This document shows, one piece after another, positions 1 to 64,000 of a stretch of 64,000 nt of DNA. The translations under genes were made by a program, and so were the position numbers. This DNA is from Physcomitrium patens (taxonomy: Eukaryota; Streptophyta; Bryopsida; Funariales; Funariaceae): the NCBI RefSeq assembly GCF_000002425.4, contig NC_037275.1, positions 10,774,533-10,838,532 of the forward strand, read 5' to 3'. The notes under the pieces are model-generated. The model was given only the letters and a program-made list of their open reading frames with translations. It did no database searches and had not been told where the DNA came from. The stretch's first letter is position 1. Each line of letters starts with the position of its first letter.

Positions 1-1206
1 CTAATGATTTTTATAATATTTATTATATATTATGATTTTAAGCACTTTAAATATATCTTTTTGTCCTAAAACAACTACTAAGTTGATTTAGTAACTCATA
101 TCTCTTGAATCTTCAAATTAGATGGATTTTGTTGAGAAAAATTCTTGTGTGAAGTAAACTTAAGCATAGAAGGAAGGTAGGATTCCTTTCACATCTTCAT
201 CTTTCAATATTGATTTTGATTTTTTTGAATTGGATGTAGTTGTGGCATAATTTACTATAGTTTATTTTATTTTATTTTATTTTATTTTAAGTAATTTTAT
301 TTCTGATGTTCCATCTTCTTATAATAAATACATAGAATTATAGACTTTCTTTTGGATTTATCATTATGTTTGTATTCTTTTGAATATTATTTTGGTAGTC
401 ACTTTGATAGCCATTTGTCTTTGCTTTTTAGATTGATGAAAAATACTTTTAATTTAGAAGAAGAGTCTTTCATGGTTGTCTCTTCTTGAAGAAGAATAGA
501 AATTAGCTTAAGAAATGTTGCATTTTTTGTGATTCTTAATGTCTATATGAAAGTACCATATTTTAATGGCATAAACCTTATTAGAGTTAATATTTCTATT
601 TAAGGTGAAATAATAACTCATATGGCCTGACATTATTAAAATAGATTTTTAAAATTATAGAGACATTGTGTAACAGATTTTTCTACTTTCATCTTTTGTG
701 TAACAATTTTTTTTTTAAAGTGGACTTGAGTGATTATATCACTTGTTGAATATGTAATTTCAATGGATATTTAAGTCTCATTTTCTATTTTGTATGTTCT
801 TACATGTAAAAAAATCAAATTATCTATATAATTTTATATGGCAAAAAGTACCATTTGATTTTTCTTCCTCCATGTGAGTATTTTACTTTGATTTGTTGAT
901 AATTTTAAATTTGGTTTTAGGATAGGAATTAGTTCTTTTCAATTCTTAAAATTAGATTCCAAATATCTTCTATATCAAATTTCATTTGAATTTTTTGTTT
1001 TCAAATTGAACACCATAGGCCATAAAACATAGACTATTTTTTTTATTGAGAAGATGTTTGCAACCGATCTCATAAAAAAAGAAGTTTAACAATGTCTCAA
1101 TTTCTTTGAAAAATATCTTCAAAAAGACTTTTTTCTTGTGAATTTTTTAATTACTTATTTTTTGGAATTTGTATTGCTAATTTTTCAAAGAGAAGCTCTG
1201 ATATCA
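1..1206 (-). pseudogene. Degenerate Ty1/copia 5' internal region (minus), with initiator-Met-type primer site
   Basis: This stretch is homologous, by eye, to the diverged sequence at about 61.3-62.3 kb, and both read best as copia Gag debris on the minus strand, with no long open frame left. At 1195-1206 the minus strand reads TGATATCAGAGC, which differs by one base from TGGTATCAGAGC, the complement of the 3' end of the initiator Met tRNA that many plant copia elements use as primer site. The element would therefore run right to left, with its LTR to the right of 1206. A TTTTA pentanucleotide repeat lies near 263-293. The family assignment is an inference from weak similarity; the primer-site match is seen directly. 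Confidence 0.45.
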
Positions 1207-1920
1207 TATTAGAACTTAAAGTACTTCTAAGATTAGAGTATAAGTTTAATATTTATAAGTATTTTTTTTTTAATATTATTTTTTATTTTTTATTTTCTTT
1301 TGTATTATTAAAGAGAATATAACTTCATCAAGGGTTATGTCTTTTCAATAAAATGTGATGTTTGGATATTTTATACTTGATTATTTGTAATTATTATTTT
1401 TCAATATGTACAAGTAAGCTTCATCACCAAAGCTAAGAGTTGAATCTCACAGCTTTGAATAATGAATCCTTGATTGTGCTTATTAGTCCTATAAGTCCAA
1501 ATGACAAAATTCCCACCACCATCTACATGCAACTTGCTTAACAAGCTTGAGGCAGCCATCTTTGTAAATCACTTGATAATGCTCCTATTACACTATTTAT
1601 AGGAGTAAGTGCAGATGAAAACTCTAAAACAACTTCAATCAAAATCACAATTCACAATTCAATAAGTATATAAGGTGATTCCAAAGGATGATTATCCAAC
1701 TTGATGTTACTTGATATTTGCAGTATAATGTGTAGTAGACAAGTGATTTTAAGAGCAAAAAAAAATCAAAGAATCAATGGAAATAGGAAGAAGCATTGGA
1801 CACTATGTGGAAGCATGGTAATGGCAATAGTTGATGGCATCATCTCCATCAAATTGAATTCTAATGGTCTTAACAAAGGAAGAGGGAGAGATCCAAATTT
1901 CCAACTACTATGATATGATT
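1207..1920 (-). repeat. Probable copia LTR, diverged; inverted relative to 4210-4745
   Basis: About 470 bp here (roughly 1434-1900) can be aligned with the reverse complement of 4240-4710. Both carry a short frame starting M-M-x-L-D-x-C and sharing A-K-K-x-Q and I-S-I-K-L. Its position directly next to a copia-type primer site suggests an LTR, but neither terminus is certain. The short frame at 1701-1913 is probably not a gene; it is retained only because the repeat is shared. Confidence 0.4.
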
Positions 1921-3453
1921 TGATCTTAGGATATTTGATTTCTAATTTAATAATCTTATTTGTAATTTATTTATTTTATATGATAAAGATCAAGTTGATT
2001 TGCATTTTATTGCTCATCTATCTCTTGATTCATTCATTATCATAAGAACTTTCTTTCATTCATTAATTTAACAATACTTTCACATATCAATACTCACTCT
2101 TTATACATATTCATATAGATATATTTAATTTATATAGAAATAAAATTGTCTACAATTTTTGCTTGCAGTAAGTTGGTACATAGGTTGTAGACCTTGAAAT
2201 TGGAGCTTGAATAGTTGTACAAATAAAAATTCAACAAGCTTATTGATATAAAGGAAAAGAAAATTAAGGAGAAAATTTAGACCAGTCAATGTGGTCTTGC
2301 TACTCTTGATAAGAGTACAATATAGTCATAAGGTAGATAATTTCTATAACCTCAAAAAGTATCACATTTGAATTAGCCATGAAAAATCTAAAAGTATAGA
2401 TTCTCACCAATCTTTTATCAAATTTAATAATCAATTATTTATTAAAGTATGAATTACCATAGAACTACAAATCTATGTGTATAGTGTAGATCTCAACAAA
2501 ATATTTTGAATACTTCAAATTCTTCTTTTGAATTTGATCATGCTAAAAAAATTTAATTTTAAGCTCTAGTGTAATTCATAATGGTATATTATGATAAGAT
2601 ATAAATTTCAATATTTTTGGATGATGATGATTTGAGTAAAGTTGATCCATCTACCCTATGATAAGAAGTCAATGTTTTTGGAAAGTTTTTCATATATAAA
2701 GGATAAAATTCAAATTTGATCAAGTTTTTGTTTATGAATCTTGATGTATCTAAGCTAATTTGGAATAAAGATGTCTTTCTTTGTATTAAAGTTATTTCTT
2801 TGATAAAAGATTATTGTTGTTACAATGTTTTTAAAGTAAATATGTATTATAAATCAAAGTTAACATATAAGCTAGATTTCTACTTTGGAGTTGTTCATAT
2901 ATTATTTCTTCTTAAAAACATGTATTCTAATTAATTGAAAGAGGTTTTTAATCAATTTCTTTGTCAACTATTTTGAATCTCTAAGTGAGATGAAGGTCAC
3001 TGAATAAGATAATTTGGATCATGAAAATGCAAGGATGCAATCCTAACTTTGTTGATGGAGTAATTTAGATCATGAGAATAGAAGGATACAATTGTAACTT
3101 TTTAATGGAGCATCTAGCCTTATTGCTACTACTTCTTCTTTTTAAAAGGAAAATAAAGATATTACTACTCAAATTACAAGAAGCTAGATTTAAAAGACAT
3201 GTGAAATCAATAATGTAGGTTTCATTGGTAATGCATTTTGTTAAAATGGTAGTTGGAGTATTACTCCCAATAATGATTCTTTCAAGTAGTAAGATTAGAT
3301 TCTTCTTCTATTCCAAAAGAAGATGTGGCATTGCACCAATATTCTTATTTCTATCAGCCTTCTATCCAATTTCTACTCTCCTATTCATTTGTCATAATTA
3401 TGTGCTTTAAATTCCAATTGGTTAATAGATATTATCCATTGTTGATATATATT
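1921..3453. other. AT-rich stretch without recognisable gene
   Basis: Only short frames (72 and 61 codons) occur, with no motif and no similarity to other parts of the window that I can see. It is probably old repeat debris between the two inverted repeat copies. Confidence 0.5.
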
Positions 3454-4002
3454 TGTCATGGGTATATACATTTACCTCAATGATTACTTATATGATTAGA
3501 TAGAAGTAGATAAATATAGATTAATTTCATAAAGTCTTTTAGAAAAGCCTTCTAGAAGCTTTATAGATGCAATTTTGACTTTAGATGTGTTGATAGGTTA
3601 GAAACTTAGCCAACAAGTTAATTACATGTTGGTAGCTTGTGGAATAAGTTAACTCCATATAGTAGCTTATGAAACAAGCTAACTATGTGACGTATACATA
3701 GATAACTTTCCTTGCAAGTTAAGACATGTGGCTAACAAAGTCAACACATCTTGGAAGTTCTATAGAATATTGCCACATAGCTCTTAGTTAGAGAATATAT
3801 ATGGAAGTAAGAGTGAAGCTTCTTCACTCTTTTCAATGCCTTTCTAGTCTTTAGTCTTATTTCAAGACTTTCTAGTCTTCTTATTTTTGGCAATAGCCAT
3901 TCCAATTCAATATTATATCATCTTTGAGTGACTTTCTTGTTCCTTTCAATGACACAAGAGTGTATTGAAGGTTTTTTTTCTTTGAGATTCATGTCCTTGA
4001 CA
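3454..4002 (+). repeat. F1 solo LTR with perfect 5-bp target duplication
   Basis: The sequence starts TGTCATGGG and ends CCTTGACA, aligning along its length with the F1 LTRs of N2 and M1. It is flanked on both sides by ATATT (3449-3453 and 4003-4007), a 5-bp target duplication as expected for Ty3/gypsy integration. No internal sequence is present, so it is a solo LTR left by LTR-LTR recombination. The TATA-like box and the hairpin with arms AAGAGTGAAG and CTTCACTCTT are kept. Boundaries are exact at both ends. Confidence 0.92.
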
Positions 4003-4209
4003 ATATTGCTTGTTAGATCTACTACTTGTGGTTTTTTGACAACTTCTAAAATAGATAGGAACCAATAGTAGATGTTCACTACTTCTATTGTAATATTGGT
4101 GTATCCAATAAATTTTTTATAAATCTAAAAATTCCATTAATATAAGTTTGTTAAGTAAAAATAGTGGCTTGATACAAACTTGATACTGATGATATATCAA
4201 AGTTTTATA

Positions 4210-4745
4210 GGACTCATACATAAACGAAGAGTTTGGAACTTACCTTCCTCCATTGTAAAGACTATTAGAATCCAATTTGATGGAGATGATGTCATTAATT
4301 GTTCCCATCTTTAAGCCTTCATATTGTACATGATACTCCCTGCCACCTCCATCCTTGCTTTGGCTTTTTTTTGCACTTAAAACTACTATCTTATTGCATA
4401 TTATTTTACAAGTATCAAGCATCATCAAGTTGGATAATTGCCTTTTAAGATAGCCTTACAAACTTACTAAATTATAAATTGTGATTCTCATTGAAGCTAT
4501 TTCAGAATTTTTATTTATACTTACTTCTATAGATAGCTTAGTAGGAGTATTGCTTAGTGATTAGGAGAAATAGTAGCCTTGAGCTTGTTGAACATGCTTG
4601 AAAATGGTGGCTAAATTTCCATCATTAGAACTTATAGAATTAAAGAGTAGGGTAAGTAAGTTATTACTTGAAGCTTTGAGATTCACCTCTAAGCTTTAGC
4701 AACAACGTTTAGTTGTGCAAGACGACAGTAGAAATGAGATCATGG
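4210..4745 (+). repeat. Probable copia LTR copy, inverted partner of 1207-1920
   Basis: The minus strand carries a 62-codon frame (4240-4428) that aligns with the 70-codon frame at 1701-1913. Further shared blocks include the stretch around the Ala-Lys-Lys residues and the flank with AAGCTTTGAGATTCA. The pair forms an inverted repeat with about 2.3 kb between the arms. The solo F1 LTR at 3454-4002 inserted between them. Identification as an LTR is inferred from the primer site beside the left copy. Confidence 0.4.
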
Positions 4746-4789
4746 AGGTGAAGATGAGGAATGGCGAGAACAATATCATGGAATAAAAT

Positions 4790-6158
4790 CGCCATTACGT
4801 GAATGAAGAAAAAAAAGATTTTATTATAAAAGAGCTTAAATGAAAATATTTTAGTAAATAATCTTAAAAATATTAATAATAGATAAGAAGGTAGTAAAAC
4901 TTAATATATACTAATACTGCCTTCTTATAAAAAAAACTTCTATTTACTTTGTAGAAGCATAAATGAAACAAATAAAATATATAAAATAAATAATTAATAT
5001 AAATATTTTTAAGAAGAAGTTAAGAATAGGTTTTACTAAAATTACCTCACAATACCAAAAATTGATATCCAAAGAAGATTAATTATGAATCAAGGTTAAA
5101 ATTAGATCCTAAGATATAAAATAATATACCTATGGTAATTTTGGAATTCTTTGGTTGCTTAAAGTAAGAAATTAGAGAGTAAAGCTATGTAAGGATTTTT
5201 TGGAAGTTGGTATTATGTGATTTAAAGGCATATTAAGTTTTTGAGGGCTTTTTAAAGAAAACATGTACTTAATAGTTTTGAATTTTGAAGAATAAAAAAA
5301 ACTTTACAAATTTGAAGATTTTGTGAAGATTGTAGTTCTTTTATATATAAAGTTTTGTGAGATTGTAATTTTACTTTTTTTAAATGTATGTAAGAAATTT
5401 GATATCAATTGAATGGTTAGACTAAAAAAATGATACTTTATTGGATTAAAATCTTAAATATTTGAAATTTAGGATGAATGAGGGTTTTTGTGATCTTTAA
5501 TAATTTGCTAATTATTAAATTTAAACTTAGAAATTATAATTAAATAGTTCAACAAAGCAAAATTACTATTGAAAAATCAACATTTGGATTGAAGAATGAA
5601 AGAAGCCAACATTTGAGAGATTTAGGAGTTTTATTTTTATTTTTTATTAGTCAGTGTGATTTTTTTTCAAACTTTATATGCTTATTATTTATTTGTGGAT
5701 TCAAATATAAGTAAAATTTTAGTTGAAATTAATATTTTGATTAATATTTATTGAGATTTAAAATATCTATAGGAATTGATTAGAATTTATTTTGAATTTT
5801 TTTGGATTTTTTTAGAGCTTAGTTAGAGTTGGTTTAAGATTTCATTAAGATTTATTGAAGATTTCATTAGGATTCGGTTAGAATTTACTTAAGATTTTTA
5901 TTTTAAATATTTTTTTAATATTTTTTATTATGCATATTTTTTTAAGATTCATTTATAATTTCTTTATGTTTCTTTTGTAATTTTTTTGATACTTCTTTTA
6001 AAATTTGATTTAAAATTGATTAATAGTGTTACAATTTAATTGAAGTTTGTTTACGATTCTATTAGAGTTATTAGGATCTATTGTTGAAAATTACATTTTA
6101 TCCTTCACAACCAATTGCCTATAGTATTCTCAAGTAAATTTCATAAAATACTATAACA
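4790..6158 (+). repeat. Diverged F2-like LTR
   Basis: In reverse complement this region aligns, although much AT-converted, with the F2 LTRs at 33622-34941 and 39693-41440. The best block is the right end (about 6095-6158), where ATCCTTCACAACCAATTGCC and the terminal ACTATAACA correspond to CCTTCCACAGCCAGATACC and ATACGACA of the better-preserved copy. The left end is approximate. A second copy in the same orientation is at 18129-19163. Confidence 0.55.
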
Positions 6159-6229
6159 AATATAGGAGAAAAGAGTATAATGATGGTTTTGATAATTGAG
6201 GTTAATTTAATAAAAGCTTAGGTTGCTTT

Positions 6230-6393
6230 AATATTTTTTTATATTTATATATATAGATATATATATTTTTATTCTATATTAATTCAAATTATAATTAAAT
6301 TTATTTAAAGCTATATATATAAATATATATGGATATTTATATTTTTATTCTATATTACTCCAAATTATGATTAGATTTATTTAAAGCTATATG

Positions 6394-6425
<32 letters not shown>

Positions 6426-6486
6426 TATATGGATATTTATATTTTTATTCTATATTACTCCAAATTATGATTAGATTTATTTAAAG

Positions 6487-6536
<50 letters not shown>

Positions 6537-6540
6537 AATC
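6230..6540. repeat. Three-copy AT minisatellite with (TA)n tracts
   Basis: Three tandem units of about 100 bp each contain TTTTTATTCTATATTA followed by AAATTATGATTAGATTTATT and TTAAAGCTATAT, separated by TA dinucleotide runs. The longest TA run closes the array at about 6490-6531. Confidence 0.85.
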
Positions 6541-7320
6541 TATTAATCAAACACCACTATTTATTATCTTTTAATTACAAATTTTTCATTTCTATTATTA
6601 AAATTTAAGTTTATTTGAATAATATTTAATAGGTATAATTTGATTAAAATCTTATTAATTTTAGATGGTTCAATATTAAATTGAAGAAAATAAATTTATT
6701 TATGATTATTACTTATATACTATAATATAGAGTTAATTTTTTAAGATTTTGAGTAATTATTGAAGGTTATTAGTTTTTATAGATTAGTTATTGGAAGAAC
6801 AATTGTAGTTGTAAAAAAAATTTGGTCAAAAGTGAGTTTACATACCAGACCATGATCTAAATTAATACTATTTATTTATTTATTTTTATTGTACTTATTT
6901 TTGGAGCCACTCAAATAACTTTAAAAAATCTAGCCAATTGATTAATTGTATCACTATTGGATTGGTTTTTTTCATTAGTCAAAAGTTTTTATCAAAGTAA
7001 AGAATTTTGAGCTGAACACCTATCCAATTTTATTTATTTACTTATTTTGATATTTTTATGATTACATGTTGTAAAAGAGCAAAACATTAATCTTCCTCAA
7101 ATCTTTCAAATTAAGCAGAAGTTGAAAAACCATCAAAATGTAATATGTCTATCTCTAAGGTGTACAAACTAATCCAATATTTGGATTTTGGTAAAATCTT
7201 ATCTTGTTGAAGTAGGGCTTTCCAAATTCAAGAGAAATAATAAAAATATCCAAATGTACCAAATGTCATTGGAAATTTGATAAAATAGTCTAATTTCTTT
7301 GATAGCAAAAAGCCCCCTTG
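6541..7320. other. AT-rich stretch without recognisable gene
   Basis: No frame of useful length and no recognisable repeat. Base composition rises toward the GC-richer segment that follows. Confidence 0.4.
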
Positions 7321-8505
7321 GAGTTCTAAAAAGATTTTTGACTCTATTGAGCCAATTCGGATGAGGGAAGGTACTATCACATTAATACAGGTGAGAGTCA
7401 ATAAATGAGAGAATTCTGCATTTGGGAAGGGTTCCTAACATGTCCAGCTTTGGATCCCAATAGCACTTAATTGTAGACAAGAATGATAATTGCCATTCTA
7501 GTCACAAGAATGCATCACATACGTTTGAACTCTCACTTTTCCTGCTTATCAATTGACAGATAAAATCAATTCGTTAAGCAAGTCGCATTCAACAATAAGA
7601 CTAAAAATCCTCATCGACTTTTGCACCAGTTGGTTACTCGATTCCTCGCCTCAAATATCACATTGCAATAGGTTGAATCTCTGTCGGGCTTATCTTTGAT
7701 TGTATGTCATGTGAATCATTCCCGTCTAAGCCATCCAAATTATTCGATGCTTTCCGCTACATCCAAACCAGACTACCACATCCATTTTGTACTGCACATT
7801 AGTGTGATGCTTGTTACTGGTTCTATTGGTGTTGACATTAACCTTACCTTCTGGTAGGGCATCAAACTTCATAGTAAACGGACTAATCCACACAGAGTCG
7901 TGTTGAATGGACCGTCTCCAGTTGAAGGTCACCCTTGCCATGGACCCTACTCCCTTCTCATCGTTCGTCGAGCTGCAGTGACCGGTGTCCGTGTCAAGCG
8001 AGCTGACCTTCCCAAGTTACGAGGTCGCCAGGCACGAAAGCGTCACCTCAGAATTCACAACTTGAAGACCTCGCAGCGATACCGCATGCTTATGCCCTCA
8101 AGCAACTAGAGCCGCATGGACATATATTCCCACCTGCATTAGTGGAAGCAAATCATACACAGCAGCTCATCCCCTCTCCTCCCACAGCATCGGCACGACG
8201 TGCCTAGGAAGCTATAGAGTCTCACAAGTCTGCAGCACAGCCCTATGCATTTGGATTAAATTTGTCGATTGGTTGGAGCAGGTCCATAATTTGGCACTCG
8301 TCCTCAGAAAATGGCGATCACCATGTGATTGTCGGCAGTGATGGCGGTTCTATTGGTGTGCATGGCTTTGGTAGGGCAGGCACATATAGGGAGGGAGTTG
8401 ATGAGTGTAAGTCTAAGCTTCGCCCCGATGACTTCTCAAAGGCCGACAGCAGTGGCTTTTTCCATCACGATTGCTCCGGTTGGGGCTCCAGAGGAGGCTC
8501 CGAAT
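7321..8505. other. GC-richer segment of unknown origin joined to the broken end of M1
   Basis: This is the only stretch of the window with near-balanced composition and numerous CpG dinucleotides. On the minus strand an open reading from about 8018 down to 7726 (ATG at 7941) contains the residues V-T-F-N-W-R-R-S and K-V-N-V-N-T-N-R. Two plus-strand frames (7900-8109, 8262-8507) are also open. I recognise none of them. The motif GGTTCTATTGGTGT followed by GGTAGGGCA occurs twice (about 7823 and 8346). The right boundary at about 8505 is where the F1 integrase sequence of M1 stops. It could be a cellular gene fragment, a captured sequence or an unrelated transposon; function unknown. Confidence 0.45.
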
Positions 8506-11398
8506 AACAACCATAATTGGCAAAGAAAGATGTTTGTTGCGTAGAAAAATGCACCGTATTATTATAAACAAACTCTGCCAATGGCTAAAGAGTTGTCCAA
8601 TCATCTTGTTGATAGTTGGTGGTACATCTTAAGTATTGCTCCGAGACTTAGTTTACGCGCTCAGTCTGTTCGTCGGTTTGAGGATGAAAATCCAAAGATA
8701 ATTTTATATCCACTTGTAAAATATTAAAAAAGATTCTCCAAAATCTTGATACAAACTGAGTTTCCCTATCCGATATAATATCCTTTGGTAACCCATAATA
8801 GTGATAGATACTATCAATAAAAAGCTTAGCTATTTCTTCACCCGTGATGGATTTTGTACATGGCACAAAATGTGCCATCTTGGTGAAGCAATCTACTATC
8901 ACAAATATAGAGTCATAAGAACCTGAGCTTGGAAGATCTGTGATGAAGTCAATAGAAATAGAAGACCATGATTGTTTTGGAATGGGTAATGGCTAAAGAA
9001 CTCCAAAAGATCGATGACTAGGAGTTTTTGATCTTGAGCAAACATCATATGATTGTACAAAATCTTTGACTGCCTTCCACATTTGAGGCCACCAAAAATC
9101 CCTAGATATGAGCTCCAAAGTCTTATTGTATCCAAAATGTCTTGCTGTTGGAAAGTCGTGATGAACTTGAAGAACACGTAAACGTACTTCTCCTTCTGGA
9201 ACATATAGGCATCCTTCAAAATAGAGTAGGTTGTTCTTGAACTCGAATTTAGAAGGATCATGAGATTTAGAAGAATTATTCTTGATATCGTGAACAAGAG
9301 GGTCTGAAGACATGCTTAACTAGACTTGCTTGAGAAAAGTTAAATCAACAGTCAATGTTGATTTTATTGCTCGAAGATGAAATTGCTCCAACTTCAAGAG
9401 AACAGTTCTTTGTTGCTCAAAAGCTACATCTCCTTCTTTTGGTACAAGATAAGAATGTCTAGACAAGGCATCGCATAAACCTTGTTGTTTTACTTGTCGA
9501 TAAGTGATAATGAACTCGAATCTTGATAAATACATGCTTCAACGAGCTTGACGATGATTTAATATGCGTGTTGACATAAAATACTCGAGGTTTTTATGAT
9601 CCGTATATATAGTGATTGGACTTGAGGTGCCTTCTAGATAATGATGCCATTCTTGAAATGAATCCACAATTACAAGAAGCTCTTTATCATAGATTTCATA
9701 GTTAATCTCGGCTATTGAAAATTTCCTGGAATAGAAAGCTATTGGATGAAATTTATCATCTGCTACCATTTATGACAAAACGGCACCCAAGGCAAAGTGT
9801 GATGCATCTGTTTATATAAAAAATACCTTGGAAAAGTCGACACAATATAAAATTGGTGCAGAAGTAAATTCCCTCTTTAAAACATCAAATGCTACTTCAG
9901 TTTCTTTACTCTACTCAAATTTGTCTTTACAAGTCAAACGCATAAGTGGAGATGTAACTTGAAAAAAGTTTTTGATGAAGATTTGATAGTAATTTGCAAA
10001 GCCCAAAAAGTATTGCACATCTCGTACTGTTCTTAGAATCTTCTAATCTATGATAGTCTGAACCTTCTTCGGATCCATCATCAGGCCTTCGTTGGAAATG
10101 ATGTATCCTAAAAAGTCAACTTGACTAGTGTGGAATACACACTTTTTCAACCTAGCATATAATCCTACATCTCTTAGTTTTTGTAATACACAACGAACAT
10201 GGAGTTCATATTCTTTTGTGTTCTTAGAGTAAATTAGAATATCGTCTAAATAACAAACGACAAAATCATCTAAAAACTCACGAAAAACATCATTCATAAG
10301 ATGTTGAAAAGTAGCTAGTGCATTTGTGAGTCCAAAAGATATGACATTATATTCAAAATGTCCATACCTAGTTCGAAAAAGCAGTCTTTTATTCATCTCC
10401 TTCTTTGATGCGGACCAAGTTATATGCTCCTTGTCGATCTATTTTTGTATAGATCTTTGCTTGATTGAGTTGATCAAGAAGTCTTGAAATCAAAAGTAAA
10501 GGACACCTATTTTTTATGGTGATCTTGTTAAGACCCCGATAGTCTACACATATCCGTAGAAATCCATCTTTTTTCTTCACAAATAAGATCGGCGCTCCTG
10601 CTGGAGATTTTGAATGGCATATGAAGTTTTTAGCCAAGTTCTCATCAATATACTCCTTTAGTGCAGCCAACTCGTTTTGTGATAAGCTATAGATTGGTCC
10701 AAATGGCAGTTGAGCTCTTTCTTAAAGATCAATTGAACAATCATAAGGTCGATGTTCTGGAAGAATATCTACATTCTTCTTCTCAAAAACATCTTAGAAT
10801 TCTTGATATTGACTAGGAATACCACTTGACATCTTTTTACTATTTGAAATGGGCGTGGCATGTATAGCAAAAGATGACCCCTCTTTGGCTACATGCATGA
10901 AAGCTCTTGCCCCTACTAGTAAGGACTTAGATGCACTAGATTTATGTATTTCTTCTTGATTAATAGAATTTCGAAATAAACTACTAAGAAAGTTAAGCTT
11001 ACGAGAAATCCAATCTATGTGAGGGTTGTACTTTTCTAATCAGGATAGTCCTAAAATGACTGGATTCAAAGAAGATCGTATCACATTAAATATTACTACA
11101 CTATTATGATCTTTAATTACTACATCTAAAAGAACAATCTCATGGATAACATCACCAAAAGACAACGAATGACCATCTATGACTTCTACATGTGCGGATT
11201 TGATTTTCTTGATTAACGATATTTCTTGTTTCTTGAGAAAGTCTTCGTGTATGAAAGAAGCTGAGGCTCTTGAATTTAATAATGTAAAGACTTTATGATT
11301 TTTGGATCCTAAACACACATCTATTGTAAAATAAGGTGAGAGATTTGAGGAGAGAATAGGACCTTGACTACGTGTTGCATATGGTTCCAGCCGCACGG
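8506..11398 (-). pseudogene. pol: M1 F1 pol pseudogene (PR-RT-RNaseH-IN), truncated in integrase
   Basis: Read on the minus strand, fragments give protease (11396-11040), reverse transcriptase (10670-10043, including the Y-L-D-D polymerase motif), RNase H (9769-9320), the integrase zinc-binding region (9313-8993) and part of the integrase core (8902-8648). The domains are in the same order as in N2. Several stops and at least two frameshifts break it, for example at the join of the two RT frames near 10390. The protease active site has decayed from D-S-G to N-S-R, both explained by G-to-A changes. Sequence stops about 40 residues after the catalytic Glu region, so the integrase C-terminus, chromodomain, ORF3 and 3' LTR are missing and replaced by the GC-richer segment. 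Not functional. Confidence 0.9.
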
Positions 11399-11404
11399 TC
11401 CCTA

Positions 11405-12446
11405 TTATAGCTGGAAGAACTCGTTTTTTAACACATTATCTTCTTTTGCAATCGTACTCATTTTGTGATTGGGTTGCTTCCTTAGACAATGTTGAGCAGT
11501 GTGTTTAGCTTCTCCGCAATGTGGACATAAGCCCTCATGACATCGTCGAGTCTTTTCCTGCTCCGTGAGGAATTTAAAACGTACTGTATTAATTTGCATT
11601 GGCTCTGGCCTTGATGGAAAGGTTTCCAAAAACTTAGAAGGTGTTGCCATGACTTGACTTGTTCCTCTTCAGCCATATCTTTGTTCTTGATGTCTTTCAA
11701 ATAAACAATTATCACATACAATAGCTTGAGCAATGGATTATTCTAAAGAATCGTTTTTGGGCATTGTCTTTTAATCCATAGAAAAATTGATTGATAAGGG
11801 CTTTATCATTCGAGTCCACATTACAAGTAAGACTTTAGAATTCAACGGCATACATGGTGGCTGAACGTGATTCTTATTGTAGTGATACAAGCTTGATCTT
11901 TGCTACCCTTTTTCGATCACTTTTTCCAAATGTAGCCATAAATACTTTCAAGAATGAGTTCAAATCATAGAGTAGTGATGAATCTTTTTCCATCAAAGGT
12001 ACAAACCAAAAAAGAGCACTTCCAGATAGAAATGCGCATATGAATCCAACTTGAGTAAATCCATCAGGGTATTAGAAAAGATGCAACCTTAAGTAGAGTT
12101 TAACTTGTTACAAAATCCCTCAAAATTTTGATCTTGTTCCATCAAAATTTTCAGGCATACTAATCCTTATCTCCCTTGAGCTTGTAGAAGCAAAACTCTC
12201 GGAATTTGGTTGCGAGGCTAATCGACTTGTTTCCTTCAACTACACAACTTTTTGGCATAGACTCTGAACTTCTTCTATAGTAGTAGGAATAGTGCTTCCA
12301 TGGTTGGTATTGGTGATGTATGAAATTTTGGTTTTAAGAGTGTTGACAAGCTCATGAAGATCTGCGATAGTTGCAAATCTATTTTCACTTCCACCAAGTG
12401 TAGCATCCATGATTTTTCCTTCTATAGACAAGTCAAATGAATTCAA
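11405..12446 (-). pseudogene. gag: M1 F1 gag pseudogene (type B N-terminus)
   Basis: Minus-strand remnant of the structural Gag protein, which packages element RNA. The N-terminal piece (12446-12240) carries the type B leader with S-E-N-R-F-A-T-I-A-D-L. The capsid-like core lies at about 12200-11730, with F-D-G-T-R-S-K-F and S-G-S-A-L-F-W-F. The C-terminus (11650-11405) has an intact CX2CX4HX4C zinc knuckle (C-P-H-C-G-E-A-K-H-T-A-Q-H-C). The core has several stops and frameshifts. Its N-terminus differs entirely from that of N1 and N2 but matches those of P0 and M3. The frame ends just upstream of pol in a different frame, as in the other copies. Confidence 0.85.
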
Positions 12447-12647
12447 AAGTTAAATAAGAGGAGGATAATTTGCAACCTCTAAAAACAAATTCCACAAAGA
12501 GGGATAATCTACTCTCTTTAAGGAAAAGATCAATGTTAGAAAATAAGATTTTTTGTTTAAAGGTGGGTAGTTCGCAACCTTTAAAATACAATAATAGAAG
12601 TTGGATAATCCACTCACTTCTAGAATAAGACAGAAACAATATGTTAG

Positions 12648-12659
12648 CACTCTTGTCAA
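12648..12659 (-). promoter_or_regulatory. M1 putative self-primer binding site
   Basis: The sense strand is TTGACAAGAGTG, starting two bases inside the LTR boundary. It is a perfect 12-nt complement of CACTCTTGTCAA in the same LTR (sense strand of 12828-12839), just downstream of the TATA box. This is the geometry of Tf1-type self-priming. No tRNA primer match is evident. Confidence 0.65.
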
Positions 12660-12661
12660 AC

Positions 12662-13217
12662 TATCAGGGACATGAACTCCAAAGAAAGTTAATCTCAATG
12701 CACTCTTGTGTCACTCGAAAATACTTAGAAATCACTCAAAGGAGATAATATATTGAACTAGAATGGCTATTACCAAAGACTAGAAAACATGACGACTCTT
12801 GAAACTAGACTGGAAATGAGAAAGGAGTTGACAAGAGTGAAGAAGGCTTCACTCTTGTCTCTATATATATACTATCTAACTAGAGGCTACGTGGTGACGT
12901 TCTATAGGACCTCCAATATGTGTTGACTTTGTAGGACACTTGCCTTGACTTACAAGGCAAGTTTTTTTACATGTGGGCCACATAGTTAGCTTGGTCTTCA
13001 AGGTAACAACATGTGTGGCACATGGCCAACTTGTTGACCACGTTTTTAATCCAAAAAGTCAATTAAAGACACCTATGAAGTCAAAGTAGCATCTATGAAG
13101 CTTTTAGGAAGCTTTCATATCAAATACTATTGAATTAACTTACTTTTATCTATTTTTACTTACTTCTATTTATTTATATATGTAATTACCAGCTTACATG
13201 AGTATGGTTGTGAAACA
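12662..13217 (-). repeat. M1 5' LTR (F1)
   Basis: 556-bp F1 LTR in minus orientation, aligning throughout with the LTRs at 26696-27250 and 50867-51171. It contains a TATATATATA box near 12862-12871 and a hairpin with 13-bp perfect arms, GACAAGAGTGAAG and CTTCACTCTTGTC, around a 4-base loop. M1 has lost its 3' LTR, so no target duplication can be tested. Confidence 0.9.
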
Positions 13218-13689
13218 ACCACCAAATATTTTATAGCAAAATTGATACTTTAGATAGAAGAAATTGGAGACTTAAGAAGAGTAAGTTTGTCATTGCTATA
13301 AAAAGCCTAGCCACATGGTAATACACTGCATAGCCATAGAATCACACTTTTCTAGATGTTATCAACCAAAGATAAACTATCTAAAAGATTTATTTAATAA
13401 CAATATTATACTCCAAAAAATATTCAAACTCCCTTGTAAGTACTATTAATTTCATCTTTTTATAATAAAGATTGTATAATAGGTAGTCAGGCCTTAAAGC
13501 ATTTTTTAAGAAATTAGAAAGCATTTTTATCACTAAAAAGATCTACTTTTAGTGATGAAAATACTTTCGAATTAATTTTTATTACTTTATAATATTTATA
13601 GATGATTATATTAAAAAGATCTAAATTTATTTTTTTAAAAATAAAATAGATACTTAGTATGTTTGTTGAGTTTACAACCATGATAGAGA
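13218..13689. other. AT-rich stretch without recognisable gene
   Basis: No frame or repeat recognised between the M1 LTR and the copia remnant. Confidence 0.4.
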
Positions 13690-14900
13690 AACAAAATAGA
13701 TATGAAATAAAATCAAAAAGAATAAATAATTATGAAATTTTTATTTCATGAGCTTTCAATTTTTTTTGTAAATCTTATGGAATGATGAGACAATCTATGT
13801 AAGCCTATACATTCCAATAGAATGGAATTGTTAAATAAAAAAATAAAAAATATTAAAAAAGATCAAAAGTATATTATTATTAGAAAAAATCTCTAACTTT
13901 TTATAATTAGAGGCATCAAAGACAATCATTTACACATGCAATCAAACTCTAGCTAGAATAAATGATCTAAACTTATCTCCAAAAGAAGCTTTCATTGGAG
14001 CCAAGCTACAAATAGATCATTTAAGAGTTTTTGGTTATCAATATTTTGTTCATATTAGAGAGCATATAAGAAATAAATTATAATTTAGAGGAATATGAAA
14101 AAACATGATAGACTATGATGATTGTACTAATGCCTATTGTATTTATCTATCCACATTAAAAAAAAGTCACAATCTCCACAAATGTATTGATTGATGAGAT
14201 AAAATTTGATAACTTTGATATAATCAAATTTATTTTAGACTATGTATCAATATAATACTAGATAATAATTCTTTATTATTGATTAGCAATAATTCTCCAA
14301 AGCCAACTTTAAAGCCATTACTTATGCCATTTTTATCAAATATCATACTTATGTTAATAATTGATATTTATTCATTTATGGTACTAGGACAACCATTTGA
14401 AGAACTTCTACAATAATCATTGAGTCATCATTTAATATTAAATTTTGTACTAATATAGACTTCTTCAAATAATTCTTACTAATATCTATTGAGTGACAAA
14501 CTTAAAAAATGGCCCACTCCTAATGTAAGCATCAATCTTTCATCAATTACTCAGTTAATTTTGTCACCAAATAACAATGCACACATATCAGGGTCAATCT
14601 CAATATTGGATGTAACAGAACCAACACAACTTATAGGCTTTGTATAAATGGCACCAATAATAATTCAATTGGAGAAATAATTTTTTTATCTTAATTAATT
14701 CAAAGATTATTTTGTAGTGCTAATGACTCTTCTTTAATTGAAACTAATGATATTTTCAAAAGTTATAAATTATCTTGATTGGATGTATATAATAATGAAA
14801 AAAATTAAATTTATCTATAAGAATGAAATAAGGTTTCTTACATTTCTACCACCAAGTAAGTTTGTAATTTCAAAAAAATAGATATATAAAAAAATTTGAA
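13690..14900 (+). pseudogene. pol: Degenerate Ty1/copia integrase to RT remnant
   Basis: Conceptual reading shows the order of copia landmarks despite many stops. Near 13780-13840 is a short block resembling the copia C-x-x-x-G-I-x-R-x-x-x-x-Y-T-P-Q-x-N-G-I-V region (here S-Y-G-M-M-R-Q-S, then Q-x-N-G-I-V-K). At 13980-14140 come S-P-K-E-A-F-I-G-A-K and H-L-R-V-F-G-Y-Q-Y-F-V-H, then Y-D-D-C-T-N-A-Y. Further right (about 14690-14870) a weak block with W-M-Y and L-P-P-S-K-F may be the start of the RT domain. The protein joins copia cDNA into DNA in intact relatives. Old and non-functional. Confidence 0.7.
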
Positions 14901-14949
14901 TAAAAATAATATTCTAAAAAAATAAAAAGCTTTTTTAATTATTAGAAGT

Positions 14950-16192
14950 TTTAGATAATAAGAGATGGTAGATTATGAGTTCCATCAATGGATCTTAATT
15001 GGTGGATTAATTAAAAATATAGTATTGAGTCATTTAATGAGATAAATACTAAGGTTAGAGAGTCTTTTTGACTATTTACTTACTTATAAGAATTTAGAAG
15101 TATTTATAAGTATAAAAGTCTTATTAGAAGAAAAGTTACAAAAATGGACTCTTGGTAAGTCTTGGAGGCAATTATCTTAGTTGGTTTAGTATTTTTACTC
15201 ATTATTGAGTATTAATGATTAGTAATTGAGACCAATTTCTATATTGGCCTCATATCTACATGTATTACTTACAAAAATCCTATCAATAATTAGTTAATAG
15301 TTAAAAGAAGCATGAAAAAGAACTTCATGTCTTTTAAGTTAAGTATGTAAAAAATAGGATTTTTCATGGATTTAAATTTATTTTATTATTATAAAAATAT
15401 CCAAAATAGAAAAATATAGCTTTTTATAAATATTGGTATTATAGAAATATTATAGGATTTTTTATGAATTTTTAGAGAAAATTTCTAGAGTTTGATAAAA
15501 TTGATTTTTATCACCTTGAGATCCACTATGAAGATATGAAACAAGATTTGAAGATTACACAAGATTTATAAGTTAATTGGATGTTTTTGAGCACCACGGT
15601 GTAGTAAAAAATGCAAAAAAAATAGTTTTACAAGTAGAAAATAGGACGACCAGCAGCTAGTATAGTCTTTATAGGAAGAGAGGTGCACAATCCCATATGG
15701 GTTGCAGCACCTTGGGTATAGGTAGGAAGATAAGACTAAGGCCTCAAGGCCTCTTTAGAAAACCAATATATACTACTTGTGATCCTTGGTGAGGTTCGAA
15801 CTCTTGATTTCTATAGCAAGTTACCCTTGAGGTAAAAATTATTCACTTAACTTTTCTATTATTTACATTCTATCTTTAATCTATCATAACTTACTGATAT
15901 TAATTTGGAATTACATTATTTTTATATCATTAGAAAGATAAAAAAAATTATCTATCTAAAAATATATTTTTTACTTTTTATTTTTATCTTTTATTGAAAG
16001 AAAATCCTATGAATAGATTGTGACTAGTTTTGTAGTATATAATTGCTTGATTGCACTTGTTTTACTTATTTGGTGTTGTCCTTCTTTTATTCTTGTTTAT
16101 TGCTACTTCTACTTCTCACCACCAATTACAAGAAACTCTTAATTGAAGCCATCTTGTAATTTGGAGTGAGGGAAAAATTTACACTCACATAG
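14950..16192. repeat. Left arm of a 1.2-kb inverted repeat
   Basis: The arm aligns, imperfectly, with the reverse complement of 16399-17600 over its whole length. Matching blocks include AATTGAGACCAATTTCTAT with its partner near 17340, and CACCAATTACAAGAAACTC with its partner near 16470. The right part of the arm has a conspicuously higher GC content at 15590-15840. A third partial copy lies at 20575-20860 in the same orientation. The element type is not identified; a copia LTR is possible because copia pol debris lies to the left. Confidence 0.75.
15792..15830 (-). other. tRNA-like A-box/B-box pair (possible SINE head)
   Basis: On the minus strand AGTTCGAACCTC resembles the polymerase III B box (GGTTCGANNCC). 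About 25 bases upstream is AGGGTAACTTGCTA, which loosely resembles an A box. This is the layout of tRNA-derived plant SINEs, but the sequence lies inside a larger repeat arm and does not fold as a full tRNA by eye. Low confidence. Confidence 0.25.
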
Positions 16193-16398
16193 ATTATAAA
16201 AAAAATTTATAATTGTAACTAAATAGGTAAAAATTATGATAATGTTTTGTATTTCTTCTCAAAACAAATAGAAGATATGTTATATGGACATAAATTTTTT
16301 TTTCTTGTATAAAGAGTTAAAAAAAAAATTATATTATTTAGTCTCAAGATTTTGAAGTACCAAAAAATGTCTACACTTGACACACATGCAACTTAATA
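16193..16398. other. Spacer of the large inverted repeat
   Basis: About 206 bp of AT-rich sequence between the two arms, with homopolymer A and T runs. No gene. Confidence 0.6.
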
Positions 16399-17600
16399 TA
16401 TGTGTGGATGAATATCACTCTTCAATCTAAATTATAAGATGATCTCAATTAAGAACTATTTATAATTGGTGGTAAGAATTGAAGGGAGCAAATAACAAGA
16501 ATAAAAGAAGAACAAATACAAAACAAGTGAAATAAATGAAATGAAGTAATTATACATTTCAAAACTTAATCACAGTTTGTTTATTAAATTTTTATCTAGT
16601 AAAAAATATATTTTTTATTTTTTTTTATTTATTATTTTAATGATATAAAAAATATATAAATCAAAATTATTATAAATAAATTATGAAGATTTAAAGCTAG
16701 CAAGTAAATAAATTAAAAATTAAATAAAAATATTTTACCTCAATAGTAACTTACTAATGGATCAAAGGCTTGAGCCTCACCAAGGTTCATACATAGTGCA
16801 TTTAGATTTCTAAAAGAGGTCACAAGACCTTAGTCTTATCCACTCAACTACATTCAAGGTACTACTATTGATATGAGACTTGTGAAACACCCTTCTTATA
16901 AGGACTAGATTAACTATTGATCCTTCTATTTTTTATTAGTAAAAATAATATCTTTATATTTTTGACTTCATCATAGCATTTAAAAACATCCAATAAGTCT
17001 AAGAACCATGTATAGTCTTCACATCTTACTCCTTGGTAAAAATTTAATTTTATCCAAGTCTTGAAATTTTTTCTAAAAAATTCTAATAAAATTTTAAAAT
17101 AAAATTTAAATAAATTCTAAAAATTCTTTTATTATTTTTATAATACTAATATCAAAACCATATTTTCTTACCTTGGTGATTTTTTATAGTAAAAAGATAA
17201 ATTTAATCAACAAAAAATTCTATTTTTAATATAAATAACTAAAAAGATATGAAGTTCTTTTTCATGCTTCTTTTAATTACCAATGAATATTTATAGATTT
17301 TTTAATAATAAATAAATGTAGATAGAAGGCCAATATAGAAATTGGTTTGAATATCTAATCTTTAATATTAAATAATAACTAAAACTACTAAATCAATAAG
17401 GATTTATTATGATTCTATTTTTATTTATCTTTCTCTAAGAAGATTCTTGTATCTTATAAATATTTATAAATTCTAATAAATACTCAAATCATCAAAAAGA
17501 CTTCTTTATTTTAATATTTTTCTATATAAATAACTAAAATCTATATTTTTAATAATTCTACCAATCAAAAGCTATAGATAGAATTTATATATAGTAACTA
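16399..17600. repeat. Right arm of the 1.2-kb inverted repeat
   Basis: Reverse complement of the left arm with scattered, mostly transition-like differences. It is the more AT-rich of the two arms. Together with the spacer the structure spans about 2.65 kb. Confidence 0.75.
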
Positions 17601-18128
17601 TATTGGAACTATTTGTGGGAATAGAAAAAACCTAATTTTTGCTTTTGATATAATCTATATTAAAATAAAAATAAAAATAAAATAAATTATCAAAATAAAT
17701 AATACTATCTATTAAAAAAATAAAAATAAAAAGAAAAATAATTAAACTTTGACTTGAGAAAAAAAATTTAAAAACAACTACATGTGTTTGACTTAGTATA
17801 TCTCCACATATAGGAATTTTTTATTTATCCAATAGCTTAATATAGATAGTATTTATAATTCTATTAAGATTTGAATTAGAAGTTATATGATCATAAATCC
17901 ATAATAACTTAATCTAATTCTATTAGTTACAAAAGATACAACCATGATTCAAAAAAAAAAAAAAAAAAAAAAAAGAAAAAAAAAACTTAACAATGCTCAA
18001 TGCTTTTGGCTTACGTCTAATTTTATAATATTCTAAGGATATAATTTATTTATAGATTTGACTTAGGATTACTATAAAAATGCAATCACTTAGATTCAAA
18101 ATGTCTTACTTTAAGAAATTTTATTATT
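17601..18128. other. AT-rich stretch with poly-A run
   Basis: No gene recognised. A 24-base A run begins at 17951, followed by one G and nine more A. Confidence 0.5.
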
Positions 18129-19163
18129 ATATGGTACCACGACTATAGAGTAAAAAATATAAATATGAATATTATTATAGAAGATCCTAATAGAAAGATA
18201 TAATAGAAAAATAATGATAAATTATAGAAAGGTAGTAAAAAATTTAGTCTTAATATTGAATTTTATAGAAGAGATTTTTATTTACTTTGTAAAAGCATAA
18301 ATGAGCCAAATAAAAGTAAATAAAATAATAAATTGATATATGCATATATAAGAAGAAGTTAGAATTTGATTTTAGTAAAAATTACTTCAAAAAAATAAGA
18401 ATTGATACTTAGAGAGGACTGGTTGTTAATTAAGATTGAAATTAGATTCTAAGGCACAAAATCAAGTACATGTGCTATTTCCAAGGTTATTTTGTAAATC
18501 AAAGAATGGAATTTAAAAAAAAACTATGAAAAATATTTTTGAGTGTTAATTTTATATTATTTAGATTAATATTGGAACTTTGAGGAATTTTCAAAGTTTA
18601 TAATATATTTGGTGAGATTGGATTTTTGAGAAAAAAAAATAAATTCAAAAATTTTAAGATTTTGTGAGTTTGTAGCTTGTTTATTGGTGAAAATTATGAA
18701 TTTTGTTATTATGTTTATTGTATATGTGGAAAAAATTTAAGATTAATCAAAAAATTAAATTAAAATATATAAGGATTTTTGTAGATTATGGTTTCAAAAA
18801 TTTGATTTTAAAGGACAATGAGGATTTCTAAGATAATTGTCGGATTGAAAAATATCTTAAAAATCATAAACATATCCTAAACTTTGAAATATAATTTTTT
18901 CTAAAGGCTAGCTTGATTTTTAATAATTAAAAAAAAATTATAAAAAATTGAACAATAAAATTAAGAAATTATGGCTTAGAAATATCAACATCAAGATTTT
19001 TTCATCTATAATAGGATTTATTAAGAGTTTTTTTAAGATTTAGGATTTAATTAAGAATTGATAAAGATTAATTTAGGATCTTAATTTATTTAAGATATGG
19101 TTAGAATTTAGGGTTTGTTTAGGACTTAATTAGAATTTAGGATTTTTTTTGGTTTTGTTTAGG
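18129..19163 (+). repeat. Diverged F2-like LTR, cut by an F1 LTR
   Basis: Starts near ACCACGACTATAGAG, matching the terminal ACACGACTATATGG of the F2 LTR in reverse complement. It stays collinear with 4790-6158, for example over TTTTATTTACTTTGTAAAAGC. It stops at 19163, where the P0 LTR begins, so the F1 element inserted into it or recombination removed the rest. Confidence 0.55.
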
Positions 19164-19702
19164 TGTCACAAAGATAAGTATTAATTCCAATAATTACCTA
19201 TATGATCAGCTAGAAGTAAATAAATATAGACTAATTTCATAATATCTTCTAAAAAAGCTTTTTAGAAGCTATATAAATAAAATTTTGACTTTATATGTAT
19301 TTTTAGTTGATTGGTAGGTTAGAAACTTGGTCAATAAATTAATTACGTGTCACATATTTTAATAGCTTATAGAATAAGTTAACTATATGGCACACATATA
19401 GATAACTTGCCTTATAAGTTAAAACATATATCTAGCAAAGTTAGCATGTGTTGGAAGTCTTATAGAATATCACTATATAGCTCTTATTTAAAGAATATAT
19501 ATAGAAGCAAGAATAAAACTTTTTTCAGTCTTGTCAATACCTTTCTAATTTTTAGTCTTATTTTAAGATTTTTTAATTTTATTTTTTTAGCAATAGCCAT
19601 TCTAATTCAATGTATTATTATCTTTTGAGTAATGTTTTAGTTTTTTTGAGTGATACAAAAGTATATTAAAGATTTTGTTTTTTAAGATTCATATCCTTGA
19701 TA
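19164..19702 (+). repeat. P0 5' LTR (F1)
   Basis: Runs from TGTCACAAAG to CCTTGATA, about 539 bp, aligning throughout with other F1 LTRs but heavily AT-shifted. The next bases, GTTTGACAGGAATAC, correspond to the primer site of other copies with two substitutions. Confidence 0.85.
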
Positions 19703-19959
19703 GTTTGACAGGAATACTAATTTATTATTCTTATCTTGTTTTAGAAGTGAATAGGATTATCTCACTTTTATTTTTGTATTTTGAAGGTTGTAGACTACCT
19801 ATCTATAAATAAGTAATTTGTTTTTTTAATACTATTTTTTTTTCTTAAAAAGAGAAGATTATCTTTTTTTGTAGAAATTTTTATTTGATATTAGATGTTA
19901 TAAATTACTCTCCTGTAATTTAACTTTTTGAATATATTTGAATTATCTATAGAAGAAAA

Positions 19960-20530
19960 GATTATGGATGCTATTATTAATAGAAGTAAAAATAGATTTA
20001 TAACTATTAAAAATCTTTAGAAGCTTATCAACAATCTAAAAGTAGAAATTTTACATATTTCCAACGTAAATCATAGAAATATTATTCTTACACATATAGA
20101 AGAAGTCCATAGTCTATGCCAAGAAATGCAATTGAAGAAAACAAGTGGATCAATCTTTCAACCAAATTTGATAATCTTACTTCTACTAACATAAGAGAGG
20201 CAAGGTCTAGTATGTTTAAGAAGTTTTATGGAACATGATCAAAATTTTAAGGATTTCTACAACAACTTAACTTCTATTTGAAATTGTATTATTTCCAATA
20301 CCTCAATGGATTTATTCAAGTTAAATTTATAGGTGTAATTCTATTAAAAAAATATTTTTTTTTAGTTTGCAACTTTCATGAAAAAAGATTCATGACTACA
20401 TTATGATTTGAATTCATTTTTGGAAGTATTTACAGCTATATTTGAAAGAATTGATCAAAAAAGGATAGCAAAGATCAAGTTTAAGTCATCAAATTGACTC
20501 ACTAGTTGTTTTAGGATAAAAAGATCCATT
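19960..20530 (+). pseudogene. gag: P0 F1 gag remnant (type B N-terminus)
   Basis: Conceptual translation gives M-D-A-I-I-N-R-S-K-N-R-F followed by I-E-E-V-H-S-L-C-Q-E, the type B Gag N-terminus. The capsid-like core follows at about 20190-20480, recognisable from F-Y-G-T-x-S-K-F and V-K-F-I-G and full of stops. The remnant is cut at about 20570 by another repeat; pol and the 3' LTR are absent. Confidence 0.65.
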
Positions 20531-20574
20531 TGGAGTCCTTAAAAATACAATATATAGTGAGTATTGTAGAAATC

Positions 20575-20860
20575 CTTAGACAAATAGAAAATAAAAATGC
20601 TAATTGTAGAAATGGAGTCTTAGTAAGTCTTAAAAGTAATTATTTTAGTTGATTTAATATTTTTACTTATTATTGAATATTAAGAATTATTTATCAAGAT
20701 TAATATTTAAATTATCTTTCTATTTATATCTATTACTTATAAAAAACTATAAATATTAGTAAGTAGTTAGAAGAAGCATAAATGTTTGTCTTTTTAGTTT
20801 TACTTTTTTAATTTAATATTTTTTCTAATTTTTATTTATTAATATTATTTTCTATTTTAT
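20575..20860 (+). repeat. Partial copy of the 15-17 kb inverted-repeat family
   Basis: Aligns with about 15090-15360: ATGGAGTCTTAGTAAGTCTT here corresponds to ATGGACTCTTGGTAAGTCTT there, followed by the matching GTATTTTTACTCATTATTGA block. Shorter and more AT-rich than the arm. Confidence 0.6.
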
Positions 20861-21138
20861 ATGCATAATAAATTTTATATTTTGAAGTAATTTTAATATA
20901 TTTATTTATTTATTCATTAATTTATATTTTTAAAATATTATTATTTTTAACTTTAAGTAATATTTAAATAGTTTAATATTAGTATTACCATTAGTTGGTG
21001 GTTTTCTTTAGGTTAGTTGTCACTTCCAAAGCATAAGAGATAGAACTCGTTTTCAAGGTTTTATCACTCTCCTCTTCATAATCTTCTACTTAAGAGCCTT
21101 TTTCTAGTGGGAGGAGGATTTAATTACTCCTTCTATCC

Positions 21139-21172
<34 letters not shown>

Positions 21173-21964
21173 TTTTGTTTTTTTATCTTTGTGAATTTAT
21201 AGTTGAGGGCTTTTTTCTAATGGTAGAAAGATTTAATCACTCCTTCCATCTCTTATATCTTTTCTATTCATAAAAAATAGTGTAAAAAGATCTTAACAAA
21301 AATTTTAAGAGAATTCTTCACCAACAAAAGAAGAAGGAGAAATTCAAGAAGAAGAAATATGTAGAAAATTTAAATAGAAGGAATTTGGAAAAATAAAGAA
21401 AAAAAAGAAAAAGACCAATAAGTTCAAATTATAATCCAAAGTGAGTATCTTTTCAAAAAAATCTATTGAATTTTTAATTTATTTTGCTAACAGATTGTGG
21501 TTTGAGCAGAACAAGTATAAGAATAAAGAAAGAGAGCATTAATAGCTTGCAAACAAGTAAGTCTCTAATTTTTTTCTATTAATTTCTTCTTTGAAATTTT
21601 AATAAACTAATTTAATGCAAGGAGTATAAGTTAGGAGTTGGAGGATAGAATCTAGGAAGAAGATGCAAGAAAGGTAAGTCTCCATCTTTCTTATAGATGT
21701 ATATGGAAGTAGGTAGAAATAATATTTAATCCTTTATTCTTAAATCTTAAATCTTTTTTTGAAATATTTAGTTTTAAATTGATTAAGAAAAAGTCATGCA
21801 TTTTGGAAGTTCATTTACAAGTATCAAGTTGGCTAGAGATGCAATTTGATGAATTTTTCTTCTATGTGGTATCAATTATTTACAAAGAATTATTTTTGTA
21901 CAATAACCAGTAAGTAATTTTTTAACTATCTTATTATCAAAAGACAAAAGAAATGGAGAATTTT
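20861..21964. other. AT-rich stretch with a tandem duplication around a (TA)n tract
   Basis: At about 21085-21143 and 21203-21263 the same block occurs twice (AGGATTTAATTACTCCTTCT versus AAGATTTAATCACTCCTTCC). The copies are separated by a TA run at about 21144-21170 followed by a T run. No gene is seen in the rest. Confidence 0.6.
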
Positions 21965-22467
21965 CATGAACATATATATTTATTTTAATATTTATCTATA
22001 TGATTAAATAGAAGTAGATAAAAGTATATTTATTTCAGAGTATTTTTTAAAAAATCTTCTTAGAAGCTTTATAGATGCTGCTTTAATTGTACATGTATTT
22101 TTAGTTAATTAATAGATTTGAAACTTAATCAATAAGTTAATCATGTATTGATAGCTTGTGAAATAAGATAACTATGTGCTGTATATATAAAAAACTTTCC
22201 TTGCAAGTTAAAATATATGTCTTTCAAAGTCAACATATTTTAGAGGTCCTAATTAAGAATATATATGGAGGCAAGAATAAAGCCTTTTTCATTCTAGATA
22301 ATGTCTTTTTAGTCCTTAGTCTTGTCTTAAGACTTTCTAAGTCCTTTTATCTTTGACAATAGCCATTCGAATTTAATATCATATCATCATTAAATGACTT
22401 TCTAATTCTTTTGAGTGATATAAGATTGTATTAAGGATTTCTTTCTTCAAGATTCATTTCCTTAACA
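21965..22467 (+). repeat. P1 5' LTR (F1)
   Basis: AT-shifted F1 LTR ending CCTTAACA at 22467. The left end is approximate because the terminal TG has decayed. Two bases further the primer-site sequence TTGACAAGAGTG (22470-22481) is intact. Confidence 0.8.
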
Positions 22468-22589
22468 TTTTGACAAGAGTGCTAATTTATTATTTTTGTC
22501 TTGTTTTAGAAGTGAGTAGATTATTTCACTTCTATTGTTGTATTTTGAAGGTTGTAAATTACAACCAAATCCAAAAAGTTTTATTTCTA

Positions 22590-23395
22590 TAAATAAAATA
22601 GAGACAAGGATTAGTATGCCTGATAAGTTTGATGGAATGAAATCAAAATTTTGAGGATTTTTCCAATAAATCAAGTTCTATCTAAGATTGCATCTCTTCC
22701 AATATCTTGATACATTTACTCAAGTTGGATTGAAAGGCACACTTCTATCTTAAAGTACTCTCTTATAATTTGTACTATTAATGAAAAAAGATTCATAATT
22801 CTTTTTTATAATTTGAATTAATTTTTAAAAGTATTTACGACTACATTCAAAGATAATGATAAAAAAAAAAGTAGCAAAAACCACGTTCTTATTTTTACAA
22901 CAAAGATCACAATCAACTATCATATATGTTGTTGGATTCTAAAATCTTGCTTGCAACTTGGATTAGAATGATAAAGTCTCCATCAATAAATTTTGATATA
23001 AATTGAAGGACAACGCCAAAGATTTGTTATTAATAATATCAAACCAATTTTTTTTTGGAATAATTTATTGATCAAGCCATTGCATGCAAAAATTGATTAT
23101 TTGATCTTTATTAGGTATTGCATATTATTATTAAAGAAGAAAAGGCCAAGTAATGATGATAGCCTTTGAGTTTTCAAAAAATTATTTATTGAGGTTGAAA
23201 TCAATAAAAATTGATATAATATGTTTTAAATCTCTCATCAAGCAAGAAAAGACTCAATATCATGAAAAGAATTTGTACTTATATTATGGAGAAGCTAAGC
23301 ACACTACTCAACATTATATAAAAAAGCAATGCAATCAAAAAATGAAGAGCACAATTTTCAAAGAAGATAATGTTTTGTAAAATAATTTTTTTCAA
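22590..23395 (+). pseudogene. gag: P1 F1 gag remnant
   Basis: Remnant Gag with core residues M-P-D-K-F-D-G-M-K-S-K-F near 22620 and a C-terminal piece at 23153-23380. The zinc knuckle cysteines have become tyrosines (L-Y-L-Y-Y-G-E-A-K-H-T-T-Q-H-Y), each TGT-to-TAT, so the knuckle is lost purely by G-to-A change. Multiple stops. Part of the core appears deleted or too diverged to read. Confidence 0.75.
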
Positions 23396-23399
23396 CTAC

Positions 23400-26155
23400 A
23401 ATAGGAACCATGGAACTTGAATCATATGCAATACCTAATAAAGATCCTATTCTTTCATAAGATCTCTTATCTTACTTTATAATAGATATGTATTTAGGAT
23501 CTAAAAATTACAAAGGCTTTGCATTATTAGATTCAAGAGCCTCAACTTGTTTTATAGATGAAGACTTTGTCAAAAAACAAGAAATACCTTTATTCAAGAA
23601 AATTAAACCTATACCTCTAGAAATCATAGATGATCATTTGTTTTCTTCTAGAGATATTATTCATAAGATTGTTCCTTTAGATGTATTAATTAAAGATTAT
23701 AATAGTATAGTAATATTTAATGTGATAAGATCTCTCTCTAATCTAATTATTTTAAGATTATTATGGTTAAAAAATATAACCCTCAAATAGATTGGATTTC
23801 TTGTATCTTTATTTTTTTTTATAATTTAATCCAAATTTTTAATAGTGAAGTAGAAATAAATAAGCATAATACATCCAAATCCTTATTGATAGGTACCAAA
23901 GCTTTTATATATGTGGCAAAAGAAGGACTATCTTTTGCTGTATATTCTACATCTATTTTTGATGGTAGAAAGACATCAAGTGGTATTCCTAGCCAATATC
24001 AAGATTTTTAAGATGTTTTTTTTTTTCAAAATAATACATATATTTTTTTAAAGCATGGTTCCTATAATTATTCAATTGATCTACAAGAAAGAGCTTAACC
24101 ACCATTAGGACTAATTTATAACTTTTTACAAAATAAGTTTCCCGTATTAAAAGAGTATATTAATGAGAATTTGGCTAATAACTTTATATGCCATTCAAAA
24201 TCTCAAGCATGAACTCTTATCTTATTTTTCAGGAAAAAAAATGGATCTGAATGAAAACGCATAAACTATCAAGTACTTAACAAGATCACCATCAAAAATA
24301 TGTATTTCTTATCTTTGATTTTAGGACTTCTAGACTAATTCAATCAAGCAAAGTTCTACACAAAAATAGATCTATAAAAAAACATATAATTTGGTATATA
24401 TTGAAGAAAGAGATAAGTTGAAGATTACTTTTTGAATTAGGTTTGGATATTTTGAATATAATATCATACCTTTTGAACTAATGAATGTACTAATTACTTT
24501 TTAACATCTCATGAATGATGTCTTTTGTGAATTTCTTGATGATTTTGTTGTTTATTATTTAGATGACATTCTAATTTACTCTAAGAACATAAAAAAATAT
24601 GAACTTTATGTTTGTTGTATATTATATGCAAAGATGGAAAAGTATATATTCTATATTACTTAAGTTGATTTTTTAGGATATATTTTTTCTAACAAAGGAT
24701 TAATAATGGATCCTAAGAAAATCCAAACTATCATAAATTGAAAGGTTTCAAAAATAATCAAAGATGTATAATATTTTTTGAAATTTGCCAATTATTATTA
24801 AAACTTCATTAAGATTTTTTTTTAAAGTTGTGGCTCCTCTTATATGTTTGACATAAAAAAAAAAACTTGAGTAGAGCAAAGAAGCAAAAACATCTTTTAA
24901 AGCTTTAAAGACATTATTTATTTCTGTACCAATTTTATATTACATTAATTTTTTTAAAGCATTCTTCATGAAAATTGATACATCAGGCTTTGCTATAGGT
25001 ATTGTTTAATCACAAATAAGAGCATATAAAAAAATCTATCTAGTTACTTTTTATTCTAAGAATTTTTTAATAGCTCTGATTAATTATAAAATCCATGACA
25101 AAAAGCTTTTTATAATTGTGGATTCATTTCAAGAATAGTATCATTATCTAGAAGGAGCTTCTACTCTAGTAATTATATGTACAAATCACAAGAATCTCAA
25201 ATACTTCATGTTGGCATATGTTTTGAATTATTGCCAAGCTTGTTGGAGTATATCTTTATTAAGATTTGATTGAAGATCCTCTATACCTTTAAAAAATAAT
25301 AAGATTTATTAGATTCTTTTGTAAACATTCTTATCTTACATCAAAAGAAGAAGTAGTTTTTAATCAACAAAAAATGATTTTCATGAAGCTGGAGCATTTT
25401 CATCTTTGAGAAATAAAATCAACATTAACTATTAATTCAACTTTTTTTAAATAAATTCAATCAAGTATATCTTCTGATCTTCTTATCCATCATATCAAGA
25501 ATAATTCTTCAAAATCTCATGATGCTTTCAAGTTCAAATTCACAAATAACTTACTCTATTTTGAAAGATGATTATACATTCCAAAAGGCATGGTATAATT
25601 ACATATTCTTCAAGTTCATCATAACTTTCCAGTAGTTGGATATTTTGAATACAATAAGACTTTTGTGCTAATATCAAGAAATTTTTAGTGGCATCAAATG
25701 TAGAAGGTAGTTAAAAACTTTGTTCAATCATAAGATATTTTTTTAAGATCCAAAACTCCTTGTCATCTATCTTATGGATCTCAATTATTACCTATTTCAA
25801 AATAAAAATGGTCTTTTATTTCAATGGATTTTATTAAAAATATTTCAATTAAAGATTTATATAATTTCATATTCATGATAGTAGATTGTTTTACAAAGAT
25901 GGCACATTTTGTACCATGTACAAAATATATTACAAGTAAAGAAATGGCTAAGTTTTTCCTTCACAATATCTATTTCTATCATAAATTATCTAAAGATATA
26001 TTATTAGATAGAGAGACTCAATTTATATTAAGATTTTAAAAAATTCTTTTTAAGATATTTAAAGTAGATATAAAATTCACTTTGGCTTTTCATCTTCAAA
26101 TTGATGGATAAATAAAATAGATAAATTAAGTTTTTGAGCAGTATTTGAGGTATAT
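23400..26155 (+). pseudogene. pol: P1 F1 pol pseudogene, truncated after the integrase core
   Basis: Protease remnant at 23488-23790 (active site now D-S-R). RT follows, with the polymerase motif Y-Y-L-D-D-I-L-I-Y-S near 24553. RNase H lies at about 24960-25250, the integrase zinc region at about 25610-25750 and the integrase core at 25824-26110 (I-V-D-C-F-T-K-M-A-H-F). Stops and frameshifts are frequent. At about 26155 the coding sequence runs directly into an LTR (26160-26695), so the integrase end, chromodomain and ORF3 are deleted. Confidence 0.85.
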
Positions 26156-26159
26156 CTAC

Positions 26160-26695
26160 TATAAATATTTACATTTATCTCAATAGTTACTTATATAATT
26201 AGATAGAAGTAGGTAAATATAGATTAATTTCATAAAATCTTATAGAATAGCTTTTTAAAAGCTTCATAGACATAATTATGATTTTAGATGTATTTATGGG
26301 TTAGAAACTTAGTCAACAAACTGACCATGTATTGGTAGCTTGTCGAACAAGTTAACTTTACGTAGTAGCTTGTGAAATAAGTTAATTATGTGGCACATGC
26401 ATAGGTAACTTACTTTACAAGTTAAAACATGTAGCTAGCAAAGTCAACAAATGTTGGAGGTTCTATAGAATATTGCCACGTAGCTCTTAGTTAAAGAATA
26501 TATATGGAGGCAAGAGTGAAGCCTTCTTCACTATTGTCAATACCTTTCTAGCCCTTAGTCTCGCTTGAAGAATTTTTAGTCTTCTTGTTTTTGGTAATAG
26601 ACATTCTAGTTCAATATTATATCATTATTGATTAACTTTTTAGTTTTTTTCAGAGAGACAAGAATATATTGAGGATTTTTTTTTTTGAGATTCTG
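26160..26695 (+). repeat. F1 LTR, lacking its last bases
   Basis: Aligns with the F1 LTR family, but stops at TTTGAGATTC, about 12 bases short of the usual end, where the oppositely oriented LTR of M2 begins. Either P1's own 3' LTR after an internal deletion, or a separate LTR. No target duplication can be defined. Confidence 0.75.
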
Positions 26696-27250
26696 TTAAG
26701 GACAAGAACTTGATAAAAAAAATAAACAAGAGAGACTTCTCTCAAAGAAAGATAAAAAAATATAAATAACTCAATATATATATTAAGAAAGAAACTAGAA
26801 TGACTATTGTCAAAAGATAAGAAAATTAGAGATCCTTGAAACTAGATTAGAAGCATAAAAGGACTTGACAAGAATGAAGAGGGCTTCATTCTTATCTCTA
26901 TATATACTATCTAACTAGGGGCTACATGGCAATGTTCTATAGGACCTCCAATAAGTTTTGACTTTGTAGGATACATGCCTTGACTTACGAGATAAGTTTT
27001 TCAATATGTGGGTCACATAGTTAGCTTGGTCTTCAAGCTAACAACATGTGTGGCACATGGCCAACTTGTTGACCACGTTTCTAATCCAAAAAGTCAATTA
27101 AAGATACCTATAAAGTCAAAACAACAGCTATATTGCTTCTAAGAAGCTTTCATAGCAAATATTATAGAATTAACTTATTTTTACCTACTTTTACTTACTT
27201 CTATCTATTTATACATGTAATAACTAGCTTACATGCTTATGTCCATGACA
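26696..27250 (-). repeat. M2 3' LTR (F1)
   Basis: 555 bp from TGTTAAGGACAAG to GTCCATGACA, minus orientation. It aligns closely with the M1 LTR. Its internal edge is followed by TTACCTCACTTCTAG, the complement of the purine-rich AGAAGTGAGGTAA that primes plus-strand DNA synthesis. It lies head-to-head with the plus LTR at 26160-26695. Confidence 0.88.
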
Positions 27251-27290
27251 TTACCTCACTTCTAGGGACGAGTTCAATGAGGAGTAGTCA

Positions 27291-27713
27291 TCATATGTTG
27301 TAAAAATCTATGATGCGACAAATTGTATTCGCCACATACTCTGATCTTTGTTCTCTTTGAAGATGATTGATAGGACCTCTCAACCATTGATAGTATCTCA
27401 TATCAGAGGAGAAATACCACCTAGTTATTTGATCATTGTTGAGGCCTTCATAACTTCCTTCAAATAAAATATTTGGAACATCGTCAGGAGTTGTTCCTAC
27501 TTCTAGTAAAATCACCAAACATCGAGAATCTCTTCTAAGATCATGATACTAAACACATTGTATCTTGCCATCTATTTGAGGAAGAACATGTCGTTCTTGA
27601 AGATCTTTATTTCAATTGCATCATCTTAAAGGTTGTGACAATTGTAATGTCTTGTCCGGCAGGTCAGCAAACAAAGGCTCTTGAGTCAAATCTGGGGGTT
27701 GTTGGTTCTCCAT
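27291..27713 (-). pseudogene. M2 copy of ORF3 (unknown protein), lightly broken
   Basis: Same length (140 residues plus stop) and position as ORF3 of N1 and N2, between the chromodomain and 3' LTR. The C-terminal 75 codons (27518-27291) are open and contain R-D-S-R-C-L-V-I-L-L-E-V-G just upstream, then F-E-G-S-Y-E-G-L-N-N-D-Q-I and R-S-E-Y-V-A-N. Three stops in the N-terminal half are explained by single transitions. No known domain recognised. Confidence 0.75.
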
Positions 27714-27895
27714 CTCCTGAGCATCACAACTACAAAGAAGCTATAAATAAGAATTGAAAATAAAATTTTATCTTTCTTAGATATTTTTTCTTTTATAAAG
27801 AAGATTTTCATCTTGATTTTGATGGATGTCATCGATAAAAAGCCTCCACCATCTTTGCTGCATTTACAAGATTCTTTATTGGCTCCCATGTGCAT
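27686..27895 (-). other. M2 copy of the small hydrophobic frame between pol and ORF3
   Basis: An open frame continuing past the pol end and overlapping ORF3. It contains a hydrophobic run (I-L-F-S-I-L-I-Y-S-F-F-V-V-V-M-L) followed by R-R-W-R-T-N-N, matching frames of N1 and N2 at the same place. Whether it is expressed is unknown. Confidence 0.4.
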
Positions 27896-29576
27896 TCACT
27901 AATATCATATCCGCACTAATGGATAAGATATTCCAATTTATTTTGACATCGTCTTGAATCTAAGACTTCTTCTATTTCAAACTCTTCATTATTATCTACT
28001 TCTATAGCAGGAGGTGGAGCTTGTCTTCTTCTTGGTATGTCCACTGTCTTGTACGATTTAAGAAGAAACACATGGAATACTAGATAGATTTTTATTAACT
28101 CCGGTAGGTATAAACAATATGTAAGTAGATTAATTTGTGTAAAAATAGAAAATGGTCCAAGCCTTGGATAGTCCAACTTGTCACAAGGACGAGTGGTCTT
28201 GATATTGTAATGAAGTAACTATACCTTGTCACTCATGTAGAATGGTGGTTGTTTCTTTCGATAGACATCTGCATTGATCTTTTGTTGTTCTTGAGCTTCT
28301 TTTAACTACACCTTCATCGTTGTATGTAGCTCTGACAAATAAATTGCCAACTCTTTTTTCATAAGATTATCAGCTTTTGAAAAGTCAAAAGTATCAAGTC
28401 ATGGATGATAACCATAATTGGCAAAGAAAGGTGTTTTTTTGTAGAAGTATGTACCGTGTTATTGTAAGCAAATTCTACCAATGGCAAAAGAGTTGTCCAA
28501 TCATCTTGTTGGTAGTTGATGGTATATCTTAAATATTGCTTCAAAACTTGATTAACATGCTTTGTTTGTCCATTAATTTGAAGATGGAATGTCAAAGATA
28601 GTTTTAAATTCACTTTTAGAATCTTAAAAAGAGTCCACCAAAATCTTGATACAAATGGAATTCCCCTATCTGATATAATATCCTTAGATAATTTATGATA
28701 ACGATAGATATTGTCAAGAAAGAGCTTTGCTGTTTCTTCACTTGTGATAGATTTTGTACATAATACAAAATGAGCCATCTTGGTAAAATGATCTACTATC
28801 ACAAATATAGAGTCATAAGAACCTGAGATTAGAAGATCCATAATGAAATCCATAGAAACAAAAGACCATGGTTGTTCTAGAATTGGTAATGGTTGAAGAA
28901 GTCTATAAGGTCGATGACGAGGAGTTTTTGATCTTGAGCAAACATCACAAGATTATACACAATCATTGACTGCTTTCCATATTTGTGGCCACCAAAAGTC
29001 TCTAGATATTATTTCCAAAGTTTTATTATATCCATAATGTCGTGCTATTGAAAAGTCATGATGAGCTTGAAGAACACATAATCGAGCTTCATCTTCTGGA
29101 ACATATAGGTGTTTGTCAGAATATAGTAGATTGTTCTTGAATTCAAACTTGAAAGTGACATGAGACTTTGAAGGATTTTCTTTAATATTATGAATAAGAT
29201 GATTAGAAGATATATTTGACTGAACTTACTTAATGAAAGTTGAATCATCAATTAGTATTGATTTCATTGCTTGAAGATGAAGATGCTCTAGCTTCAAGAA
29301 AATTATTTGTTGTTGATTGAAAGCAGCATTTCTTTCCTTTGATGCAAAGTAAGATCGTTTAAAGAATGCATCTAATAAACCTTCTTGTTTTTTTCATCGA
29401 TAAGTGATCTTGAATTCCAATGTTGACAAAGACATACTCCAATAGGCTTGGCAATGATTCAAAATACGTATTGATATAAAATATTCAAAATTCTTCTAAT
29501 CCATATACACAGTGATTGGGCTAGAAGTACCTTTTAGATAATGGCGCCATTCTTGAAATCAATCCAAGATTGCAAT
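27814..29576 (-). pseudogene. pol: M2 F1 pol 3' part (RNaseH end, IN, chromodomain)
   Basis: Minus-strand remnant. The chromodomain lies at about 28030-27850 (N-N-E-E-F-E-I-E-E-V-L-D-S-R-R-C). The integrase core at 28853-28359 is the longest open piece, with M-D-F-I-M-D-L, I-S-D-R-G-I-P-F and N-G-Q-T-K-H-V: the two Asp residues are kept but the catalytic Glu is now Lys. The integrase zinc region is at about 29150-28900. At about 29576, inside RNase H, the sequence switches abruptly to F2, so gag, PR, RT and the 5' LTR are missing. Confidence 0.85.
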
Positions 29577-29865
29577 TATACAATACCAGATATTACAATG
29601 TTGAGATGGATTGCTTATATCAAATGACTAAATCTAGAATTTAGATTTGTTGCAGAGGAAGACAAGGTATTTTTTGAAGAGCTTTAAAAAGAAAAATTAT
29701 TAGAAATTGGTCTTTATTTGAATATCTTGAGTAAACAAGAGAATTGGTCAACATAAAAATTTAATCAAATAAGAAAAAAGACTTATGGATTTTTGCTTCA
29801 AGAAGGACTTTTATGGAAGAGACTAAAGAAAAGAATTAAAATACCAATATGCATGAATTAAAAGA
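29577..29865 (+). pseudogene. pol: F2 RNase H to connection-region fragment, inverted
   Basis: On the plus strand the conceptual translation contains D-I-T-M-L-R-W-I-A-Y-I-K-x-L-N-L-E-F, the end of an RNase H domain with the usual R-W-x-x-x-L motif, followed by F-F-E-E-L and Q-E-G-L-L-W-K-R. Two in-frame stops. It is opposite in orientation to the adjoining F2 RT fragment, so an inversion or separate insertion occurred near 29866. Confidence 0.6.
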
Positions 29866-30771
29866 GCCTCAAAGAAAAGAATTTTCCATTTAAAATCATA
29901 GCCCTTGCGTAATAGTTTATACAATGGATCCACTATGTGAGCATAATGAGGAATCCAAATATAATAAAATACACATGCACCTAAAAATCTGAGAACTTTT
30001 GTTAAAGAACTACAATCTTCTTTCATTCTTTCAAGGAAATCAACCTTATTTAGATCTAGTTTTCTTCTTTAAAATCCACACAAATATCCAATAATCACAA
30101 TCTCTTATATTCTAAATATAGATTTTGTACCCGATAATGTAAGATGAACTTCTCCAAGCCCAATCAATATTTTTTTTACAATCTTGTATGTGATCAGCAA
30201 CATATTTACAACACCGCTTCTTATCTAAAGCTTCATTCTTATCTTCTTCTTTGTACCCTTTTATACAAACATCATCTAAAAAAGACATAGTTTTCTCAAG
30301 AATAAAATCTCTCAATACCTTATTCATCTTGTTCATCATATATGCAACTGAGTTGATTGTGCTTTGAGGAAGAGTATACATTCTAACTAATCCAAGTGGT
30401 GTTTTTATCATTGTCATATCTCTATTTCTTTTTGCAAGTTGAAATTGGTCATAGCCCAAATATAAATCATCCATTGAATATATTGTCCTTCCTACAAACG
30501 CCTCAGTAAATTCATCTATTATAGGCCCAATTCTTATAATCTTAATAGTTACTAAATTTTTTAGTTGCATATCTTAAATAAAACGTAATGACCCATTTTT
30601 CTTAGGTACTGTAAACCATCGACTAAAATATGGTACAAAAGAGGACTCCAAAATCTTCATCTTCATCTTTTCTTTTATTAATTCCACCAAGCTTGGTAAA
30701 TGTACCCTTGGTACTGAAATTCGCCTTGGATTCCAAGGTACATGTAGTATAGTGAAAATAACCATAACCGT
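29866..30771 (-). pseudogene. pol: F2 reverse transcriptase fragment
   Basis: Minus-strand RT of a second Ty3/gypsy family. Blocks in order: P-R-V-H-L-P-S-L and F-T-V-P-K-K-N-G-S-L-R-F-I-Q-D (30765-30574), G-P-I-I-D-E-F-T-E-A-F, then S-F-L-D-D-V as the polymerase Asp-Asp motif (30570-30112). Next comes the palm/connection block F-L-G-A-C-V-F-Y-Y-I-W-I-P-H-Y (30026-29823). The F-L-D-D motif and the P-x-V-D-E-F-x-E-x-F block are typical, to my knowledge, of fungal-type gypsy elements rather than angiosperm chromoviruses. Broken by stops. The upstream part continues at 32483-32990 beyond an inserted fragment. Confidence 0.75.
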
Positions 30772-32482
30772 TGTCGTGTTGTAATATGACTATATGATAA
30801 AAATATAAATAAAAAAGATATTATTAATATTTAGTCATGTTGGATGTTAGAAACAGTGTCCAATTTCAATACCAATATTCAGGGTCAGTTAATGTCATCC
30901 CATCGGCATCATCAAATCAAGTACCCTCCGTACCATTGGGACAACCAAGATCATTTTTCAACCCTATATGGAACAAGCCTAGTAGGTATATACTGGTGGA
31001 GACACCGAATATGCATGATGGGGGTACAGGAAGACCACTTCGTCATTTTCATTGCAAACAGGTTGGTTATTATGCCGGTGAATGTTCCAATCCCAAAGTC
31101 AGTGATGATTACACGCCAGTGTGAAGGAATTGTAAGTAGTCAAGGCATACTTATCAGCAATGTAATGCTCCATCCAATTTCAATAAATGGGATCAACAGA
31201 TCTAAAGCCAAGGAAAAATTGAGGAGATAAATCGGGTGGAATGAGTCCGAGCCATTCTCACCAAGACTCGACAAAAGGAGAAAGTATCAATTCAATATTC
31301 GGGTGAGTCTGATGTGAAGGACTAATTTGACCTAATTACGGGGACATTCAATCTAGGTCCTAGTATAGGCATCTTATCCAATATGAGACTTGATTTGGTT
31401 GGATAATTCAATGAGGTCCCGAACATGGAGGCTTTAGTTCCATTTCAAGCTGTTCTATTTTCTATGTTGTTTTGGAAAAAACATCCTTTCTGTGGAAAGA
31501 TACTCTTAGAAACAGGACTTCTGGGGAAGCATTGTCGACTGTTCCAATTTGGAGTCTAGGGCAGGAAAAAAAAGGGACCACACAGAGTTAAAAGGGAGGA
31601 GATGATAAGGAAAGGGACATTTGGAGATCGGATTTTTGGAGTCGGAGAGCTAGCTTCAAGCTCCTTGAAAAGGTGTAGAATTAGATTTCATAGGATTTGG
31701 GAGAACTTTGGCAATCGTTGCTGAAAGTCAGTGTTTGTATTAGTGAATTGGATTTTTTGCAATAAAATAATAGTTGGTACTCTTGACTGTTTTGTAAAAT
31801 TGGAGAAACTTCTACAGTTGAAATTTAGAGGTACCTAGAGGGTTGAGTATGTCGAGCATATGCAAAAGTTTGTGTTAATCTGACGGAACAGATAGAGGAT
31901 ATTTGACCATTAGTATAAAGAGATATCAAAAGTTAGCAGATTGGGATTGTTTAGGGTTTCCGTAATATCTAGAGATCTATCAGTTGGAATAAGGTGACTT
32001 TTGGCATGGTAAGTCGAGGACTTCTAGGCGGCAGTTAAGATACATCAATGTGGATTAATGACATTTTCTTGTAACTTGTAAGTTAGATTAGATTGAAACT
32101 TCTTGAGCATTTAGAAGGCTTGCAAAGACACTAGTGGTAGAAATTTACAACAATGAGACAGTCAGATTGAGAATTACAGCTTGTTGAAGCTCAATGTCTA
32201 GAGTTAGGATTAAAAATAAAATAAAATAAAATAAAATAAAAAAATAAAAAATAAAAACTAAAAAATAACAAAAGCCTTTGTGCTTATAATATCATGAAGT
32301 TATTAAAAATAGTATTTCTAAGTACTTTGTATTGGAATTAAGCTTTTACATTGAAATCCGAAATAGTTTGTATTTAGATGGTTGAAATCCACTAGCCTAC
32401 TTGGATACTTGCAAAACATTGTTTTATCTTCCACAGCTAGATGCCTAGTGCATTGTCAAGAAAGATAGCTCATAATACGACA
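30772..32482 (+). mobile_element. F2 LTR-derived fragment carrying a Gag-like zinc-knuckle piece, inserted in F2 pol
   Basis: The left end TGTCGTGTTGTAATATGACT and the right end CATAATACGACA are the two termini of an F2 LTR in sense orientation. Sequence from about 31545 to 32482 aligns with the F2 LTR, for example CTTCCACAGCTAGATGCCTA near the right end. Between the first about 65 bp and 31540 is non-LTR sequence. It encodes a decayed double zinc knuckle: F-H-C-K-Q-V-G-Y-Y-A-G-E-C, then R-N-C-K-x-S-R-H-T-Y-Q-Q-C. The insert splits F2 pol coding sequence that is contiguous in sense on both sides. Possible target duplication CCGTT/CTGTT. An (AAAAT)n run lies near 32213-32240. Confidence 0.55.
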
Positions 32483-32990
32483 CTGTTATAATATTTGAAT
32501 CCACACACCCAATTTCATAAGATTCAAAGGCAAATAATCTACCCTATTCTCCCAATATTTCTCTAAAGCACGTAATTTCCTCTAGCAATAAATAACCATC
32601 AGAACCAATCTTTAATTCTTCAAAAGTCTCTTTGATAAACTTGTGACCAATATTCCTTCGATCCTTCAAGCTCCTTTGTCTTGATGCTTCTCCCATTTTT
32701 TCTTTAGAATCTTTTAATAAAGGTCCAGCAACTAGTTTAACTTTCTTATCTATTATCTTATATTTTGTCTCAACTATAACCTTCGATGCTTGAAAAGATT
32801 CAATCATATGATAAACTTTTCTTAAATGAATTGATATAACTTTATCACCATTACCTAATTCAATAGATGCAATCAATTCCAAAGGATCCTCCAGTCCATT
32901 TTTTTCATAAATATCAATAATCTTTTCATTATCTTCTAATATTCCTAATCTATATAATTCTTTTTCAATAATATTGTAGAATAAGTAGTT
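32483..32990 (-). pseudogene. pol: F2 PR-RT linker fragment
   Basis: Open 112-codon stretch (32882-32544) plus extensions on both sides, rich in Lys and Glu, with K-Y-K-I-I-D-K-K-V-K and D-G-Y-L-L-L-E-E. On the left it continues as F-A-F-E-x-x-E-I-G-C-V-D and would join the RT fragment (V-I-F-T-I-L-H-V-P-W) if the 30772-32482 insert were removed. No catalytic motif. It shows that the minus-strand F2 copy was once continuous. Confidence 0.65.
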
Positions 32991-33621
32991 ATTTGTTGAG
33001 TTGTAGATACTTAGTTTATAGTGTAAACAGAGATAGATGACTATTGAAAAGGTAGTTCAGTAGGTAAAATGGATGAATAGTTAGAAAAAGCAATTTTCAT
33101 TAGAGATGTAGCAGTTGGTATCTCATGGTAGCATAAGGAAGATGGGAGAGAGGAAATAAGGGCCAGACTGTAATAGTATGAGCCGGGATAAGCTTGGTGC
33201 TGTCTCTTGTTTTTTTTGTTTTGTTGTTTAAAGTTGTGAATACTGTGAAAAGAATTCGTGGAATAAATCAGGGAAATGATTTATGAGATATTGGGTGTGT
33301 AACTGAAGTATTGTGTGATTGAAGGAGAAAATTTGGAAGTTGTTATCAGATTCTGTGAAGATTGGTTATAACTGGAAGATTATGATCGTGGTTAATTGAA
33401 AACTGTGTGTGTTTGGACCAAGAAAATCTGAGAAAATAGAAATTGTATAAAGTCAGATTAATTGAGTAAGATTGGTTATTCCTAGTGTTAGATGGAATTT
33501 ATGTATTTTGTGTGGACTTTTGAGATAGTACAAATTGTATTTAGTGGTTATCGGTTAATGAAAGGGTTTCATTAGAAGAAAAAAGTCTTGTAGTGTTTCT
33601 TCGCTGTTTTAAGTAGTGCGG
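32991..33621. other. Unassigned 630-bp segment between F2 pieces
   Basis: Purine- and T-rich, more complex than its surroundings, with no open frame of note. It does not align with the F2 LTR or with other parts of the window that I can see. Confidence 0.4.
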
Positions 33622-34941
33622 TGTCGTATTACGTGTTGTCTTGTTCGGGAATACACTAGGTATCTGGCTGTGGAAGGTATAATTGTTTTTGCAAATAACA
33701 AAGAAATCCTAATAGATTTTATCCATGTATGAAGAATATAATTGAAATATCAATTTCCAAGTATTTAAAAAACTCCTCATAGTCATTTTAACCATACAAT
33801 ATTCCAATTGCTTTATTTCTTTTATAATTAAGTTGTTTTTGTTTTTCTTAACAAGCCCTAATCCTAGCTAGTGAGCTTTGATAAGCTGTAACTTTTGATC
33901 CAACCTTCCACTTAGTGTGAAATTTTGCATCCAAATACCAGTATAAGCCTTCTATATGCTCAAAAAATTTCAGCCCAATCCAACTTACAGATCGCAAGAA
34001 AACGCCCAAAAACCGCACTGATGACACTCGGCCGCAACCTTGAAATTTTATGTAGAAACTTCAGAAGTGATTTCTCCTTTGTCAACCGTTAACTCCAGCT
34101 CAAAATTGAATAGCCGATTGATCTCAAATCTTCTATTACCAAGCCAAAAATTACGTTGATCCAACTAGTAGATCTTCAGATATCACAGAAATCCTATCTA
34201 ACCCTAGACTGCCAACTTCCGACAACCCTTTGTACTAAAACCCAGATATCTCTTGATTGCATCGTTAGATTAACACAAATTTTTGTATACACTTAGCACA
34301 CCCAACTATCCAGACAATACCAAATTTTGACCTATAGATGCTACACGACTTACACAAACCGATTGAGAATGCAAACCATCAATGTTTTATATAAAATCCG
34401 AAACACCAAAATAAACACTGACTTTGAGCAGCGATTTCTCTCTCCTCACAAACCCTAATGAAACCAAACTAGTGACCTTGAAAAGAGCTTGAAGCTAGCT
34501 CTTCGATCCAAAAACCCGATCTGAAAAAACCCCCGTAATTTGCCCTAGGCGGCCGTTTTAGTGGCTGGAGGTCGGATTTCGACCCTGTCTCATATCCGGC
34601 CGACCCCCGGATATCAATCTAATCTATCCTAGTGGTTTTATAGCCCGATCCTACCCTCAACTTAACCCTAGTATCAATCATGCTAATAAATTATCCTTTT
34701 TATCCTTTTTTTACCATTTTATGGCCTTTCTAAGGCAATAAAAAAGTTATTACAGCCTAGAAGGTAAAATTACTAACTAGTTTTTATCTACTAGCTATGA
34801 AGTGAAGAAAATAGGATTAGAGGCTTTTATAAAAGCCTTGTAAAATATATTGAATGCTTGTTGAACCATGATAATAGAATATTAATTAAAATATCATTAT
34901 TTTGTCATATTTTCACCATATAGTCGTGTTACAACACGACA
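33622..34941 (-). repeat. F2 LTR (best preserved copy)
   Basis: 1320 bp, running on the plus strand from TGTCGTATTACGTG to ACAACACGACA, with terminal TG...CA. Collinear with 37725-39042 (1318 bp). Orientation (sense minus) follows from the gag beside the right-hand copy. It is clearly less AT-converted than the right copy, so the two are probably not a same-age LTR pair. The bases flanking it (TGCGG and CCGGA) do not form a target duplication. Confidence 0.8.
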
Positions 34942-36160
34942 CCGGAATACAGTTAATTGTATGACCCTAATGTGTAAGCTCATGCGGTATTCTTTCCCTG
35001 TGTTCGAATTCTCCTATACAGGTTTATTCTGATTAGATTAGTTAGAGTAAGTAAAACGACAATCACAAGTACTTAATTCCTTCCTTTCTTTTCTTTTTAA
35101 ATCATCAATCTTTTTATACAAAATGCTTCTATTTTTAAAAATACCAATAGATCTTATATTAAAGGCACCTACATCTTGTGAGAGTACCTCTCCTTCTATA
35201 CCTCTATAATCTTACTTTATAGTGGTACCTCCAAGAAATCCTTGAATTCTTCAACAACCCTTGACAATAGATTTTTTTTTCAATTTTTTTCGATTCTGCT
35301 CATGATTTGGAGGCACAGTCAAAAATTATACTGTCCCTCCTTCCATCCTCACTATAAATTCGTACATAAGCTGAACCATCATCAAGTACCTTTGTTTCTA
35401 TCCCAGTTGTAATAATATATGGTTTTCCCAAAATAAAAAGATAAGATGTATCTTAAATAAAAAAATTCTGCTCTATTGCAACATCACCAATCTGAATTTT
35501 CACATCTGAGCAAGCACCATATAATTTCCCTTATGTATTATTGGCTACCCGTATTGCCCATCTATGCTCCATATCAATTGGCCACCTTTGCTTCATATAA
35601 AGATCTTTAGACATAAGGTTTATTTCTGAACCATGGTCAATCAAAGCAACAATCAGCTTGTCTATATCTCTAATCTTCACTAATGCCTCTATATTTGCCC
35701 TAGTCCAATGCTCTCGAGTATAATGACTTGAAACTTCTCTATCTTTATTACCTTGATCATTAAAATATTCCTTTTCATTAAGACTCCTCCCTTCACTTGT
35801 TGATTATTTGTAACAATTATCAAATACATCTTCTTCACCTTCATATATGTATGCATCAATAGCATGATTCAATTCAGCTTCTCCCATTAATTGCCTCTTT
35901 TATTTAATACTGTCAATAATTACATCATTGACTTCTTTCTTGGTAATTTCTAAAATTTCTTTCAATGTAAATTCAACCTTAGTATTGAGCATACGTTCCT
36001 CAAGCACTCCCTTTAAATCTGTTGCCACTTCAATATCAAAGAGTAGTTTATAAGTTATCAATTTACCTTTATCTTTGATCTTTTTTGCTTTTTCTTTCGA
36101 TATTATTGAAGTATCCTTTGTGGATAATTCTTGTAAAGCCGCTGCACAAGCCTTATTTCT
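34942..36160 (-). pseudogene. pro: F2 protease region remnant
   Basis: Minus-strand conceptual translation gives A-L-I-D-H-G-S-E-I-N-L-M-S at about 35650-35610. The pattern is that of a retropepsin active site, but with D-H-G in place of D-S/T-G. Further on are G-K-L-Y-G-A-C and L-G-K-P-Y-I-I-T-T-G, the second half of the fold, then the start of a linker (D-V-G-A-F-N-I-R). Interrupted by a few stops. Retropepsins act as dimers to process Gag-Pol. Upstream it merges with gag. Confidence 0.65.
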
Positions 36161-36894
36161 TCAAATATGCCTCTTAGAAGAATTTTCTTTTCTTGAATCA
36201 TCAAAATTTCTTCTCCTATTTTCTTCTATTAAAGCTTCATGTTGGCTTTTAGCAATATATGCATGTACTGACAAAGCTTCTACAGGATCCTTCCAACTCA
36301 TAGCACCATAAATTATTGCAGTAATTCTCAATAAAGCTTCCCGTGGCATCTTTTCTTTTTGCATTGTAGAAATGACAGAAGACCAAAGTCCACTTGATTG
36401 AACATTTCCGACAAAATTCTGTCTGCCATCATTATCCACCCTAGTTCTATAATTTACAGCTTCTATTGTGGTAATTCCATGTGTTGCCAAATAATCTTTA
36501 ACTAATGCTTTCATGCTTCCTTTACCAAAGTTAGTTTGGAAAAGATTACAAGTGTCTTTCAATACAACCTTTCCATCTTTTCAATAAACAATGCCTTGTT
36601 GTATCATCTCATCAAATTCACTACAATCTTTTTAAGAATAAAAATCATCATCTCACCAAATACATCTTTGTACATATCCTTGTTTAAAAATAGTCTTTGA
36701 ACTTATTGTAGAAGTCTTCTCTTCAAGCCTTACAAGTTTGATTTGAAGATCTCCCATCTCTTATACAATCTCTTCAAATCCTATATCTTCTTTTTTTAGT
36801 ATAGTCAATGGAGGTTTAATAATAGGTATAGTCAATCGAATAATAGACATTGGAGTCTTTGGTACTTGTATCATTCTTCAAGTACCAAACCTAT

Positions 36895-36927
<33 letters not shown>

Positions 36928-37454
36928 TAAGTAATCCAATAGCATCTTCAACAGCTCTCTATTTTGTTGTCAATCTTTCTTCTTCTTCTTTATCTTCAAG
37001 AAGAATCTCTAACTTCTCTTTTAATTCTTTATTAGCAGCTTGAAGAAATAATTCAACCTTATTTGGTCTCAATGTTAAATTTTCTATTTTTGATAATTAA
37101 AAAAAATTATCTTTCAAATTCTCTTAATAATTCTGTAGCTTGCAAATTTTTGTTAGGTTTTTCAATCTATTCTAAGAATGATTTCTTGGTAATTCAATCA
37201 GTATCTTCTAAAAAATACTCATCCTTCAATGCATGTGAAAATACCTTCCATGAACTTTCAAATTATCCTATAATAGATCTTAAATGCTCTCTTATCTCTG
37301 AAATTATAACAAGCTCAAATAATTGAATCATCTCCTTCTCAGAAACATGATTCAATTCCATTTCTTCCACATAAAATCTTAAATATTTAGAAATATTCCT
37401 CCCATCAAATTGGTCAACCTTGTTAACCACTGCTTCCAATGCTTTGGTTGCCAA
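36161..37454 (-). pseudogene. gag: F2 gag pseudogene
   Basis: The start piece (37454-37263) has V-D-Q-F-D-G-R-N-I-S-K-Y-L and V-S-E-K-E-M-I-Q-L-F-E, a Gag-like N-terminal domain. The middle has a Lys/Glu-rich, probably coiled-coil stretch interrupted by a T run on the plus strand (about 36899-36926). Near 36650-36600 is a decayed knuckle (C-I-W-x-D-D-D-F-Y-S-x-K-D-C). The C-terminal 134-codon piece (36562-36161) is open. I do not recognise its fold. At least eight stops in total. Confidence 0.65.
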
Positions 37455-37702
37455 AGCCTCTTTGCGATCATTGCCTTGTTGCTATTGCATAAATAATATA
37501 AATTCTTGAAACATTTTACAATATTTGGATCAAAGTACATACCTTATTCATGAGTAGAAATTCTACTTGAAGTTGCGCTTGAAGATCCACTTGAAGTTCT
37601 ATCTAAAGCTCCATCAAGAAGTCTAAATTCAACCTTCTTGCCTTCTTGTGCCATCAATTCCAAATAACCACAAATATAATCTAATACATTCTACTCCAAA
37701 CT

Positions 37703-37720
37703 TTCACATCGAGTTCACCA
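37703..37720 (-). promoter_or_regulatory. F2 candidate primer binding site
   Basis: Four bases inside the LTR the sense strand starts TGGTGAACTCGATGTGAA. The leading TGG is the complement of a tRNA CCA end. I cannot assign a tRNA. Confidence 0.35.
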
Positions 37721-37724
37721 CTTA

Positions 37725-39042
37725 TGTCGTATTACGTGTTGTCTTACTCGAGAATGCACCGGGCATCTAACTATGGAAGGTGATGTTGTATTTCACAAGT
37801 ATCCAAGAAACTCTAATAGGTTTCATCTATACAAGAAGAATATAATCTGAATTTCAATTCAAAAGTACTAAAAATACTCTTTTTAGTAGCCTTAACTATA
37901 CATAAATCCCAATTACCTTCTTACTTTCATATTTAAGCAATTTAGATTTTTCTTGTAAGCTCCAATCCTAATTAGTGAACTTTAATAAGCTATAACATCC
38001 AATCCGACTATCTACTTGATGTAAAATTTTGCGTGCCATTGTCAATGTAAGTCTTCTATATGTTCAAGAATTTTTAGCCCAATCCAACTTAAAAATTGTA
38101 AGAAAACCTCCAAAAATTGCACTAATGTCACTCGGCTGCCAACTTGAAAAGTGAAGTAGAAATTCTAGTAGTGATTTCTCCCTTTCCAACTATTAACTTT
38201 GACTCAAAATTGATGTGCACCTTGATTTTGAAGTCCTTCAACATATGCCAAATTTTACTTTGATTCAACTTGTAGATCTCTTAATATTACAGAAATCCTA
38301 CCCAACCTCAAACTGCCAACTTCCAAAATCTTCTTGTGCTCAAAACCAGATATCTCTAAACCACATCATTAGATTATTACAAAATTTTGTATACACTTAG
38401 CATAACTAATAATCCATTCAATATTAAATTTATTATTGTAGATGTTTCACCAATTGCATGAACAAGCCAAAATTGCTAGTCCTAATTATATTATATAAAA
38501 TCCAAATCACCAATACAAACCCTGATTTTGAATAACAATTGCTAAGTCCTCAAAAATCCTCCAAAAATAATCCTTATGCTTTTAGAAAGAAATTCAAGCT
38601 AGCTCTCAAATCTTATCTTCTGATCTTTGAATAAATCCCTATTTTGCCCTAGGCCATCATTTTTGTGGCCAGAGGTCTGATTTTGACCCTATCTCACAAA
38701 CGGTCGACCCTTGGGTATCAATTTAACCTATCCTAAGGATTTTTTAGCCCAAAACTACTCTCAACTTAACCTTAGTACCAACTATATTAAATATTTACCT
38801 CTTCTAATCTGATTTTATCAATATATGGTATTTCTAAGGTAGTAGAAGAGTCTCTACAACCTAGAAGATAAAATTACTAATTTTCAACTTACTAACTATT
38901 AAGATAAGAAAATAACCTAAGAGGCTTTTATAAAAGCCATCTTTAGACACTTCAAATTATAATTGAACTAAAATAATTAAATATTAATTAAAAATTCAAT
39001 TTTGATTATAATTTCACTATATAGTCGTATTACATCACGACA
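37725..39042 (-). repeat. F2 5' LTR
   Basis: 1318 bp, TGTCGTATTACGTG to ATCACGACA on the plus strand, directly upstream in sense of F2 gag. Many C-to-T and G-to-A differences from 33622-34941. An F1 LTR starts immediately to its right. Confidence 0.8.
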
Positions 39043-39577
39043 ACAGACATACTTAGATATTTTAGTACATAATTATATGATTAGATAGAAATAAGTAAAA
39101 GTAGATAAAAGTAGGTTAATTTTATAAGACCTTTTAGAAAAGCTTCCTAGAAGCTTCATAGATGTTGTTTAACTTTACATGTATTTGTAATTGATTGATA
39201 AGTTAGAAACTTGGTCAATAAGTTAATCACAAATTGATATCTTATGGAATAAGCTAATTATGTGGCGCACATATAGAAAACTTGTGTTGCAAGTTAAGAT
39301 ACATGTCTTTCAAAGTCAATAAGTTTTGGAGATCCTATAAGACATTGTTATGTAGCTCTTAGTTAAGAGTATATATGGAAACAAGAGTGAAGCCTTTTTT
39401 ACTCTTATTAATGCTTTTCTAGTCTTTATTCTTATTTCAAGAATTTCTAGTCTTCTTTTTTTAGTAATAGCCATTTTAGTTTAATATTACATCACCTTTT
39501 GAATGACTTTCTAGTTCTCTTTAGTGATATAAGAATATATTGAAGATTTTCTTTCTTTGAGATTCATATCCTTGACA
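39043..39577 (+). repeat. F1 solo or partial LTR
   Basis: Collinear with the F1 LTR family up to CCTTGACA at 39577. The left terminus has lost its TG and abuts the F2 LTR end. No internal sequence follows. No convincing target duplication. Confidence 0.75.
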
Positions 39578-39692
39578 ACAAACTATAGGAAAATTTGGAA
39601 TACTTTTGCTAAATTCAAAGAAAAATATTCATAAAAAAATATGTATTGGAATGTTCTTTTATTTGTAGAATTATGTGAAATTTGTCAAAGAT

Positions 39693-41298
39693 TGTTATAT
39701 TACGTAAAGTCTTGCTCAAAAATGCATCGAGCACATAGCTCTAGAAGGTAGAATAGAAATTGTAACAAAAAAATCTTAATTCTAAAGAATATTATATAAT
39801 TCTAATTAAACCTTTAAAAATACTAAGCAATCTTTAATCAAATCACAAAAAAATAATAAGAAATTTTAAAATAATTAAAAAAAAAAACTTCAATAAAAAT
39901 TAAAATAATCTTTAAAAAATAAAAAAAAATACTAGAATAATTAAAAATATATTTTAAATAAATCTCAATCAAGTCCTAATTCAATCTTAATTAAAATTCT
40001 AATAAATTTTAATTAAATTCTAAATTAAATCCTAAATCCTAATTAAATCCTAAATCCTAATCAAATCCTAAATCCTAAATCAAATCCTAAATAAATCCTA
40101 TACTATAAATAAAATTCTAAAAAAATCCTAAATCCTAAATTAAATCTTAGATAAATCCTAAATCCTAAATCAAATCCTAAAAAAATCCTAAATCCTAAAC
40201 CAAATCCTAGAAAAATCTTAAATCTTAAATCAAATCCTAAATAAATCTTAAATCTTCAATCTTAAATCAAAACCTAGACAAATCTTAAATCCTAGTCTAA
40301 TCTTAAATTCTAACTAAACTTTAACCAAATCCTAAACTCTAATCCAATCCTAATCCTAAATCAAATCCTAACCAAAATCTAATCAATTAAATGTAATCTT
40401 AATATAGTATCTTAATATCTATTGATTAAATTATTGATCTTTCTTAAAATTTTATACACTTCTCAAAAAATAAATTATTAATAAGTATAAAAAATTAAAG
40501 ATAATTTTACTTATCAAATAGAAGAAAAATCCTAAAAATTGCTTGGATGTTGGCCAACGTCCTTCTCTAATCTAAGTGTTGAACTTTCAATGCCAATATT
40601 TCTTTTTTAAACCATTCAATTATTTTTAAACTTGACATATATTTAAAAAATCAAGTCTATTATCTTCATACATAAATTTTACTCCAATTCAACTAGTAGA
40701 TTATTAAAGAACTTAGAATCTCTAATTATCTTTTAAAGTCTAATTTTTGAAACATTAACCTACTTGAAATTCAATAACCTTCAATTCAACCATTTAATCA
40801 AGCTCAAACCTATAATATATATTTAAAACAAAAATTCACATAAGTCTTTAAAATTTGAACTATAAGTTTACTACCAAACTCACAAAATTCTCTAAAATAT
40901 AATATGCTTTTAATTTCATAGATTTCAAAATTATCCAAAAAAATTGTCACTTTGCAAAGCTCTTATAAAGTCATTATATATAAAAATCTTTTTAAATTAA
41001 TATTAAAAAAAATTCTATTAATATTTCTCTCAAATTTTACTCTTTAATCTGCAAAAAAATCTAGGAATTGCCATAGCTGCCCAATTTTGTGCCTCAAGGT
41101 CTGATTTCGACCTAGGTTGTTAACTGGTCCTCCAAGTATTAATTTTTTTTTAAATTAATTTTTATCAAAATAAACTCTTAACTTTTTTTTACATATTCTC
41201 ATATTTTTTATTTTTCTAATCTATCTTACTTTGCCTTATTTATGGTCTTACAAAGTAAGTAGAAGCCTACTTTGTAAAAAGATAGCATTTACACCTTT

Positions 41299-41329
<31 letters not shown>

Positions 41330-41440
41330 GAGACAATTGTCTATTTTCTAAGATAATTTAGTATAATATTTGAAGTAAGATCTTCTATCATATAATAATT
41401 TCTTCATCTTTTTTACCTATTAGTCATATTATATGAAAAT
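39693..41440 (-). repeat. Diverged F2-like LTR with homopolymer and AATCCT-rich inner part
   Basis: Begins TGTTATATTACG followed by CATCGAGCACATAGCTCTAG, matching the F2 LTR start. The segment at 40000-40390 is built from repeated AAATCCTAAATCCTAA-like words. Around 41090 GGTCTGATTTCGACC matches the F2 LTR. The end near 41440 (TTAGTCATATTATATGA) corresponds to the F2 terminus. A 29-base T run lies at about 41300-41329. Confidence 0.6.
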
Positions 41441-42601
41441 AGCATAATTTAATGTATGACATCAAGATAGTCTATATCAAAATAGACTTGATAGGATTTT
41501 TGTTGCATTTCTATTTATCTTCTATAATTAATTGTTTGGTGCATTCTTAAGTAAGAGTACATATAATATAACAACATATCACAAGTTGTAGCACCGTTAT
41601 AAAACTTGATTTTTGTTTGCTTGCCATAGAGATACATGAATCGTAATTGTTATGGTACTTATTTTTTAGGTTGATGTCCTAATATAACTAGGTTAGATAG
41701 TGACTACTTTAAATACAATCAGGGGTTTGAAGAAAGGATGCAAAATTTTATTTTTAAAAGATAATATATTATTAATGAGTTGGCTTGAGTTGATGGAAAA
41801 TTCGATTATAATGCAGTGTCTAGGAGCATGTTGAGATATCAAATAGGATCATAATAGTATGATCCAAAAATTACACTAAGAAGAGCTATGTTATACATAA
41901 GAAAGGCTAAATTATTGAGTTGATTGTATGGAATAATATGAGTACTAAGTTAATTGTAAAGAATAATTTGAGTGTCGAGTTAATGGCAAAGAACAATCAA
42001 GATATTAAGTTGGTTTTAGAGAGCAACTATAATGCTAGGTTGGTAGTAAAAAGTAACTAAGGCCTAATAATCTATTTTTAGATAATTTTTGATTTAAAAT
42101 TGGTACTTATCAAAGATGTGACTTGACTATGAGAGTAGCAAGTGTTGGTAGCATAGGTTTTTTCAATAAGTGTATGGATGGTTTAAAAGTTTGTTGGTGG
42201 TACTAAAATATCATCAACTTAAATAGTTGTTGTATGGGTCTAAATATTATTATTTTAAGGTATAGTGATATCAAAGATTTATAAGTTATCTTAAAATAGA
42301 TAAGATACAAGTATAAAATCATCTTAAATAAAAAAAATAGAAAATATAATTTTTGATTAAAATACCACTTCTTTATTTTTTATAGTCACTAACAAAGAAC
42401 AAATTCTTTTGTATGTGAAGGGCTTACAATGAATTAGTAAGACAAATAGTTTTTCTATTGATGAGAAAAATTTTAATATCACCTTATTTACAAGCATGAA
42501 GAATATTATTATTATTGAGATAAATTTTATATTTTTTAAGTAAAAATAGTTTAAAATTAATAAATTGATTTTTATTGTAAATCAAATAATAAATGGCTCA
42601 C
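41441..42601. other. AT-rich stretch containing a 30-bp tandem repeat
   Basis: Five adjacent units of 30 bp lie at 41914-42060. Each, read in frame on the plus strand, encodes a degenerate decapeptide of the form x-x-L-I-V-K-N-N-x-S (units I-E-L-I-V-W-N-N-M-S, T-K-L-I-V-K-N-N-L-S and so on). A stop ends the fifth unit; the frame upstream is soon closed. The remainder shows no recognisable gene. It may be the inside of an F2-like element. Confidence 0.55.
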
Positions 42602-43119
42602 TGTTAAGGACATGAAGCTCAAAGATAGAAATCCTCAATATACTCTTATGTCACTCAAAATAATTAGAAAGTCATTCAAAGATAATATAGTATTAAACTA
42701 AAATAGCTATTGCCAAAGATAAGAAGACTAGAAGTCTTGAAACAAGACTAAAGATTAGAAAGGTGTTGATAAGAGTGAAGAATGTTTGACTCTTACTTCT
42801 ATATATACTCTTAACTAAGAGCTATATGGTGGTGGTTTGTAGGACCTTTAAAACATGTTAATTTTTATAAGATACATATCTTAATTTATAAGGCAATTTT
42901 TTTATATGTACACCACATAATTAGCTTATTTTACAAGATATAAATATGTGGTTAACTTGTTGACCAAGTTTCTAATCTATCAACATATGTAAAGTCAAAG
43001 CAACATCTATGAAGCTTTTAAGAAGCTTCTCTAATAAATATTATAAAATAAATCTATTTTTATTTACTTCTATTTAATCATATAAATAAGTATTAGAATA
43101 AATATGTATATGTGTGACA
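42602..43119 (-). repeat. M3 3' LTR (F1)
   Basis: 518 bp, TGTTAAGGACATG to GTGTGACA. Followed internally by TTATTCTCCCTTCTAG, the complement of a polypurine tract. Outer flank CTCAC compares only partly with CTCTT at the other end of M3, so the duplication is decayed or absent. Confidence 0.85.
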
Positions 43120-43160
43120 TTATTCTCCCTTCTAGAGACAAGTTCTATAAGAAACTGATA

Positions 43161-43583
43161 TCATATGTTGAAAAAATCAAAGATGTGACAAATTATATTT
43201 GCCACATATTCTAATCTTTATTTTCTTTCAAGAAGATTGATAGGTCTTCTCAACATTGATAGTGTCCCATACAAAGATTGAAAGTCTATCCTATAATTTT
43301 TTTTATTGTTAAGGCCTTTATAACTCCCTTCAAATAAAACATTTGAAATACTATCAAGAGTAATTTTAACCTTTAATAAAATCACTAGACATTGGAAGTT
43401 TTTTCTAAAGTCATGATATCAAACAAATTATATTTTACTATATATTTGAAGAAGGATGTGTCATTCTTGAGGATCTTCATGTAGATTATATTATCTTTAA
43501 GATTGTAATAATTACAATGTTTTATTTAATAAGTCAACAAGTAATAGCTCTTGAGTTGAACCTGATGGTTGTTGGTTTTCCAT
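43161..43583 (-). pseudogene. M3 ORF3 remnant
   Basis: Minus-strand remnant starting at ATG 43583 with M-E-N-Q-Q-P. It keeps L-V-I-L-L and L-F-E-G-S-Y-K-G-L-N-N with about the same length as intact ORF3, but has several stops. It shows that ORF3 also belongs to copies with the type B Gag. Confidence 0.65.
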
Positions 43584-45029
43584 CTTCTTAGCATCCGAAA
43601 TGCACAAAAATACCAAATAAGAGTAGAAGGTAGAATGCTATCTTTCCTAGATCTTATTTCTTTTATAGCAAAGATTTATTATTCTTCTTCTTGATTTTAA
43701 TGGATGTCGTCAATAAAAAAATCTCAACTTTTTTTTATTGCATTTGCAAGATTCTTTGTTAATTCCTATGTATATTTATTAATATCATATCCATGCTAAT
43801 AAACAAGATATTTTAATCTATTTTGATACTGCCTTAAATCTAAGACTTTTTCTACCTCAAATTTTTTATTTTTATTTATTTTTTTAGGAAGACAAGATAT
43901 TTTTCTTCTTCTTGAGATATTCATTATCTTATGTGGCTTAAGAAGAGATATATAGAATACAAGATGGTTTTTCATAGATTTTGATAGATTTAATTGATAA
44001 ACAGTAAGATTGACTTATTTTTTAACAGAAAAAAGATCCAATCCTATAATAGTCCAACTTATCACAAGGGGCAAGTAGTTTTGATATTGTGACAAAGTAG
44101 CTATATCTTGTCACCCACATTGAATTGTGCTTGTTTTTTGCTATAGACATCTTCATTGATCTTTTATTGTTCTTGAGCTTTCTTTAATTATTCCTTTATT
44201 ATTCCATGTAGTTTTTATAAATAATTTATCAATCTTTTGTTATAAGATTATTAATTTTTAAAAATTCAAAAATATCAAGTTATAGATGATAACCATAATT
44301 GGTAAAAAAAAGTGTTTGTTGAATTAAAAAAATATATTAAAATATTATACGCAAACTCTGCCAATGACTAAAGAGTTATCTATCATCTTGATAATAATAA
44401 ATGATATACCTCAAATACTACTCAAAAATTTGATTCACGCATTTTTTTTTTTTTTTTTTTTTTTTTTATCAATTTGAAGATGAAAAGCCAAAAATTTAAT
44501 ATAAATTGAATCTCCTTATCCAATATATTATCCTTAGATAATCCATGATAGTGATATATATTTTTAAAAAAAAACTTAGCTATTTCTTCACCTATGATAT
44601 AGTTTGTACATGGTAAAAAATATGCCATCTTGTTAAAATAATCTACTATCACAAATATAGAATCATACAAATGTAAGATTGAAAGATCCATAATATATTC
44701 TATAGAAATAAATGACCATTGTTGTTCTAAAATAGAAAATAGTTGAAGAAGTCTGTAAGATTGATGATGAAGAGTTTTAGATCTTCAACAAATATTACAA
44801 GATTTTACAAAGTCTTAAATTGCCTTTCACATTTGAGACTATCAAAAATTTGTAGATATTAGCTCCAAAGTCTTATTATATTCAAAATATCAGGTGCTAA
44901 AAAAATCATGACAAGCTTAAAAAATATTTAATTATACTTTAGTTTTTAGAATGTATAATCATCTTTTAAAATAGAGTAGATTATTTTTGAATTCAAACTT
45001 AGTAGTATTATGAGACTTAAACAAATTAT
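43584..45029 (-). pseudogene. pol: M3 F1 pol, 3' half (integrase to chromodomain)
   Basis: Part of M3 downstream, in sense, of the N1 insertion. The integrase zinc region is at about 44990-44760 and the core at 44691-44422 (D-S-I-F-V-I-V-D-Y-F-N-K-M-A). The core frame runs into a Lys run created by a 25-base T tract on the plus strand (about 44442-44467). Chromodomain debris lies near 43900-43800. Heavily AT-shifted. The other half lies at 57760-59837. Confidence 0.75.
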
Positions 45030-45034
45030 TCTTG
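45030..45034 (+). repeat. N1 target-site duplication, left copy (TCTTG)
   Basis: TCTTG here equals 57755-57759. Joining the two flanks restores the uninterrupted F1 pol sequence seen in M1 near 9276, which confirms the insertion point. Confidence 0.8.
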
Positions 45035-45594
45035 TATCGCAGCCATAATCATGTAAGCTAATAATTACATATAGAAATAGGTAGAAGTAAGTAAAAGTAA
45101 GTAAAAGTAAGTTAATTCTATAATATTTAATATGGAAGCTTCTTAGAAACTTCTTAGATGCTGCTTTGACTTCATAGGTGTCTTTAATTGACTTTTTGGA
45201 TTAGAAATGTGGTCAATAAGTTGGCCATGTGCCACACATGTTGTCAGCTTGAAGATCAAGCTAACTATGTGGCTCGCATGTAGAAAAACTTGCCTTGTAA
45301 GTCAAGGCATGTGTCCTACAAAGTCAATACATATTGGAGGTCCTATAGAACATCACCACGTAGCCCCTAGTTAGAGAGTATATATAGAGACAAGAGTGAA
45401 GGCTTCTTCACTTTTGTCAACTCCTTTCTTGCTTCTAGTCTAGTTTCAAGGGTCTCTAGTTTTCTTGTCTTTTGGCAATAGCCATTCCAGTTCCTCTTTC
45501 AATATATATACTTGTTTATATATATTTTGTTACATCTTTTTGAGTGAAGGCTCACTTGTCTGAATTGTTTTTTCATCGAGTTCTTGTCCTTGAC
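45035..45594 (+). repeat. N1 5' LTR (F1)
   Basis: About 560 bp, ending CCTTGACA at 45594. Its first bases (TATCGCAGCC) differ from the 3' LTR start (TGTTACGGCC), so the terminal TG is either lost or overlaps the duplication. It has one extra 10-bp GTAAGTAAAA unit relative to the 3' LTR. By eye about a dozen substitutions, mostly transitions, separate the two LTRs. TATATATA box near 45379; the self-priming segment at 45410-45420 has one C-to-T change. Confidence 0.9.
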
Positions 45595-45596
45595 AG

Positions 45597-45607
45597 ATTG
45601 ACAAGAG
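45597..45607 (+). promoter_or_regulatory. N1 putative self-primer binding site
   Basis: TTGACAAGAGT, two bases after the LTR. Complementary to ACTTTTGTCAA in its own 5' LTR with one G-U pair, and perfectly to ACTCTTGTCAA of its 3' LTR. Confidence 0.65.
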
Positions 45608-45807
45608 TACACCTATAATATCAGAGCTTTGTCTAATCTTGATTAAGAGTAGATTACCCCTTTTTCTTGATAAGATATAAGCGTATTAGAAGTTGTGGAT
45701 TACCCTCTTCTAAACTGATATTGTCCTTAGTATTTTCTTTGTCCGCAAGTCCTCTCTTCTATTTGTCTTGAGCGATATTAGACATCTTCTCTCTTCTAAG
45801 TGTTATC

Positions 45808-46815
45808 ATGGCAGAACTTCTTGAAATGAAGGGTGCAATGGCACAAATGCAAGAGCAATTGAAGGAGTTAATGCTTGCAATGCATCAACTCAGTTTACCA
45901 CCATAAGGAGCAACAAGATTAGTAGGAAGTGAAGATATAGAAATGGTTGGAGCTGCTTCAACATCTGCATCAAACCATGTCCTTTTTCCTATGGTGGAAC
46001 AGCCTTCAAATGTTAGAGAACCAAGAATTGCCCTACCTGAGAAGTTTGATGGCACCAGATCCAAGTTTCAAGGATTTATCAATCAAGTGCAACTTGTGAT
46101 TGAACTTCAACCCCAAAGCTATCCAACTCCAGGATCACAAGTTAGATTCATTGGTACGCTTCTTTCAGGTTCGGCACTATCGTGGTTTTCATCTTTTCTT
46201 GAACAATGAGATCCAATATTGGATAATCTAGAGGCTTTTTTGGTGGAGTTTCGATCCATGTATGGAGAACATGATGTAATTCGTGTTGCAACTAATAAGA
46301 TCCGTATTTTACGACAAGGTAATCGATCAGTAACGTTATATGCTTCACAATTTCGACAACTTATAACTGATATCAAGTGGGATGATGCTGCACTTATTAG
46401 CCAATTTCTCTACGGATTATAATATGAGGTAAAAAAATTAATGCTCAACTTACCTGATCCTCAAACATTGAATCAAGCAATTGACTTTGCTGTGAAGTGC
46501 GACAATCGCTCTTTTGAATTCCGATCTGAGAACCATACAAGTGGACCTCAACGTTACTATAATTCAATGGCAACACCAACACCTCTTCAACACATACATT
46601 CGGAAGTAGAGGATATGCAAATTGATGCAGTACGTTTCAAACTTCTTACTGAGCAAGAAAAGACTCGTCGTCGTCAAGAAGGATTATGTTTATATTGTGG
46701 AGAACCAAAGCACACTGCTCAACATTGTCCAAAGAAACGACGCAATCACAAAATGAAGAGTATGGCTTTGAAAGAAGATAATATGTCAGAAAACGAATTT
46801 GTCCAACTACAATAG
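45808..46815 (+). pseudogene. gag: N1 F1 gag with three nonsense changes
   Basis: Gag structural protein of the element (335 residues, type A N-terminus M-A-E-L-L-E-M-K). The N-terminal 30 residues are Met/Gln/Leu-rich and probably helical. The capsid-like core starts near residue 77 with P-E-K-F-D-G-T-R-S-K-F. The zinc knuckle near residue 294 is intact (C-L-Y-C-G-E-P-K-H-T-A-Q-H-C). In-frame stops at 45904 (TAA), 46207 (TGA) and 46420 (TAA) each lie one transition from the codon in N2. The frame ends at TAG 46813-46815 and overlaps pol, which lies in the -1 frame. Confidence 0.92.
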
Positions 46816-46820
46816 AGATC

Positions 46821-49800
46821 GTGCGGCTGGAACCTTGCACAACTTCTAGTAAAGGTCCTATTCTCTCCTCAGAGCCCTCTCCTTGTTTTACATTAAATAT
46901 TATTTTAGGACCTAAACATTACAAAGTCTCTGCCTTGTTAGATTTAGGAGCCTCAGCGGGTTTTTTAGATGAAGAATTTACTAAAAGACATAGCATATCT
47001 TTAGTAAAGAAAACTAAACCTGTTCATGTAGGAGTCATAGATGGTCGTCCATTGTCTTTTGGAGATATTACTCATGAAACCCTTCCTATAGAAGTAATAA
47101 TCAATGGTCATAATAGTTTTGTAGTATTTAATATCATTAGATCTCCCTCTAATCCAGTCATTTTAGGTTTATCGTGATTAGAAAAATACAACCCTCAAAT
47201 AGATTGGATTTCCTGAACTCTTACTTTCTCTAAAAGTATAACTAATAGTGTAGTTAGTAAGTAGAGAGTCATAAGTCCAGTTCAATTAAACCTATATTTA
47301 TAGGTGCAAAAGCTTTCTTGCATGCTACTATGAAAGAATCACCATACATTATTTATGCTACACCCGTTTCTACTGGTGAAAAGACTTCAAGTGGCATTCC
47401 AAACCAATATCAAGAATTTCAAGATGTATTTGAAAAAAAAAATGCGGATACACTCCCGGAACATCGTCCCTATGATTGCTCAATTGACCTTCAAGAAGGA
47501 GCACAACTGCCATTCGGACCAATCTATAGTTTATCACAAAATGAGTTGGCTGAACTCAAGGAGTATATTGAAGAAAATCTAGTCAAGAATTTCATACGCC
47601 ATTCTAAATCTCTGGCAGGAGCTCCAATTCTATTTGTGAAGAAAAAATATGGATCATTGCGGATGTGTGTTGATTATCGAGGACTCAACAAGATTACCAT
47701 CAAAAACAGGTATCCACTATCTTTAATATCTGGACTTCTTGATCAGCTGAATCAAGCTAAGATCTATACAAAAATAGATCTTTGGGGAGCATACAATCTA
47801 GTACGCATCAAAGAAGGAGATGAATGGAAGACTGCATTTCGAACTAGGTATGGACATTTTGAATACAACATCATGCCTTTTGGACTTACAAATGCACCAG
47901 CAGCTTTTTCACATCTAATGAATGATATTTTTTGAGAGTTTTTGGACGATTTTGTAGTATGTTATCTAGACGACATCTTGATCTATTCTAAGAATCCAAA
48001 AGAACATGAACTTCATGTTCGTCGTGTGTTACAAAAATTAAGAGATGCAGGACTCTATGCCAAGATAGAAAAGTGTGTATTCCACACTACTCAAGTCGAT
48101 TTCTTAGGTTACATCATTTCAAATGATAGACTTATGATGGATCCTAAGAAAGTTCAAACTATTATAGACTGGAAGATCCCAAAAATGGTAAGAAATGTCT
48201 AATATTTTTTGGGATTTGCCAACTACTATCGAATCTTCATCAAAGACTTCTCTCGAATTGCAGCTCCACTTACATGTTTGACTTGTAAAGACAAGCTCCA
48301 ATGGAATCAAGAAGCGGAAGTTGCTTTTGAAACTTTGAAGACAGCGTTTGTTTCTGCACCAATCTTGTATCGTGTTGATTTTTCCAAAGCATTCTTTATG
48401 GAAACAGATGCATCGGACATTGCTCTAGGTGCGGTTTTATCACAAATGGGAATAGATGACAAACTTCATCCAGTAGCCTTTCATTCAAGAAAATTCTCAA
48501 CAGCAGAAATCAATTATGAGATCTACGAAAAAGAACTTCTTGTAATTGTGGATTCTTTTCAAGAATGGCGTCATTATCTAGAAGATGCTTCTAGTCCAGT
48601 CACCGTGTATATGGATCACAAGAAGTTCGAATATTTTATGTGAGCACGCGTATTAAATCGTCGCCAAGCTCGTTGGAGCATGTCTTTATCAAGATTCGAG
48701 TTCATCATCACTTATCGGCTAGAAAAACAACAAGGTTTATCCGATGCCTTATCTAGATGTTCTTATCTTGCACTAAAAGAAGGAGATGCAGCTTTTAAGC
48801 AACAAAGAACAGTTCTCTTGAAGCCAGAACAATTTCATCTTCAAGCAATAAAATCAACATTGATTATTGATTTAACTTTTCTTAAGCAAGTCCAGTTAAG
48901 TATGTCTTCAGATCCTCTTGTTCATGATATCAAGAACAATTCTTCTAAATCTCATGATCCATCTAAATTTGAATTCAAGAACAACCTACTCTATTCCGAA
49001 GGACGCCTATATGTTCTAGAAGGAGAAGCATGTTTACGTATTCTTCAAGCTCGTCACGACTTCCCAACAGCAGGACATTTTGGATATAATAAGACTTTGG
49101 AGCTGATATCTAAGGATTTTTGGTAGCCTCAAATGTGGAAGGCAGTTGAAGATTTTGTACAATCATGTGATGTTTGTTTAAGATCAAAAACTCCTCGTCA
49201 TCGACCTTTTGGACTTCTTCAGCCATTACCCATTCCAGAACAACCATGGTCTTCTGTTTCTATGGACTTCATCACGGATCTTCCAATTTCAGGTTCTTAT
49301 GACTCTATATTCGTGATAGTAGATCGTTTTACCAAGATGGCATATTTTGTACTATGTACAAAATCTATCATAGGTGAAGAAACACCCAAGCTCTTTGTTG
49401 ACAATATCTATCGCTATCATGGATTACCCAAGGATATTATATCAAATAGGGGAACTCAATTTGTATCAAGATTTTAGCGGACTCTTTTTAAGATTCTTAA
49501 AGTGGATATAAAACTATCTTCGACATTCCATCTTCAAACTGATGGACAAACGGAGCATGTTAATCAATTTTTGGAGCAATATTTAAGATGTACCATTAAT
49601 TACCAACAAGATGATTGGACAACTCTTTTGCCATTAGCAGAGTTTGCTTACAATAACACGGTACACTCTTCTACAAAACAAACACCTTTCTTTGCTGATT
49701 ATGGTTATCATCCACGACTTGATACTTTTGACTTTTCAAAAGTTGATAATCCTGCTGTAAAAGATTTGGCAATTCATTTATCAGAGCTACATGCAACGAT

Positions 49801-50308
49801 GAAGGCGCAGTTAAAAGAGGCTCAAGAACAACAAAAGGCCAATGTGGATGTCTATCGAAAGGAACAACCACCATTCGTCTTGGGTGATAAGGTATGGCTA
49901 CTTCGTCACAATATCAAGACCACTCGTCCTTGTGACAAGTTGGACTATCGAAGGCTGGGACCATTTTCTATTTTTACACAAATCAATCCAGTTGCATATC
50001 GTTTACATGTACCGGAGTCAATGAAAATCCATCTAGTATTCCACGTGTCCTTTCTTGAACCATACAAGACAGTAGACATACCAAGAAGATGACAAGCTCC
50101 ACTTCCTCCTATAGAAGTGGACAATAATGAAGAGTTTGAAGTAGAAGAAGTCTTAGATTCAAGGCAACGCCGAAATAAATTAGAATATCTTGTCCATTGG
50201 TGCGGATATGGTATTAGTGAATGCACATGGGAGCCAATAAAGAATCTTGCAAATGCAGCAAAGGCGGTGGAGGCTTTTCATCGATGACATCTATCAAAAT
50301 CAAGATGA
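46821..50308 (+). pseudogene. pol: N1 F1 pol pseudogene (PR-RT-RNaseH-IN-chromodomain)
   Basis: Full-length Pol with the same domain order as N2: protease (46821-47177, active site now D-L-G), RT (47500-48200, Y-L-D-D intact), RNase H (48209-48700), integrase (about 48900-49800) and chromodomain (about 50110-50290). One frameshift between 47178 and 47318. Stops at about 47178, 47935, 48200, 48641, 49124, 49475 and 50090. Most are TGG-to-TAG/TGA, CAA-to-TAA or CGA-to-TGA changes. The end overlaps ATG 50305. Inactive, but recently so. Confidence 0.9.
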
Positions 50309-50544
50309 AAACCTTCTTTATAAAAGAAACAACATCTAAGCAAGATAATATTCTACTTTCAATTCTTATTTGTAGCTTCGTTGTAGTAGTGGCACTTAGG
50401 AGATGGAGAACCAACAACCAGCAAATTCAACTCAAGAGCCTTCATTTGTTGACCTGTCGGACGAGACATTACGATGGTCACAACCTTCAAGACGACGCAA
50501 TCGAGATGAAGATCTTCAAGAACGATATGTTCTTCATCGAATAG
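50305..50544 (+). other. N1 small hydrophobic frame overlapping pol stop and ORF3
   Basis: The ATG overlaps the pol stop (ATGA), and about 80 codons remain open. Hydrophobic run I-L-L-S-I-L-I-C-S-F-V-V-V-V-A-L, then R-R-W-R-T-N-N. The counterpart frames in N2 and M2 keep the hydrophobic run. Its second half overlaps ORF3 in another frame. Expression unknown. Confidence 0.4.
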
Positions 50545-50825
50545 ATAGTGAGATACAATGCATTTGGTATCACGATTTGGGAAGGGACTCCCGATGTTTG
50601 GTGATTTTGCTAGAGGTAGGAACAACTCCTGATGGTGTTCCAAATATTCTATTCGAAGGAAGTTATGAAGGCCTCAACAATGATCAAATAACTGAGTGGT
50701 CTTCCCGCCCTGGTATGAGACACTACCGATGGTTGAGAGGTCCTATCAATCATCTTCGAAGAAAACAGAGATCAGAGTATGTGGCGAATATAATTCGTCG
50801 CATCATAGATTTCCTCAATATATGA
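50403..50825 (+). CDS. N1 ORF3, conserved accessory protein of unknown function
   Basis: Intact 140-codon frame between pol and the 3' LTR, aligning without gaps with ORF3 of N2 (about 22 residue differences by eye). Polar and Arg-rich N-terminal half (S-R-R-R-N-R-D-E-D); more hydrophobic C-terminal half with C-L-V-I-L-L-E-V-G and a conserved F-E-G-S-Y-E-G-L-N-N-D-Q-I. No signal peptide, no membrane segment, no zinc motif, nothing env-like. It is the only intact long frame of N1 although gag and pol are broken. Function unknown. Confidence 0.7.
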   Translation: MENQQPANSTQEPSFVDLSDETLRWSQPSRRRNRDEDLQERYVLHRIDSEIQCIWYHDLGRDSRCLVILLEVGTTPDGVPNILFEGSYEGLNNDQITEWSSRPGMRHYRWLRGPINHLRRKQRSEYVANIIRRIIDFLNI

Positions 50826-50866
50826 TGACCGCTCCTCGTGGAACTAGTCCGTAGAAGGGAGGGTAA

Positions 50867-51171
50867 TGTTACGGCCATAATCATGTAAGCTAATAATTAC
50901 ATATAGAAATAGGTAGAAGTAAGTAAAAGTAAGTTAATTCTATAATATTTAATATGGAAGCTTCTTAGAAACTTTTTAGATGCTGCTTTGACTTCATAGG
51001 TGTCTTTAATTGACTTTTTGGATTAGAAACGTGGTCAATAAGTTGGCCATGTGCCACACATGTTGTCAGCTTGAAGATCAAGCTAACTATGTGGCCCACA
51101 TGTAGAAAAACTTGCCTTGTAAGTCAAGGCATGTGCCCTACAAAGTCAATACATATTGGAGGTCCTATAGA
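50867..51171 (+). repeat. N1 3' LTR, first part (split by N2)
   Basis: Begins TGTTACGGCC after the purine tract AGAAGGGAGGG and aligns with the N1 5' LTR up to GGTCCTATAGA, where N2 inserted. The LTR resumes at 57504/57509. Confidence 0.93.
51167..51171 (+). repeat. N2 target-site duplication, left copy (ATAGA)
   Basis: ATAGA is repeated at 57504-57508. Removing N2 plus one copy restores CCTATAGAAC of the N1 LTR. Confidence 0.95.
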
Positions 51172-51493
51172 TGTCACGGACATACATATAATTACCTATA
51201 TGAATAGATAAAAGTATGTAAAAGTAGGTTAATTGTGTAATATCTTCTAGAGAAGCTTCTTAGAAGCTTCATAGATGCTGCTTTGACTTTATAGGAGTCT
51301 ATAGTTGACTTTTAGGTTAAAAACTTGGTCAACAAGTTAGCCATGTGCCACGCATGTTGGAAGCTTAAAGAACAAGCTAACTGCGTGGTCCATCCATAGA
51401 AAACTTGCCTTGCAAGCAAAGGCATGTGGCCTAGAAAGTCAACATATATTGGAGGTCTTATAGAACATCGCCACGTGGCTTCTAGTTAGATAG

Positions 51494-51501
51494 TATATAT
51501 A
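51494..51501 (+). promoter_or_regulatory. N2 LTR TATA box
   Basis: TATATATA, conserved at the same LTR position in the other F1 copies. A start about 30 bases downstream would fall at about 51525. Confidence 0.7.
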
Positions 51502-51505
51502 GAGG

Positions 51506-51531
51506 CAAGAGTGAAGCCCTCTTCACTCTTG
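51506..51531 (+). other. Conserved LTR hairpin
   Basis: Perfect 11-bp inverted repeat CAAGAGTGAAG / CTTCACTCTTG with a 4-base loop, just downstream of the TATA box. The hairpin is present in most F1 LTRs, with up to 13-bp arms in M1. Confidence 0.8.
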
Positions 51532-51535
51532 TCAA
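51525..51535 (+). promoter_or_regulatory. N2 predicted transcript 5' end and self-primer
   Basis: ACTCTTGTCAA, exact complement of the site at 51704-51714. It begins where transcription is expected from the TATA position. In Tf1 the first 11 transcript bases serve as primer; here the match is also 11 bases. Confidence 0.6.
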
Positions 51536-51703
51536 CTCCTTTCTTGCTTCTAGTCTAGTTTCAAGGGTCTCTAGTTTTCTTGTATTTTGGCAATAGCCAT
51601 TCCAGTTTCTTTCTTAATATACATATTTCTATTTTGTCCTATTTCTTTTTGAGAAAAGTCTCACTTACTCTTTAGCTTTCATCGAGTTCTTGTCCTTGAC
51701 AGA

Positions 51704-51714
51704 TTGACAAGAGT
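51704..51714 (+). promoter_or_regulatory. N2 putative self-primer binding site
   Basis: TTGACAAGAGT, two bases after the 5' LTR. It pairs perfectly with 51525-51535. The same position and pairing occur in M1, M3 and (with one G-U) N1. Confidence 0.7.
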
Positions 51715-51913
51715 ACACTTACAATATCAGAGCTTTGTCTTTTCTTGATTAAGAGTGGATTACCCCTTTTTCTTGATAAGACATAAGCGCATTAGAAGTT
51801 GCGGATTACCCTCTTTTAAACTGATATTGTTCTTAGTATTTTCTTTGTTATCAATTCCTCTCTTCTATTTGTTTTGAGCGTGGTTAGACATCTTCTCTTT
51901 TCTAAGTGCTACT

Positions 51914-52921
51914 ATGGCAGAGCTTGTTGAAATGAAGAGTGCAATGGCACAGATGCAAGAACAATTGAGGGAGTTAATGCTTGCGATGCATCAACTCAAT
52001 TTACCACCACAAGGAGCAACAAGAATGGTAGGAAGTGAAGATATAGAGATGATTGGGGCTGCTTCAACATCTGCACCAAACCATGTCCCTTCTCCCAGAA
52101 TGGAACACCCTTCGAGTGTTAGAGAACCGAGAGTTGCCTTGCCCGAGAAGTTTGATGGTACCAGATCCAAGTTTCGAGGATTCATCAATCAGGTCCAACT
52201 AGTGATTGAACTTCAACCCCAGAGCTATCCAACTCCAGGGTCACAAGTAAGATTCATTGGTACACTTCTTTCAGGTTCAGCATTGTCATGGTTTTCATCT
52301 TTTCTTGAACGACGAGATCCAATATTGGATAATCTGGAGGCTTTTTTGGCGGAGTTTTGATCCATGTTTGGAGAACATGATGCAATTCGTGTTGCAACCA
52401 ACAAGATCCGTATTTTGCGACAAGGCAATCGATCAGTAACATTATATGCTTCGCAATTTCGACAACTTGCAACTGATATCAAGTGGGATGATGCCGCACT
52501 TGTGAGTCAATTTCTCTACGGATTACAATATGAGGTAAAGAAATTGATGCTTAATTTACCTGATCCTCAAACATTGAGTCAAGCAATTGACTTTGCTGTG
52601 AAGTGCGACAATCGACTTTTTGAATTTCGATCCGAGAGTCGCACAAGTAGGCCTCAACGTTACTACAATTCAATGGCAACACCGACGTCTCCTCAACACA
52701 TACCTTCAGAAGTGGAGGATATGCAAATTGATGCGGTACGTTTCAAACCTCTTACTGAGTAAGAAAAGTCTCGTCGTCGACAAGAAGGATTGTGCTTATA
52801 TAGTGGAGAACCTAAGCACACTGCTCAACATTGTCCAAAGAAGCGACGTAACTACAAAACGAGGAGTACGGCTATCAAAGAAGACAGTATGTCGGAAAAC
52901 GAGTACGTCCAGCTACAATAG
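51914..52921 (+). pseudogene. gag: N2 F1 gag with two nonsense changes
   Basis: 335-codon Gag, the particle-forming protein. Start chosen at the first ATG after the leader, matching N1. Residues 1-30 are Met/Gln/Leu-rich and likely helical. The capsid-like core from about residue 77 (P-E-K-F-D-G-T-R-S-K-F) through S-G-S-A-L-S-W-F-S to A-I-D-F-A-V-K-C-D-N-R resembles the Gag core of Tf1/sushi-type gypsy elements and of the PEG10/RTL genes. The zinc knuckle at residues 294-307 reads C-L-Y-S-G-E-P-K-H-T-A-Q-H-C, with the second Cys lost. In-frame TGA at 52358 and TAA at 52760 each differ by one transition from an expected sense codon. The stop TAG at 52919 lies inside the pol frame. Confidence 0.92.
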
Positions 52922-55900
52922 GGACCGTGCGGCTGGAATCTTGTACAACTTCTAATGAAGGTCCTATCCTCTCCTCAGAACCATCTCCTTGTTTTATAAT
53001 AGATGTGCGTTTAGGACCTAATAATTACAAAGCCTCTGCCTTGATAGATTCAGGAGCCTCAGCTTGTTTCTTAGATGAAGAATTTGCTAGATGTCATAGA
53101 ATATCATTAATACAAAAAACTAAACCTGTACACGTAGAAGTCATAGATGGTCGTCCGTTGTCTTCTGGAGATGTAACTCACGAAACACTTCCTGTAGATG
53201 TAGTAATAAATGGTCATAGTAGTTGCGTAATTTTTAATATAATTAGATCTCCCTCTAATCCAGTAATTTTAGGCTTATCATGGTTAGAAAAGTATAATCC
53301 TCGAATAGATTGGATTTCTCGTAAACTTGATTTTCCTTGGAGCATTAGTAACAGTTCTATTAATCAAGTAAAAAACCATGAGTCTAGTATAGTAAAACCC
53401 GCACTTATAGGTGCAAAAGCATTTATACACGCAGCAAAAGAAGGATCAACTTTTGCTATTTATGCTGCACCTATTTCTGAAAGCGTAAAGACTTCAAGTG
53501 GCATTCCAAGTCAATATCAGGATTATCAAGACGTTTTTGAGAAAAAGAATGCAGATATTCTTCCTGAGCATCGTCCATACGATTGTTCAATCGATCTCAA
53601 GGAAGGAACTCAGCCACCATTTGGACCAATTTACAGTTTATCGCAAGATGAGTTGGCTGAACTCAAGACATATATTGACGAGAATTTAGCGAAGAATTTC
53701 ATACGCCATTCAAAATCTCCAGCAGGAGCTCCAATTTTATTCGTAAAGAAAAAAGATGGATCTTTACGAATGTGTGTTGACTATCGAGGACTCAACAAGA
53801 TCACAATCAAGAACAGGTATCCATTACCTTTGATATCAGGACTCCTTGACCAGTTAAATCAAGCTAAGATCTATACAAAAATAGATCTAAGAGGAGCATA
53901 TAATCTAGTACGGATCAAAGAAGGAGATGAATGGAAGACTGCGTTTCGAACCAGGTACGGACACTTTGAATACAATATCATGCCTTTTGGACTCACGAAT
54001 GCACCAGCTGCTTTTCAACATCTCATGAATGATGTATTTCGTGAATTCTTAGACAATTTTGTCGTCTGCTACCTAGACGATATCCTGATTTATTCTAAGA
54101 ATGTTGAAGAACATGAAATACATGTTCGTCAAGTATTACAAAAACTTAGAGATGCAGGATTGTACGCCAAGATAGAAAAGTGTGTATTTCACACTACTCA
54201 AGTTGACTTTTTAGGATACATCATTTCAAATGATGGTCTTATGATGGATTCTAAGAAAGTCCAAACAATCATGGATTGGAAGATTCCAAAGACTGTGAGA
54301 GATGTCCAATGTTTCTTGGGATTTGCCAATTACTATCGGATCTTCATCAAAGACTTCTCACGAGTTGCAGCTCCACTTACACGCTTGACTAGTAAAGATA
54401 AATTCCAATGGAATCAAGAAGCGGAAGCAGCATTTGAAGCCTTGAAGACATCGTTTGTCTCTGCACCAGTCTTATATCGTGTTGATTTTTCCAAGGCATT
54501 TTTTATGGAAACAGACGCATCGGATTTTGCCTTGGGTGCAGTTTTATCACAAATGGGAACAGATGACAAACTTCATCCGATAGCTTTTCATTCAAGAAAA
54601 TTCTCAGCAGCCGAGATCAATTATGAGATCCACGATAAAGAACTTCTTGCAATCATGGATTCCTTTCAAGAATGGCGTCATTATCTAGAAGGTGCTTCTA
54701 GTCCAGTCACTGTGTATACAGATCATAAGAACCTCGAGTATTTCATGTCAGCACGCGTGTTGAATCGTCGTCAAGCTCGTTGGAGTATGTCTTTGTCAAG
54801 ATTCGACTTCATTATCACTTATCGGCCAGGAAAACAACAAGGTTTGTCCGATGCCCTGTCTAGACGTTCTTATTTTGCACCAAAAGAAGGAGATGCAGCT
54901 TTTGAGCAACAAAGAATGGTCCTCTTGAAACCGGAGCAATTTCATCTCCGAGCAGTGAAATCAACATTGACTGTTGATTCAACTTTTCTCAAGCAAATCC
55001 AGTCCAGTATGTCCTCAGACCCTCTTGTTCATGATATCGAGAATAATTCTTCCAAGTCTCATGATTCTTCTAAGTTCGAGTTCAAGAATAATCTATTATA
55101 TTTTGAAGGACGCCTATATGTTCCAGAAGGAAAAGCACGTTTGCGTGTTCTTCAAGCACGTCATGACTTTCCAGCAGCAGGGCACTTTGGATATAATAAG
55201 ACTCTGGAACTCATATCAAGAGATTTTTGGTGGCCACAAATGTGGAAGTCAGTCAAAGACTTTGTACAATCATGTGATATTTGTTCAAGATCAAAAATTC
55301 CTCGACATCGACCTTACGGACTTCTTCAGCCATTACCTATACCAGAACAACCATGGTCTTCTGTTTCTATGGATTTCATCACAAATCTTCCAAACACAAG
55401 ATCTTATGATTCTATATTTGTGATAGTAGATCGTTTCACCAAGATGGCACATTTTATGCCATGTACAAAATCTATCACAGGTGAAGAAACAGCTAAGCTT
55501 TTCATTGATAATATCTATCGCTATCATGGATTACCTAAAGATATCATATCGGATAGGGGAACTCAATTTGTGTCGAGATTCTGGAGGACTCTTTTCAAGA
55601 TTTTAAAAGTGGACATAAAGCTATCCTCAGCTTTCCATCCTCAAACTGATGGACAAACAGAGCGCGTAAACCAAGTCTTGGAACAGTATTTAAGGTGTAC
55701 CATCAACTACCAACAAGATGATTGGACAAACCTTCTGCCATTGGCAGAGTTTGCTTATAATAATACGGTACATTCCTCCACGCAACAAACACCTTTCTTT
55801 GCCAATTATGGCTATCATCCACGACTTGATACTTTTGATTTTTCAAAAGTTGATAATCCTGCAGCAGAAGATATGACAAATCGGTTGTCAGAGTTACATG

Positions 55901-56415
55901 CAATAATGAAGGCGCAGTTGAAGAAAGCTCAAGAATGACAAAAGATAAATGCAGATGTATATCGTAAAGAGCAACCACAACTCAACGTGGGTGATAAGGT
56001 ATGGCTACTTCGTCGCAATATCAAGACCACTCGACCTTGTGACAAATTGGACTATCGTAGGCTTGGCCCCTTTTCTGTTTCTGAACAGATCAACCCAGTT
56101 GCATATCGGTTACATCTACCGGAGTCAATGAAGATCCATCCTGTATTCCACGTGTCTCTTCTTGAACCATATAAGACAGTGGATATACAAGGAAGAAGAC
56201 AAATGCCACCGCCTCCTATAGAAGTAGATAATAATGAAGAATTTGAGGTGGAAGAGATATTAGACTCAAGGCGGCGCCGAAATAAGCTGGAATATCTTGT
56301 TCATTGGCGCGGATATGATATTAGTGAGCGCACATGGAAGCCATCCAGGAATCTAGCAAATGCATCAGCTAAAGTCAAAGTTTTTCATCAACGACATCCA
56401 TCAAAACCAAGATGA
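52816..56415 (+). pseudogene. pol: N2 F1 pol, full length with a single stop
   Basis: Pol polyprotein, open from 52816 and overlapping gag by about 100 bases in the -1 frame. Counting from the codon at 52927: protease with D-S-G at 41-43; RT with V-D-Y-R-G-L-N and Y-L-D-D at 382-385; RNase H with catalytic Asp at 530 and 599; integrase zinc finger H746, H753, C783, C786; integrase triad D816, D876, E912 (D,D35E); chromodomain at about 1105-1160 with Y-L-V-H-W-R-G-Y and R-T-W-K-P. All catalytic residues are present. One in-frame TGA at 55936, a CGA-to-TGA type change between integrase core and C-terminal domain. RT wording ([21 protein letters not shown]) is fungal-type. The chromodomain presumably tethers integration to marked chromatin. 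Confidence 0.95.
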
Positions 56416-56651
56416 AAACCTCTCTTATAAAAGAGACAAGATTGAGGCAAGATAACATTCAATTTCCTATCCTTGTTTGTGGCTTCTTTGCATTTGTGAC
56501 GCTAATTAGATGGAGAGCCAACAACCAGCGGATTCAACTCAAGAACCTTCGTTTGCTGACTTACCGGATGAGACATTGCGATTGTCACAACCTTCAAGAC
56601 GACGCAACCGAGATGAAGATCCTCAAGAACGACATGTTCTTCCTCGAATAG
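56412..56651 (+). other. N2 small hydrophobic frame overlapping pol stop and ORF3
   Basis: 79 codons. The ATG overlaps the pol stop as ATGA, the arrangement used by some elements for termination-reinitiation. Hydrophobic run I-Q-F-P-I-L-V-C-G-F-F-A-F-V-T-L, then I-R-W-R-A-N-N. The second half overlaps ORF3 in a different frame, so its conservation may be a by-product of ORF3. Its first part, upstream of 56510, is free of that constraint and is still similar in three copies. Confidence 0.4.
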
Positions 56652-56932
56652 ATGGTGAGATACAACGCATTTGGTATCACGACCTTGGAAGAGATTCTCG
56701 ATGTTTGGTGATATTATTGGAGATAGGAACGACTCCTGATGGTGTTTCAAATGTATTATTTGAAGGAAGTTATGAAGGCCTCAACAGTGATCAAATAACA
56801 GGGTGGTCTTCTCGCCCTGGAATGGGACACTATCGATGGCTAAGAGGACCCATCAACTATCTTCAAAGAGAACAAAGATCAGAGTATGTAGCAAATATAA
56901 TTCGCCGCATATTAGATTTTCTCAATATATAA
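56510..56932 (+). CDS. N2 ORF3, conserved accessory protein of unknown function
   Basis: Intact 140-codon frame 94 bases after pol and 41 bases before the 3' LTR. Start M-E-S-Q-Q-P-A-D-S-T-Q-E-P corresponds to the other copies. Arg-rich patch near residue 30 (S-R-R-R-N-R-D-E-D). Central R-I-W-Y-H-D-L-G-R-D-S-R-C-L-V-I-L-L-E, then L-F-E-G-S-Y-E-G-L-N-S-D-Q-I and C-terminal Y-V-A-N-I-I-R-R. No membrane segment, zinc motif or similarity to env, integrase or RNase H that I can recognise. Likely made from a spliced or downstream message. What it does is unknown. Confidence 0.75.
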   Translation: MESQQPADSTQEPSFADLPDETLRLSQPSRRRNRDEDPQERHVLPRIDGEIQRIWYHDLGRDSRCLVILLEIGTTPDGVSNVLFEGSYEGLNSDQITGWSSRPGMGHYRWLRGPINYLQREQRSEYVANIIRRILDFLNI

Positions 56933-56959
56933 TCACCGCTCCTCGTGGAACTCGTCCCT

Positions 56960-56970
56960 AGAAGGGGGGG
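56960..56970 (+). promoter_or_regulatory. N2 polypurine tract
   Basis: AGAAGGGGGGG, three bases before the 3' LTR, is the expected RNase H-resistant primer for plus-strand synthesis. Equivalent tracts precede the 3' LTRs of N1, M2 and M3. Confidence 0.85.
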
Positions 56971-56973
56971 TAA

Positions 56974-57503
56974 TGTCACGGACATACATATAATTACCTA
57001 TATGAATAGATAAAAGTATGTAAAAGTAGGTTAATTGTGTAATATCTTCTAGAGAAGCTTCTTAGAAGCTTCATAGACGATGCTTTGACTTTATAGGAGT
57101 CTATAGTTGACTTTTAGGTTAGAAACTTGGTCAACAAGTTAGCCATGTGCCACGCATGTTGGAAGCTTAAAGAACAAGCTAACTACGTGGTCCATCCATA
57201 GAAAACTTGCCTTGCAAGCAAAGGCATGTGGCCTAGAAAGTCAACATATATTGGAGGTCTTATAGAACATCGCCACGTGGCTTCTAGTTAGATAGTATAT
57301 ATAGAGGCAAGAGTGAAGCCCTCTTCACTCTTGTCAACTCCTTTCTTGCTTCTAGTCTAGTTTCAAGGGTCTCTAGTTTTCTTGTATTTTGGCAATAGCC
57401 ATTCCAGTTTCTTTCTTAATATACATATTTCTATTTTGTCCTATTTCTTTTTGAGAAAAGTCTCACTTACTCTTTAGCTTTCATTGAGTTCTTGTCCTTG
57501 ACA
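56974..57503 (+). repeat. N2 3' LTR (F1)
   Basis: 530 bp. About five differences from the 5' LTR, clustered at 57079-57081 and at three single sites further on. Ends CCTTGACA followed by ATAGA. Confidence 0.95.
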
Positions 57504-57754
57504 ATAGAACGTCGCCACGTAGCCCCTAGTTAGAGAATATATATAGAGACAAGAGTGAAGGCTTCTTCACTCTTGTCAACTCCTTTCTTGCTTCTAGTCT
57601 AGTTTCAAGGGTCTCTAGTTTTCTTGTCTTTTGGCAATAGCCATTCCAGTTCCTCTTTCAATATATATACTTGTTTATATATATTTTGTTACATCTTTTT
57701 GAGTAAAGGCTCACTTGTCTGAATTATTTTTTCATCGAGTTCTTGTCCTTGACA
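57504..57754 (+). repeat. N1 3' LTR, second part
   Basis: Starts with the right ATAGA duplication of N2, then continues the N1 LTR (ACGTCGCCACGTAG...) to CCTTGACA at 57754. Followed by the right TCTTG duplication of N1 (57755-57759). Confidence 0.93.
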
Positions 57755-59837
57755 TCTTGATACTATGAACAAGAAGAACAAAAGACATACTTGATTGAAT
57801 TTTTTTAATAAAGGTTGAATCAAAAATCAATGTTGATTTTATTACTTAAAGATAAAAATACTTTGGCTTCAAGAAAATTATTTTTTATTGATAAAAAATA
57901 TCAACTCTTTTTTTTGGTACAAGTTAAGAATTTCTACAAAAGCATCTGATAAACCTTGTTGTTTTTTGGATCTATAAATAAACTTGAAATCAAATCTTGA
58001 TAAAGACATACTCCAATCAACTATGCAATGATTCAAAATATATGCCAACATGAAATACTTAAGGTTCTTGTGATCTATATATACAATAACTAAATTAAAA
58101 GCTCCTTTTAGATAATAATGTCATCCTTGAAATAAATCCATAATTACAAGAAGCTCTTTGTTGTGGATTTTGTAATTAATCTGAGCTACTAAAAAATTCT
58201 TGGAATGAAAAGTAATTAGTTAGAGATTATTATTTTCTTATATTTGTGATTAAATAATATCTATAATTAAGTTTGATGCATCTATTTTCATTAATAATGC
58301 TTTAAAAAAATCAACATGATACAAAATTGATAAAACAAAAATATATATTATCTTCAAGGCTTCAAAAATTATTTTTACTTCATCACTCCACTCAAGTTTG
58401 TCTTTACATATCAAACATATAAGAAGAACTGCAACTTAAAAAATATTCTTAATGAAGATTCAATAATAATTGATAAATCTTAATAAAAGCATTGCTCATT
58501 TTTAATTATTTTTGGAACCTTTTAATTTATAATAGTTTGGATCTTCTTAGGATCCATCATTAATTCTTTTTTAGAAATGATGTATCATAAAAAATCAACA
58601 TAAGTAATATAGAATACACACTTTTTCATCTTTGCATATAATCTTGCATCTCTAAGTTTTTATAATATATGACAAATATAAAGTTTATATTCTTTTATGT
58701 TCTTAGATTAAATTAAAATATTTTCTAAAATATATTCATGAGATGTTGAAAAGCAACTGATATATTTGTAAGTCCAAAAGACATAACATTATATTCAAAA
58801 TATCCAAACCCAATTCAAAAAGCAGTCTTCCATTTATCTCTTTCTTTAATATAGATCACATTATATATTCTTTGTAGATCTATTTTTGTATAGATCTTTG
58901 TTTGATTTAATTTGTCTAAAAGTCTTCAAATCAAAGGTAAGGGATATATATTTTTGATAGTGATCTTATTAAATCTTTGATAGTTTATGCTTATATGCAA
59001 AGATCCATCTTTTTCCTCAAAAATAAGATACAAGTTGCTGTTGGAGATTTTGAATAGCATATGAAGTTCTTAGCTGAATTCTTCTTAGTGTATTCTTTAA
59101 GTACAATCAACTCATTTTACGAAAAGTTATAGATTGGTCCAAATGGTAGTTGAGCTCCTTGTAGATCAATTAAACAATCATAGAAACGATGCTCTAGAAG
59201 AATATTTGCATTATTTTTTTTAAAAAATGTCTTAAAATTCTTAATATTAGCTAAAAATACTACTTGATATCTTTTTATCTTTAAAATAGATATAGCATAT
59301 ATAGAAAAAGATGGTCCTTCTTTTATCACATGCATAAAATTTCTTGCACCTACTCGGAAGGATTTGAATATATTAGGCTTATCCACATCTATTTTATTAT
59401 CAAAATTTTAGATTAAATTATAAAAAAAGTTAAAATTATAAAAAATTCAATCTCTTTGAAGATTATATTTTGTTAACCATAATAATCTTAAAATAATTAG
59501 ATTAGAAAGAGATCTTATCTTATTGAATATTATTATATTATTATGATCTTTAATTATTATATTTAAAAAAATAATCTCATGAATAATATCTCCAAAAGAC
59601 AATAAATGACCATGTAATATTTTTAAATGTATGGGTTGAGTTTTCTTGACTAATGATATTTCTTATTTTTTGACAAAGTTTTCATTTATAAAACAACTTG
59701 AGGCTCTTGAATCTAATAATACAAAGACTTTGTAATTTTTAGATCGTAAATATATATTTATTATAAAATAAAATGAGGGATTTAAAGAAAGAATAGGACC
59801 TTTACTAGGTATTGCACATGATTCCAATTGTGTAGTT
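57755..59837 (-). pseudogene. pol: M3 F1 pol, 5' half (PR-RT-RNaseH)
   Basis: Minus-strand pol of the outermost element. Protease remnant at about 59830-59430. The PR-RT linker and RT start (59386-59117) contain F-Y-D-C-L-I-D-L and P-F-G-P-I-Y-N-F-S. RT palm debris lies at about 59100-58540 and RNase H at about 58300-57960. Very AT-rich with many stops. The polymerase Y-L-D-D region near 58730 has been lost in a small deletion. Interrupted at 57755 by N1 between RNase H and integrase. Confidence 0.8.
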
Positions 59838-60399
59838 TCTATTGTAGTTGAAAAAAATTATTTTACAAAAGATTATCTTCTTTGTTAATCGTGCTCTTTA
59901 TTTTGTAATTGCATTTCTTTTTTGTATAATGTTGAGTAGTATACTTAGCTTCTTCACAATATAAGCACAAATCTTCTTGATGATGTTGAATCTTTTCTTG
60001 TTTAGTGATGAATTTAAAATATATTATATTAATTTATATTAATTTTGGCCTTAATAAATAATTTTTTAAAAAATTAGAAGGTGCAATCATTACTTGGCTT
60101 GTTCCTCTCCAACCAAGTCTTTGTTCTTGATACCTTTTAAATAATTGATTAATTTGGTTCTAAGGTTGATTTACTAGCTTCAACTATATAACTTCTTGGC
60201 ATAGTCTTTGAATTTCTTCCATAAACATAGGATTAGTATTTCCATAGTTGATACTTGTAATATATGAAATTTTTATCCTAAGAATATTGACAAGTTTTTG
60301 AAGATCAACAATAGTTGTAAATCTATTCTCACTTCTACCAAGTATAAAATCCATATTATTTCTTTCCATTTCAAGTAACTTAATAAATTCATAAGTCAA
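59838..60399 (-). pseudogene. gag: M3 F1 gag, internally deleted (type B)
   Basis: The type B N-terminus (60399-60184, S-E-N-R-F-T-T-I-V-D-L) joins almost directly to the C-terminal knuckle region (L-C-L-Y-C-E-E-A-K-Y-T-T-Q-H-Y, about 60010-59920). The capsid-like core of roughly 150 residues is missing. The terminal CAACTACAATAG stop context is the same as in the other copies. Confidence 0.75.
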
Positions 60400-60601
60400 A
60401 TTAAAAGAAAATAATTTTCAACCTTTAATATCAAATAAAAATTTCTACAAAGAAGGATAATCCGCTCTCTTTAAATAAGATATCAATATTAGAAAAGTAA
60501 ATAATTTGTTTAAAAGTGGATAATTTGCAATCTTCAAAATACAACAATAAAAGTAGGATAATCCACTCACTTCTAAAACAAGATAAGAACAATGAGTTAG
60601 T

Positions 60602-60612
60602 ACTCTTGTCAA
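60602..60612 (-). promoter_or_regulatory. M3 putative self-primer binding site
   Basis: The sense strand is TTGACAAGAGT, two bases inside the LTR. Exact complement of the sense strand of 60780-60790 in the same LTR. Confidence 0.6.
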
Positions 60613-60614
60613 AC

Positions 60615-61144
60615 TGCCAACGATATGAAGCTCAAAGAAAGAAATCTTGAATACACTCTTGTATCACTCAAAAGAACTAAAAAGTCACTCAAAGATGATA
60701 TAGTATTAAACTAGAATGGCCATTGCTAAAGACAAGAAGACAAGAAAATCTTAAAATAAGACTAAAGATTAAAAAGATATTGACAAGAGTGAAGAAGGCT
60801 TTAGTCTTGCTTCTACATATACTCTTAACTAAGAATTACATAGCAGTGTCCTATAAAACCTCCAAAATGTGTTGATTTTTGCAAGATACATATCTTAATT
60901 TGCAAGGCAAGTTTTCTATATAAGTGTCATATAGTTAGCTTGTTTTATAAGCTATCAAAATATGGTTAATTTTTTGATCAAGTTTTTAATCTACCAATCA
61001 ACTACAGATAAATCTGAAGTCAAAGCAACATCTATAAAGCTTCTAAAAATCTTTTTTAGAAAATATTATAAAATAAATCTACTTTTATCTACTTCTATTT
61101 AATCATATAGATAAATATAAGAGTAAATATATATATCCATGACA
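60615..61144 (-). repeat. M3 5' LTR (F1)
   Basis: 530 bp, TGCCAACGATATG to CCATGACA on the plus strand. Collinear with the M3 3' LTR at 42602-43119, but with many differences, so M3 is old. It retains hairpin arms and the self-priming segment. Confidence 0.87.
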
Positions 61145-61906
61145 CTCTTATATTAATGAATAATTTTTTATTTTTTTTTAATTATAGTTGTATAGATTTC
61201 TTTAAATAATATGCTTATATAAGATAGACATGAATATAAAATGATGGAAGAATTTTTTCTACGTTTTTTTGGTTTTATTTGGATTTTTATTTTTATAAAA
61301 TGTAGATATAATATTTATAAAAGATTTTAATTTGTTGTTTTTTGTAAAATAATTTGAACTCTAATATCCCATTTTTTTGTAATAGAGACATAGAATTGTT
61401 GGTTTTAATTTTTTCTTTAAATTTTTGTAGTCTTTTTGTTGTTGTTTTGTAGTGGATCATAATTACCACTTGTCCTTGCCTTTGTGTCTAACAAAGAGTA
61501 ATTGAAATTCAAAGAATGAATCTTTTATGGTTATCTCTTTTGAAAGTATGATAGTAATTAATATGGATAATATTACAATTCTTATAGTACAAAGAGTTTG
61601 ATTAATTATACCATATTAGAATAGTATAAATCTCATAAGTATGAATATTTCTATTTAATGTGTAATTAATATTCTAATAAAGTGACATTGTTGAAGTAAA
61701 ATTTTAAAATTATATAAATATTGTGTTATTAGTTTTTTTACTCTTATTTTTTATATGATAAATTTTTCTTATAGATAAGCTTGAGTGACAATGTCACTTA
61801 TAAAGTAAGTATTTTTGAAAGCAAGACAAGCTTTATTGGTTGTTTTACATGCTCCTAAGTGAAAAAACATTGAGTTGTATACAATTCTATATGATTGTTA
61901 GAGCAA

Positions 61907-61942
<36 letters not shown>

Positions 61943-62696
61943 CTAAATAGTGATTGCAACTTGATTTATTGGTAGAATTAATATTATTGCATTGATTTTT
62001 GGAATAAATATTGGATCTTTTTTTTGTCAAATACCAACTCATGTAATTTTTTATTTTAAACTTTATTTGTGATTTTTGTTTCTAGACAGTGTATCAAGAG
62101 CCATTGGTAGTAAAGCTATTTGTAGCCATATTGAAGAGAAGATAAGATTATTGGTGCCGTAATTTTTGTATAGATTGTCTTTAACACAATTTCTTTTTTG
62201 CGAGTTTTTATTGCTTTTTTGAAACTTATATCACAAAATTTGTAAAATTTAGCTCTAATATTAAATAAAAAATTATATATTGGTTTTAAGATAAAAAAAA
62301 TTATATAATTCATATAAAATAAATAAGATTTACAATATTTATCTAGTCAAAGAAGATGCAACTAAAAAAGTCACAATTCCTTGATTGGATGCAACTTTGT
62401 TGCTGAAAAAAATGTTATACTATATAAGTGGTTATTTATTATTATGTTTTAATATTTTTTTAGGATTTTGGACCTATTATACTTGAGTTTTATTGAAGAT
62501 CAGCAATTACTTTCTTAGTTACAACCACATAGAGATTAAGCATAGTATGTTGCTAATAGTAAAAAGATAGCAAAGAGTTAAAGTAAGTTATTGTGGTGGC
62601 ACCAAGGATTTAGTTGGATGAGATAAAAATGGATGTAATATCAAAAGAATGGAAGTTGCCTCATTGATGAACAAACCACCACCTACAAGTAAAGAG
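61145..62696 (-). pseudogene. Degenerate copia-like sequence related to 1-1200
   Basis: Collinear similarity with about 380-900, for example TGAGTGACAATGTCACTTAT here and TGAGTGATTATATCACTTGT there. No open frame of value. A T run of about 31 bases lies near 61912-61942. Assigned to copia because the related copy at the window start ends in a copia-type primer site. Confidence 0.4.
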
Positions 62697-63091
62697 TGTT
62701 GGAAGTAAGAATTATCTTTCTCCACACTTCTCTTAGACTACAATCCTTGCTGATGCTAAGTGTTTGTAGCTTTTAGATTTCTTTTCTAACTTTACAATTT
62801 CATATCCTAAATTTGCTAATTGTACTTAAAAGGCCTCGTATAGTATATAGAGGTGTTTTGTGAGCACAAGAGAGATATTAGAGTGACAAAACAGATTTGA
62901 GACACTTAAATAAGTCATCAGACTTTTGACAAGTCTTAGAAGTGAAGTTGAGAGTGTTTTTGAGAGTAAAAACACTAGTTTGTTCACAAAGAAGGATTCT
63001 GGAATTCAAAGGCAGCAAAACCTTCTTGCTGATTTTTGAGAGCATTAGGACTTCTTCTTATAATCTTTTTTGATACAACTCTTTCTTAAAC
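62697..63091 (+). repeat. Probable copia LTR and leader upstream of gag
   Basis: TGTTGGAAG at 62697 is a typical copia LTR start. A TATATAG box lies at 62844-62850 in a context typical of a promoter. I cannot find a clear TGGTATCAGAGC-type primer site before the ATG at 63092, so the LTR right end is undefined. Confidence 0.45.
62844..62850 (+). promoter_or_regulatory. TATA box of the copia LTR
   Basis: TATATAG about 240 bases upstream of the gag start. Confidence 0.4.
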
Positions 63092-63868
63092 ATGGCTTCA
63101 AGTGAGGGTGAAGGATTGAGAGTTATTGAGAAGTTTAGAGGTGACAATTTCTACCATTGGAAGGTAAAAATGGAGCTTTTGTTGGCATCTTTGGATCTTT
63201 GGGATATTGTAGATGAAAGTGAAGAGGCTCCAAACAAAGATGCTGATATGAAGGAGAAGAAGGAGTTAAAACATCATGAAAAAAAGGCTTTTGGATTGAT
63301 TGCATCCAATGTAGATGAAGCCAACTTCTCCCACATTATGTCTTACAAAGGACCAGCGGAAACATGGAAGACTCTTTGCAACATCTATGAGAGCAAAAAC
63401 TTATCCAACATCATCTATACAAGGAGAAAGTTCTTTACTTGCAAGATGGAAGAAGGTGAAGACCTCATGGCTCATGTCAATAAGGTAAAGGTTCTTGCAA
63501 ACTAACTAGCAATTGTTGACAAGCCTTTAGAAGAAAGTGATATTATCATGACCTTGCTAATAAACCTTCCTGAATCCTACAACTACCTTATTATGGCATT
63601 GGAGTCCATCAAGCTAAAAGAGCTTATAATGGATTATGTGATGACAAGACTTGCCCATGAAGTAACCAATAAGAAAGAAAATGAACCTCAAAGTGAAGAT
63701 TCAGTACTCTGCTCATGTCAAGGCAAGGGTAGCTATTCAAATCAACGAGGTAATGTCAAATCTTGCTTCATTTGTGGCAAAGTAGGCCATTTTGCCCGAA
63801 ATTGCTACAAAGGCAAAAAGATGAAGAAGGAGAATGCAAATAGTATGCAAGATGAGTTTGTAGGATAA
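63092..63868 (+). pseudogene. gag: Ty1/copia gag with one nonsense change
   Basis: Copia Gag of the plant type. The N-terminus carries E-K-F-R-G-D-N-F-Y-H-W-K-V-K-M and L-W-D-I-V, the hallmark of the UBN2/retrotrans_gag group. Then come R-R-K-F-F-T-C-K-M-E-E-G and the L-P-E-S-Y-N-Y-L-I block. Near the end is an intact zinc knuckle C-F-I-C-G-K-V-G-H-F-A-R-N-C. One in-frame TAA at 63503 (expected Gln codon); otherwise open over 259 codons. It continues into a protease in another frame. Relatively young, because it is far less decayed than the other copia remains. Confidence 0.88.
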
Positions 63869-64000
63869 GATTATGCATTCACGGTAATAAATGGGACCTC
63901 TATGGCTGTAGATTGTAGATTCGGGTTGTTCCAAGCATATGATATCTTATAAGTATTCATTTGACACTTATGAGGCTATTCTAGCATCAAACATGGTATT
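63869..64000 (+). pseudogene. pro: Copia protease start, frame-shifted, runs off the window
   Basis: From about 63903 the frame gives W-L-x-I-V-D-S-G-C-S-K-H-M-I, the copia retropepsin active site, with one stop (TGG-to-TAG type). The frame differs from gag by one base, so an indel or decay lies between 63868 and 63903. The remaining pol lies outside the window. Confidence 0.8.

What the first reader, a model, noticed from the sequence alone, without database searches (positions are those of the whole stretch)
51525..51714. Self-primed reverse transcription predicted for the F1 chromoviral family
The 11 bases ACTCTTGTCAA, about 30 bases downstream of the LTR TATA box, are an exact complement of TTGACAAGAGT located two bases after the 5' LTR. 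The same pair occurs in M1 (12 bases: 12828-12839 with 12648-12659), M3 (60780-60790 with 60602-60612) and N1 (45410-45420 with 45597-45607, one G-U). The primer-site half is also intact in P1 (22470-22480). Tf1 of fission yeast and its relatives prime reverse transcription with the first 11 bases of their own transcript. A tRNA primer match at the usual place is absent. Self-priming in a probable plant chromovirus would be unusual.
Basis: partly seen in the sequence, partly recalled or inferred. Interest (0 to 1): 0.86.

Follow-up and report, generated by a model that had tools for sequence, protein, structure and literature searches.

The report
Self-priming retrotransposon in a moss
Very abundant retrotransposons, probably of a moss, appear to start copying themselves from the first 11 letters of their own RNA instead of a borrowed tRNA, as a fission-yeast element does, and they carry an unexplained hairpin exactly at that spot.

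Summary
In detail: the 11 bases at 51525-51535 are an exact complement of 51704-51714, two bases after the 5' LTR; M1, M3 and N1 repeat it (N1's site was given one base off). None of 20 own-genome tRNA genes tested fits (initiator tRNA untested). Within-family covariation at one position was not seen, and predicted folding weakens in longer RNAs. The genome (470 Mb) is very probably Physcomitrium patens and F1 very probably RLG1, a Tf1/sushi-type (Tcn1-clade) chromovirus, both inferred. Self-priming is already predicted for that clade, so this is a well-supported new case of a known kind. What I did not find described is a 12-13 bp inverted repeat whose 3' arm ends exactly at +9 and which covaries too; it could sequester primer copies that are not at a true RNA 5' end. 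Transcript starts remain unmapped.

The parts
51172..51701 (+). 5' LTR of F1 (TGTCA...TGACA)
   Evidence: 99% identical second LTR and 5-bp duplication ATAGA
51494..51501 (+). TATA box, 31 bases before predicted +1
   Evidence: 31 bases in 20 of 20 sampled copies
51504..51516 (+). 5' arm (U3) of the inverted repeat at the transcript start, GGCAAGAGTGAAG
   Evidence: 13 pairs, one of them G-U; 0 of 2000 shuffles
51521..51533 (+). 3' arm of the inverted repeat, CTTCACTCTTGTC, -4 to +9
51525..51535 (+). Predicted self-primer, first 11 bases of the RNA, ACTCTTGTCAA
   Evidence: exact complement of the site; geometry and covariation
51702..51703 (+). 2-base spacer GA between LTR end and site (probably the bases removed by integrase)
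   Evidence: 2 bases in the cases printed; role inferred
51704..51714 (+). Primer-binding site TTGACAAGAGT
   Evidence: the 23-mer LTR end + site has 2060 exact copies in the genome, reversed control 0
51561..51568 (+). TCAAGGGT, +37 to +44, may pair with the LTR end
   Evidence: 8 pairs, shuffle p 0.020
51692..51699 (+). GTCCTTGA at the LTR end, partner of 51561-51568 (U5-IR-like duplex)
51721..51730 (+). Leader stem, left arm ACAATATCAG (overlaps the TATCAGAGC motif)
51821..51830 (+). Leader stem, right arm CTGATATTGT
51914..52762 (+). gag region (DUF4939, Retrotrans_gag), one in-frame stop
52927..55938 (+). pol: protease, RT, RNase H, integrase, up to an in-frame stop
   Evidence: Pfam; stop
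55987..56415 (+). End of pol, same frame: Tf2-1-like SH3 domain and chromodomain
   Evidence: Pfam; frame
56974..57503 (+). 3' LTR of F1; inverted repeat from 57306, primer copy 57327-57337
45410..45420 (+). N1 primer copy ACTTTTGTCAA (one G-U)
45598..45608 (+). N1 primer-binding site
12828..12839 (-). M1 primer, read on the minus strand
12648..12659 (-). M1 primer-binding site, minus strand
60780..60790 (-). M3 primer, minus strand
60602..60612 (-). M3 primer-binding site, minus strand
22470..22480 (+). P1 primer-binding site (its primer copy is decayed)

Best explanation
F1 is a self-primed chromovirus that works like Tf1. Pol II starts the RNA at the A of 51525. The first 11 bases fold back onto the site two bases after the LTR. 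RNase H would cut after base 11, giving a 3' end from which minus-strand DNA is made. The cDNA would then end 2 bases beyond the LTR, and integrase would remove those 2 bases. Because plus-strand synthesis would copy the primer, each cycle would rewrite the site from the RNA's 5' end and keep the two segments matched. Shown here: exact complement, fixed geometry, covariation between families, LTR ends that fit a primer at LTR+3. Inferred: the transcript start, the cut, the extension, the trimming, the rewriting.
For: Exact pair in F1, M1 and M3, and N1 with one G-U. Four primers with their own matching sites: F1; family B of the same genome (AGTCTCGACAA, 3 of 3 elements; LTR ends fixed by 5-bp duplications in 2 of 3; TGACAGT plus its site has 1676 exact copies, reversed control 0); L003/L005; L004. 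Against other families' sites only 4-8 of 11 pair. Primer exact in 16 of 20 sampled F1/N1 copies and 17 of 20 sampled B copies. TATA to +1: 31 in F1 and 20 of 20 copies, 31-33 in L003-L006, 32 in 19 of 20 and 30 in one B copy. No TGG at the site and no fit to 20 tRNA genes. Modelled leaders to 60 bases past the site form the duplex at 0.91 or more in 7 of 8 elements, N1 0.69; B: 0.70, 0.70, 0.94 at 60 bases and 0.91-0.93 at 300. Tf2-type SH3 and chromodomain.
Against: No transcript 5' end was seen. With 300 and 450 bases of RNA beyond the site the duplex falls to 0.00/0.00 in F1, 0.01/0.00 in N1, 0.03/0.36 in M1, 0.76/0.00 in L006 and 0.53/0.93 in L003. Copies whose site changed to ..GAAT do not carry the matching primer change clearly more often: 6 of 29 distinct copies against 3 of 20, so those changes look like decay after insertion. 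Of 24 MAG loci scanned on their LTR side only 4 show the pair in place; in most of the rest I could not identify an LTR end. The second, crossing duplex of the Tf1 'pretzel' beat shuffles in none of 8 (lowest p 0.064).
Confidence: 0.93

Rival explanations
1. Initiator tRNA-Met primes from the downstream motif TGGTATCAGAGC (F1: CAATATCAGAGC), and the self-complementary pair is incidental.
For: The moss initiator tRNA itself could not be fetched.
Against: It is 23 bases from the LTR, yet the 3' LTRs of the three B elements end at TGACA, which a primer there would not give. TGG stands there in 3 of 20 sampled B copies, AGA, TAA or TAG in the others; F1 has CAA and N1 TAA. With 150-300 bases of leader the motif is mostly paired. 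It gives no reason for the covariation.
Confidence: 0.03
2. The pair is a sequence motif inherited by descent and pairing does not matter.
For: F1, N, M and P share one 11-mer, and within the family the one position tested shows no covariation.
Against: Between F1 and B the primer changed at +2, +6 and +8 with matched changes in the site, and between F1 and L003 at seven positions; L004 has a one-base longer primer and a one-base longer site.
Confidence: 0.02
3. The inverted repeat at +1 is a DNA-level promoter feature, or a by-product of reverse transcription (a copy of the site sequence caught in U3), and does not act in RNA.
For: It sits between TATA box and start in each case seen; its 5' arm has the same sense as the primer site; L004 lacks it and still has an intact pair. 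In the folds, part of the loss of the primer duplex in F1 comes from upstream bases other than the arm (0.33 at -8).
Against: The sequences differ widely between groups while the 4-base loop and the +9 end are kept, and a pair outside the primer (-2) changed on both sides between L003 and L001, so structure rather than a bound sequence seems to be kept.
Confidence: 0.5

Closest known systems
Tf1 and Tf2 of Schizosaccharomyces pombe (and Tj1 of S. japonicus)
   Same: Primer site complementary to the first bases of the RNA (11 in Tf1, cut by RNase H between 11 and 12; PMC7175516, passages; Tj1: PMC4600332, passages); Tf2-type SH3 and chromodomain in F1.
   Different: Probable moss host; U3 hairpin over the start (not checked in Tf1); only one of the two flanking pretzel duplexes was seen, and only in some elements.
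Tcn1 clade of plant chromoviruses (REXdb; moss and club-moss)
   Same: Host group and Tf1/sushi affinity; Neumann et al. predict self-priming for the majority of members, detected as at least 10 complementary bases starting 0-5 bp after the LTR (PMC6317226, passages). F1 meets this.
   Different: The passages I saw report no covariation test, start-site geometry or hairpin; for a Selaginella member no priming mode was found (PMC2864245, passages).
RLG1 of Physcomitrium patens
   Different: No RLG1 reference sequence was available to compare; 'self-priming' does not occur in that paper's main text.
Conserved Hairpin Site of fungal GalEa copia elements
   Same: A conserved hairpin at the priming region of an LTR element without tRNA site (PMC5445492, passages).
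   Different: It lies after the 5' LTR, not at the transcript start, and its authors detected no complement in the LTR.

Membership tests
Tf1/sushi group, Tcn1 clade | Site of at least 10 bases complementary to the 5' LTR, 0-5 bases after it | tested here: met
   11 bases, 2 bases after the LTR
Tf1/sushi group, Tcn1 clade | Chromodomain (and Tf2-type SH3 domain) at the end of pol | tested here: met
   PF00385 1.1e-14, PF24626 2e-22
Tf1/sushi group, Tcn1 clade | RT-RNase H-integrase tree places it with Tf1/sushi and Tcn1 | tested here: inconclusive
   Among the best 120 of 7968 hits the organisms named are four fungi (Cunninghamella 54%, Powellomyces and Batrachochytrium 50%, Absidia 49%) and the alga Closterium (44%). 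The 38-row tree groups F1 with unnamed elements; no Tf1, Tcn1 or seed-plant-clade reference was in it
Tf1/sushi group, Tcn1 clade | No tRNA primer site at the LTR | tested here: met
   No TGG at the site; 20 tRNA genes of 5 isotypes do not fit; other isotypes and initiator tRNA not tested
Tf1-type self-priming | Transcript starts at the first base of the complement | not testable with these tools
   Only indirect: TATA about 31-33 bases upstream, C/A start
Tf1-type self-priming | RNase H cut between bases 11 and 12 | not testable with these tools
   The complement ends at base 11 in F1, L003, L005 and L006; in L004 it is 12 long
Tf1-type self-priming | Pretzel: two further duplexes flank the primer duplex | tested here: inconclusive
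   LTR-end duplex p 0.004-0.020 in F1, N1, L003, L004, L005; no signal in M1, M3, L006; the other duplex in none of 8
RLG1 of Physcomitrium patens | Sequence identity to the RLG1 reference | not tested

The most novel reading that the evidence does not exclude
The self-primer is guarded by a hairpin lock. In U3 a 5' arm pairs with bases -4 (or -3) to +9. An RNA that starts at +1 lacks this arm, so its primer is free to find the site. The copy of the primer in the 3' LTR, and the primer of any read-through RNA that starts upstream, are held in a 12-13 bp hairpin. The element would thus license only its own correctly started 5' end as primer, and protect its 3' R for strand transfer.
Probability: 0.35. 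Interest if true: 0.75.

Novelty: new member of a known kind. Interest (0 to 1): 0.5.

Why it matters
If true, one of the most numerous elements of what is very probably a model plant genome replicates without a tRNA, as Tf1 does, with thousands of copies whose primer and site can be compared. The hairpin makes a neglected question testable: how does a self-primed element tell the primer at its 5' end from the identical copy in its 3' LTR and from read-through RNA? RLG1 is expressed in ordinary protonema (PMC7466625, passages), so if F1 is RLG1 the 5' end can be mapped directly.

Tried and rejected
Rejected: a fungal host with RIP (C>T decay occurs before all four bases, most before G, without a CA bias, F1 taken as reference; a second retroelement has moss hits); tRNA-Met priming from the leader motif. 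A seed-plant-type chromovirus is unlikely from the named relatives, but no clade reference was compared.

Led nowhere: IMG/VR gave no relatives in two scans. Within-family covariation at +2 was not seen; the 28 comparison rows hold 8 copies twice (20 distinct), and its 32 test rows hold 2 duplicates and one row without TATA, which I dropped (29 distinct). A search with the L003-type protein found nothing nearer than 58% among the 39 candidates scored. The competition fold is biased towards the 3' copy by its short linker. With the arm present the 3' copy sits in the hairpin at 0.95 or more in F1, N1, M1, L003, L005 and L006, but the 5' duplex is then still weak in F1 (0.02-0.22), N1 (0.00) and L006 (0.03-0.08). 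Without the arm the 3' copy takes the site in F1, L005 and L006, whereas in L003 with 8 upstream bases the 5' copy keeps it. L023 has only a 9-base complement, 44 bases after its TATA box: not counted. L001's 5' LTR has a site that matches its U3 arm but a decayed primer: not counted.

Full report
What is there. F1 is a chromovirus-type LTR retrotransposon at 51172-57503, flanked by ATAGA on both sides, with LTRs that differ at 5 of 530 positions. Its proteins are a gag with DUF4939 and Retrotrans_gag, then protease, RT, RNase H and integrase, a Tf2-1-like SH3 domain and a chromodomain. This copy is broken: gag and pol each have one in-frame stop. The predicted RNA start at 51525 lies 31 bases after the TATA box; the first 11 bases are an exact complement of the 11 bases that begin 2 bases after the 5' LTR. 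Of 13 LTR copies aligned in the window, six are followed by the site (five exact, one decayed) and seven are not.

Host. The window is C23:10774533-10838532 of a genome of 470,438,890 bases. A second retroelement of the window has Physcomitrium patens proteins as its only named hits, 2 of 16, at 62-63%. The assembled P. patens genome is given as 462.3 Mb, and RLG1, a chromodomain gypsy family with 5092 complete elements, fills 47% of its class I space (PMC7466625, passages). I infer P. patens and RLG1; neither was proven by a reference sequence.

Covariation between families. Relatives of the F1 pol were found in contaminated prokaryotic MAGs (31 loci). In four (L003-L006) the LTR side showed a recognisable pair: AAGGCGAACAA (L003, L005), ACTCTTGATCAA (L004) and AGTCTCGACAA (L006), each with the exact complement 2 bases after TGACA, and with a TATA box 31-33 bases before it. 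In the window's own genome a protein search (45 of 60156 candidates scored) separated two groups. The F1 type has the F1 site in 3 of 3 elements read (L090-L092). The other, here called B, has TTGTCGAGACT in 3 of 3 and the primer AGTCTCGACAA 138 bases upstream. F1 and B differ at +2, +6 and +8, on both sides each time. LTR end plus site occurs exactly 2060 times for F1 (23-mer) and 1676 times for B (18-mer); the reversed patterns occur 0 times. In the first 20 listed copies of each, all on C1, the primer is exact in 16 and 17.

Why the site is the primer site. In B the match between 5' and 3' LTR stops at TGACA in two elements and runs 3 bases past it in the third; the two have 5-bp duplications (CCCTT; ACATA, the match starting one base early) that confirm the end, the third has none. 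The site begins 2 bases after TGACA. From general knowledge of retroviral integration, integrase removes the last 2 bases of the cDNA; a primer whose 3' end pairs at LTR+3 gives exactly this end. A primer at the downstream motif TGGTATCAGAGC would give LTRs 23 bases longer. That motif has TGG in only 3 of 20 sampled B copies.

Folding. RNA from +1 to 60 bases past the site forms the duplex at 0.91 or more in 7 of 8 elements and 0.69 in N1. With 300 and 450 more bases it is lost in F1 and N1, low in M1, and lost in L006 at 450; it holds in L004 and L005, is 0.53 then 0.93 in L003, and 0.72 in M3 at 300. In B it is 0.70, 0.70 and 0.94 at 60 bases and 0.91-0.93 at 300. A U5-IR-like duplex between the leader and the LTR end beats shuffles in F1, N1, L003, L004 and L005, not in M1, M3 and L006.

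The hairpin. In F1, N1, the N remnant, M1, copy f, L006, L001 (3' LTR), L003 and L005 a 12-13 bp inverted repeat with a 4-base loop lies over the start; its 3' arm ends at +9 in all nine. Eight elements were tested against shuffles: in six (F1, M1, L003, L005, L006, L001) 0 of 2000 shuffles reach it; the other two, L004 and M3, have no such repeat (517 and 1199 of 2000). B has it in 3 of 3. In the samples, 18 of 20 F1/N1 copies pair at 13 of 13 positions, G-U allowed; of 20 B copies 7 pair at 13, 9 at 12 and 4 at 9-11. The changes between F1 and B at +2, +6 and +8 are mirrored in the U3 arm as well as in the primer site: a three-way covariation (with L006, which has the B primer). Between L003 and L001 the pair at -2, outside the primer, changed on both sides. 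When the modelled RNA starts at -40, so that it holds the U3 arm, the primer-site duplex falls to 0.00 in F1, N1, M1, L003 and L006 and in B, 3 of 3; from -25 it is 0.20 in L005. L004, without a hairpin, stays at 0.98 and M3 at 0.50-0.92. Not all of the loss is due to the arm: at -8, before the arm begins, F1 is already at 0.33 and N1 at 0.65. I propose, as inference, that the hairpin keeps wrong primer copies (3' LTR, read-through RNA) out of use. Its absence in L004 shows that it is not essential for self-priming as such.

What is known. Self-priming by the first 11 bases is established for Tf1 (PMC7175516, passages), stated as a common feature of the Tf1/sushi group, which includes non-seed plant elements (PMC10085805, passages), and predicted for the majority of Tcn1-clade elements of moss and club-moss (PMC6317226, passages). 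So the priming mode is not new. Nine full-text searches were answered, of which four aimed at structures of self-primed elements; in their listings of at most 20 papers, and in the passages I opened, I saw no inverted repeat over the start of a self-primed element. The library lacks most subscription papers, including Levin 1995, so this is no proof of absence in print.

Noticed in passing
51721-51730 with 51821-51830; also L090-L092 and B leaders L093-L095: A leader motif TATCAGAGC is shared by F1, N1 and most B copies seen, and in F1 its front part pairs with CTGATATTGT about 100 bases on. It matches part of the plant initiator tRNA-Met site (recalled) and might be a vestige of tRNA priming or a packaging or dimer signal.
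   Followed up: partly
L093-L095: B leaders carry a tandem repeat (GAGAGTGGATTACCCC ... GTTTTAGAGGTTGCGGA ...) between the site and gag (seen).
   Followed up: no
26161-26693 (+) and 26694-27224 (-): Two LTRs of opposite direction abut tail to tail, by the ends of their BLAST matches.
   Followed up: no
window, chromovirus copies: Old copies lie in stretches of 20-25% G+C and differ from F1 mostly by C>T in all sequence contexts, as expected for methylation beyond CG.
   Followed up: partly
L001-L006 and other MAG loci: Public prokaryotic MAGs (for example a Trichormus bin and a Synechococcales bin) contain eukaryotic retrotransposon contigs.
   Followed up: no
55936-55938, and the 1187-aa group: F1 pol has one in-frame TGA, and most F1-type frames listed also show one TGA; whether it is the same, inherited stop was not examined.
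   Followed up: no
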